A DNA stretch of 34,425 nt from a virus. The DNA is taken from positions 1 to 34,425 of the IMG/VR virus record IMGVR_UViG_3300042465_003448. One strand, given 5' to 3'. The position numbers were made by a program, and so were the translations under genes. Below are positions 1-34,425 of the stretch, piece after piece (within the stretch, counting starts at the first letter, position 1; each line of letters starts with the position of its first letter). The notes below the pieces were generated by a model. The model worked only from the letters and a program-made list of their open reading frames with translations. It was not told the origin of the DNA and did not search any database.

Positions 1-163
1 AAGTGGCGAAGATGATTACTTTCTAAACGAGCAAGGCGATTGGGTGCAGGTGCAAGGCGGTGGCGGTGGAAATCAAACACTAAACGAAGTTTTAGTAGAA
101 GGCAATGAAACAGATGGGGAAGATATATTGATTTCAGATGGCGACCAAATACAATTTGATAAT
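1..163. repeat. Left copy of the 163-bp terminal overlap
   Basis: Bases 1-163 match bases 34263-34425 with a single difference (C at 37, T at 34299). The difference is synonymous: both triplets encode Gly in the tail-fibre frame. Because an open gene crosses the join in frame, this is best read as the overlap left when a circular or circularly permuted genome is assembled as a linear contig. The single mismatch could be a population variant or a read error. A real short direct terminal repeat is possible but less likely inside a coding region. Confidence 0.9.
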
Positions 164-2083
164 TACTCCAGAATAAGAAAGGGTTTAACCGATGCAGGGA
201 ACGGTGGCGCAAAAGGAGTTGCGCTAGTTTGTTCATTAGACTACGAATTGAAGTGGGAAGCAGGGCGTTTGTACACGATGCAACAAGATGGCTTTACCAT
301 TCGAGAAGTGAGCCATAACTTCACATTTACACCAACGGTTAACGATGACATTACTAAAGGGTTTGTTATTGGGTCAAGATGGATATTAGACAATGGTGAT
401 GTTTATGTTTGTAGTGATGAAACAGCAAGTGCAGCAGTTTGGGCGTTGCAAGTTGCTAGTGTTCCAACACTTCAAGAAGTAACAGACGAGGGGAGTATAA
501 CAACGAACATGATAACCGTAGGTGATACGGCAGGGATTTATAGCGAAGTTGCAGATAGCTATGTTGGAACGGCAAACGATGCAAATGACACTTATGCTTA
601 CATAGGTAATGACGGTTCTTTAGGATTAGGAAACGGAACACACGAAAGTAATTTAAAAAACACAGCGGCAACTACTACTGGCATTATATTAGAGTTCCCG
701 AATAAAGCGGCAGGGAGTTACACCATTGCGACTACTGGCGACATTCCTTCAATAAGCGGATTAGTGCCATACACAGGTGCAACACAGAATGTTGATTTAG
801 GTACTTACAATTTAATTGCAGACCAAGTAGCGTTAAATGTAAGTCCGAATGGAACATTAGCCGTTGGGATGACAGAATGGAATAACACTTTAGGAAGTTC
901 GCAAACGCTTCTAAAAGGCGGTTCAGTAACTTTGAAGAATGGCGTTGACTTAGTAGCTAGGGTGGTCAATAAAGTTTCACCGAACACTACACTAACTAAA
1001 GCCGCTTATCAAGTGGTAAAAATATCGGGAGCGCAAGGGCAAAGGTTAGCAGTTGATTTAGCACAAGCTAATAACGATAACAACAGCGCAGATACGTTGG
1101 GTGTTGTAACCGAAACAATAGCAGCAAATCAAGAAGGGTTTATTATGACCGTTGGGCAATTAGAAGGTATAAACACGACTGGAAGTTTGCAGGGCGAAAC
1201 GTGGGCAGATGGAAATGTTCTTTATTTAAGTCCAACGGTTGCAGGGCGAATAACAAATATAAAACCAACAGGAGCGACAGGGCATATAGTCGTTATTGGT
1301 TACGTGGAATATGCACACGCTAACAACGGCAAGATTTACGTCAAGATTATGAACGGTTGGGAGTTGGACGAGTTGCATAATGTTTATATAGACACAGGAA
1401 CATTAGCGAATAATGATGCTTTGATTTATGAAAGTTCAACACAACTTTGGAAGAACAAAACAATAGCAACAGCTTTAGGCTTCACACCCGAAAACGTAGC
1501 GAATAAATCAGATAGCTTTACTGCTTCAAGTTCTACAACATACGCAAGTACAAAAGCGTTAGTAGATGGTTTGGCTACAAAACAAGGTACTTTAGCATTG
1601 TCTGTTATTGGAGTACCCACCACAAACATAACGGCAACTGGGTTATCGGTTGAAACGGCATTGCTAGTAATCCCATTACCAGTAAATAGCAATAACTATT
1701 TGTTTAGGTTATCGTATTTACTTAGAACCACATCAACACCTGTGCTACTTATGAGAATAGGCACAACGGCATTACCTATAAATGGCAATGTTGGTGCAAA
1801 TAGCATAGGACAGCAAACACAATTAGCCACATTTACACCCGTAAGTACAAACATTAATACATATATCCGAAACTTTCAAATACAAGGCGGTTCAAGTGGT
1901 ACTTTGGTTGGGCGTTCATTTACACAGAACGTAAGTACAGATGAGGTTACTCCATCGGGATTATCAACATTGACCGTAAATACAACCGTTCAGCAGTATT
2001 TATATATTAGTTGTGCGCTTATTTCAGTAGGGCAATCGGTTACTCTTTATGGTGGTTTTACTCAACAAATTAAAATGAACTAA
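2..2083 (+). CDS. Tail fibre / receptor-binding protein, 3' main part (gene starts at 34120)
   Basis: This is the main part of a protein of about 741 aa once the circle is closed: 48 codons from ATG 34120 to the overlap, then 693 codons here. A GTG at 44 could pass for a start, but the frame is open to position 2 and continuous across the join. What is seen: a Gly-rich hinge (VQGGGGGNQTLNEVL), a long, repetitive, Asn/Thr/Gly-rich beta-type sequence, a VPYTGATQNVDLG motif and an ALGFTPENVANK...STTYASTKALVDG segment. These segments are common in tail fibres of Flavobacterium-type phages. The C-terminal 150 residues look like a compact beta-rich tip. It is followed immediately by a small gene, then lysis genes. 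The role in host recognition is inferred from family style and position. Confidence 0.8.
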   Translation, partial: SGEDDYFLNEQGDWVQVQGGGGGNQTLNEVLVEGNETDGEDILISDGDQIQFDNYSRIRKGLTDAGNGGAKGVALVCSLDYELKWEAGRLYTMQQDGFTIREVSHNFTFTPTVNDDITKGFVIGSRWILDNGDVYVCSDETASAAVWALQVASVPTLQEVTDEGSITTNMITVGDTAGIYSEVADSYVGTANDANDTYAYIGNDGSLGLGNGTHESNLKNTAATTTGIILEFPNKAAGSYTIATTGDIPSISGLVPYTGATQNVDLGTYNLIADQVALNVSPNGTLAVGMTEWNNTLGSSQTLLKGGSVTLKNGVDLVARVVNKVSPNTTLTKAAYQVVKISGAQGQRLAVDLAQANNDNNSADTLGVVTETIAANQEGFIMTVGQLEGINTTGSLQGETWADGNVLYLSPTVAGRITNIKPTGATGHIVVIGYVEYAHANNGKIYVKIMNGWELDELHNVYIDTGTLANNDALIYESSTQLWKNKTIATALGFTPENVANKSDSFTASSSTTYASTKALVDGLATKQGTLALSVIGVPTTNITATGLSVETALLVIPLPVNSNNYLFRLSYLLRTTSTPVLLMRIGTTALPINGNVGANSIGQQTQLATFTPVSTNINTYIRNFQIQGGSSGTLVGRSFTQNVSTDEVTPSGLSTLTVNTTVQQYLYISCALISVGQSVTLYGGFTQQIKMN

Positions 2084-2084
2084 G

Positions 2085-2411
2085 ATGCCTATACTAATAA
2101 CTGAAAATGGGACAACAGAAGTAAGCCAAGATGTAATTGATAATATAAACAATGCTTGGAGCAAAGAAGCGCACCTTGCTGAAATAAACGCTTTGCATGA
2201 AGAAGAATTTAAACGTAGGTTATTAGCTGCTGAATACGTTGGTGAGTGGGAATTAAGCGCAGTTTTAGCGGACAGCGAAAACGAATATTTTGATGAAGCG
2301 GTTTTGATAATTAACTATTGGTGGAACGGTTGGGATGCAATAAAAGCATACAGCGAAACCGTAACGGAGGAAAACTTTATTGACCCTCAAACATTCGTAG
2401 ATAATTTATGA
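2085..2411 (+). CDS. Hypothetical protein after the tail fibre (possible fibre-assembly protein)
   Basis: A 108-aa acidic, mostly helical protein that starts one base after the fibre stop and overlaps the holin gene by 4 bases (ATGA). It has no signal peptide or membrane segment. The central stretch has several charged helices and a Trp-rich patch (NYWWNGWDAI) near residues 77-86. I do not recognise a family. Its place between fibre and lysis genes resembles that of small fibre-assembly proteins in other phages, but that is only a positional guess. Confidence 0.6.
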   Translation: MPILITENGTTEVSQDVIDNINNAWSKEAHLAEINALHEEEFKRRLLAAEYVGEWELSAVLADSENEYFDEAVLIINYWWNGWDAIKAYSETVTEENFIDPQTFVDNL

Positions 2412-2803
2412 TAGACTACAAACTACTTTCTTCAAAATACGGTGGACTGGCTTTAGCGGCAGTATTAACTTATTTAGCACCATTACAATCAACATTGTTT
2501 GTTGTGGGTGCAGTTAGTTTAATTGACTTTATTACAGGCATTATGTCGGCAAAGACAAAGCACGAACTAATTACATCAAACAAAATGATTAGAAAGTTTT
2601 ATGCGGTTCTATCTTACTTTTTAGCTATACTAATCGCTCATGTGATTGGGGGTTATTATGGTGATGCCGACTTTATGGTCAAAGCGGTTGTGGCTATTAT
2701 TGCAGTAAGTGAATTACAAAGCGTAAGAGAGAATATAAAGGGCGTTACTAACTTGGATATATTGAAGCCTTTGATTAATATGTTGGAACGCAAATCGGAA
2801 TAA
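2408..2803 (+). CDS. Holin, phage_holin_4-like family
   Basis: A 131-aa membrane protein. Three or four hydrophobic segments are visible, near residues 10-32, 33-50, 60-80 and 82-100. The segment LIDFITGIMSAKTKHELITS, followed by a basic KMIRKF and a hydrophobic helix, matches the hallmark of the toxin-secretion/phage-lysis holin family (D-x-x-TGI...SxK). It forms pores in the inner membrane at the end of infection and releases the endolysin encoded 2 bases downstream. Translation is coupled to the gene before by an ATGA overlap. The family call is confident; export behaviour is inferred. Confidence 0.85.
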   Translation: MIDYKLLSSKYGGLALAAVLTYLAPLQSTLFVVGAVSLIDFITGIMSAKTKHELITSNKMIRKFYAVLSYFLAILIAHVIGGYYGDADFMVKAVVAIIAVSELQSVRENIKGVTNLDILKPLINMLERKSE

Positions 2804-2805
2804 CT

Positions 2806-3270
2806 ATGCAGATAAGCAAATATGTAAGCCTAAAAGAAGCAACGAAAAGCGACTACGCTATTCGCAAACAGATTAACAACATCCCAGATGATGGGCAGTT
2901 GGTAGCCATGAAGAACGTAGCGACAAATGTATTTGATAAAGTTCGTGAACACTTTGGCAAACCGATTGGGATTAGTTCTTTTTTTAGGTGCAAAGAAATA
3001 AACAAAGCTATTGGCGGTTCAATTAATAGTGACCATTGCAACGGTTGTGCCATTGATATTGATGCTGACATTTTCGGAGGCGTAACGAATAAACAAATCT
3101 TTGAATACATCAAAAGCAATTTAGATTTTGACCAGTTGATTTGGGAGTTTGGAGATAGCAACGAACCTGCATGGGTTCACGTTTCTTTGAGGTCAAACGG
3201 AGTTAATCGCAAACAAGTTTTGGAAGCCGTTAAGATTGGCGGCAAAACCCATTACAGAAATAAGCAATGA
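2806..3270 (+). CDS. Endolysin, peptidase M15 (D-Ala-D-Ala carboxypeptidase-like)
   Basis: A 154-aa single-domain protein of the M15 zinc peptidase family. The zinc-site signature is visible: SDHCNGCAIDID gives His77 and Asp84, and WVHVSL gives His125. The N-terminal YVSLKEATKS...DDGQLVAMKNVA and the ISSFFRCKEINKAIGGS segment are typical of phage M15 lysins (usually 120-160 aa). It cleaves peptidoglycan stem peptides. No signal peptide is seen, so it depends on the upstream holin. The downstream spanin-like gene overlaps by 4 bases, so holin, lysin and spanins form one lysis cassette. Confidence 0.88.
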   Translation: MQISKYVSLKEATKSDYAIRKQINNIPDDGQLVAMKNVATNVFDKVREHFGKPIGISSFFRCKEINKAIGGSINSDHCNGCAIDIDADIFGGVTNKQIFEYIKSNLDFDQLIWEFGDSNEPAWVHVSLRSNGVNRKQVLEAVKIGGKTHYRNKQ

Positions 3271-3611
3271 GAGAGCACCCTTGGATAGTGGCTATTTACG
3301 CCATGTTTCTTTTGATATTACTATTTACTAGCCTAAGCTATTGCGGTGGGCAAACGGACGCTAAGATGGATGCAAGAGATATTTTAATCGAGCAACAAAA
3401 CGAAGAAATAGAACGGTTAGAAAGTGCGATTGATGTAAGCCAAGCCAACGAATTAAAAGCGATTAAGAAAGCGACAGGATTGAAACACGATTTAGAACTT
3501 AAACAATATTCTTATGACAGCCTTCGCAAAGTTAAACCGAAAGTTATTTACCGTAACCTTAATGTTACTGATGACAGCCTCACAAGTATATGGGCAAGTC
3601 AAATCAGATAG
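3267..3611 (+). CDS. Inner-membrane spanin-like protein (Rz-type)
   Basis: A 114-aa protein with a short basic N-terminus, one membrane segment (about residues 7-25, WIVAIYAMFLLILLFTSL) and a long charged coiled coil afterwards. This is the usual build of an Rz-type i-spanin: N-in/C-out anchor plus periplasmic rod. It sits directly after the endolysin, and another gene starts inside it in a different frame, as with Rz/Rz1. Sequence identity to known spanins is not obvious; the call rests on topology and position. Confidence 0.65.
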   Translation: MREHPWIVAIYAMFLLILLFTSLSYCGGQTDAKMDARDILIEQQNEEIERLESAIDVSQANELKAIKKATGLKHDLELKQYSYDSLRKVKPKVIYRNLNVTDDSLTSIWASQIR

Positions 3612-3951
3612 CATTTTAGTTAGCCGTTTAGATTTAATTAAACAAATCGAATTAAACGACAGAAACAAAGCGGAACTAGACCACTCAAATAAAGTCATTA
3701 GCGTGGCAGATAGCGTGGTTTTGGCTTCACGTAGGTATATTGCTTCACTCGATACCGTTATCGCTTTAAAAGACGAAACAATAAGCCTACTCACTTTAGC
3801 TAAAGACATTGCCATTGATAATCGCAATGAATTAAAGAAGCAACTAAAGCTACAAAAGCGGAAAACATTAATTAAGTCGGTTGGATGGGGCGTTGCCGGT
3901 GCCGGTTTGGGCGTTATTTTGGGCGTAACTGGCGTTATTTTAGCCAAATAA
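3514..3951 (+). CDS. Second spanin-like membrane protein, overlapping the first
   Basis: A 145-aa protein starting 98 bases inside the preceding gene in another frame. It has a basic N-terminus with a hydrophobic segment (about residues 11-27, LFTVTLMLLMTASQVYG) like a signal peptide, a long helical coiled-coil middle, and a C-terminal glycine-zipper membrane segment (GWGVAGAGLGVILGVTGVIL). No lipobox cysteine is present, so it is not a standard Rz1 lipoprotein. The out-of-frame nesting suggests the outer partner of the spanin pair; a unimolecular spanin or unrelated membrane protein is the alternative. It is the last gene of the late operon before a T-rich intergenic stretch. Confidence 0.6.
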   Translation: MTAFAKLNRKLFTVTLMLLMTASQVYGQVKSDSILVSRLDLIKQIELNDRNKAELDHSNKVISVADSVVLASRRYIASLDTVIALKDETISLLTLAKDIAIDNRNELKKQLKLQKRKTLIKSVGWGVAGAGLGVILGVTGVILAK

Positions 3952-4028
3952 TTATTTTTTTTAGGGTATTTTTTTAGTCGTTTTTCATTGTGTAATTGCT
4001 TTTTGCTAAAAAAAAAGTTTAAAAAAAG

Positions 4029-4070
4029 TTTGGAAAATGTTTTTTTATTCAAAAAGTGCATTTATATTTG
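4029..4070 (+). promoter_or_regulatory. Early promoter with TATATTTG -7 box
   Basis: TATATTTG at 4063-4070 fits the Bacteroidota -7 consensus TAnnTTTG. A TTTGG lies at 4029-4033, but 30 nt upstream, longer than the usual 17-23. The same A-rich block with GTTTGGAA recurs at the 13.4-kb promoter. It drives the early genes from 4106 with a leader of about 30 nt. The 154 bases between 3951 and 4106 hold otherwise only long T and A runs, which may help end late transcription, and no gene. Confidence 0.7.
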
Positions 4071-4105
4071 CACTATAATTATTAACCAAAACAAAAAACA
4101 AACCT

Positions 4106-4327
4106 ATGAAAACAATCGCACCAAACACAACTATCACTGCAAGATTTGTAACTGATGCTGACCTACGCCCACAAATAAAAGTAGTTGAGCGAGTTGACCG
4201 TGAAAAATCTTCATTTGTAACTATGCTAATTAACGGTGAACTTGTAAAGCGCAAAATACACACCGACTATGAAAAGGAATATGTTTTCCCTTATGGCAAA
4301 TATTCAATGGCACCAATCGCATATTAA
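4106..4327 (+). CDS. Small early hypothetical protein
   Basis: A 73-aa basic protein, the first gene behind the 4063 promoter. Its predicted strands (TITARFVTDA, QIKVVERVDR, SSFVTMLING) suggest a small beta-rich fold. No motif is recognised. The start is chosen for its early-type leader (ACCAAAACAAAAAACAAACC before TATG). Small first genes of early operons often act on host proteins; this is inference from position only. Confidence 0.6.
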   Translation: MKTIAPNTTITARFVTDADLRPQIKVVERVDREKSSFVTMLINGELVKRKIHTDYEKEYVFPYGKYSMAPIAY

Positions 4328-4330
4328 TAA

Positions 4331-4354
4331 CTAACCAAAACCAAACCAACTATG
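4331..4354 (+). repeat. Early leader repeat (TAACCAAAACCAAACC type)
   Basis: The 24 bases just before and through the start codon at 4352 recur almost exactly at 13590-13613, before the helicase-methylase start. Related versions precede starts at 4106, 4667, 5416/5458, 6556, 7090 and 13500. The core is (T)TAACCAAAACCAAACC(A)ACTATG. There is no Shine-Dalgarno purine run. The repeat likely acts as a translation-start context or a binding site for a regulator. Confidence 0.8.
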
Positions 4355-4648
4355 AGCCAACTACATTTATTTGATGGTATTAATAATAATAAATTCCCAA
4401 AATACCACAATGAAAATCCACACATCTACGAAGCGTTTAAATTATATACATTTAAAAGTATTGACAAAAAATTTAATCATTTTTCAGCTGAATTTGTATT
4501 TAATATAATCAGATGGGAAACCAGCATTGGAGGCAATGATTTATTTAAACTAAACAATAATTACAAAGCATTTTATTCTCGTATGTTTATGAATGAATAT
4601 CCACAGCACAAAGGATATTTTAGAACAAGAAAAAGTAAATTTGATTAA
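4352..4648 (+). CDS. Conserved small phage protein (ETxx..NNNY..YxRxF..P...GxFRTR family)
   Basis: A 98-aa protein with a pattern I recognise from many unrelated phages: HFSAEFVFNIIRWET, then KLNNNYKAFYSRMFMNEYP and a final GYFRTRKS. The family has no assigned function to my knowledge. It begins MSQLHLFDG behind the repeated early leader, and the next gene begins with almost the same 14 bases, so the 5' ends may share origin by duplication. Placed in the early operon. Confidence 0.7.
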   Translation: MSQLHLFDGINNNKFPKYHNENPHIYEAFKLYTFKSIDKKFNHFSAEFVFNIIRWETSIGGNDLFKLNNNYKAFYSRMFMNEYPQHKGYFRTRKSKFD

Positions 4649-4666
4649 CCAAACCAAAACCAAACT

Positions 4667-4837
4667 ATGAGCCAACTACAAAACAGGCGTGACAAAGTGC
4701 AACGCCTAACCAACCAAGCACTAAAAGACAAGATGCACCACAAGTATATGCAAGGGGTGTATCTCTTAAACCAAATCGCAATTCGCGAACTGCAAATATT
4801 TTCTAACCGTATAAACAAACTAAACAATGCTAACTAA
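4667..4837 (+). CDS. 56-aa early protein with shared MSQLQ start
   Basis: A short open frame, M S Q L Q N R R D K ... to N N A N, ending TAA at 4835-4837. It has the full early leader (ATTAACCAAACCAAAACC) just upstream and the same ATGAGCCAACTACA start as the gene at 4352. The protein is strongly basic and helical, with no Cys. It overlaps the following HTH gene by 11 bases, which suggests translational coupling. Function unknown. Confidence 0.65.
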   Translation: MSQLQNRRDKVQRLTNQALKDKMHHKYMQGVYLLNQIAIRELQIFSNRINKLNNAN

Positions 4838-5045
4838 CAAACAACTCAAAGAACTTTGGTCAGACCTCACAAAGTACAACGTCACAATCGCACAAGTGGC
4901 GAAATCACTAGGCGTGAGCGAAACAGCCGTCTATAATATTCTAAACGGCAAAACCAAAAAAGCGCACGAAGCAATCAAGCAGATGATTGAAATGCGCAAC
5001 GAGGCGAAGACATCATGGTTAAACTTTTTAAATTCTACGAAATGA
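4827..5045 (+). CDS. Small helix-turn-helix protein
   Basis: A 72-aa protein with a clear HTH near residues 19-41 (TIAQVAKSLGVSETAVYNIL), followed by NGKTKKAHEAIKQMI. The size and layout suit a sequence-specific DNA-binding regulator, perhaps of the early-to-middle switch. No dimerisation or effector domain is seen beyond a C-terminal helix. It is the only obvious transcription-regulator-like protein on the plus strand of the early region. Binding targets are unknown. Confidence 0.7.
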   Translation: MLTNKQLKELWSDLTKYNVTIAQVAKSLGVSETAVYNILNGKTKKAHEAIKQMIEMRNEAKTSWLNFLNSTK

Positions 5046-5251
5046 GCAATACAATAGAGGCGTACAGCTACCTAAAAGACAGAACAGAAAGCGAAGTCGA
5101 AATGGCTTTGACTTATTTTAATAGCCGAATACTAGCGGCAAAGAAACACCGCACAGGAAACGCATGGCTACCCGAAGCATTGCCAATGATGGAGCAAGGC
5201 GCACGAACAGCGATGGACATTTTAGCTAACTTTAAAAAATCGAAACTATGA
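5042..5251 (+). CDS. Small early hypothetical protein
   Basis: A 69-aa protein beginning MSNTIEAYSYLKDRTESEV. The ATG at 5042 overlaps the previous stop as ATGA; an upstream ATG at 5015 would add nine residues but overlap by 31 bases, so 5042 is preferred. The sequence is helical and slightly basic, with no recognised motif. It is linked by ATGA overlaps to the genes before and after, so it belongs to a tightly coupled run. Confidence 0.6.
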   Translation: MSNTIEAYSYLKDRTESEVEMALTYFNSRILAAKKHRTGNAWLPEALPMMEQGARTAMDILANFKKSKL

Positions 5252-5370
5252 AGTTAATCCTGCACATCATCAAGAATTGGAACGAGGTAAACCCAGTCAT
5301 TCAGTTGCTTATTTATGCTACAATAACAAGCGGAGGAATTGCTTTGCTTTGTTGGCTGAAAGGGATATAA
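5248..5370 (+). CDS. 40-aa single-membrane-segment peptide
   Basis: An open frame, M K L I L H I I K N W N E V N P ... L C W L K G I, with one hydrophobic segment over about residues 16-36 (PVIQLLIYATITSGGIALLC). It overlaps the stop of the preceding gene as ATGA, which supports real translation. Very small phage membrane peptides of this sort are often unannotated. No function can be assigned. A GC-rich hairpin starts 5 bases after its stop. Confidence 0.55.
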   Translation: MKLILHIIKNWNEVNPVIQLLIYATITSGGIALLCWLKGI

Positions 5371-5375
5371 AAAAA

Positions 5376-5394
5376 GGACGGTAACCAGCCGTCC
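5376..5394 (+). terminator. GC-rich hairpin after the 5248 gene
   Basis: GGACGG, a 7-nt loop, then CCGTCC: a perfect 6-bp stem preceded by an A run and followed by AAATCTTT. The missing clean U run makes it a weak terminator. It could instead be a partial terminator or an mRNA 3'-end stabiliser between the 4.1-5.4 kb gene group and the 5416/5458 gene. Confidence 0.45.
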
Positions 5395-5457
5395 AAATCT
5401 TTAACCAAATACCCTATGAAAAAAGTACATTACAAAACTAAACAAAAAAACCAAACT

Positions 5458-5715
5458 ATGAAAAAATTTGAAATCGAACTAAATGGCAACCTTTACTGCG
5501 GATGGTACGAAGTAGCCGAAAAGCAAATATTCCTGCACAACGTAACCAGATGGTTACAAAATGTAACCGTTTTAGAAGTGAAATCCCCATCCGAATTAAA
5601 GCAAGTGGAAGAAGCGATTGAAAACGGCAAAGACAGCGATGACATTGCAGAGGAACGCCAAGAGATTTTCTTTATTAAGAACGGTAGAATGCCAGAACGT
5701 GAGTATGATTGCTAA
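5458..5715 (+). CDS. Early hypothetical protein with acidic C-terminal half
   Basis: An 85-aa protein beginning MKKFEIELNGNLYCGWYEV. The start at 5458 follows an early-type leader (AAAAAAACCAAACT). An ATG at 5416, also behind a similar leader, would add 14 basic residues that look like translated leader. The sequence has a beta-rich first half and an acidic helix (QVEEAIENGKDSDDIAEER). The stop codon TAA lies inside the left edge of an imperfect palindrome (see 5711-5804). No family recognised. Confidence 0.6.
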   Translation: MKKFEIELNGNLYCGWYEVAEKQIFLHNVTRWLQNVTVLEVKSPSELKQVEEAIENGKDSDDIAEERQEIFFIKNGRMPEREYDC

Positions 5716-5804
5716 CGTTCGGGTATTGGCGAAGAAGCGGACTTTTACCACTAAAGTTGTTACGAAGCACTAAACCCGCTTTTTTGCCAATACTTTGTTA
5801 TGCG
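5711..5804 (+). repeat. attC-like imperfect palindrome
   Basis: Arms 5723-5740 and 5776-5793 can pair over 18 bp: GTATTGGC and GCGG are Watson-Crick, with two G-U pairs between. An inner ACTTT/AAAGT stem lies at 5741-5757. The ends read GCTAAC on the left and GTTATGC on the right, a near-inverted match with one extra base. Length about 93 bp. The stop codon of the preceding gene lies inside the left TAAC. These traits resemble integron attC sites, but the boxes do not fit the consensus perfectly and no integrase is present, so a structured terminator or host-derived repeat is equally possible. The rest of the 5716-5942 gap holds only the 5906 promoter. Confidence 0.45.
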
Positions 5805-5882
5805 TTCGCCTTATTTTTTCGTGTTGATTTTCAATGAGTTACAAACTATTTTAAAAATAAATGAAAAATACTTTGAAAAATG

Positions 5883-5913
5883 TTTGCAGTTATCAAAATA
5901 GGTTGTATATTTG
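5883..5913 (+). promoter_or_regulatory. Promoter TTTG-N19-TATATTTG
   Basis: TTTG at 5883-5886 and TATATTTG at 5906-5913, with a 19-nt spacer, is a textbook Bacteroidota promoter. It lies 30 nt before the start of the gene at 5943, with an A-rich leader and no Shine-Dalgarno sequence. Confidence 0.8.
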
Positions 5914-5942
5914 TACTCAGATAACAATTAAAAAATAAAAAA

Positions 5943-6128
5943 ATGACAACTACAAACAACAAATTAGAGCAAAAAATTAAAGCCGATTTCATTGCATACT
6001 TTGGTAATGAGCCAAAAGAAATTAAAATAGAAAATGAATATGCTTATGTAGATGGTTTCTATTGCAGAATATTAAACAACAAATCAATTAAAAAAACTCA
6101 CGGTATAGCTTGGAGAAGAGACAACTAA
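5943..6128 (+). CDS. Small hypothetical protein, possibly the N-terminal part of a frameshifted gene
   Basis: A 61-aa protein behind a strong promoter: MTTTNNKLEQKIKADFIAYFG and a strand-rich EIKIENEYAYVDGFYCRIL. No family recognised. It overlaps a cysteine-rich frame (6110) that has no ATG and lies in the -1 frame; a run of seven A sits at 6090-6096. A later frame (6201-6455) returns to the same frame as this gene. It may therefore be an intact small gene or the first third of a 170-residue protein split by two compensating frame changes. Confidence 0.55.
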   Translation: MTTTNNKLEQKIKADFIAYFGNEPKEIKIENEYAYVDGFYCRILNNKSIKKTHGIAWRRDN

Positions 6129-6319
6129 AAAAAGCAAAGTGTGGCTGTGAAATACCAGCCACACTAAAATTTAAAAAGTCAAATAATTGCAATAATTGTA
6201 ATGATACTTTTTGCTCAAAACATTTATACTCTTATGTTGATGAAAGCAATAGGGCAATTACTAAAAACTCAAAAAATTACTGTGAAACGTGTTATAAAGA
6301 AAAATACAAAAGGTGGTAA
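6110..6319 (+). CDS. Cys-rich probable zinc-binding protein, no ATG start
   Basis: A 69-codon frame with ordered metal-ligand candidates: Cys11-x-Cys13, Cys27-x2-Cys30, Cys35-x2-His38, Cys58-x2-Cys61. Eight ligands in this spacing suggest a cross-brace two-zinc fold (FYVE/RING/AN1-like). The only canonical start is TTG at 6110; the frame opens just after a stop at 6089-6091. Reading into it by -1 slippage from the 5943 gene near the A7 run (6090-6096) is an alternative. The Cys/His pattern shows that the frame is or was coding. Role unknown; small zinc proteins often bind nucleic acid or protein. Confidence 0.5.
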   Translation: MEKRQLKKAKCGCEIPATLKFKKSNNCNNCNDTFCSKHLYSYVDESNRAITKNSKNYCETCYKEKYKRW

Positions 6320-6455
6320 ACGTGTTGGCTCTGGTCGTAAGAAAGCGGACTATAAAACTAAAACTATCGCCTTTCGTGTTCGTGTCGAATTTGTCGAGCC
6401 AATTAAAAAAATGGTAAAGGATTATGTTTCGGAGCGTCTGCAAGGTGACGCATAA
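6240..6455 (+). CDS. Basic ribbon-helix-helix-like DNA-binding protein
   Basis: The informative part is GGKRVGSGRKKADYKTKTIA, then FRVRVEFVEPIKKMVKDYVSERL. A basic GGKR-G-GRKK arm followed by a strand (TIAFRV) and a helix is common in small Bacteroidota phage and plasmid regulators. The 5' part overlaps the zinc-protein frame; ATGs exist at 6201, 6234 and 6240, but the residues they encode look like shadow of that frame, so the true start is uncertain. The protein may be joined to the zinc domain by a frame change near 6310. The stop codon sits in ACGCATAAC, an inverted copy of GTTATGCGT at 5797-5805. Confidence 0.5.
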   Translation: MKAIGQLLKTQKITVKRVIKKNTKGGKRVGSGRKKADYKTKTIAFRVRVEFVEPIKKMVKDYVSERLQGDA

Positions 6456-6525
6456 CTCGTAGATATATGAAACATTGCCCACTAAAAATAATCTTCAAAA
6501 AAACTTTAATTTTAATTTATTTTTA

Positions 6526-6533
6526 TATTTTTG
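6526..6533 (+). promoter_or_regulatory. Early promoter -7 box (TATTTTTG)
   Basis: TATTTTTG fits TAnnTTTG; the upstream region is A/T runs without a clear TTG at the right distance. The 31 bases from 6531 match 13475-13505 with one mismatch, including the leader and start codon, so the two promoters share a duplicated leader. It drives the 6556 gene and probably the SSB-ERF run. Confidence 0.7.
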
Positions 6534-6555
6534 CATATCACTAAACCAAACCACT

Positions 6556-6771
6556 ATGAACAAACTCCAAATCATTCAAGACATACTAGGCGATAAATTT
6601 ACGCCAATAGTAAGTTGCTCAAATGTTGAATTTTACTATGCTAAACCAAAATGCAAAACGTGGGTAAGTTCGCACAGCCTAAGCGATATAATCAATAAAG
6701 CAAAATCTTACAATGTAAGAATTGCAGTTGATTTTTATTACGGTCAATTCGATTTCTTTTTTAACAATTAA
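6556..6771 (+). CDS. Small early hypothetical protein
   Basis: A 71-aa protein, MNKLQIIQDILGDKFTPIV..., with two Cys and an aromatic C-terminus (DFYYGQFDFFF). The frame is open upstream to 6475, but the ATG at 6556 follows the duplicated promoter-leader block, so the upstream part is untranslated leader. The function is not recognised. The next gene begins 11 bases later, so it is co-transcribed with the SSB-like and ERF genes. Confidence 0.6.
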   Translation: MNKLQIIQDILGDKFTPIVSCSNVEFYYAKPKCKTWVSSHSLSDIINKAKSYNVRIAVDFYYGQFDFFFNN

Positions 6772-6782
6772 ACCATAAACAA

Positions 6783-7064
6783 ATGTCAGACAAAACCTAC
6801 ATCAACGGACTATTTATCAAAGTCAAAGAAACCAAATTCGGTGAAGTGGTGAGCGTATCAATTAACGCCAAAACACTAATCGAAGAACTAAACAAACATA
6901 CCAACGCTAAAGGGTACGTGAACATTGATTTGCTTAGACGTAAAGAAGCAGACAAACAAGGTAACACACATTATGCGGTGCTAAATGAGTGGCAACCTAA
7001 AAGCGACTACAAAGCACCAGCAACGTCAGCGACAACTGATGACGATGGCGGACTTCCATTTTAA
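6783..7064 (+). CDS. Small SSB-like protein with acidic C-terminal tip
   Basis: A 93-aa protein with a strand-rich core (TYINGLFIKVKETKFGEVVS, then VSINAKTLIEEL, GYVNIDLLRRKE) and a disordered, Thr/Ala-rich tail ending DDDGGLPF. That tip is the hallmark of single-stranded-DNA-binding proteins, which use it to recruit recombination and replication partners. The core is shorter than a full OB fold, and I recognise similar short proteins next to ERF genes in Bacteroidota phages. It lies 25 bases upstream of ERF, which fits ssDNA handling. Exact biochemical activity is inferred. Confidence 0.65.
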   Translation: MSDKTYINGLFIKVKETKFGEVVSVSINAKTLIEELNKHTNAKGYVNIDLLRRKEADKQGNTHYAVLNEWQPKSDYKAPATSATTDDDGGLPF

Positions 7065-7089
7065 TTTTTAACCAACCAAACCAAATACT

Positions 7090-7641
7090 ATGAAAAAACT
7101 AATCCAAATCCAAAACGAACTGAAAGTCCCAAAGGGCAACGTCAACAAATTCGGAAACTACAAGTACAGGTCAGCGGAGGATATACTCGAAGCCGTTAAG
7201 CCTATTCTACTAAAGCACGAATGTCTACTAACGCTAACCGATAGCATCCAAGCGATAGGCAGTAAGTTGTACTTAGTGGCAACCGCTACTATTCAAAACG
7301 AAGACACAGCGTTATCTGTTACTGGCTTTGCGGAACTATCAGAACACAAAGGCATGAGCGCAGAGCAATGCACTGGCACAGCGTCAAGCTATGCGAGAAA
7401 GTACGCTTTGAACGGCTTATTCCTAATTGACGAAACAGAAGCAGATGCAGATAGTAACAATGTGGCACAGCAACCTGCAAAGCCACAAGCCAAACCATTC
7501 TTAGAACGTGGCACGATTGACTTTACAAACGTCACCAACGCTTTACTACAAGGCAAAGCAACGATTGACCAAGTGAAAGCAAAGTTTCAGTTACTTGAAC
7601 CAATGGAAAATGAATTGTTGAACCTAAAAGTTAAAAAGTAA
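7090..7641 (+). CDS. erf: ERF-family single-strand annealing recombinase
   Basis: A 183-aa protein with ERF hallmarks: NKFGNYKYRSAEDILEAVKP near residues 19-38, a strand segment (LYLVATATIQNE), and GMSAEQCTGTASSYARKYAL near 91-110, followed by LNGLFLIDETEADAD. The family anneals complementary ssDNA in phage recombination and genome circularisation. The C-terminal 50 residues are a linker plus a small helical part. It sits between the SSB-like protein and a Gp157-like protein, an order often seen in phage recombination modules. The start has an early leader with ACCAACCAAACC. Confidence 0.9.
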   Translation: MKKLIQIQNELKVPKGNVNKFGNYKYRSAEDILEAVKPILLKHECLLTLTDSIQAIGSKLYLVATATIQNEDTALSVTGFAELSEHKGMSAEQCTGTASSYARKYALNGLFLIDETEADADSNNVAQQPAKPQAKPFLERGTIDFTNVTNALLQGKATIDQVKAKFQLLEPMENELLNLKVKK

Positions 7642-8126
7642 TGAGAGCGTTATACCACATCGACCAGGAACTACAAGCCATAAATGATGAACTAATCGCA
7701 TCACAAGGCGAAATTACAGACGAATTGTTTAATAAGTTAGCAATCACTCAAACCGAGTTAGCCGAGAAATCGGCTAATTACGGATTGGTGATACTATCCA
7801 ACGAAGCAGACAGCAAAGCAATAGACGCTGAAATAAAGCGATTAAAGGCAATGAAAGATGGCATTGATAGTGCAACCGCTAAACTGAAAGAAACGATTGG
7901 TTTTGCCATGCAGAAATACGAATTGAGCGAAGTAAAGACACCACTAGTGAAAATGTCTTTCCGTGCTTCAAAGTCGGTGCATATTAGCGATGAAAGCCTT
8001 TTGGATGCTAAATACTTTGACTATAAACCAACGGTGAACAAAACAGCGATTAAAAGCGATATTGAAAGCGGTTTACTTGTTGAGGGTGCAATCATTATTG
8101 AAAAGCAAAATCTACAAGTCAAATGA
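7641..8126 (+). CDS. Siphovirus Gp157-like protein
   Basis: A 161-aa protein whose layout matches the Gp157 family (Streptococcus phage Sfi-type): a helical coiled-coil N-terminal half (residues 1-90) with KANYGLVI-type and EIKRLKAMKD segments, then TPLVKMSFRASKSVHI and a PTVNKTAIKSDIESGLLVEGA end. The family usually sits beside ERF or SSB genes and is linked to phage resistance or recombination, but its biochemistry is not settled. It overlaps the ERF stop by one base. A perfect 8-bp hairpin with a GAAA loop lies inside the gene (7758-7777). Confidence 0.85.
   Translation: MRALYHIDQELQAINDELIASQGEITDELFNKLAITQTELAEKSANYGLVILSNEADSKAIDAEIKRLKAMKDGIDSATAKLKETIGFAMQKYELSEVKTPLVKMSFRASKSVHISDESLLDAKYFDYKPTVNKTAIKSDIESGLLVEGAIIIEKQNLQVK
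7758..7777. repeat. Perfect 20-nt hairpin with GAAA loop inside the Gp157-like gene
   Basis: TTAGCCGA, GAAA, TCGGCTAA: eight perfect pairs closed by a GNRA-type tetraloop. It encodes residues in the helical part of the protein. No U run follows. It could be an RNA structure or a protein-binding palindrome, or chance. Confidence 0.5.
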
Positions 8127-8383
8127 GTTACCGTAGAGATTTCACCAAGCCTTACCATGTCGAACTAATTGCCAACAAAAAAGCCTTTGAAATGCGAAAG
8201 GTTGGCACCGACTGGGAAGAAATACGCAAAACTTTGAACATTTGCTTTGAAGAATTACGACACATTATTGAAAATTATAACCAAATAAACCAAGCTAAAC
8301 AAAATGACAGAGCAACAGGAACAACACCTCAACCAACTGACAGCGTCAATCTTCCGACAACTATACTACTCGAAGATGCTTAA
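8123..8383 (+). CDS. Small hypothetical protein in the recombination-replication run
   Basis: An 86-aa protein overlapping the Gp157 gene by 4 bases (ATGA). Residues 1-60 look like a helical HTH-type fold (AFEMRKVGTDWEEIRKTLNI, then CFEELRHIIENY). The last 26 residues are a low-complexity tail that overlaps the next gene in another frame by 80 bases. No confident family. A DNA-binding role is only suggested by the trihelical look. Confidence 0.55.
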   Translation: MSYRRDFTKPYHVELIANKKAFEMRKVGTDWEEIRKTLNICFEELRHIIENYNQINQAKQNDRATGTTPQPTDSVNLPTTILLEDA

Positions 8384-8654
8384 CATCGAGCATGATTATT
8401 ATTTAAAACTAACTGGGAACAGCGGAGTTAAAAATGTCCTGCACCGTTTGAAAGTTGCCTACACTACTGGAGTTAATCAATTACTTTCGTACGTTGGTAT
8501 TGAAAGCCAAAAGGTGATCCGTGCCGAAATCGAAAACAGCGATGAGAAAATAAGAGCCGTAACCAGCATTAACGAGCGTCTGTTTTTCTTGCCTACTGAT
8601 AAGGTTTTGGAACTTGAGAAAGATTTTACGGACTTGATTAAAGTTAAGTATTAA
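8304..8654 (+). CDS. Hypothetical helical protein
   Basis: A 116-aa protein, MTEQQEQHLNQLTASIFRQL..., predicted all-helical with several charged amphipathic helices and no motif I recognise. It begins inside the previous gene (80-base overlap); the ATG follows an A-rich ACCAAGCTAAACAAA context typical of this phage. It is the last gene before the promoter and structured leader of the replication operon. Confidence 0.6.
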   Translation: MTEQQEQHLNQLTASIFRQLYYSKMLNIEHDYYLKLTGNSGVKNVLHRLKVAYTTGVNQLLSYVGIESQKVIRAEIENSDEKIRAVTSINERLFFLPTDKVLELEKDFTDLIKVKY

Positions 8655-8661
8655 AGAAAGT

Positions 8662-8692
8662 TTTGAAATTAAGTAATTAGTTTTTATATTTG
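8662..8692 (+). promoter_or_regulatory. Promoter TTTG-N19-TATATTTG of the replication operon
   Basis: TTTG at 8662-8665 and TATATTTG at 8685-8692 with a 19-nt spacer. The next real start codon is 8828, so the transcript carries a leader of about 130 nt, far longer than other leaders here. That leader is strongly structured (8693-8827). Confidence 0.8.
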
Positions 8693-8827
8693 CCATGCGT
8701 TAAACATTCGACAAATGCCTAGAAAATTTCATATTTTAAACATAGCCCGACTTCGGTGCTTGATTGTGTTAGGGAGGTCGAATGCCCTGCGCCACATGAT
8801 AGTGCCGACTTCGGGCGAATTTTTTTT
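8693..8827 (+). ncRNA. Structured leader RNA with terminator-like 3' hairpin (attenuator candidate)
   Basis: No gene fills this stretch. GCCCGA 8745-8750 plus TCGG 8753-8756 pair with CCGA 8805-8808 plus TCGGGC 8811-8816 (10 bp, one CT/CT internal loop), followed by GAA and eight U (8820-8827) that touch the ATG at 8828: an intrinsic-terminator layout. CATTCGAC (8705-8712) is an exact complement of GTCGAATG (8777-8784), while AGGG/CCCT (8771-8774, 8785-8788 area) form a competing small hairpin. Mutually exclusive pairings suggest a regulatory switch or a stand-alone short RNA. No known riboswitch class is recognised. Confidence 0.55.
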
Positions 8828-9526
8828 ATGAGAGATACTACAATTATCTACCGTAGTTTTTACGAAGCCATAAAAGACTTACCTGCTGAAAATCAAGCGG
8901 AGTTATGGGTTGCTATATTTGAATTTTCATTAAACTTTAATGAGGTTGAATTAACTGGACTTTCAAAGACCGTTTTTAAATTGATTAAGCCACAATTAGA
9001 GGCTAATAATAAGCGATTTGAGAACGGTAAAAAACCAAAAGTAAAGCAAGAAATAAGCAAACCGGAAGCAAAACATAAGCAAGTTGTAAGCAAATCGGAA
9101 GCTAATAACAATAACAATAACAATAATAATAATAATAACAATAACAATTTAGATACTGCTTCCTCACTACGTTCGGAACAATTTGAAAAGTTTTGGGAGT
9201 TTTACGGTAAACATGGAGCGAAGAAACCAGCAAAGCAAAGGTTTATGAAACTAACAGAAACCGAAATGGAGGCTTTGCGTAAACACTTGCCAAAGTATTT
9301 AGACTCAACACCGGATATAAAATTCAGAAAACACGCTGAAAGATACCTTTCTTCAAAACTTTGGGAAAATGGTGATATTGAAAATCTATCTAAACCAGTT
9401 GAATATTGGACAAACCCATTTGATTATTGGAATAGGGATTTGACACCAGAAGAATGGAAGCGAGTACCACCGGACAGAGTAGAAGGCAAAAAAGATAACG
9501 ATATAAAAAGGAGGATGGGTATATGA
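8828..9526 (+). CDS. DUF6291-type replication protein (helicase-loader-like)
   Basis: A 232-aa protein from ATG 8828; upstream in-frame GTG 8756 lies in the leader RNA and is rejected. Residues 1-70 (TIIYRSFYEAIKDLPAENQA, ELWVAIFEFSL, LIKPQLEANNKRFENG) match the DUF6291 family. Next come a Lys-rich linker and fifteen consecutive Asn. The C-terminal domain (FEKFWEFYGKHGAKKPAKQR, then KHAERYLSSKLWENGD) resembles the end of phage replisome organisers and helicase loaders. The gene is coupled by ATGA to a primase-ATPase, so a role in replication initiation or loading is likely; DNA binding is inferred. Confidence 0.75.
   Translation: MRDTTIIYRSFYEAIKDLPAENQAELWVAIFEFSLNFNEVELTGLSKTVFKLIKPQLEANNKRFENGKKPKVKQEISKPEAKHKQVVSKSEANNNNNNNNNNNNNNNLDTASSLRSEQFEKFWEFYGKHGAKKPAKQRFMKLTETEMEALRKHLPKYLDSTPDIKFRKHAERYLSSKLWENGDIENLSKPVEYWTNPFDYWNRDLTPEEWKRVPPDRVEGKKDNDIKRRMGI
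9104..9148 (+). repeat. AAY trinucleotide tract encoding 15 Asn
   Basis: Fifteen consecutive AAT/AAC codons form a flexible poly-Asn linker between the two domains of the replication protein. Mixed AAT and AAC codons limit slippage, but length variation by whole codons is plausible between isolates. Confidence 0.9.
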
Positions 9527-11232
9527 TTTGCACCGTTTATAATAACATACAGCACATAACCGAGCCTAAACTTTACGATGTTGACGTTGTACTTGGTTGG
9601 ATAAGAGATTGTCGAATTAAGGACAAAATAGAGAAGTTGCGCAAAACAACCGACCTAGAGTTAAATCGTAAACTAAAGTCGGAACTTCCTTCCATCGTAT
9701 TTGCCGGAACATTCACAAACCGAACTGATGAACATTGCGAAGCACTAAGCGGATTGGCAATACTTGACTTTGACCATTTAGCAGATGTAGAAGCAACAAA
9801 AAAAGAATTAGCCAAAAAGCCGTATATCTATGCTGCATTTGTTTCGCCAAACGGTGATGGAGTAAAAGCACTAGCACGAATACCAAAGCAGTTTGCAAGG
9901 TTTGCCGGATATTATCGAGGACTTCAAAAGCATCATCCCGAACTTGACCCGAAAAATAAAAACATTAGCCGAGTTTGTTTTTTATCGTGTGACCCGAATA
10001 TCTACATAAACAAAGACGCTACTGAGTTTACAGAATACGTGGAAGAACCGAAAAGCGCAGACCGTCCTATTTACCACAACGAAATAAAGATTGAAGATAC
10101 TAGCATAATAATTCAAAATCTTTTTAAGTGGTGGAGCGGTAAGTATCACATGACAGCCGGAAACCGAAACCATAATATATTTGTTTTGGCTTCTGCTTTT
10201 AACGAGTACGGAGTAAGTCAACACGAAGCACTTTATTTTTGCTACCAATACCAACAAGAGGATTTCACCGAAAAAGAAATTGAACAAACGGTAAAGTCAG
10301 CCTACCGGAAAACAAACCTACACGCTACCAAAGAATTTACAGCGGTTGAAAAGTTAGCAAACTATTCACCAAAAGAAATACCAACGCAACCGGAAGCGGA
10401 ACTATCTTTGCCACAACAGATATTTAATTCAGCATTTGTTGATGTTTCTAAAAAGTTAGACTATCCGAAACCTGCTATTTCAATCGGTTATCACACCACA
10501 GGAGGCAATAACTATCCAACTTCATTTGGTACTTATGGTAACTTTTCGGCAATAGTCGGAGCGTCAAAGTCTAGAAAAACATTTTTAAAATCGCTTTTAG
10601 TTTCTGCTTATGTTGGTGGGCAGTCTGATAGATACTTAGGTCACATCAAAGGGCATAGAGATAGTGGGCATTTTGTGATTGACATAGACACCGAGCAAGG
10701 CGAATGGCACGCTCAAAATGTATTTAAGCGTATTCCTAAAATGTGCGGAGGTAATCCCGACTTTTATAAACCTTTTGCGCTTAGACCTTACAGCCACTTA
10801 GAGCGTATTCAGTTTATTGATTACTTGGTGTACGAAAGTCAGTACAAAGACAATATCGGTTTAATGGTGATAGATGGACTTGCTGACTTGGTTGCAGATT
10901 TCAATGACTTGAAAGAAACTAACCTATTAATTCAAAAGGTTATGAAATGGACTGATGATAAGAAGTTCCACCTAATGACTATTATCCACCAAAACAGCTA
11001 CACGAACAAAGCAACCGGACACTTAGGAAGTAGCATCCTAAAGAAAGCAGAAACCGTTTGCAACTTAGCAATAGTTGACGATATGGCTCAGGTTACATTT
11101 AGCTATACAAGAGGCTTCCCGATTGACAAAGTATATTTTAAAATTGATGAAGATGGATTGCCTTTTGTTGGTGATACACCACCACCTGCGCCAAACCTAA
11201 AAAAAATTGATAACGAAAAAACACCATTCTAA
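9523..11232 (+). CDS. Primase-ATPase (BT4734/VirE-type N-terminus, RecA-like C-terminus)
   Basis: A 569-aa multidomain replication protein. Residues about 55-190 carry LSGLAILDFDHL (Asp82, Asp84) and SPNGDGVKALARI (108-120), the signature of the BT4734-like/VirE_N primase-type domain of Bacteroidota elements. A helical primase-C-like region (about 195-270) follows, with NRNHNIFVLASAFNEYGVS. The C-terminal third is a RecA/RepA-like ATPase: a divergent Walker A, GASKSRKT at 346-353, and Walker B LMVID at 447-451. It likely primes and unwinds DNA at the fork. It is coupled to the replication protein upstream and a nuclease downstream by short overlaps. Confidence 0.85.
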   Translation: MICTVYNNIQHITEPKLYDVDVVLGWIRDCRIKDKIEKLRKTTDLELNRKLKSELPSIVFAGTFTNRTDEHCEALSGLAILDFDHLADVEATKKELAKKPYIYAAFVSPNGDGVKALARIPKQFARFAGYYRGLQKHHPELDPKNKNISRVCFLSCDPNIYINKDATEFTEYVEEPKSADRPIYHNEIKIEDTSIIIQNLFKWWSGKYHMTAGNRNHNIFVLASAFNEYGVSQHEALYFCYQYQQEDFTEKEIEQTVKSAYRKTNLHATKEFTAVEKLANYSPKEIPTQPEAELSLPQQIFNSAFVDVSKKLDYPKPAISIGYHTTGGNNYPTSFGTYGNFSAIVGASKSRKTFLKSLLVSAYVGGQSDRYLGHIKGHRDSGHFVIDIDTEQGEWHAQNVFKRIPKMCGGNPDFYKPFALRPYSHLERIQFIDYLVYESQYKDNIGLMVIDGLADLVADFNDLKETNLLIQKVMKWTDDKKFHLMTIIHQNSYTNKATGHLGSSILKKAETVCNLAIVDDMAQVTFSYTRGFPIDKVYFKIDEDGLPFVGDTPPPAPNLKKIDNEKTPF

Positions 11233-11705
11233 TGAAAGCAATAAACACACACTTTGATAATTTATACTTCCGGTCACGTTTGGAAGCACGTTGGGCGGTT
11301 TACTTTAAGTCACTTGATATTGAGTACATTTACGAAATGGAAGGATTTGAGTTTGATGGTTACAAATACCTGCCGGACTTTTATTTCCCAAAGTATGACT
11401 TTTATGGTGAAGTAAAGCATGAGCACTTTGGCGATGTTGATGTGGACAGATGGAATAGCTTTGTAACCAATATTAAAAAACCTTTGATTATATTTGATGG
11501 CACTCCAAACGCAAAGCCATTGAAGTCTTTATTTTGGAATGGTTATGAAGTAGGAGAAATACAAACAATCCCATTTTGTAATTTAGTAAAAGAAAGTTAT
11601 GGTTTTTTTTGGTGTGCTGGGGGTGATGAAGATTGGGGAAATGATGAACCTTACAAAAGCGCAATTAGCAAAGCACGTAAAAAAAGATTTGAACATGGCG
11701 AATAA
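11232..11705 (+). CDS. PD-(D/E)XK-type nuclease
   Basis: A 157-aa protein with LYFRSRLEARWAVYFKSLDI, then YEMEGFEF, YKYLPDFYFP and YGEVKHE. The arrangement E18...D49...E60-x-K62 fits the PD-(D/E)XK nuclease core, and I recognise this SRLEARWAVFF...YLPDF...EVK family from many phages. It probably cuts DNA in recombination or host-DNA breakdown. The C-terminal part has Cys and Trp residues (FFWCAGGDEDWG). It begins on the last base of the primase-ATPase stop and overlaps a second nuclease gene. Confidence 0.75.
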   Translation: MKAINTHFDNLYFRSRLEARWAVYFKSLDIEYIYEMEGFEFDGYKYLPDFYFPKYDFYGEVKHEHFGDVDVDRWNSFVTNIKKPLIIFDGTPNAKPLKSLFWNGYEVGEIQTIPFCNLVKESYGFFWCAGGDEDWGNDEPYKSAISKARKKRFEHGE

Positions 11706-12039
11706 CGAAAGCAAACTCCAAATCGAATGCGTTAAATACTTTCGGATGCAATATCCAAAACTGACTATATTTAGCGTTCCAAACGGTGGAAAACGAAATG
11801 CACTAACAGCCACGATATTAAAACGTGAGGGTGCACTTGCAGGAGTAGCTGACTTATTTCTAATGTATCCTTCCAAAACCTATCACGGATTGTTTATTGA
11901 AATGAAGTTTGGCAAGGGCGTACAAAGTGAAGCGCAAAAAGAATTTGATAAGCAATGCAAGTTATTTGGCTATAAATACGAACTTTGCTATACATTTGAT
12001 GATTTTGTTAGAATAATTCAAAGTTATTTTTATAATTAA
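11695..12039 (+). CDS. VRR-NUC domain nuclease
   Basis: A 114-aa protein from ATG 11695, MANNESKLQIECVKYFRMQY. VRR-NUC features: FSVPNGGKRN, GALAGVADLFLMYP (Asp53) and GLFIEMKFGKG (Glu69-x-Lys71), with QSEAQKEF after. This is a PD-(D/E)XK subclass often stand-alone in phages, acting on branched or structured DNA. Upstream in-frame ATGs at 11641/11644 and 11599 exist but lie deep in the previous gene; residues from 11644 (NLTKAQLAKHVKKDLN) could be real. The overlap with the preceding nuclease is 11 bases with the chosen start. Confidence 0.85.
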   Translation: MANNESKLQIECVKYFRMQYPKLTIFSVPNGGKRNALTATILKREGALAGVADLFLMYPSKTYHGLFIEMKFGKGVQSEAQKEFDKQCKLFGYKYELCYTFDDFVRIIQSYFYN

Positions 12040-12075
12040 TTACGGTAATTTCGCCATAATTAAATAAACCAGCCA

Positions 12076-13074
12076 ATGGCAAAGCCAACACAACTAGGAA
12101 TGATCGCAATGAAGTATATTGAGAAGTTTCCTAATAGTAGCAAGAATACTTTAGCCGAGAAAATGTTTAATGAAAATCCATTAGTTTTTAATGATGCCGA
12201 ACACGCAAGAACCGTTATTAGACACTATACTGGCGCAGGTGGTAAGAAAACCAGAAAACCTACATCACCAAACTTGTCAATGGAAAGTGATTTCACTAGG
12301 GAAAATCCATACGGACTTCCCGAAAGCGAAGAAAAGCCAAGCGTGATTTATAAGATGCCAACGGCTAACAATAACATTTTAGTTTTATCCGATGTTCATT
12401 TGCCCTACCAAAATAACAAAGCACTAACTCTCGCACTTGACTACGGCAAAAAAGAAAACATCAACACCATTCTTTTACTCGGGGACATTATGGATATGCA
12501 CAAAGCTAGTTTCCACGAACAAGACCCGAAGAAGCGTGACTTGGCTTATGAGTTTGAAATATGCCGAAACTTTTTAGACGTGCTACAAAAAGCCTTTCCA
12601 CTAGCTAAAATATTTTTCAAAGAGGGGAATCACGAAATGCGATGGGAGCGATACCTAAGGGTGAAAGCACCAGTGATTTTAGACATGCAGGAGTTTAGGC
12701 TTCAAACAATTCTGCGACTTGGTGAGCGTGGTATCACTTGGATAGCGAACAACCAAGTAATGAAGATTGGCAAACTTTACGCCATACATGGCAACGAGTA
12801 CAAAGGGAGCGGAGGTATTAATGCGGCTCGGACTTTGTGGCTACGTTCGGGAGAAAGCACCATCTGCGGAGATAAGCACAAAACTCAAACTATGCTGAAA
12901 ACAAACATCAGCGGGAAAGTACATGGCACTTTTGTGATTGGATGCCTTTGCGAATTGAACCCTGACTACTTGACTTTGAATGAATGGAATTTAGGATTTG
13001 CGGTTATTAAAGTATTAAAGGGTGGCGAGTTTGAAGTGTACAACAAATCTATTATTGACGGCAAAGTTTTGTAA
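12076..13074 (+). CDS. Calcineurin-like metallophosphoesterase
   Basis: A 332-aa protein. Residues 1-90 form a helical, winged-HTH-like N-terminal part (KPTQLGMIAMKYIEKFPNSS...) and linker. The phosphoesterase core has SDVH (Asp106, His108), GDIMD (136-140), GNHE (184-187) and HGNE (238-241); the last expected GHxH is replaced by GDKH (265-268). The family hydrolyses phosphodiesters with two metals; phage members include nucleases and tRNA or DNA end-processing enzymes, and next to two nucleases a DNA role is likely. A 36-base gap precedes it, containing only a weak TAATTTCG box. Confidence 0.8.
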   Translation: MAKPTQLGMIAMKYIEKFPNSSKNTLAEKMFNENPLVFNDAEHARTVIRHYTGAGGKKTRKPTSPNLSMESDFTRENPYGLPESEEKPSVIYKMPTANNNILVLSDVHLPYQNNKALTLALDYGKKENINTILLLGDIMDMHKASFHEQDPKKRDLAYEFEICRNFLDVLQKAFPLAKIFFKEGNHEMRWERYLRVKAPVILDMQEFRLQTILRLGERGITWIANNQVMKIGKLYAIHGNEYKGSGGINAARTLWLRSGESTICGDKHKTQTMLKTNISGKVHGTFVIGCLCELNPDYLTLNEWNLGFAVIKVLKGGEFEVYNKSIIDGKVL

Positions 13075-13075
13075 G

Positions 13076-13318
13076 ATGGAACAGCTATATCAGTGGACTT
13101 TTCAAGTATTAGATTATAAAAACTTTGAAGGCACTAACATTGTGGTGTATGCACCAACCTACAAAGATGCGCTTCGGAAAATACGTGATTTAAAATTGCC
13201 ACAACTATTGACCTTTGACGAAATCGAAGATGGGGTTAAACTGATCCAAGTTTATGAAATGGACTTTATTAGTGGATTAGAAGAAGAAGAAGGAGTAACC
13301 GAACCCGAAGAAGAATGA
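13076..13318 (+). CDS. Small hypothetical protein with acidic tail
   Basis: An 80-aa protein, MEQLYQWTFQVLDYKNFEGT..., starting one base after the phosphoesterase stop; an in-frame ATG at 13022 inside that gene is less likely. The N-terminal half reads as alternating strands and a helix (VVYAPTYKDALRKIRDLKLP), and the end is strongly acidic (LEEEEGVTEPEEE). No family recognised. It is the last gene of the replication operon before a cluster of hairpins. Confidence 0.6.
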   Translation: MEQLYQWTFQVLDYKNFEGTNIVVYAPTYKDALRKIRDLKLPQLLTFDEIEDGVKLIQVYEMDFISGLEEEEGVTEPEEE

Positions 13319-13424
13319 CATAATGTGCATTATGCCGCATTTTTGCGGTTAATGAATGATTAAACCAACTTTACTCAATATCGTGAGTAATTTTATACGA
13401 ACTGTCCGTAAATATGGGGCAGTT
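13319..13424. terminator. Cluster of four hairpins between replication and helicase-methylase operons
   Basis: In order: CATAAT/ATTATG (13319-13334), CCGCA/TGCGG (13335-13348), TTACTCA/TGAGTAA with a 6-nt loop followed by TTTTA (13371-13394), and AACTGTCC/GGGCAGTT with one G-U pair (13400-13424). The third is terminator-like. The first touches the stop codon of the preceding gene. The gap from 13318 to 13500 holds no gene other than the promoter at 13445. Besides termination, a hairpin cluster beside replication genes could mark an origin. Confidence 0.55.
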
Positions 13425-13444
13425 GAAAAAAACTTTAAAAAAAG

Positions 13445-13477
13445 TTTGGAAGTGTGAAAATTAAAAAGTTATATTTG
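13445..13477 (+). promoter_or_regulatory. Promoter TTTG-N21-TATATTTG
   Basis: TTTG at 13445-13448 and TATATTTG at 13470-13477, spacer 21 nt. The upstream block, TTTAAAAAAAGTTTGGAA, matches that at 4018-4034, and the leader matches the one at 6531-6561. It drives the 13500 mini-gene and the helicase-methylase. Confidence 0.85.
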
Positions 13478-13499
13478 CATATCACTAAACCAAACTACT

Positions 13500-13589
13500 A
13501 TGAACACTTACACATTTAATGGGATAACCGTACAAGCATTAACAGCAGACCAAGCATACGCAAAAATAAAATCAATAGCACTTAAGTAA
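13500..13589 (+). CDS. 29-aa leader mini-gene
   Basis: A tiny frame, M N T Y T F N G I T V Q A L T A ... S I A L K, directly behind a strong promoter and the standard early leader, closed by TAA just before the next gene's own leader. Its start region duplicates that of the 6556 gene. It may be a true microprotein, or a leader peptide affecting translation of the helicase-methylase 21 bases downstream. No motif. Confidence 0.5.
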   Translation: MNTYTFNGITVQALTADQAYAKIKSIALK

Positions 13590-13613
13590 TTAACCAAAAC
13601 CAAACCAACTATG
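13590..13613 (+). repeat. Early leader repeat, second exact copy
   Basis: These bases match 4331-4354, including the ATG of the downstream gene, apart from at most one edge base. This supports a functional start-site motif rather than chance similarity. Confidence 0.8.
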
Positions 13614-15770
13614 AAAACAGAGTATTTAGAGTTTCTGCAAAAGAAACAGAAAACCCACATCGAAAGTGGCTTTGAAGTCAACGAAGCCGACTTAAATTCA
13701 AACCTTTTTGACTTTCAAAGGTTCATTGTGAAACGAGCATTAAAAGCAGGGAAGTATGCCATCTTTGCGGATTGTGGACTTGGAAAAACTTTGATGCAAC
13801 TTGAATGGGCAAATAGAGTTTGCCGTCAAACTAATGGCAAAGTTTTGATACTTGCACCTTTAGCGGTAAAGGGTCAAACAATAAACGAGGCTAATAAATT
13901 TGGCATTGACCTAACTGGCATTGACATAAATAATTATGAGCAATTAGAAAATATTGATTGCTCTAAATATTCGGGAGTTGTACTAGATGAAAGTAGTATC
14001 TTGAAAAATTACTCGGGGTCTTATAAAACTTTAATACTTCAGCTATTCGAAAAAACACCTTATAAACTAGCATGTACCGCTACACCTTCACCAAATGATG
14101 AACTTGAAATAGGTAATCATGCAGAGTTTTTAAGCATAATGACCTCGCAGGATATGAGGGCAATGTACTTCACAACTGATAAAGAACTTATTAAAGGTGA
14201 TAAATATCGACTTAAAAAATATGCTGAAAAGGAATTTTATCAATGGATAAGTAGTTGGGCGGTTATGATTAGCAAACCTAGTGACTTAGGGTTTGATGAT
14301 GTCGGGTATTCACTACCTGCGCTAAATTACATCGAACGCAAAATAGTAACCGAAAGCAGAAACAATGGGATGCTATTTAACTCCGTTTCAGTTTCAGCAA
14401 CTAATTTTAATGACGAATTAAGAATAACTAAGTTGGAACGGTTAGGCGAAGTAGCCGAAATAGTAAACGGTTCAACAGAAAACTTTATAATTTGGATTAA
14501 ACAAAATGAGGAAGGTGATTTATTGCGTTCACTTATTCCAGATGCTATTGAAGTAAAGGGAAGTGACACGGTAGAGTTTAAAGAAAAGCACCTACTAGGA
14601 TTTGCTAAAAATGAGTTCCGTGTATTAATCACTAAAAGCAAAATAGCGCAGTTCGGTTTGAATTATCAAAACTGCAATAATCAAGTATTTGCATCACTCG
14701 ATTTTAGCTTTGAAAGTCTTTACCAATCAATTAGACGCTCCCATCGATTTGGGCAAAAGAAAACCGTAAATATTTACTTAATAACAACCGACACTATGCA
14801 AAACGTAATCAACTCAATTCAAGACAAAGAAGCTAAATTCTTAAAAATGCAAGATGAAATGCGACTGGCTATTTTATCCAACACTAAAAAACAAGTTAAT
14901 CAAACTGAAAGTAAAAGTTACTTAGGCGAAGACTACAAGTTAATACTTGGTGACTGCGTTGAGGAAGTGGCAAAGTTACCCGAAAACAGCATTGACTATT
15001 CTTTTTTCAGTCCACCTTTTGGTGCGCTTTACGTTTTCAGTAATGACCCAAAAGACATGAGCAACGTAAAAAACAATGATGAGTTTTTAGAACATTTTAA
15101 ATATTTGATTAGCGATTTACTCCGAGTGATTAAACCAGGCAGGTTAGTTTCAATTCACATGATGCAAAGCACAACATTACTAGGACGTGATGGCTTTTAT
15201 TCAATAGTTGACTTTAGAGGTGACTTAATTAGACTATTCCAAGACTGCGGATTTTACTTCCATGCTGAAAACATGATACGTAAAGACCCAAAGACTGCAG
15301 CAATTAGAACTAAAAACAGGCAATTAATGTGGGGTACTACTAAAAAAGATAGTTCGATTGTTAGACCAGGATTAGCTGATTACATTTTGACTTTCAAAAA
15401 ACCAGGCGAAAATGAAGTGCCAATTCAAAATAATATTCCTTTTGATTTGTGGTGCAAAATAGCTGAACCTATATGGATTGACGTGCAGGAGGGCGATACG
15501 CTTGACTACCGAGCAGCTAGGGCAAGTGATGATGAACGTCACATTACTCCAACACAATTACAGCCGATTGAGTGGTGTTATAACATGTGGTGCAATAAAG
15601 GTGAGGTTGTGTTAAGTCCTTTTAGTGGAGTAGCTAGTGAGGGTTATGTTGCTTTAAAGACTGGTCGAAAATATATAGGAATTGAGTTGAAAGAAAGCTA
15701 TTTTGATTTATCCAAAAAGAATTTAGAAAGCGCAGTACTATCCAAAACACAAGTCGAACTATTCAGATAG
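13611..15770 (+). CDS. SNF2-like helicase fused to a DNA methyltransferase
   Basis: A 719-aa fusion. Residues 30-430 are a superfamily 2 ATPase: motif I ADCGLGKT (53-60), motif II VVLDESS (DESS 126-129), motif III CTATPSP (about 155-161), and motif VI SIRRSHRFGQ. Residues about 440-719 are a beta-class amino methyltransferase: catalytic SPPF (467-470) and AdoMet-binding SPFSG (669-673), followed by GRKYIGIEL. SPPF suggests N4-cytosine or N6-adenine methylation. The enzyme probably translocates on and methylates phage DNA, protecting it from host restriction; P1 DarB is a distant functional parallel. No separate endonuclease gene adjoins it. An intrinsic terminator follows. Confidence 0.85.
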   Translation: MKTEYLEFLQKKQKTHIESGFEVNEADLNSNLFDFQRFIVKRALKAGKYAIFADCGLGKTLMQLEWANRVCRQTNGKVLILAPLAVKGQTINEANKFGIDLTGIDINNYEQLENIDCSKYSGVVLDESSILKNYSGSYKTLILQLFEKTPYKLACTATPSPNDELEIGNHAEFLSIMTSQDMRAMYFTTDKELIKGDKYRLKKYAEKEFYQWISSWAVMISKPSDLGFDDVGYSLPALNYIERKIVTESRNNGMLFNSVSVSATNFNDELRITKLERLGEVAEIVNGSTENFIIWIKQNEEGDLLRSLIPDAIEVKGSDTVEFKEKHLLGFAKNEFRVLITKSKIAQFGLNYQNCNNQVFASLDFSFESLYQSIRRSHRFGQKKTVNIYLITTDTMQNVINSIQDKEAKFLKMQDEMRLAILSNTKKQVNQTESKSYLGEDYKLILGDCVEEVAKLPENSIDYSFFSPPFGALYVFSNDPKDMSNVKNNDEFLEHFKYLISDLLRVIKPGRLVSIHMMQSTTLLGRDGFYSIVDFRGDLIRLFQDCGFYFHAENMIRKDPKTAAIRTKNRQLMWGTTKKDSSIVRPGLADYILTFKKPGENEVPIQNNIPFDLWCKIAEPIWIDVQEGDTLDYRAARASDDERHITPTQLQPIEWCYNMWCNKGEVVLSPFSGVASEGYVALKTGRKYIGIELKESYFDLSKKNLESAVLSKTQVELFR

Positions 15771-15791
15771 ATTTAACAAACTTAAATTAAG

Positions 15792-15819
15792 CCGCATCCC
15801 TAAAAAGGTGCGGTTTTTT
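15792..15819 (+). terminator. Intrinsic terminator after the helicase-methylase
   Basis: CCGCA(T)CC, a short A-rich loop, then GGTGCGG and six T (15814-15819). A 7-bp GC-rich stem with one bulged T. It closes the early region just before the packaging genes. Confidence 0.85.
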
Positions 15820-15836
15820 ATTTCAGTTTAGATTTG

Positions 15837-15844
15837 TATTTTTG
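15837..15844 (+). promoter_or_regulatory. Late promoter, -7 box 4 nt before ATG (leaderless)
   Basis: TATTTTTG fits TAnnTTTG and ends 4 nt before the ATG at 15849, so transcription should start at or within a base or two of the start codon. No TTG lies at -33 (the terminator occupies it). Confidence 0.65.
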
Positions 15845-15848
15845 ACCC

Positions 15849-16322
15849 ATGCCAATACCTAAACCAAACACCAACGAAACTAAGGATGAATTTATCCAGC
15901 GTTGCATGAGTGATGATGTTATGGTCAGCGAATACAAAGACGAAGCGCAAAGATACCGACTTTGTTTATACAGCCATGCCAATGACTTGAAAGCGCAGAA
16001 AGAAATCTTAAACGCTGAAACGTACACCGACTACCCGAAAGCCGCAACCGAGAACGCTAAACGTGCATTGAAGTATAGAGATGAAAGCGGAAACCCGAAA
16101 GGATGCGGAACGCCAGTAGGTTGGGCAAGGGCAAACCAACTAGCAAACCGTGAACCTATAAGCCGTGAAACGATAGCACGAATGGCATCATTTGAACGGC
16201 ATAGACAAAACAGCAAAGTACCTTACAAAGATGGATGCGGTGGTTTGATGTGGGATGCATGGGGCGGTGATGAAGGAGTTGCATGGGCACAAAGGAAGTT
16301 GGAACAGATAGATAAGACTTAG
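15849..16322 (+). CDS. Conserved phage protein upstream of terminase (CGTPVGWARANQLANREPIS domain)
   Basis: A 157-aa protein with two conserved parts. The N-terminal MPIPKP...DEFIQRCMSDDVMVSEY...YRLCLYS (1-42) is a motif I know from phage capsid and protease regions. The C-terminal domain has YPKAATENAKRALKYRDESG, then GCGTPVGWARANQLANREPI, a helix and CGGLMWDAWGGDEGVAWA. Several Cys, Trp and Gly residues suggest a compact fold. The function is not known to me; its place as the first late gene before terminase suggests a role in head morphogenesis or packaging. It is probably made from a leaderless mRNA. Confidence 0.7.
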   Translation: MPIPKPNTNETKDEFIQRCMSDDVMVSEYKDEAQRYRLCLYSHANDLKAQKEILNAETYTDYPKAATENAKRALKYRDESGNPKGCGTPVGWARANQLANREPISRETIARMASFERHRQNSKVPYKDGCGGLMWDAWGGDEGVAWAQRKLEQIDKT

Positions 16323-16336
16323 TTAATGTTTTATTT

Positions 16337-16344
16337 TATCTTTG
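16337..16344 (+). promoter_or_regulatory. Promoter -7 box before terminase (TATCTTTG)
   Basis: TATCTTTG fits TAnnTTTG and lies 27 nt before the small terminase ATG, so this transcript has a normal short leader. No clear TTG sits 17-23 nt upstream. Confidence 0.65.
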
Positions 16345-16371
16345 CACTAAAATAGTATAAAATAGTGGACA

Positions 16372-16641
16372 ATGGGATTTGAGAAAGGACATCAAAAAAT
16401 AGGCGGCAAGGTTAAAGGCACTCCAAATAAATTGACTAGAACGGTCAAAGAAACCGTTTTAGCCGTGTTTGATGATTTACAAGCCGACCCGAAAGCAAAC
16501 CTATTATCGTGGGGAAAAGAGAACCCTACAGAGTTTTACAAGATAGCAGCTAAACTAATCCCAACCGAAGTAAACGCAAATGTTGAGGTTCACAAAAAAG
16601 AACTCCCACCGTTTATGAAGTCAAATGAAAGCCAATCCTAA
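16372..16641 (+). CDS. terS: Probable small terminase subunit
   Basis: An 89-aa basic protein, MGFEKGHQKIGGKVKGTPNK, with the KxKGTPNKLT arm, a helix, and LLSWGKENPTEFYKIAAKLIPTE, a pattern of short Bacteroidota phage small terminases or terminase-associated DNA-binding proteins. It ends 17 bases inside the large terminase gene. It recognises the packaging site and recruits the large subunit; the family match is by motif and position, since small terminases diverge strongly. Confidence 0.7.
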   Translation: MGFEKGHQKIGGKVKGTPNKLTRTVKETVLAVFDDLQADPKANLLSWGKENPTEFYKIAAKLIPTEVNANVEVHKKELPPFMKSNESQS

Positions 16642-17779
16642 CTTTGATTACTTACACGATAAGATTAACGAGCAACGAATAATCCTTTTGCAAGGCGGTA
16701 CACGTAGCGGAAAGACTTATGCTACTATTTACTTTTTAATTGACTTCTGTTTACTTTATACAGGCATGGAAATAGACTTGGTTCGTGATACGTTTACTGC
16801 ACTAAAGGCAACAGCGTGGAAAGACTTTAAAGACGTGCTATTAAGTTTGAATTTATACCATGACAAGTTTCACAATAAGACAGACCACACCTATGAGTTA
16901 AAGGGCAACATAATAAGCTACTACGGTGCAGATACTCCCGACAAGATACATGGTCGAAGCCGTGACATTCTTTGGATTAACGAGGCGCACCAGTTCCCAC
17001 AGGAAACTATTGACCAGCTATTCCCACGAACAAGGCATAGAATTATTTGCGATTATAACCCTGCTTTAGGTTTGGAACATTGGCTCGACCAGTACATCGA
17101 AAAATATCCTCCGCTAATAACCACCTACAAAGACAATCCATATTTGACCCAAGTGCAAATCGAGGACATCGAAAGCCGAAAGTCAAATCAATATTGGTGG
17201 ACAATTTACGGAAGCGGTGAACGTGCAAACCGACAAGGTGCAATATTCACGAATTGGACAATGGGCGAGTTTGACAATTCACTCCCATACGTTTACGGAC
17301 AGGATTACGGGTTTAGTGTTGACCCGACAACGTTAATCAAAGTGGCGGTTGACAATAACCAAAAGGTTATATATTTGCACGAAGAGTATTATGGAGTTGA
17401 TAAACTAGGTACTGATGACCTTTTCAAACTTAATAGCCAACTAATCCAAAAGCCGACTGATATAATCGTGGGTGATAGTCACGGTCAACAAAATAGATTA
17501 GTCGAGGATTTGAGGCGAAAGGGATTGAATATAAAACCGTGTACCGACTATTGTAGAGGTGCATCCGAAATGATACCAAGTGCAACGAACTATAAAATAA
17601 TGATAACACCAACAAGCCACAATTTGAGAAAGGAATTAAGTAATTACATTTGGAATGATAAGAAAGCAGGGATACCAGTTGATGCATTTAATCACGCACT
17701 TGACGGTTTCCTTTATGGCTTTGCGTTTCTAACCAAGCACAAAACAAGTACAGGAATAAGAAAAAACAGTTTGATATGA
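16625..17779 (+). CDS. terL: Large terminase subunit (ATPase-nuclease)
   Basis: A 384-aa DNA-packaging motor. Walker A GGTRSGKT is at 24-31 and Walker B ILWINE at 115-120. The RNase H-like nuclease has Asp227 in GQDYG, Asp284 in GDSHG and Asp360 in NHALDG. This is a Terminase_3/PBSX-type protein of usual length (380-430). It drives DNA into the prohead and cuts it. The gene overlaps its small partner by 17 bases and the tail-chaperone gene by ATGA. Confidence 0.93.
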   Translation: MKANPNFDYLHDKINEQRIILLQGGTRSGKTYATIYFLIDFCLLYTGMEIDLVRDTFTALKATAWKDFKDVLLSLNLYHDKFHNKTDHTYELKGNIISYYGADTPDKIHGRSRDILWINEAHQFPQETIDQLFPRTRHRIICDYNPALGLEHWLDQYIEKYPPLITTYKDNPYLTQVQIEDIESRKSNQYWWTIYGSGERANRQGAIFTNWTMGEFDNSLPYVYGQDYGFSVDPTTLIKVAVDNNQKVIYLHEEYYGVDKLGTDDLFKLNSQLIQKPTDIIVGDSHGQQNRLVEDLRRKGLNIKPCTDYCRGASEMIPSATNYKIMITPTSHNLRKELSNYIWNDKKAGIPVDAFNHALDGFLYGFAFLTKHKTSTGIRKNSLI

Positions 17780-18222
17780 TACAAGGGAAAATAAACGAGG
17801 AAATAATAAACATACCGACTAATTGGGGTGATGTACCGTTTAAGAAGTACATCGAATTTCTAAACCATGAAACAGCACTTGACCAAGCGAGTTGTTTGCT
17901 AGGTGTACCGACCACAACTTTGAACAAGTTAAACAGCGAAGCACTAGGGGCGTTATTTACAGCATTACAATTTATGCACGAAGCACCAAACGCTTATTTG
18001 GAAAAGGACAAAGAGATAGACATAGGGCGTGAAAGCTACGGCAAATTAGAGATGGCGAAGTCTTTACTCCTTCAGCATGACAAACCGAAGGACGCTTTGA
18101 TAGGCATTGCGAAAATCTACACCGATATTGACTTTAGCGAAGTGCCTACTGATGAAGCTAATCCGATATGCGCTTTTTTTTTTCTGCACTCAAAAAGTTC
18201 TTTGAGCGTTATAAAAGATTAA
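17776..18222 (+). CDS. Tail assembly chaperone, unshifted product (gpG-like)
   Basis: A 148-aa acidic helical protein, MIQGKINEEIINIPTNWGDVPFKKYIEFL, ending shortly after a run of ten T. The next frame (-1) is open across the run and continues 91 codons, so a shifted product of about 227 aa is expected. This is the size relation and layout of the gpG/gpGT tail chaperones. Here the pair lies after terminase rather than directly before the tape measure, which is 5 kb downstream. The residues after the T run (LHSKSSLSVIKD) would be the unshifted tail. Confidence 0.7.
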   Translation: MIQGKINEEIINIPTNWGDVPFKKYIEFLNHETALDQASCLLGVPTTTLNKLNSEALGALFTALQFMHEAPNAYLEKDKEIDIGRESYGKLEMAKSLLLQHDKPKDALIGIAKIYTDIDFSEVPTDEANPICAFFFLHSKSSLSVIKD

Positions 18223-18458
18223 ACGACTACAAACCAAGCCAAGCGGAGGCGATAGCGAATGTGGACAGGTTTAAAAAGTTCGGAGCGAAAGCCACTATAT
18301 TCGCCATGATGGACAGATGGGGCAAGACCATTGAAGAAGTCACAAATATGAAGGCGACTTTGATTTATGACATTCTCCTTCACGACTTTGAAAAGTCCAT
18401 GTACCAAAAAGATTTACAGGCGGCACAACAGCAGCAGCAGAAAATGTTTAAAAAATAG
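18168..18458 (+). CDS. Tail assembly chaperone, -1 frame extension (gpT-like)
   Basis: An open frame with an ATG at 18168, overlapping the preceding gene by 55 bases. Read as a -1 extension it continues SALKKFFERYKRLNDYKPSQ, then KKFGAKATIFAMMDRWGKTI and a basic Gln-rich end (AAQQQQQKMFKK). The separate ATG lies just before the T run, so independent initiation cannot be excluded, but the run of ten T is a classical slippery site and the overlap has the expected geometry. The extension should bind the tape measure, and the shared part the tail tube. Confidence 0.7.
   Translation: MRFFFSALKKFFERYKRLNDYKPSQAEAIANVDRFKKFGAKATIFAMMDRWGKTIEEVTNMKATLIYDILLHDFEKSMYQKDLQAAQQQQQKMFKK
18174..18183 (+). 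promoter_or_regulatory. T10 slippery site for -1 frameshift
   Basis: Zero-frame codons GCT TTT TTT TTT CTG contain the heptamer T TTT TTT; a -1 shift gives ...FFF then SALKK. Slippage by ribosome or polymerase would both serve. A miscounted homopolymer in the assembly is the main alternative. Confidence 0.65.
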
Positions 18459-18466
18459 TACTTTTG
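18459..18466 (+). promoter_or_regulatory. Late promoter, -7 box 4 nt before ATG (leaderless)
   Basis: TACTTTTG overlaps the stop region of the chaperone gene and ends 4 nt before the ATG at 18471. It has the same spacing as the boxes at 15837, 19436 and 29257. No -33 element is seen. Confidence 0.55.
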
Positions 18467-18470
18467 CTTT

Positions 18471-18893
18471 ATGTACTTAGACACCGTAGACTTCATCAAA
18501 GGCATTTGCCAAACTATTAATCCAAACGGCACGTTTTATCATGGGCGTGTTAGCGATGCGAATTTAGCCATCAAGGACAATCCAATGCCACAAATACACC
18601 TATACCCTTTTCGTGTGCAAAACCCGACTACAATGGGCGTAGACGTGAACCCTAACATATTAATGGCGTTTCTGTTTGACGGTTCGCCTCACGATGGTGC
18701 AGATGACTTGTTAAACAGCACAGACGAAGCCGACACGATGCAAAGGCGTTTCCACCTAGCTTTACAGGGTAGCGGTAAGATAGTGAGCAACTATGAAGCG
18801 GAGCCGTTCTACAAACAATTTAGCGGTGTGACAAATGGAATGTTTGTGAGATTTCAACTTCAAATCAAATCGAGCAAAGTTTGTGAGCCATGA
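18471..18893 (+). CDS. Tail terminator / neck-type protein
   Basis: A 140-aa protein, MYLDTVDFIKGICQTINPNG..., with alternating strands (PQIHLYPFRV, NILMAFLFDG) and a C-terminal MFVRFQLQIKSS. Its size and mixed alpha/beta look suit tail terminator or head-tail closure proteins, which usually sit beside an HK97 gp10-like gene, as here. No signature motif; the call rests on order and size. Confidence 0.55.
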   Translation: MYLDTVDFIKGICQTINPNGTFYHGRVSDANLAIKDNPMPQIHLYPFRVQNPTTMGVDVNPNILMAFLFDGSPHDGADDLLNSTDEADTMQRRFHLALQGSGKIVSNYEAEPFYKQFSGVTNGMFVRFQLQIKSSKVCEP

Positions 18894-19396
18894 TTAACCT
18901 AGAGGCGAGATTAAACGAATTAGGTGTCAAATTAACCGAGCAGTTGGTAAATGACATCCAAACAAAGCTAATACAGCGCAGAGGCGCAAATGGCACGTTT
19001 GAGAGCGTGGTAAACGCAAGTGGCAAGTTAGCGAAGTCAATCAGATACGAAGTAACCAACGGAACGGTGCTAAGCATTTACGGCAATGATTATATTCAGT
19101 ATCTACAAAACGGTAGAGGACCGACAAAGAACGGAGGCAATGGTGCGGTTAAACGTGCGATAAGGCAATGGATAGATGATAAAGGAATTATCCCAGATGG
19201 AATAAGTAAAGATAGTTTAGCGTTCTTAATTGCAAGGCGAATACATCAAGAGGGTTCGACCATATATCAAGCAGGTGGGAGCGATTTAATTAGCGGAATA
19301 TTTAACGAAGCATTACAGCGAAGCATCGAAGCGGAGTTTGCTCAATTATTGGTGACAGAAATCCAATCCGAGATTTTTGAATTATTGGCGGCATAA
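18890..19396 (+). CDS. HK97 gp10-like tail completion protein
   Basis: A 168-aa protein with the pattern of gp10-type neck and tail completion proteins: an N-terminal helix (ARLNELGVKLTEQLVNDIQT), KLAKSIRYEV, and YGNDYIQYLQNGRGPTKNGG, the counterpart of the common EYGTGP motif. The C-terminal half has DSLAFLIARRIHQEGSTIY and helices. It probably joins head and tail. The start overlaps the previous stop as ATGA. Confidence 0.75.
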   Translation: MINLEARLNELGVKLTEQLVNDIQTKLIQRRGANGTFESVVNASGKLAKSIRYEVTNGTVLSIYGNDYIQYLQNGRGPTKNGGNGAVKRAIRQWIDDKGIIPDGISKDSLAFLIARRIHQEGSTIYQAGGSDLISGIFNEALQRSIEAEFAQLLVTEIQSEIFELLAA

Positions 19397-19435
19397 ATAA
19401 ATAGGACACGAAAATAATAACGGCTTAGAGTTGTT

Positions 19436-19443
19436 TAAATTTG
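19436..19443 (+). promoter_or_regulatory. Late promoter, -7 box 4 nt before ATG (leaderless)
   Basis: TAAATTTG ends 4 nt before the ATG at 19448. The 51-base gap to the previous gene contains no other feature and no -33 TTTG. Confidence 0.6.
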
Positions 19444-19447
19444 CGTC

Positions 19448-20218
19448 ATGAGCCGAGCCAACGACTATTTACTATTTCAACGTCCTTACAAATGGGTTAG
19501 CGCACATAGAGAGTTCACATGGGTGTACTCTTTACCCACTAGACCATTCTTTTATTTTGAAACTGACGGCTTAATTGAAGTTCTTTTAACATCATCATTT
19601 AGTGCTGACTTAGAAGTGGGAAGCCGTATCTACTTTCGGAACTTTGGGGCGTTGACTGGGTTCCATGTGGTGAAGTCAATTACAAGCCAAAGCAACTTTA
19701 CTTTACAAACAGCCTATCCATCAACTTTTATAAGTCCAGCGAGTGCAGGTTGTGAGTTTGTGGACTTACCTAGTGTAACGGTTTATGCAGGTTGGAATAG
19801 TGGCGAACTTGTTATCGGTGGCGTTGATATGAATACGGTTCAACCTTACAAGTTAATCGCTACATTCAGACCCGAAGCAGACTTAAATGGGCGATTAAGG
19901 TTTAATCTAAGCGGCTATGCACAAGCGGCATTTCCTACGCCATACAAAATAAAATACAATTTAGACGAAGTTGATTACAACATAGATAATGGACCGATAA
20001 TTGTAGGTGGCAAAGAGTACATTTATTTGCGCCACTTTTTTAACGGTTCACTAAAGGGTGAAAACTACGTGGCTAATAGTGGGTTAACGGTTGAAGATTT
20101 GAACCGATACTACGTTAAAGCTAACTCAATTAGCGAGTGCGGTTTTACCAAGCTATTTATTGATGGAGATAGACAAGAAACAAGAACAATAAACGAAAAT
20201 CAAATATCATGGCAGTAA
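19448..20218 (+). CDS. Tail-region structural protein
   Basis: A 256-aa strand-rich protein. The N-terminus is aromatic (LLFQRPYKWVSAHREFTWVY), and the middle has VGSRIYFRNFGALTGFHVVK and SVTVYAGWNSGELV; the end is loop-rich. I recognise no named domain. The strand-rich, aromatic character and location before a fibre-like protein and the baseplate-like gene suggest a tail or baseplate component. It is made from its own probable leaderless promoter and overlaps the next gene by 10 bases. Confidence 0.6.
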   Translation: MSRANDYLLFQRPYKWVSAHREFTWVYSLPTRPFFYFETDGLIEVLLTSSFSADLEVGSRIYFRNFGALTGFHVVKSITSQSNFTLQTAYPSTFISPASAGCEFVDLPSVTVYAGWNSGELVIGGVDMNTVQPYKLIATFRPEADLNGRLRFNLSGYAQAAFPTPYKIKYNLDEVDYNIDNGPIIVGGKEYIYLRHFFNGSLKGENYVANSGLTVEDLNRYYVKANSISECGFTKLFIDGDRQETRTINENQISWQ

Positions 20219-20847
20219 AAAGCAAAACACAATTAGCTTCCGACATTGCAGGGAGTACATTTAGCGCACCTCAGCAAGTTATCTTAGATGATATGGTTGA
20301 CAGCTACCAAGACTTAGCTATTCAGCTAACAACGGCACAACGTAACGCAATCGCTACACCAGCAAACGGCTTACTAATTTACAATACTGATAATAGTCAG
20401 TTTGAATATTACAACGGTTCAGCATGGGCGAGTATGTCGAGCGGTTTGGGAAGTACGCAATCCGTAAGCGTTGCGATTAGTAGCGCACAGATATTGGCAG
20501 GGAACACAACACCAGTTCAATTAGTAGCTGCGGCAGGTGCAGGTTTGGCAATTATACCGATTTCAGTAGTGGTAAAATATACATACATTACAGCGGCATA
20601 CGCAACAAACACAGCTCAATCAATATTCTTTGACACTTTAGATATTGAGGACAATAATCTAATTGACTTTGGCGCAATGTTAACTCAAACGGCAAATAAG
20701 AGTGCGATAAGAATAGCGCAAAGTGCGAATGATGAAAATAGCATTATAGCAAATAAGGCTTTGATGTGGGCGATTGAAACAGGCAATCCGACAGCAGGAA
20801 GTGGAATATTAAACATCACCATTATTTACACGACAATACCTTACTAA
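20209..20847 (+). CDS. Tail fibre-like structural protein
   Basis: A 212-aa protein. After a short helix (SKTQLASDIAGSTFSAPQQV) comes TAQRNAIATPANGLLIYNTD, then QFEYYNGSAW, a motif shared by many Bacteroidota tail and surface fibres. The C-terminal part is a compact beta-rich domain (SVSVAISSAQILAGNTTPVQ). It overlaps the next gene by one base (TAATG). The virion role is inferred from the motif and position. Confidence 0.65.
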   Translation: MAVKSKTQLASDIAGSTFSAPQQVILDDMVDSYQDLAIQLTTAQRNAIATPANGLLIYNTDNSQFEYYNGSAWASMSSGLGSTQSVSVAISSAQILAGNTTPVQLVAAAGAGLAIIPISVVVKYTYITAAYATNTAQSIFFDTLDIEDNNLIDFGAMLTQTANKSAIRIAQSANDENSIIANKALMWAIETGNPTAGSGILNITIIYTTIPY

Positions 20848-21557
20848 TGATTAAGAAAGTCAAGACCTACGTTAAAGACACAACCGATAGCGGAGTAATT
20901 ACTGATTACTTCGATGCGGCTATTATGCAAGGAGTAACGGCATACACATTTAACGGTTTAGGTATTGATGGGAACTATGTGACTGAACCAGCGTGGTTTA
21001 TTCCATTCGGTTCTTTCCCTTTTAGTTTAGGTTGGTATATTGATTTAGACGTGGCAGATATTGGGTTTTATTCCTTTAGTTATACATTAAGCTACGGAGC
21101 TACTGATGTGGAGTACATAGTGGAGTTAAACCTACAAGCCTACAATCAAATTGACTTACCAACTAATTGTAACACTAAATTGTTAGCGTGGTTAACAAGG
21201 CAAGGCGGTTGGGCGGTATTCCCATTTAATGGCAATACTACTTTTGAAACAGAAATCCCCGATGCTGAAACCTACCAAACGCCACAATATCTAACAGCCG
21301 TTAGTGAACGTAGAGGCGTAACCGATAGTGAGATACTTACCACAGGAGATATTCCACAAGAGGCATTGGCTTACATGGAAAGCCTAAAGCAAACTACACA
21401 GGCGTACATCGCAAACTTTTTGCAAGATGGAACGGTTGAAGTAGTGCCAGTATTGATTGAGGCAGGAACATTCACCAAGCGAAACACAAACGACAAATTT
21501 TTTGATGTTAGCGTCAGAATTATTTACGCTACTGAAATAACTATGCAAAATGGTTGA
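20847..21557 (+). CDS. Tail-region structural protein
   Basis: A 236-aa protein with KLLAWLTRQGGWAVFPFNGN (about residues 110-130) and, near the end, TFTKRNTNDKFFDVSVRIIY followed by EITMQNG. I have seen this LxWLxRxGGWxxFPF pattern in tail-region proteins of Bacteroidota phages, without a firm function. The sequence is strand-rich and acidic. A distal-tail-like or baseplate role is plausible, since the large baseplate-like gene follows with an 8-base overlap. Confidence 0.6.
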   Translation: MIKKVKTYVKDTTDSGVITDYFDAAIMQGVTAYTFNGLGIDGNYVTEPAWFIPFGSFPFSLGWYIDLDVADIGFYSFSYTLSYGATDVEYIVELNLQAYNQIDLPTNCNTKLLAWLTRQGGWAVFPFNGNTTFETEIPDAETYQTPQYLTAVSERRGVTDSEILTTGDIPQEALAYMESLKQTTQAYIANFLQDGTVEVVPVLIEAGTFTKRNTNDKFFDVSVRIIYATEITMQNG

Positions 21558-23508
21558 GTTATTTATTGATAACAAATTGGTTGATTTAATTGGTGATGAA
21601 GATATTGCTATTGAATATGCTATTGCAAAAATCGGAGAATTAAATAGACGTGTTGGTGCTAGGTCAATAGCCTTTAAATTGCCAAAGACAGCAAAGAATA
21701 AAGCAATATTTGAAGTTCCAGAATTAGTGCCGTCATTAAGTGTTAAGCCGTATAGAAGATTACCAGCTAAACTTTTTGTAAATGGTATTGACATGAACAT
21801 GACTGCTTTCGTTTTAGAAAGTTCAGATAATTTTTACAACGGTAACTTATACGGTAACAACACAGATTTATTCACTAAAATTGATAAGCCTTTAGCTGAA
21901 TTAGATTTAACAAAATATAATCATTTTTGGACAAAGGAAAATATAGTTGATAGCTTCACTAATACAGAAGGATTTATATATTCTGTAATTGATTACAATA
22001 GCGATAGTCCAAACACATTCATGCCGTCAATAGGTGATACATTAAGTCCTTTTACCTTACACGCATGTGTATTTAAGAAAACCGTATTTGAAGAAATAAT
22101 AACTCAGGCAGGATTTAATTTATCGGATAGCATTGATTATAGAGGAAAAGAAGAAGTTGATGTTTTAGGTTGCACTCAATATGTTAGAGATACAAACCCG
22201 AACAAATATCTTGGGTCGTTTGGCATTTATCCATTGCAAACTACCTATCGAAGCTACATAGTTTTTCCTTCAACATTAATGCCTACTCCCTACGGTGATT
22301 TATTAAACTTTGAAAATACAGAAAAATTTGAGGCATTTTGGGGCGGTCAGTCATTATATGGTGAGTTCACATTTCAAGACCATGTAATAATTGAGATTAG
22401 CGGTTCGTTTAGATTTAGAAGTCAAACACCAAACACTAACTTTATATTACAAGCTACACACACAACTAATACACAAACCGACCCATTAGTAACTGCATTG
22501 GTTAGTGGTAACAATGACGGCACATATCAAGATTATACATTTTCTGCTCAATTCGATTTGAAGCCAAATCAAACTTTTGAAGTTATAAGACTTGGACTTT
22601 ACATGATAACTAACGGTGCTACATTTGAATTTGACCCAGCAAATAGCGTATTTAGTATTGACAGATGTAAAGTATCACAGCCATTAGATATTAAACATGA
22701 TGCAGCTTTAAATGCTAATTATGTTACAATTTCAAATAATATACTAGATGCGGAGGCTACACAAAAAGAATTTCTTTCTGATTATTTAAAAATGCACAAT
22801 GCGATAATATTTACAAGTATGATTACTAATACTTGTTATGTGATGCAGTTTGATGAAGTATTAAAAAATATTGGGAAAACTATTGATTGGAGTGGAAAAC
22901 TAGATATTACAGAGATACCGAATACAACATTTAGATTTGATTTAGGGCAAGAAAATAGATTAACTTATAAAGAAGATGATACGGTTTTAAAACCATTTGG
23001 AACTGATGGCTCATTCTTTATTGATGATGAAAATCTACCGTCTTTATTTGAGTTTTTAGAATTAAAATATGCAGCGAGTGAAAGTGTAATTAGGTTAGGA
23101 GATAGGCAAATGAACCAAGTTAAAATATATGAGGATGGTCAGTACAAAGGTGGGGTTGAACCTCGCACTTTGTTATTAAGAAGAACAGCGGACGATATAA
23201 ACGTAGGTACTGAAAATTTTATTGGTGACGTTCCTTATTCATATTTTATTGACCCTTTAGAACCTATCAACATGGGGTTTGGGAATAGTTTAATAAATGA
23301 CTATTTCGGTGCAATGATTAATATAATTAATCGAACTAAAATAGTTGAATGTTATTTAAGATTAACAGCTAACGATATAGCGCAATTTGATTTCTTGACA
23401 CCAGTTTATTTAAAAGAGTTTGAGGCTTATTTTTATGTTAGTAAAATAACTGGCTATGAGCCTAATCGAAACGTAAGCACAAAAGTTGAACTTGTAAAAC
23501 TTTACTAA
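21550..23508 (+). CDS. Large baseplate / tail-tip protein
   Basis: A 652-aa protein. The N-terminal 70 residues (LFIDNKLVDLIGDEDIAIEY, ELNRRVGARSIAFKLPKTAK) match a tail-associated domain common in Bacteroidota phages. A long strand-rich middle with EFLSDYLKMHNAIIF (about 415) follows, and the end reads FDFLTPVYLKEFEAYFYVSK, like hub-type domains. It probably forms the tail tip and may bear the hub. Codon use is more A/T-rich than its neighbours, which may signal separate ancestry. It precedes the tape measure by one base. Confidence 0.65.
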   Translation: MVELFIDNKLVDLIGDEDIAIEYAIAKIGELNRRVGARSIAFKLPKTAKNKAIFEVPELVPSLSVKPYRRLPAKLFVNGIDMNMTAFVLESSDNFYNGNLYGNNTDLFTKIDKPLAELDLTKYNHFWTKENIVDSFTNTEGFIYSVIDYNSDSPNTFMPSIGDTLSPFTLHACVFKKTVFEEIITQAGFNLSDSIDYRGKEEVDVLGCTQYVRDTNPNKYLGSFGIYPLQTTYRSYIVFPSTLMPTPYGDLLNFENTEKFEAFWGGQSLYGEFTFQDHVIIEISGSFRFRSQTPNTNFILQATHTTNTQTDPLVTALVSGNNDGTYQDYTFSAQFDLKPNQTFEVIRLGLYMITNGATFEFDPANSVFSIDRCKVSQPLDIKHDAALNANYVTISNNILDAEATQKEFLSDYLKMHNAIIFTSMITNTCYVMQFDEVLKNIGKTIDWSGKLDITEIPNTTFRFDLGQENRLTYKEDDTVLKPFGTDGSFFIDDENLPSLFEFLELKYAASESVIRLGDRQMNQVKIYEDGQYKGGVEPRTLLLRRTADDINVGTENFIGDVPYSYFIDPLEPINMGFGNSLINDYFGAMINIINRTKIVECYLRLTANDIAQFDFLTPVYLKEFEAYFYVSKITGYEPNRNVSTKVELVKLY

Positions 23509-23509
23509 C

Positions 23510-25951
23510 ATGGCAGATACACTAATATTTAAGATAGACACTACTCCAACCGTTTCGGCATTGCAAGACGTTAACGACTTATTGACCCAATCAAAGACTA
23601 AGCTAAAAGAATTAACTGATGCAGGGAAAACGCAAACAGATGAATACATTGCACAAGCGGCAGTAGTAAAGGCTTATGAAAAAGAGCAAAGGTCTTTGAA
23701 TAATGTTTTGGTACAACAGCAAGGGGCAGTAAAGGTTATGACCAAGCTAACCGAAGAAAACATCAAAGCAGGGAAGGCACAAGAAAACAGCATAGCGGAA
23801 AACAGAAAAGCCTACAATGCTTTATACAATCAATTAATACAAACAGCGAAGCCAACTAAGGAACAAATCCAAACAGCTAAAGAATTAAATAAGGTACTAA
23901 AGGAACAAGAGGCGGCATTAGGTAACACTACTCGCAACGTGGGAAATTACGGTCAAGGATTTGATGAAGCAGGGAAGCAAATAAACTTATTTGGCGTAAG
24001 CATTAATGATATGTCTAAAGGATTAGAGGCTGCTAAAGCAGGTTTCACAGCCGCAGGTGGTGGCGTTAAGGGATTTAGTGCAGCATTAGCTACGACAGGT
24101 TTACCGTTGATTATAATGGGCGTACAGGCTTTGATTAGTGCCTTTGAAACATTCGAGCCAGTAGCAGATGCAGTTGAAGATACAATAAACGCTATATCAA
24201 ACGGCTTCAAAGGTTTGTTAGGTGGTGGCAGTATGAGTGGAGCAATAAAGGCAGGTCAAGAATTGACCAATGTGATGCGTGATTTAGAGGACACAGTCGC
24301 AGGTTATTCCATTGCCCAAGAACAAGCCAATAGGCAAATAAGGATGCTACAAATAATTGCAAGTGATAGAACTAAAAGTGAGAAAGAAAGATTGAAAGCA
24401 TTGGAAGATGCTGATAAAGTTCAAAAGGAATTATATGATGCTGATGTTGCTAGAAATAAAAAATTGTTAGATGGACAAAAAGCTGCCTTAATTGCTCAAA
24501 CAGGTCTAAAGGAATTTGAATTAGAAATTCTAGCCACTACTTCTGATGCCGCTGATGCTAATTATCAAAAAATATTGCAACGTGCAGAAAAGGAATTAAA
24601 GATTGACAAAAAGAAATTAGAGGAGTATCAAAAAACTTTATTAGAAAAAGAAAAATTAGATACTCAAAACTTAGTATTTGAGGAGCAAAAAGTTAAGTTA
24701 TCAAACCGAATAATTGAGAAAGGTGAAGCACAAGCGGAAAAGGCACAAGCCGCAAGGGAAAAGGCGGCTGATGAGGCAAAAGCCGCAAAAGACAAAGCAG
24801 ACCAAGCCGAAGCAACAAGGTTACAGAAATTAGAAGCATTAGAAACAGAGTTTCAACTTAGTGAACGTGAAAGGTTAAACAAATCATTTGAAGATAAATT
24901 AAAAACTATTACAGGCAATGGCGAACGTGAAAGGTTATTGCGTTTAGATATTGAAACGGCTAAACAAGCGGCACTAGATAAATTCGATGCTGATACAGAA
25001 GAAAAGCGTCAACAAAAAGAGGGCGCACGTTTATTAAAGTTAATCACAGACGCTAAAGCAGCACAAGCTATATTAGCTGATAACGCTAAAATGCAGTTGG
25101 AGTTGCAAAAATTATTTTCCAAATCTCAAAGTGATATTGACGAAGAATTTGCAAATAGTAACTATGAAACTTTTAAAGAGTTTTATGATGCTAAAAAGAA
25201 ATTATACGCTGATGATGTAAAGGCATTAGATGAAGCGGCAAAAGAAAAAATAGCAATAGAAAATGCAGTATTTTTTGCGGCACAAAGTATTCAAGGCTTA
25301 TTCACTAATTTAGCAAATGCAGCAGGTGAGCAAACAGCCGCAGGTATAGCATTCCAAAAAATAGCTGCAGGAATACAGATAGCAATAGATACAGCTAAGT
25401 CTATTACAGCAGCAGTAGCAGGAGCAACAACAGCGGCAGCCGCAGGTGGACCAGCAGCACCATTTTTAATAGTTGGATATATAGCTAGTATGGTTGGTTC
25501 TGTTATTGGTGCAGTAACACAAGCTACTCAATTATTAAGTTCAGCAGGTGAAGTACCAGCACCTCCAAGATTTGCCACAGGCGTTATTGGTTTAGATGGT
25601 GCAGGAACAGCAACGAGCGACAGCATAGACGCAAGGTTATCACGTGGTGAAAGTGTAATGACAGCCAAAGCAACGGAGCGATTTGCACCAGTATTGGCGC
25701 AGATGGAGTTAGCGGTTGGTAACAGACCGAACTTCCAATTAGGCAATAGAAAATTCGCCACAGGCTACATCCCTACAACGGACGGAGGATATAGTGATAG
25801 GGCAATGAGTAACGAGGTGAACAACGCTAGTACGATGGCGAAGATGTTTAGCGATAGCATAGCTAAGATGCCACAGCCGAAACTTGTTTACGATGAGTTC
25901 ACTAATTTTGTGAACAACCGTAATCAGTCGGTTAATTTATCGGAGTTGTAA
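23510..25951 (+). CDS. Tail tape measure protein
   Basis: An 813-aa protein, by far the longest here. It has a long N-terminal coiled coil, a hydrophobic segment (about 190-215, GLPLIIMGVQALISAF), a long Lys/Glu/Ala-rich coiled coil (250-590), and two more hydrophobic Ala/Gly segments (about 595-680). The C-terminal FATGVIGLDGAGTATSDSID, then ARLSRGESVMTAKATERFAP, is typical of Bacteroidota tape measures. At about 0.15 nm per residue it implies a tail near 120 nm. Its last 28 bases overlap a convergent minus-strand gene. Confidence 0.88.
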   Translation: MADTLIFKIDTTPTVSALQDVNDLLTQSKTKLKELTDAGKTQTDEYIAQAAVVKAYEKEQRSLNNVLVQQQGAVKVMTKLTEENIKAGKAQENSIAENRKAYNALYNQLIQTAKPTKEQIQTAKELNKVLKEQEAALGNTTRNVGNYGQGFDEAGKQINLFGVSINDMSKGLEAAKAGFTAAGGGVKGFSAALATTGLPLIIMGVQALISAFETFEPVADAVEDTINAISNGFKGLLGGGSMSGAIKAGQELTNVMRDLEDTVAGYSIAQEQANRQIRMLQIIASDRTKSEKERLKALEDADKVQKELYDADVARNKKLLDGQKAALIAQTGLKEFELEILATTSDAADANYQKILQRAEKELKIDKKKLEEYQKTLLEKEKLDTQNLVFEEQKVKLSNRIIEKGEAQAEKAQAAREKAADEAKAAKDKADQAEATRLQKLEALETEFQLSERERLNKSFEDKLKTITGNGERERLLRLDIETAKQAALDKFDADTEEKRQQKEGARLLKLITDAKAAQAILADNAKMQLELQKLFSKSQSDIDEEFANSNYETFKEFYDAKKKLYADDVKALDEAAKEKIAIENAVFFAAQSIQGLFTNLANAAGEQTAAGIAFQKIAAGIQIAIDTAKSITAAVAGATTAAAAGGPAAPFLIVGYIASMVGSVIGAVTQATQLLSSAGEVPAPPRFATGVIGLDGAGTATSDSIDARLSRGESVMTAKATERFAPVLAQMELAVGNRPNFQLGNRKFATGYIPTTDGGYSDRAMSNEVNNASTMAKMFSDSIAKMPQPKLVYDEFTNFVNNRNQSVNLSEL

Positions 25952-26115
25952 ATTTCATTATACTTCTCAATAGCCGCTTCCCTCACAAACTTCGCCACGC
26001 TTGTATTTGACTGCGGAAGTTGGCAATGACTTTCTAAGCGTTTCCACCAGTAAGGCGTGAACTGCGTTTTGAGTTGTTTTGAATACTTTTCGGCTTCGTC
26101 TTTTTTACTTGCCAT
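25924..26115 (-). CDS. Ribbon-helix-helix-like protein of the minus-strand cassette
   Basis: A 63-aa protein, MASKKDEAEKYSKQLKTQFT..., from ATG at 26115 on the minus strand (a TTG at 26121 would add two residues). QFTPYWWKRLESHCQLPQSN, then TSVAKFVREAAIEKYNEI, resembles a ribbon-helix-helix strand and two helices. It overlaps the membrane-protein gene upstream by 11 bases, so the two form one operon. Its 3' end overlaps the tape-measure 3' end tail to tail by 28 bases. A DNA-binding role is tentative. Confidence 0.6.
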   Translation of the reverse strand: MASKKDEAEKYSKQLKTQFTPYWWKRLESHCQLPQSNTSVAKFVREAAIEKYNEIYNSDKLTD

Positions 26116-26284
26116 TTGCAATAGTTTTGGTTAACTGACTAGGAATAAACAAGGCTATAATGAAAAACAATCTAACCCACTCCGACCATTGCAAAGGGTT
26201 AATGTTAGCACCAATAAAGGCACAAAGTAAATAGCATAGTACGAACGTAACTGATGCGCTGATGTATTTGTTTCGGATTGACAT
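26105..26284 (-). CDS. Small two-helix membrane protein of the minus-strand cassette
   Basis: A 59-aa protein from ATG 26284: a membrane segment at about residues 8-29 (ISASVTFVLCYLLCAFIGAN), a loop NPLQWSEWVR, and a second segment (LFFIIALFIPSQL). An ATG at 26308 lies within the -7 box of the minus-strand promoter and is rejected. The NPxxWSExxR loop occurs in small membrane proteins of other Bacteroidota phages. Opposite orientation inside the late operon marks it as a possible moron, perhaps acting in superinfection exclusion; that is inference. Confidence 0.65.
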   Translation of the reverse strand: MSIRNKYISASVTFVLCYLLCAFIGANINPLQWSEWVRLFFIIALFIPSQLTKTIANGK

Positions 26285-26301
26285 GGTTAAAAAGTTTAGG
26301 A

Positions 26302-26333
26302 CAAACATAGTTTGATTTTAGGACAAAAACAAA
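26302..26333 (-). promoter_or_regulatory. Minus-strand promoter TTTG-N20-TATGTTTG
   Basis: On the minus strand, TTTG lies at 26333-26330 and TATGTTTG at 26309-26302, spacer 20 nt, a full Bacteroidota promoter. It drives the two-gene minus cassette with a leader of about 15 nt and lies back to back with the plus-strand box at 26353. Confidence 0.8.
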
Positions 26334-26352
26334 TTGGCTTTGATATTCTACG

Positions 26353-26360
26353 TTTTTTTG
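26353..26360 (+). promoter_or_regulatory. Weak late -7 box (TTTTTTTG) 4 nt before ATG
   Basis: TTTTTTTG lacks the A of TAnnTTTG but ends exactly 4 nt before the ATG at 26365, as in the other leaderless cases; a TTG lies at 26334-26336. It would restart plus-strand transcription after the minus cassette. Confidence 0.45.
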
Positions 26361-26364
26361 TACT

Positions 26365-27522
26365 ATGAACAGCGCAACGCTTTACATTAACGGTTATATC
26401 GGTCAGCAAGGTTTCTTTGATGAAGCGTCTTTCGACTTGACCACGTTAAACAATTTCATTGACCAGCACCAAGATATTGAAGAACTAAATGTGTTTATCA
26501 ATAGCGGTGGCGGTTCAGTAACAGAAGGCTTTGCAATTCATGACCGTTTAATGTCTTTGCCGTTTACGGTTAACACAATAGTAAACGGTATGTGTGGAAG
26601 TATCGCTACGGTGATATTTCAAGCAGGTAAAAAGGGCAAACGTAAAATGTACGCCAATAGCGAGTTCTTTGTTCACAATCCTTTTTGGATGCCCGATGCA
26701 CCAAACGCAATGGAGGCAAAAGACTTGGAAGCATTAGCCGAAGATTTGAAACGTGCGGAAAATAAGATAGTTAATTTCTACTCAACTATCACAGGAAAGT
26801 CAACCGAAGATTTAAAGCCAATCTTAGACCGCCAAACAACACTAACAGCAAGTGAAGCAATCGAACTAGGTTTTGCAGATGAAATCATGGGCGGTGAAAT
26901 TAAGGCGTTCACCAAGTACAAAATAGCAGCGTATTTATCTAATCAAAATAAAACAATTAACATGGCAGAACAAACCGAAATCAAAGCCGAGTTGACAGGA
27001 ATAAAATCATTCCTAGCTAAACTCACATCAAAACTTTTTAAGGCAGCAATGACCGAAACTATTGACGGCAAAGTAATCCACTTTGATGGCTCAACACTTA
27101 CTGAAGGCACTTTGGTATTTGAAGACGAAACAATGTTGACACCTTTGGCAGATGGTGATTACGTTGTAGATACAGCTACTTACACCGTTGCAGAGGGCGT
27201 AGTTACAGCGGTAAAAGAAGTTGAAGTTGAAGTTGAAGTTGAAGATGCGAAACTGAAAGAAGCAAACGCACAAATCGAAGATTTGAAAGCGCAACTTGCC
27301 GCTAAAGAAGAAATCGTAAACGAAAAAGAAACTTTGATTAACGACACCAAAAACGAAATCGTTGCACTTGCAACAAAGGTGAAGTCTTTTGAAGCGTTAC
27401 TTGTAACTGGCAAGAACTTCAAAGCCGAAGCAGGACAATCAAACAACACTAACCAAGATGCGCCAAAACTTTCAGCAATGGAAGTAATCGCTAAACGTAG
27501 AGCCGAAAAGGAAAACAAATAA
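26365..27522 (+). CDS. ClpP-like head maturation protease fused to scaffold
   Basis: A 385-aa protein. Residues 1-180 are a ClpP/S14-type prohead protease: NVFINSGGGSVTEGFAIHD, catalytic Ser79 in GMCGS, His104 in FFVHNPF, and probably Asp155 in ILDRQTTLTASEAIELGF. Residues 200-385 are a scaffold-like part with a VEVEVEVE repeat (about 287-294) and a long charged coiled coil, ending in a basic MEVIAKRRAEKENK. An internal ATG at 26962 (Met200) has its own A-rich start context. The protease trims scaffold and capsid in the prohead; the major capsid gene follows by 31 bases. Confidence 0.88.
   Translation: MNSATLYINGYIGQQGFFDEASFDLTTLNNFIDQHQDIEELNVFINSGGGSVTEGFAIHDRLMSLPFTVNTIVNGMCGSIATVIFQAGKKGKRKMYANSEFFVHNPFWMPDAPNAMEAKDLEALAEDLKRAENKIVNFYSTITGKSTEDLKPILDRQTTLTASEAIELGFADEIMGGEIKAFTKYKIAAYLSNQNKTINMAEQTEIKAELTGIKSFLAKLTSKLFKAAMTETIDGKVIHFDGSTLTEGTLVFEDETMLTPLADGDYVVDTATYTVAEGVVTAVKEVEVEVEVEDAKLKEANAQIEDLKAQLAAKEEIVNEKETLINDTKNEIVALATKVKSFEALLVTGKNFKAEAGQSNNTNQDAPKLSAMEVIAKRRAEKENK
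26962..27522 (+). CDS. Probable separate scaffold protein from an internal start
   Basis: In-frame ATG at 26962 begins MAEQTEIKAELTGIKSFLAK, exactly at the boundary between the protease and scaffold domains. It is preceded by AAAATAAAACAATTAAC, much like the AAAAACAATAAGAC before the capsid ATG at 27554. A 186-aa free scaffold made this way would match the lambda C/Nu3 arrangement. Seen: domain boundary and start context. Inferred: independent translation. Confidence 0.55.
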   Translation: MAEQTEIKAELTGIKSFLAKLTSKLFKAAMTETIDGKVIHFDGSTLTEGTLVFEDETMLTPLADGDYVVDTATYTVAEGVVTAVKEVEVEVEVEDAKLKEANAQIEDLKAQLAAKEEIVNEKETLINDTKNEIVALATKVKSFEALLVTGKNFKAEAGQSNNTNQDAPKLSAMEVIAKRRAEKENK

Positions 27523-27553
27523 ATTAATAAACTAAAAACAAAAACAATAAGAC

Positions 27554-28555
27554 ATGGCAAACGCAGTAACAGCACTACCAGCAAACGGTTCGATACCATA
27601 TGAGGTATTCTATAAACCGCTATTGAACGACCCAAAGATTAACGCTTTACCGTTCACAATTCACTTTGGTAAAATCGGCAAAGAATTATACTTTGATGCT
27701 GAATTTACCGATGCACCAACTATCAAGGCGACTTGTGGATGGGATTACAAAACAGGAACGCCAATCACTAAAAAGGCATTAGACCCTTATGAGTTGGATT
27801 TCTCTTTTGAGCAATGTTATACCGACTTCGTAAAATCTATTTGGGGCGATAGCCTTCCAGACGGATGGAGAAAAGGCGAACTTACTCCAGAGATTGTTGA
27901 CCGTATCGTGACTAAGCAATCAAACGCTTTCAACACTAACTTACTTTACGCTTTATTCCTTGCTGACACTTCGTCTACTACTAACTTCTTGAGTGGTATG
28001 GACGGTGTTTATCAAAAACTTTTAGCAGGTGTAGCAGGTAATGACGGAACGGTTGATGCAGGTGCAATCACTGATAGCGACTTGTCTTTAACAAACATCG
28101 AAGGTACTTTGTATGGTATCTACACAGCACAGAGCGATTTGCTTAAAACATTTGACAACGGAACTAAAGCGTTCATTGTAACTCAAAAAGTTTACGAAGC
28201 ATGGAGCCGTTTCTTACAAATCAACACAGCAGTAGGTGGCAACTTGATTGACAGAGCATCTATCCAAAACGGTGTTACTGGTATCTCTTATCAAGGCATC
28301 CCAATGATTAACGCTAACTACGTTGACAGAGGATTGGCACTTTACGGCACAGCAGGTTCACCTCCAAGTGTAACCGACCCTAATCGTGTTATCTTGACTT
28401 TGCCTACAAACCACCACATCATGATTGACGGTAGCGGTTTTGAAAGCATCGAACCATTCTACGACCGTAAAGAGGACAAAGTATTTTCACCAGCTAGTGC
28501 CATGATTGACTACCAATATGGCTACGGTGACTTGAACGTAATCGCAGGTTTCTAA
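27554..28555 (+). CDS. Major capsid protein (HK97-like)
   Basis: A 333-aa protein directly after the protease-scaffold gene. The C-terminal half, GTKAFIVTQKVYEAWSRFLQ and GVTGISYQGIPMINANYVDR, fits the A/P-domain pattern of Bacteroidota phage capsid proteins, and the end SPASAMIDYQYGYGDLNVIA is strand-rich. Frequent optimal-looking codons (GCA, ATC, AAC) and a strong terminator 8 bases after the stop suggest high expression. No long N-terminal delta domain is obvious, in keeping with a separate scaffold. Confidence 0.82.
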   Translation: MANAVTALPANGSIPYEVFYKPLLNDPKINALPFTIHFGKIGKELYFDAEFTDAPTIKATCGWDYKTGTPITKKALDPYELDFSFEQCYTDFVKSIWGDSLPDGWRKGELTPEIVDRIVTKQSNAFNTNLLYALFLADTSSTTNFLSGMDGVYQKLLAGVAGNDGTVDAGAITDSDLSLTNIEGTLYGIYTAQSDLLKTFDNGTKAFIVTQKVYEAWSRFLQINTAVGGNLIDRASIQNGVTGISYQGIPMINANYVDRGLALYGTAGSPPSVTDPNRVILTLPTNHHIMIDGSGFESIEPFYDRKEDKVFSPASAMIDYQYGYGDLNVIAGF

Positions 28556-28563
28556 AAAAAATT

Positions 28564-28586
28564 AAGGGGGTGCAAATCCCCCTTTT
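28564..28586 (+). terminator. Intrinsic terminator after the major capsid gene
   Basis: AAGGGGG, loop TGCAAAT, CCCCCTT then TT: a 7-bp stem with five G-C pairs and a short T run. It could cut readthrough so that capsid mRNA is in excess of downstream messages. Confidence 0.8.
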
Positions 28587-28608
28587 AATATCTTAAATAA
28601 AACATAAA

Positions 28609-29184
28609 ATGGCAGATTGCATAGACATATTAGAAAGCATCGGACAAGGATGCGAAAAAGAAAACCAAGTTGGCGGTGTAAACCGTAGAGTTTGGGTAAC
28701 GCAAAAGAGCCAAGTCGTAAGCACTACAACTGACGCTAACGGATACGTTAACACCATTACAATGGGCGTTGACAATTCGAGCGATGCTTATAAGTTGATT
28801 ACGGTTACAGGCAAAGACTACACTCACAACGGTGTTATTGAAGGCGTGATTGGTGATAATACCAACACATTCAACCACAGCGCAGCGATTAAAATCTTCA
28901 CAGCTACACCTGCTGAACGTGAAGCAGTTGAGACTTTGTTTAAAGCAAAGGACTTGATTGTTATCTTCCAAAACGAAAACGACCAAGTTGAAGTTTACGG
29001 ATTGGACAAAGGATTGAAAGCATCGGCATTCGCAGGTGGAACTGGAACGGCTTTACAAGATGACACAGGAATGTTGTTGACACTTAGCGGTGAGCAACGC
29101 TACTTGCCTAAATACTTCTTAAACGGAGGTTCATTGGCTACTTCAATCGCTTACTTGGATAACATCAGCAAAGCAGTAGTTTAA
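28609..29184 (+). CDS. Probable major tail tube protein
   Basis: A 191-aa protein, MADCIDILESIGQGCEKENQ, then VGGVNRRVWVTQ. The middle (KDLIVIFQNENDQVEVYGLD, then GLKASAF) and the end (LLTLSGEQRYLPKYFL) fit a tail-tube family of Bacteroidota phages: two N-terminal Cys, a D-x-x-G-x-V turn, and a LTLxGxQ...LP end. It has codon use like the capsid gene and its own terminator, as expected for an abundant virion protein. A minor capsid protein is the alternative. Confidence 0.65.
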   Translation: MADCIDILESIGQGCEKENQVGGVNRRVWVTQKSQVVSTTTDANGYVNTITMGVDNSSDAYKLITVTGKDYTHNGVIEGVIGDNTNTFNHSAAIKIFTATPAEREAVETLFKAKDLIVIFQNENDQVEVYGLDKGLKASAFAGGTGTALQDDTGMLLTLSGEQRYLPKYFLNGGSLATSIAYLDNISKAVV

Positions 29185-29214
29185 TTCTTCTCGCTCCCTT
29201 AGTTGCATAAACTT

Positions 29215-29243
29215 TAGCCACTTTCGAGTGGCTATTGTTTTTT
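29215..29243 (+). terminator. Intrinsic terminator after the tail tube gene
   Basis: TAGCCACT, TTCG, AGTGGCTA, then TTGTTTTTT: a perfect 8-bp stem with a UUCG-type loop and a long T run. It separates the abundant virion genes from the glycosylation island. Confidence 0.9.
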
Positions 29244-29264
29244 AAATACGTTTGTCTATATTTG
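29235..29264 (+). promoter_or_regulatory. Promoter TTG-N19-TATATTTG, 4 nt before ATG (leaderless)
   Basis: TTG at 29235-29237 and TATATTTG at 29257-29264, spacer 19 nt, ending 4 nt before the ATG at 29269. Its TTG overlaps the terminator's T run. It is the best-formed of the leaderless promoters and drives the glycosylation island. Confidence 0.8.
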
Positions 29265-29268
29265 TACA

Positions 29269-29610
29269 ATGGAAGTGAGAAGCCTATCTTTTTTAAATGA
29301 GTTAAACGAGAATGTAATCTCAAAAGGTAGCGTCAACAATTTAAGCGGAGTAACTATCCGATACTACTATACACTAATTTTCAATAAGAAATTAAAAGGT
29401 AATTGCAGTTCATGTTTGGTTGATGCGATGGTATCCATGCGCAAATATTACACGACTAACATAGCGAAGTATAATAGTAGCGATGCCGAGATTTTAAAGG
29501 TAAATAAATACGCTTTGACTAAAGCACTAATTGAATTTAAGGCACAGGAGAAATATGAATTGTGCCAGTTTATTAAAAGTCGGATTGATATTTATAAAAA
29601 AATGTTATGA
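29269..29610 (+). CDS. Small hypothetical protein, first gene of the glycosylation island
   Basis: A 113-aa, helical, basic protein. CSSCLVDAMVSMRKYY near residues 47-62 carries a CxxC pair, and the rest is Lys/Tyr-rich helix ending IKSRIDIYKKML. I do not recognise a family. It is translated from an apparently leaderless mRNA and overlaps the next gene by 4 bases (ATGA). Confidence 0.6.
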   Translation: MEVRSLSFLNELNENVISKGSVNNLSGVTIRYYYTLIFNKKLKGNCSSCLVDAMVSMRKYYTTNIAKYNSSDAEILKVNKYALTKALIEFKAQEKYELCQFIKSRIDIYKKML

Positions 29611-29888
29611 GCGAAATCGAGAAGTACAGACATTGGCTTTTAAGTTTAACAAGGTTAGCCACACTTAAACATTTCCCTAGTATTTACGAAGCTACGGATA
29701 AACGCTTTGAGCGAATGAAAGCGGATGAAGTTTCCAATGGCGTGGCGTTCGTTTGGTATTTTAAAGATATGGAGTACATCGGTTGTGACTTTGACAGCTT
29801 TTGTAATAAGAAAGATGGACATGGAGTAACTGAATTAGAGCATAGCGTAAAACTATTTAGTAATGAAGTAAAACAGATATTTGCATGA
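29607..29888 (+). CDS. Small hypothetical protein
   Basis: A 93-aa acidic protein, MSEIEKYRHWLLSLTRLATL, with GVAFVWYFKDMEYIGCDFDS in the middle. No motif recognised. Joined by ATGA overlaps to the genes on both sides, so it is part of the same translation-coupled run as the glycosyltransferases. Confidence 0.6.
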   Translation: MSEIEKYRHWLLSLTRLATLKHFPSIYEATDKRFERMKADEVSNGVAFVWYFKDMEYIGCDFDSFCNKKDGHGVTELEHSVKLFSNEVKQIFA

Positions 29889-30526
29889 AAAAAACAATTA
29901 TAACCCGAAGCGCAAACGATAAACTTTACAGCCTATCAAAATCATTATGGCGTGATGACAATACTTTCGTAAGGTTGCAACAGTTTACAGGGTTTCATGG
30001 TGCGCTGACTTATCTCCTTCACATTCTTGAGAATTACAACGGCATAATAGTAAACGCTGACGAAGATTTCTTTGTGACCAATGAGGACTTAATTGACCAA
30101 GTAATTGCTGACATGACACGAAATGACTTTGCGTATTGTGGTGTTCCAGATAAGGGAGTGATTAGCCATAGAGACAAATCATTTTTCCACGTCAATCCGT
30201 TCTTTAATGTATTTAACGTGGACATGATTAAAACTAAGTTGTCAAAATTTGACCAGTCAAAAGTTTATGACTACGCTAACCAATGCGAAAAGAATGGCAA
30301 TGTAGATGAGCCGTTTGCAGGGTTATTTTATTGGCTACATTTGAACTTCAAACACGCTAACTTTACCAAGATAACTTCAACAGATGGCACAAGTACGGTG
30401 ATAAACATCAATGACAAACCGATTGGCATCCATTCATGGTATAGTCGTGAGTATGGCAAGGACGTGAAGCAGACGGAGCGAATTGATAAGTGCCTAGAGT
30501 GGGCAATAATTAACCGTAACCAATGA
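29885..30526 (+). CDS. GT-A-like glycosyltransferase
   Basis: A 213-aa protein. NGIIVNADEDFFVTNEDLID (about residues 52-71) looks like the nucleotide-sugar/metal site of a GT-A fold (DED in place of DxD), and DKGVISHRDKSFFHVNPFFN and GNVDEPFAGLFYWLHLNF follow. Similar proteins of phages and capsule loci are often called glycosyltransferase-like. It is coupled by ATGA to the galactosyltransferase gene downstream. The sugar and acceptor are unknown. Confidence 0.6.
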   Translation: MKKTIITRSANDKLYSLSKSLWRDDNTFVRLQQFTGFHGALTYLLHILENYNGIIVNADEDFFVTNEDLIDQVIADMTRNDFAYCGVPDKGVISHRDKSFFHVNPFFNVFNVDMIKTKLSKFDQSKVYDYANQCEKNGNVDEPFAGLFYWLHLNFKHANFTKITSTDGTSTVININDKPIGIHSWYSREYGKDVKQTERIDKCLEWAIINRNQ

Positions 30527-31131
30527 AGCTAATAGTTCCATATCGAAACAGACTTGACCACCTTAAACAATTTGTACAGCATTACAAAGGGTTTGACATT
30601 TTAGTAGTAGAACAAGCGAATAACGAGTTATTTAATCGTGGTAAATTGCTCAATATAGGCTTTAATGAGTGCACTGATAAAACCGTTTGCTTTCATGATG
30701 TGGATTTGTTAGCTGAAAGTTTAGCACATTACAACCAGCCTATTGATGGGGCGGTACACTTTAGCGGTTTATGTGAGCAGTTCAATTACAAAGTGCCTTA
30801 TGATACTTGTTTTGGTGGCGTGACAGCGTTTACAGAGGATGCGTTTCTAACTTGCAATGGATTTTCAAATAACTATTGGGGTTGGGGTGGCGAAGATGAT
30901 GACCTATACACCCGAACAAAGCTAAACAACATCCGCACCAAGTTTGAGTTGCACAGATACAAGTCACTTAAACACGAAAAGCAACCCATTACAAGCGAAT
31001 ACAAGGCCAATAAAGAGCGATTGAATAGAACACAGCACACATGGGCGTTTGACGGCTTAAACAGCCTTAGATACAAGATAGTAGAACGTGGCGATATTTG
31101 TGGAGTGGAATTAATTAAAGTAGATTTGTAA
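30523..31131 (+). CDS. Beta-1,4-galactosyltransferase-like enzyme, family GT7
   Basis: A 202-aa protein with nearly every landmark of the GT7 family: VPYRNR (5-10), EQ (30-31), FNRGKLLNIGF (37-47), the metal-binding HDVD (58-61), YDTCFGGVTAFTEDAF (93-108), NGFSNNYWGWGGEDDD (112-127), then His151 and DGLNSLRYKI (177-186). The order and spacing parallel animal beta-4-galactosyltransferases, though without signal anchor or stem. It should transfer a hexose (galactose or GalNAc) from UDP-sugar to a GlcNAc-type acceptor, in the cytoplasm. The acceptor could be a virion protein, given the neighbours. Strong family call. Confidence 0.9.
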   Translation: MKLIVPYRNRLDHLKQFVQHYKGFDILVVEQANNELFNRGKLLNIGFNECTDKTVCFHDVDLLAESLAHYNQPIDGAVHFSGLCEQFNYKVPYDTCFGGVTAFTEDAFLTCNGFSNNYWGWGGEDDDLYTRTKLNNIRTKFELHRYKSLKHEKQPITSEYKANKERLNRTQHTWAFDGLNSLRYKIVERGDICGVELIKVDL

Positions 31132-31147
31132 ACAATTAAACCCAAAT

Positions 31148-31483
31148 ATGATACCTCAAAAATTTAAACTAAAAAAAGACGTTGGTTCTATCGTATTCCG
31201 AGCAGGAACGCAAATAGTGTCTATCACTAAAGAAACGCAAATCAGTGAAGAACTTTACAACTTATGCTGCAAGTTTGGCAAGTCGCATTGCTTTGACATT
31301 ATGGGTCAAGAAAAAGGTCAAAAAAAAAGCCTATCAACATCCCAGTTCCCAGCGTCTTTATCAACCTTGAACGAAGTGCCGACAGACGAGAGCGATTTAC
31401 CGTTAGTGCCAAACAAGAGGCTAGAGGATGTTTCTACTCCACAGCCAAAGAAAAAGGGAAGACCCTTCAAGTCGAAAGACTAA
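31148..31483 (+). CDS. Small protein with basic GRP-type tail; upstream part of a possible GT25 fusion
   Basis: A 111-aa protein. Residues 1-57 (FKLKKDVGSIVFRAGTQIVS, ISEELYNLCCKFGKSHCFDI) form a small compact domain like those encoded beside phage portal genes. Residues 61-111 are disordered, ending PKKKGRPFKSKD. At codons 58-60 lies a run of nine A; from there the -1 frame encodes the conserved N-terminus of a GT25 enzyme. The zero-frame product and a shifted 275-aa fusion may both be made. Confidence 0.65.
   Translation: MIPQKFKLKKDVGSIVFRAGTQIVSITKETQISEELYNLCCKFGKSHCFDIMGQEKGQKKSLSTSQFPASLSTLNEVPTDESDLPLVPNKRLEDVSTPQPKKKGRPFKSKD
31320..31328 (+). promoter_or_regulatory. A9 slippery site for -1 frameshift into GT25
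   Basis: Zero-frame codons CAA AAA AAA AGC contain A AAA AAA followed by G, a strong -1 slippery heptamer. After the shift the reading is QKKKPINIPVPSVFINLER. No ATG, GTG or TTG exists in the -1 frame between its upstream stop (31294-31296) and the GT25 motif. Confidence 0.65.
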
Positions 31484-31974
31484 TTGCCGTTGATGGCAAA
31501 GAAATAGTTTCACCAATTCAAGGTGTAACGAATAACGAATATGCGTGTATTCAAAGCCACTTGAACGCTATAAAACTAGCCAAAGAAAGAGGCTACGAGT
31601 GCATTGCTATTTTCGAGGATGACATAACTTTCGTAAAAGATTTTAAGCCTAAGTTTGAAAAGTATTTAAACCAGTTACCAAAAGATTGGCATATACTTTA
31701 TTTGGGCGGTTCGTTTGGGCGTAATCCTTTCTACTTTAATCAATACTTTACACAGCAAAACCAAACATGGGGAGCGTTTGCGTACATCGTACACAAGAGA
31801 GCGTACAACAATTTAATTGAATTGCTTTCGTGTCCTAAAAAAATAGTTGATGGTCACTATATTGACTATCAAAAAGTGCAACTTTGCATTAAGCCAAACG
31901 AACGGTTAGTGATACATCCAAAAGGGTTTAGCACTATCAAAGAAATCGAGGTAAATTATAAAGGCATACAATGA
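31321..31974 (+). CDS. Glycosyltransferase family 25 enzyme, -1 frame
   Basis: The frame from 31321 encodes about 217 residues: PSVFINLERSADRRERF (the GT25 N-terminal NLxRxxDR motif), QVERLIAVDGKEI, CIQSHLNAIKLAKERG (the SHL motif), IAIFEDDITF (catalytic/metal EDD), and WGAFAYIVHKRAYNNLI. A TTG at 31561 would drop the first three motifs, so it is not the true start; no canonical start precedes them. The complete enzyme is therefore reached by -1 slippage at A9 from the 31148 gene (275 aa), unless a non-standard start is used. GT25 enzymes add galactose or glucose to glycans, LPS or protein. Confidence 0.75.
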   Translation, partial: KKKPINIPVPSVFINLERSADRRERFTVSAKQEARGCFYSTAKEKGKTLQVERLIAVDGKEIVSPIQGVTNNEYACIQSHLNAIKLAKERGYECIAIFEDDITFVKDFKPKFEKYLNQLPKDWHILYLGGSFGRNPFYFNQYFTQQNQTWGAFAYIVHKRAYNNLIELLSCPKKIVDGHYIDYQKVQLCIKPNERLVIHPKGFSTIKEIEVNYKGIQ

Positions 31975-33107
31975 GCAAACATACACGAACATTCAAAAAC
32001 ATTTTGCCAGTCACTACTGAAAAGAAAGGTGATGGATACTTTCGTTATGGATGGAATGACAATTTGCCTTTAGAATTAATCGAGGCAATCAACAATAGTG
32101 GCGTGGCGAAGAAAGCCGCAAAGAAATATGCGGAATATATCCAAGCGGATGGATTTGTTTCTCCAGTTGCTTCAAGTTTCAAAGTAAACTCAAAGCAAAC
32201 AGCGGATAAGTTTGTAGGAATATTTGCGACTTCGTGGTCGTATTTTAATGCGGTTGTTATCCATGTTTCAAGACTTGGAAACGGTCGAGTTGGAAAATCT
32301 GAGGTGATGCCGTTGCAGAAATTTAGACGTGGAATAAATGGCACTTGGTTTTATAACCCGACAATACAAACTGACAAATACAGACGAGATGCGTGGGTTG
32401 AGTTGCAAGACTTTCAAGGCGAAGTAGCTACATTTGAAGCGATGGATATAAATGTCAATCACTTCGGTGGGCGTGGCGAGATACTATACGTTTACAATGG
32501 CAATCCGTTTGATAGTGGGCATTATGGACTTCCCGATTATTTAGCCGCATTTGAAGATTTGAAAACGTCAAGCGAGTTAAGTAAAATGGATTATGAAGCC
32601 GTATTGAATGGTTTTGTTTTGGGGGGTATAATGACGTTTAGCGGAGTGAATGAAACAACGGAAGGTGAAGATGGATTAACAGACCGTCAGCGTGTGGAAG
32701 AAGCAATGACGCAGTTTACAGGGTTGCAGAAAAATAAAGATGGATTGACTTCACGTTTCGGAGTTTTAGCGCACTTTGTTGAAACACCCGAACAAGCTCC
32801 AACGTACACAGCAACCGACCCGAAGCCAATACTAGAAGCATCAAACACGAAGCGTGATATTATAGAGCGTTCTATTTGCCGTTTATTTGGCGTTCATCCA
32901 GTGTTACTAGGTTACAGCGAAGCAGCAGTTTTAGGAAACACAAACGCAATAGAACAAGCACGAAAAGAATTAAGAGAAGCGGTTAAACCAGTGCAGGGGT
33001 TAATTCAAGAAACAATGGCTACAATGTACGGCAGTAGTATAGATTGGACTTTGAGCGAGTATGGTATTGTTAACACTCAAATAAATATGCCAAATGTTCC
33101 CGAATAA
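31971..33107 (+). CDS. Portal protein
   Basis: A 378-aa protein beginning MSKHTRTFKNILPVTTEKKG. It has the portal pattern of Bacteroidota siphophages: NDNLPLELIEAINNSGVAKK, EIMPLQKFRRG-like wing (SEVMPLQKFRRG), NPFDSGHYGLPDYLAA, and the stem/clip-type LFGVHPVLLGYSEAAVLGNT followed by a charged helix (AIEQARKELREAVKP). It forms the dodecameric DNA channel at the capsid vertex. It overlaps the GT25 gene by ATGA and the connector gene by 14 bases. Placing portal far from terminase is unusual but clear. Confidence 0.8.
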   Translation: MSKHTRTFKNILPVTTEKKGDGYFRYGWNDNLPLELIEAINNSGVAKKAAKKYAEYIQADGFVSPVASSFKVNSKQTADKFVGIFATSWSYFNAVVIHVSRLGNGRVGKSEVMPLQKFRRGINGTWFYNPTIQTDKYRRDAWVELQDFQGEVATFEAMDINVNHFGGRGEILYVYNGNPFDSGHYGLPDYLAAFEDLKTSSELSKMDYEAVLNGFVLGGIMTFSGVNETTEGEDGLTDRQRVEEAMTQFTGLQKNKDGLTSRFGVLAHFVETPEQAPTYTATDPKPILEASNTKRDIIERSICRLFGVHPVLLGYSEAAVLGNTNAIEQARKELREAVKPVQGLIQETMATMYGSSIDWTLSEYGIVNTQINMPNVPE

Positions 33108-33783
33108 TAAAGCATGGATTAGCGTTGTGGATATAACACCGTTCTTTGCGGTGTTAAGTCCGAATACACCAACAGCACAGATAGAGCAACAAGTGATATT
33201 AGCGCAGACGTTGGACGTTAAGAACGAACTACCTAAAGAATTAATTGAAGATATTAATAACGCTATATTAGCGAACCCACAGCAATACAGAACGAATAGA
33301 ACGTATGTTGAGGGTGATAAAGTATTTTATAATGGTGTTTATTACATCGCTTTAGATGCCATCGCAGTAAATGAAGCACCACCAAGCGCAGATTGGGGTA
33401 ATTATGAGTTGATGAACTTCTACAATGTGTTTGTGAAGCGTTGGTTAGCAGGTTGCACCATGAAAAGATATATGCCTTATTTAGGTTTGCACGGTACGCA
33501 ATGGGGGTTGGAGCAGTTTCAACAAGAGGGATTTGGTCAAGTGAGCGACAAAAGACGTGCGGAGTTGCTTAATTCAATAGCAGGTCAAACAAGCGCATAC
33601 GCAAACGAAATGATTAACTATTTAAACGATGTTAATTGGACACTTGACGGAGTAGTTTACGAGCGTGATACACTTTGCAAACAAGTGAAAACCAAATTGC
33701 CGTTCAGCATTATTGGAGCAGGTGTAAAGAATAGAAAATATTACTTTGACGAAAACAATAGACGGATAATATGGGAGCAGTAA
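33094..33783 (+). CDS. Head-tail connector-like protein, DUF6712-like
   Basis: A 229-aa protein directly after the portal. The helical C-terminal half (FYNVFVKRWLAGCTMKRYMP, QVSDKRRAELLNSIAGQTSA, YANEMINYLND) resembles the DUF6712 family of connector-type proteins. Between residues about 65 and 95 is an insert, YVEGDKVFYNGVYYIALDAI, with a Trp after it, like a small carbohydrate-binding (ChtBD3/CBM5-like) module. If so, a sugar-binding element is built into the neck or head, which is of interest beside the glycosyltransferases. Confidence 0.65.
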   Translation: MFPNNKAWISVVDITPFFAVLSPNTPTAQIEQQVILAQTLDVKNELPKELIEDINNAILANPQQYRTNRTYVEGDKVFYNGVYYIALDAIAVNEAPPSADWGNYELMNFYNVFVKRWLAGCTMKRYMPYLGLHGTQWGLEQFQQEGFGQVSDKRRAELLNSIAGQTSAYANEMINYLNDVNWTLDGVVYERDTLCKQVKTKLPFSIIGAGVKNRKYYFDENNRRIIWEQ

Positions 33784-34130
33784 AACAATTAGTGCAGGGT
33801 GAGGACTTGACCATCAACATTCAGTTAGTTGGTGAAGATGGCGAACCTATACAAATAAGCAACTGCGAAGATGTTATTTTGTACCTATATCAAAGACGTG
33901 AAAACATTTTAGTTGAAATAGCACTTGCCGAGATGGAAGTTGTGAGCAGTTTATTGGGTAAGGTCAAAGCGATTGTTTTGGGTGCGAGTTCTAATTTTAT
34001 TGCAGGGCGTGTCTATGCTGAAGTAGTGGCTAAAGTAGATGATGCTGACTTTGATGCAGGATTTAAGGTCAACAAAATAACCGACATTGTATTATGTGAT
34101 GTAGTAAACTCGGTTAGCAATGATAATTGA
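33771..34130 (+). CDS. Small structural protein before the tail fibre
   Basis: A 119-aa strand-rich protein, MGAVKQLVQGEDLTINIQLV..., with an Ig- or BppU-like alternating pattern (VQGEDLTINIQLVGEDGEPI, then VYAEVVAKVDDADF). It overlaps the connector gene by 13 bases and the fibre gene by 11. It may be a fibre-attachment or capsid-decoration protein. No specific family is certain. Confidence 0.6.
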   Translation: MGAVKQLVQGEDLTINIQLVGEDGEPIQISNCEDVILYLYQRRENILVEIALAEMEVVSSLLGKVKAIVLGASSNFIAGRVYAEVVAKVDDADFDAGFKVNKITDIVLCDVVNSVSNDN

Positions 34131-34425
34131 CATAGTTTGTACCTTTAGCGCAACAACTATCCAAGCGGAAACAAAAAGCGTTTCACTTGTGTTGACGTTC
34201 CCAGCCACTCAATTACCTAGTAACATTTGCGAAGAAGTCAAAGATTGTTTAGGTATCTCACCAAGTGGCGAAGATGATTACTTTCTAAACGAGCAAGGTG
34301 ATTGGGTGCAGGTGCAAGGCGGTGGCGGTGGAAATCAAACACTAAACGAAGTTTTAGTAGAAGGCAATGAAACAGATGGGGAAGATATATTGATTTCAGA
34401 TGGCGACCAAATACAATTTGATAAT
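34120..34425 (+). CDS. Tail fibre, 5' part (continues at position 2 to 2083)
   Basis: True 5' end of the fibre gene: ATG 34120, MIIDIVCTFSATTIQAETKS, VSLVLTFPATQLPSNICEEV, then the overlap region that repeats bases 1-163. The ATG overlaps the stop of the previous gene by 11 bases. The N-terminal 48 residues are strand-rich, likely the virion-binding part. Confidence 0.85.
   Translation, partial: MIIDIVCTFSATTIQAETKSVSLVLTFPATQLPSNICEEVKDCLGISPSGEDDYFLNEQGDWVQVQGGGGGNQTLNEVLVEGNETDGEDILISDGDQIQFDN
34263..34425. repeat. Right copy of the 163-bp terminal overlap
   Basis: Repeats 1-163 with T at 34299 in place of C at 37. See the left copy. Removing one copy gives a circle of 34,262 bp. Confidence 0.9.

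Follow-up and report, generated by a model that had tools for sequence, protein, structure and literature searches.

A probable pseudoknotted leader RNA in front of the replication operon of a putative Bacteroidetes phage and its relatives

The locus

The window analysed here is a virus record of 34425 bases whose gene content is that of a tailed phage, with genes for ERF, Gp157, a DUF6291 initiator-like protein, a primase/helicase, a helicase-methyltransferase and a terminase. Positions 32-150 and 34294-34412 are nearly identical (one pattern matched both), possibly because the phage record has a terminal repeat. The replication operon lies on the + strand. Its first gene encodes a replication-initiator-like protein with a DUF6291 N-terminal domain (rep, 8828..9526) and its second a primase/helicase-like protein with a BT4734-like N-terminal domain and PriCT-1 (9523..11232). 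Within rep, a run of AAT/AAC codons at 9100-9150 encodes an asparagine-rich linker, and relatives have this as well. In front of the operon, on the same strand, is a Bacteroidetes-type promoter (8662..8692) with a -33 element TTTG at 8662-8665, a 19-nt spacer and a -7 box, TATATTTG, at 8685-8692, a promoter type that suggests a Bacteroidetes host for the phage. Where would transcription start? In Flavobacterium psychrophilum the -7 box occupies positions -12 to -5 (PMC9723704), and placing the box of the window there gives G8697 as the predicted +1, the first base of a hairpin (P1).

The leader runs from 8697 to 8827 and has no gene of its own. A sequence-only reading had described a promoter followed by a non-coding leader, a pair of complementary octamers and, abutting ATG 8828, a GC-rich stem plus a U8 run; all of these are present. 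It had also called the leader unlike others here; of the nine promoter-like matches on the + strand of the window, this promoter is the only one with such a leader. An N-terminal extension of rep from the in-frame GTG 8756 was considered and rejected: homologues start at ATG 8828, and the related locus L024 has an in-frame TAA just 5' of its ATG. No small reading frame was seen in the window leader.

The predicted fold

RNAfold of the window leader gives P1, a long P2 stem and an AGGG/CCCT hairpin (P3) whose loop is AG followed by GTCGAATG. P1 (+ strand, GCGTT 8697-8701 / AATGC 8714-8718) holds in its loop octamer A, CATTCGAC (8705..8712), the 5' side of a putative loop-loop pseudoknot; the 3' side is octamer A', GTCGAATG (8777..8784), and the two octamers are exact complements. 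P2 (8745..8816) consists of P2a (GCCCGA 8745-8750 / TCGGGC 8811-8816), P2b (8753-8760/8801-8808) and P2c (8765-8768/8793-8796), with P3 (AGGG 8771-8774 / CCCT 8785-8788) inside it. After P2a come GAA, the U8 run (8820..8827) and the start codon. This end is terminator-like, with a gap of 3 nt between stem and U run and about 60 nt enclosed by the stem; it was not among the terminators listed by a simple scan. The sequence-only reading had taken the AGGG/CCCT hairpin to compete with the pairing of the octamers. Octamer A' is the loop of that very hairpin, so both can form together.

Could the complementarity be a chance product of an AT-rich spacer? In 173 of 5000 dinucleotide shuffles of the window leader, a complement of at least 8 nt is found between the first 34 nt and the rest, and the folding energy has a z score of only -1.85, equally low values being reached in 8 of 200 shuffles. 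Taken alone, the octamer match and the fold give weak to modest support, and the strong evidence is comparative. Compensated changes in L024 and covariation across the family stand against chance, an explanation already refuted for the family and barely credible for the window leader.

Leaders in related phages

Searches with the rep protein and the primase gathered 65 loci. The window leader itself was recovered in L020 (99%) and in L024 (70%), the latter 83% identical over the aligned leader, and the promoter is also found in both. L024 reads TATCTGAC/GTCAGATA at the octamers where the window has CATTCGAC/GTCGAATG; three of the eight pairs carry changes on both sides, with pairing kept in all. 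In P2a of L024 an A-U pair has become U-A and one additional pair is present, and in P2b eight pairs are kept through several changes, some of them double-sided; the register of P1 is shifted. Sequence search for further members of this subclass returned only L020/L283 and L024/L284, the remainder being chance matches, and a nucleotide comparison of the window region against the phages collection likewise gave chance matches only. The window subclass consists of two distinct sequences (window/L020 and L024). At other loci, this rep gene is preceded by leaders that are unrelated in sequence but follow the same plan.

The first of these groups, class I, comes from viral contigs gathered by a pattern taken from a sequence-conserved loop and linker. 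An alignment of 27 members over P1, P2, P3 and A/A' has 95.2% of its cells paired and double-sided changes in 22 of its 27 pairs, with the counterpart of P1 covarying. Its covariation score is 0.600 against 0.193 in shuffles (0 of 500 reach the score), and 0.06 to 0.11 when slid. The members of this alignment were chosen by a 7-nt A/A' match rule, so the A/A' count is inflated. A covariance model, R1, was built from class I without the A/A' pairs (with a short Infernal calibration, so that E-values are rough). All 14 of the examined matches outside the training set have the A/A' helix, 8-9 bp long with at most one G-U pair, some of these 14 held-out leaders being identical or closely related to one another. 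This held-out check, and the class IV set described below, are free of the bias of the 7-nt rule. A U run follows P2 in 27 of 27 class I members, and the leaders lie mostly 16-32 nt before the ATG, typically 24-26, with one outlier at 145. The window leader has the class I architecture, with A in a 5' hairpin loop, an inner loop of two purines plus the 8-nt A' (a P3 loop geometry common to both), and an enclosing stem and U run before the ATG. R1 gave no match at the window leader, so that the case for common descent of the classes is one of shared architecture and position.

A further 80 loci came from searching with a profile of the rep N-terminal domain. A large group, class IV, has octamers or nonamers such as GACTATCCG/CGGATAGTC, GCGTACCCT/AGGGTACGC and GCTCGTTCG/CGGACGAGC. 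Its members were picked by conserved segments that exclude A and A'; in the 28 aligned, A/A' is 99.6% paired with seven of nine pairs covarying, and all helices together are 99.4% paired. In the class IV leaders listed, A begins at the fifth base after the -7 box, which is the predicted +1. Most lie 9-14 nt before the ATG, with a variable U content. Might the octamers be a hypervariable specificity code? This idea was dropped, as in class IV the A/A' columns are no more variable than the P3 columns (0.42 vs 0.44). Most class IV leaders also have a 13-codon frame (MK..NP..TALP) just after octamer A, for instance in L292:37-155; a conserved leader peptide was rejected, the frame being broken or shifted in some members. 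Class III (L019 and L021) keeps P1, P2, P3 and A/A' despite changes in A/A' and P3, and the same topology is seen in the single cases L289, L301, L310, L343 and L320. Read by eye, most of 44 dereplicated leaders beside a promoter and this rep gene show the plan. A perfect complement of at least 7 nt is present in 32 of the 44, against 15% of shuffles, although a few of the 32 are not the A/A' pair. At 18 other loci the rep gene has no nearby promoter.

By comparison of sequences, the predicted fold is found again in at least four groups of related phages, whose leaders differ in sequence. Covariation, which the sequence-only reading had proposed to look for in relatives, is present, and an absence of sequence or structure conservation is excluded. 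A mutually exclusive switch between octamer pairing and hairpin is not supported: in the alignments A/A', P2 and P3 are all paired simultaneously, so pseudoknot and hairpin coexist across the family.

How far does the family extend? Against Rfam 15, which includes Bacteroidetes candidate RNAs of similar kind (candidate cis-regulatory or small RNAs of Bacteroidetes-type genomes), the window leader and 12 relatives matched no family at the gathering score, and relaxed thresholds gave nothing, the near misses lying far below. R1, under stricter filters, matched 0 of 296 Flavobacteriales genomes; a pattern scan of the genome collection gave no convincing member among the matches listed and inspected, and inspection by eye showed no such leader in Riemerella, Nitratiruptor and a faecal phage, which are cultured relatives that have a DUF6291-like gene. 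No description of the element was found in the part of the literature that was covered.

An RNA at a fixed place

Is the element selected as RNA or as DNA? Helix cells in two alignments include 58 and 60 G-U combinations against 5 and 0 A-C. G-U pairs without matching A-C pairs indicate that the selected strand is the transcribed one, and that selection acts on RNA and not on DNA. A replication origin or similar DNA element, with inverted repeats working as DNA, would suit the neighbourhood of replication genes, but the near absence of A-C cells, the single orientation and the fixed distance from the transcription start make it very unlikely. The leaders begin about 0-4 nt from the predicted +1. 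The operons 3' of them begin with varied initiator or helicase-loader families (DUF6291-like, DnaD-like and others) together with primase-helicase genes, and since the first genes belong to different families, the RNA travels with the operon and not with one protein.

A few copies of the leader precede other early genes, and in many records there is a single copy. In class IV, second leader copies (L306:515-633, L308:515-633, L309:521-639 and L341:522-640) lie before a helicase-methyltransferase gene resembling window 13611-15770; their octamers differ from those of the rep-gene copy on the same contig, in too few cases to weigh. At L014:1587-1685 a class I leader precedes what reads as a PAPS-reductase-like/ParB-like operon, not a replication operon, and a second leader precedes rep there. 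Early operons of the phages HK022 and lambda start with structured leader RNAs, put and nut, which occur as paired sites. A cis-acting RNA of this style, acting on the transcribing polymerase so that it passes terminators in early operons, would likewise sit at the start of such operons, up to two per phage, and the copies before the rep operon and the helicase-methyltransferase gene recall the paired put/nut sites. The fold is a different one, however, a terminator-like stem forms the end of the element itself, and many records have a single copy; this analogy seems a poor candidate.

Two copies in some phages, a promoter of its own and a U run after P2 in every class I member would also suit a free small RNA, terminated after about 100-130 nt and acting in trans, with the replication genes expressed by readthrough or from another promoter. 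The sequence-only reading had allowed for such an RNA. It becomes less likely as the element is fixed just 5' of the start codon, with narrow spacing, in nearly all cases; classes III and IV show a weak U run; and the variable parts covary with one another inside the molecule, with no conserved free antisense segment seen. A free small RNA is thus improbable, if somewhat less so than a put/nut-like element.

Mode of action

Taken together, the comparisons suggest that the leader 8697-8827 is likely a cis-acting structured RNA, pseudoknotted, at the 5' end of the replication-operon mRNA and controlling that operon. The comparative data show the fold and its place, whereas control of expression is inferred from the fixed place of the element between promoter and start codon in replication operons with non-homologous initiator genes. 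Of the attenuator, switch or small-RNA design put forward from the sequence, a structured and conserved leader likely controlling the replication operon is strongly supported, and the exclusive two-state switch is not supported. The leader would fold while it is transcribed, with P1 presenting A in its loop and P3 presenting A' as a loop. The two loops would then pair over 8 bp, inside the larger terminator-like stem, and the C-rich/G-rich P2 stem would close the structure immediately before the first gene.

How might such a structure act? Conditional termination at the U run is one tentative answer, favoured by class I and the window: a terminator is plausible there, with a U run in all, and weaker in classes III and IV. 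Pairing of A with A' can precede synthesis of the 3' arm of P2, and the pseudoknot could in this way set whether P2 forms as a terminator. Restricted access of ribosomes to the adjacent start codon is an equally tentative answer, favoured by classes II-IV, in which P2 ends 9-14 nt before the ATG. Flavobacteria do without Shine-Dalgarno sequences, and structure around the start codon tunes translation and lowers initiation (PMC6847099); P2 near the ATG could act on initiation in the same manner. The paired 5' end could instead protect the mRNA, which we consider unlikely, as we do, to the same degree, some other mode. The trigger might be a protein of phage or host, or else a metabolite. No single mode fits all classes, because the U run is inconstant in classes III and IV and the spacing to the ATG differs in class I.

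Among known systems the nearest in kind is the leader pseudoknot of T4 gene 32 mRNA, an H-type pseudoknot 67 nt 5' of the start codon that is bound by the gene's own product (PMC3014915). In both cases the mRNA of a phage replication protein has a pseudoknot in its leader, before the start codon, the present one being recognised by sequence comparison only. They differ in fold, in position and apparently in regulator: here a two-hairpin loop-loop pseudoknot lies at the predicted 5' end of the transcript, a stem and U run stand beside the ATG, and the first genes are non-homologous between members. As the first genes differ in this way, repression by the first-gene product, as in T4 gene 32, is less likely. 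With attenuators built on intrinsic terminators the element shares a promoter, a structured leader and a GC-rich stem with a U run before the operon; unlike them, it has no mutually exclusive structures, the octamer pairing from an inner hairpin loop in a way compatible with the stem.

A bolder and still doubtful proposal is that these leaders form an undescribed superfamily in which a loop-loop pseudoknot locks the mRNA 5' end, with its sequence freely rewritten and its pairing kept. The module would be swapped before non-homologous replication operons and would gate them via one shared trans factor. Bacteroidetes phages are abundant, and to our knowledge little is known of the timing of replication genes in them. 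The leader probably sets when these genes are made, and a covariation-backed leader family on the same operon across many phages offers concrete test constructs and models for phage genome annotation.
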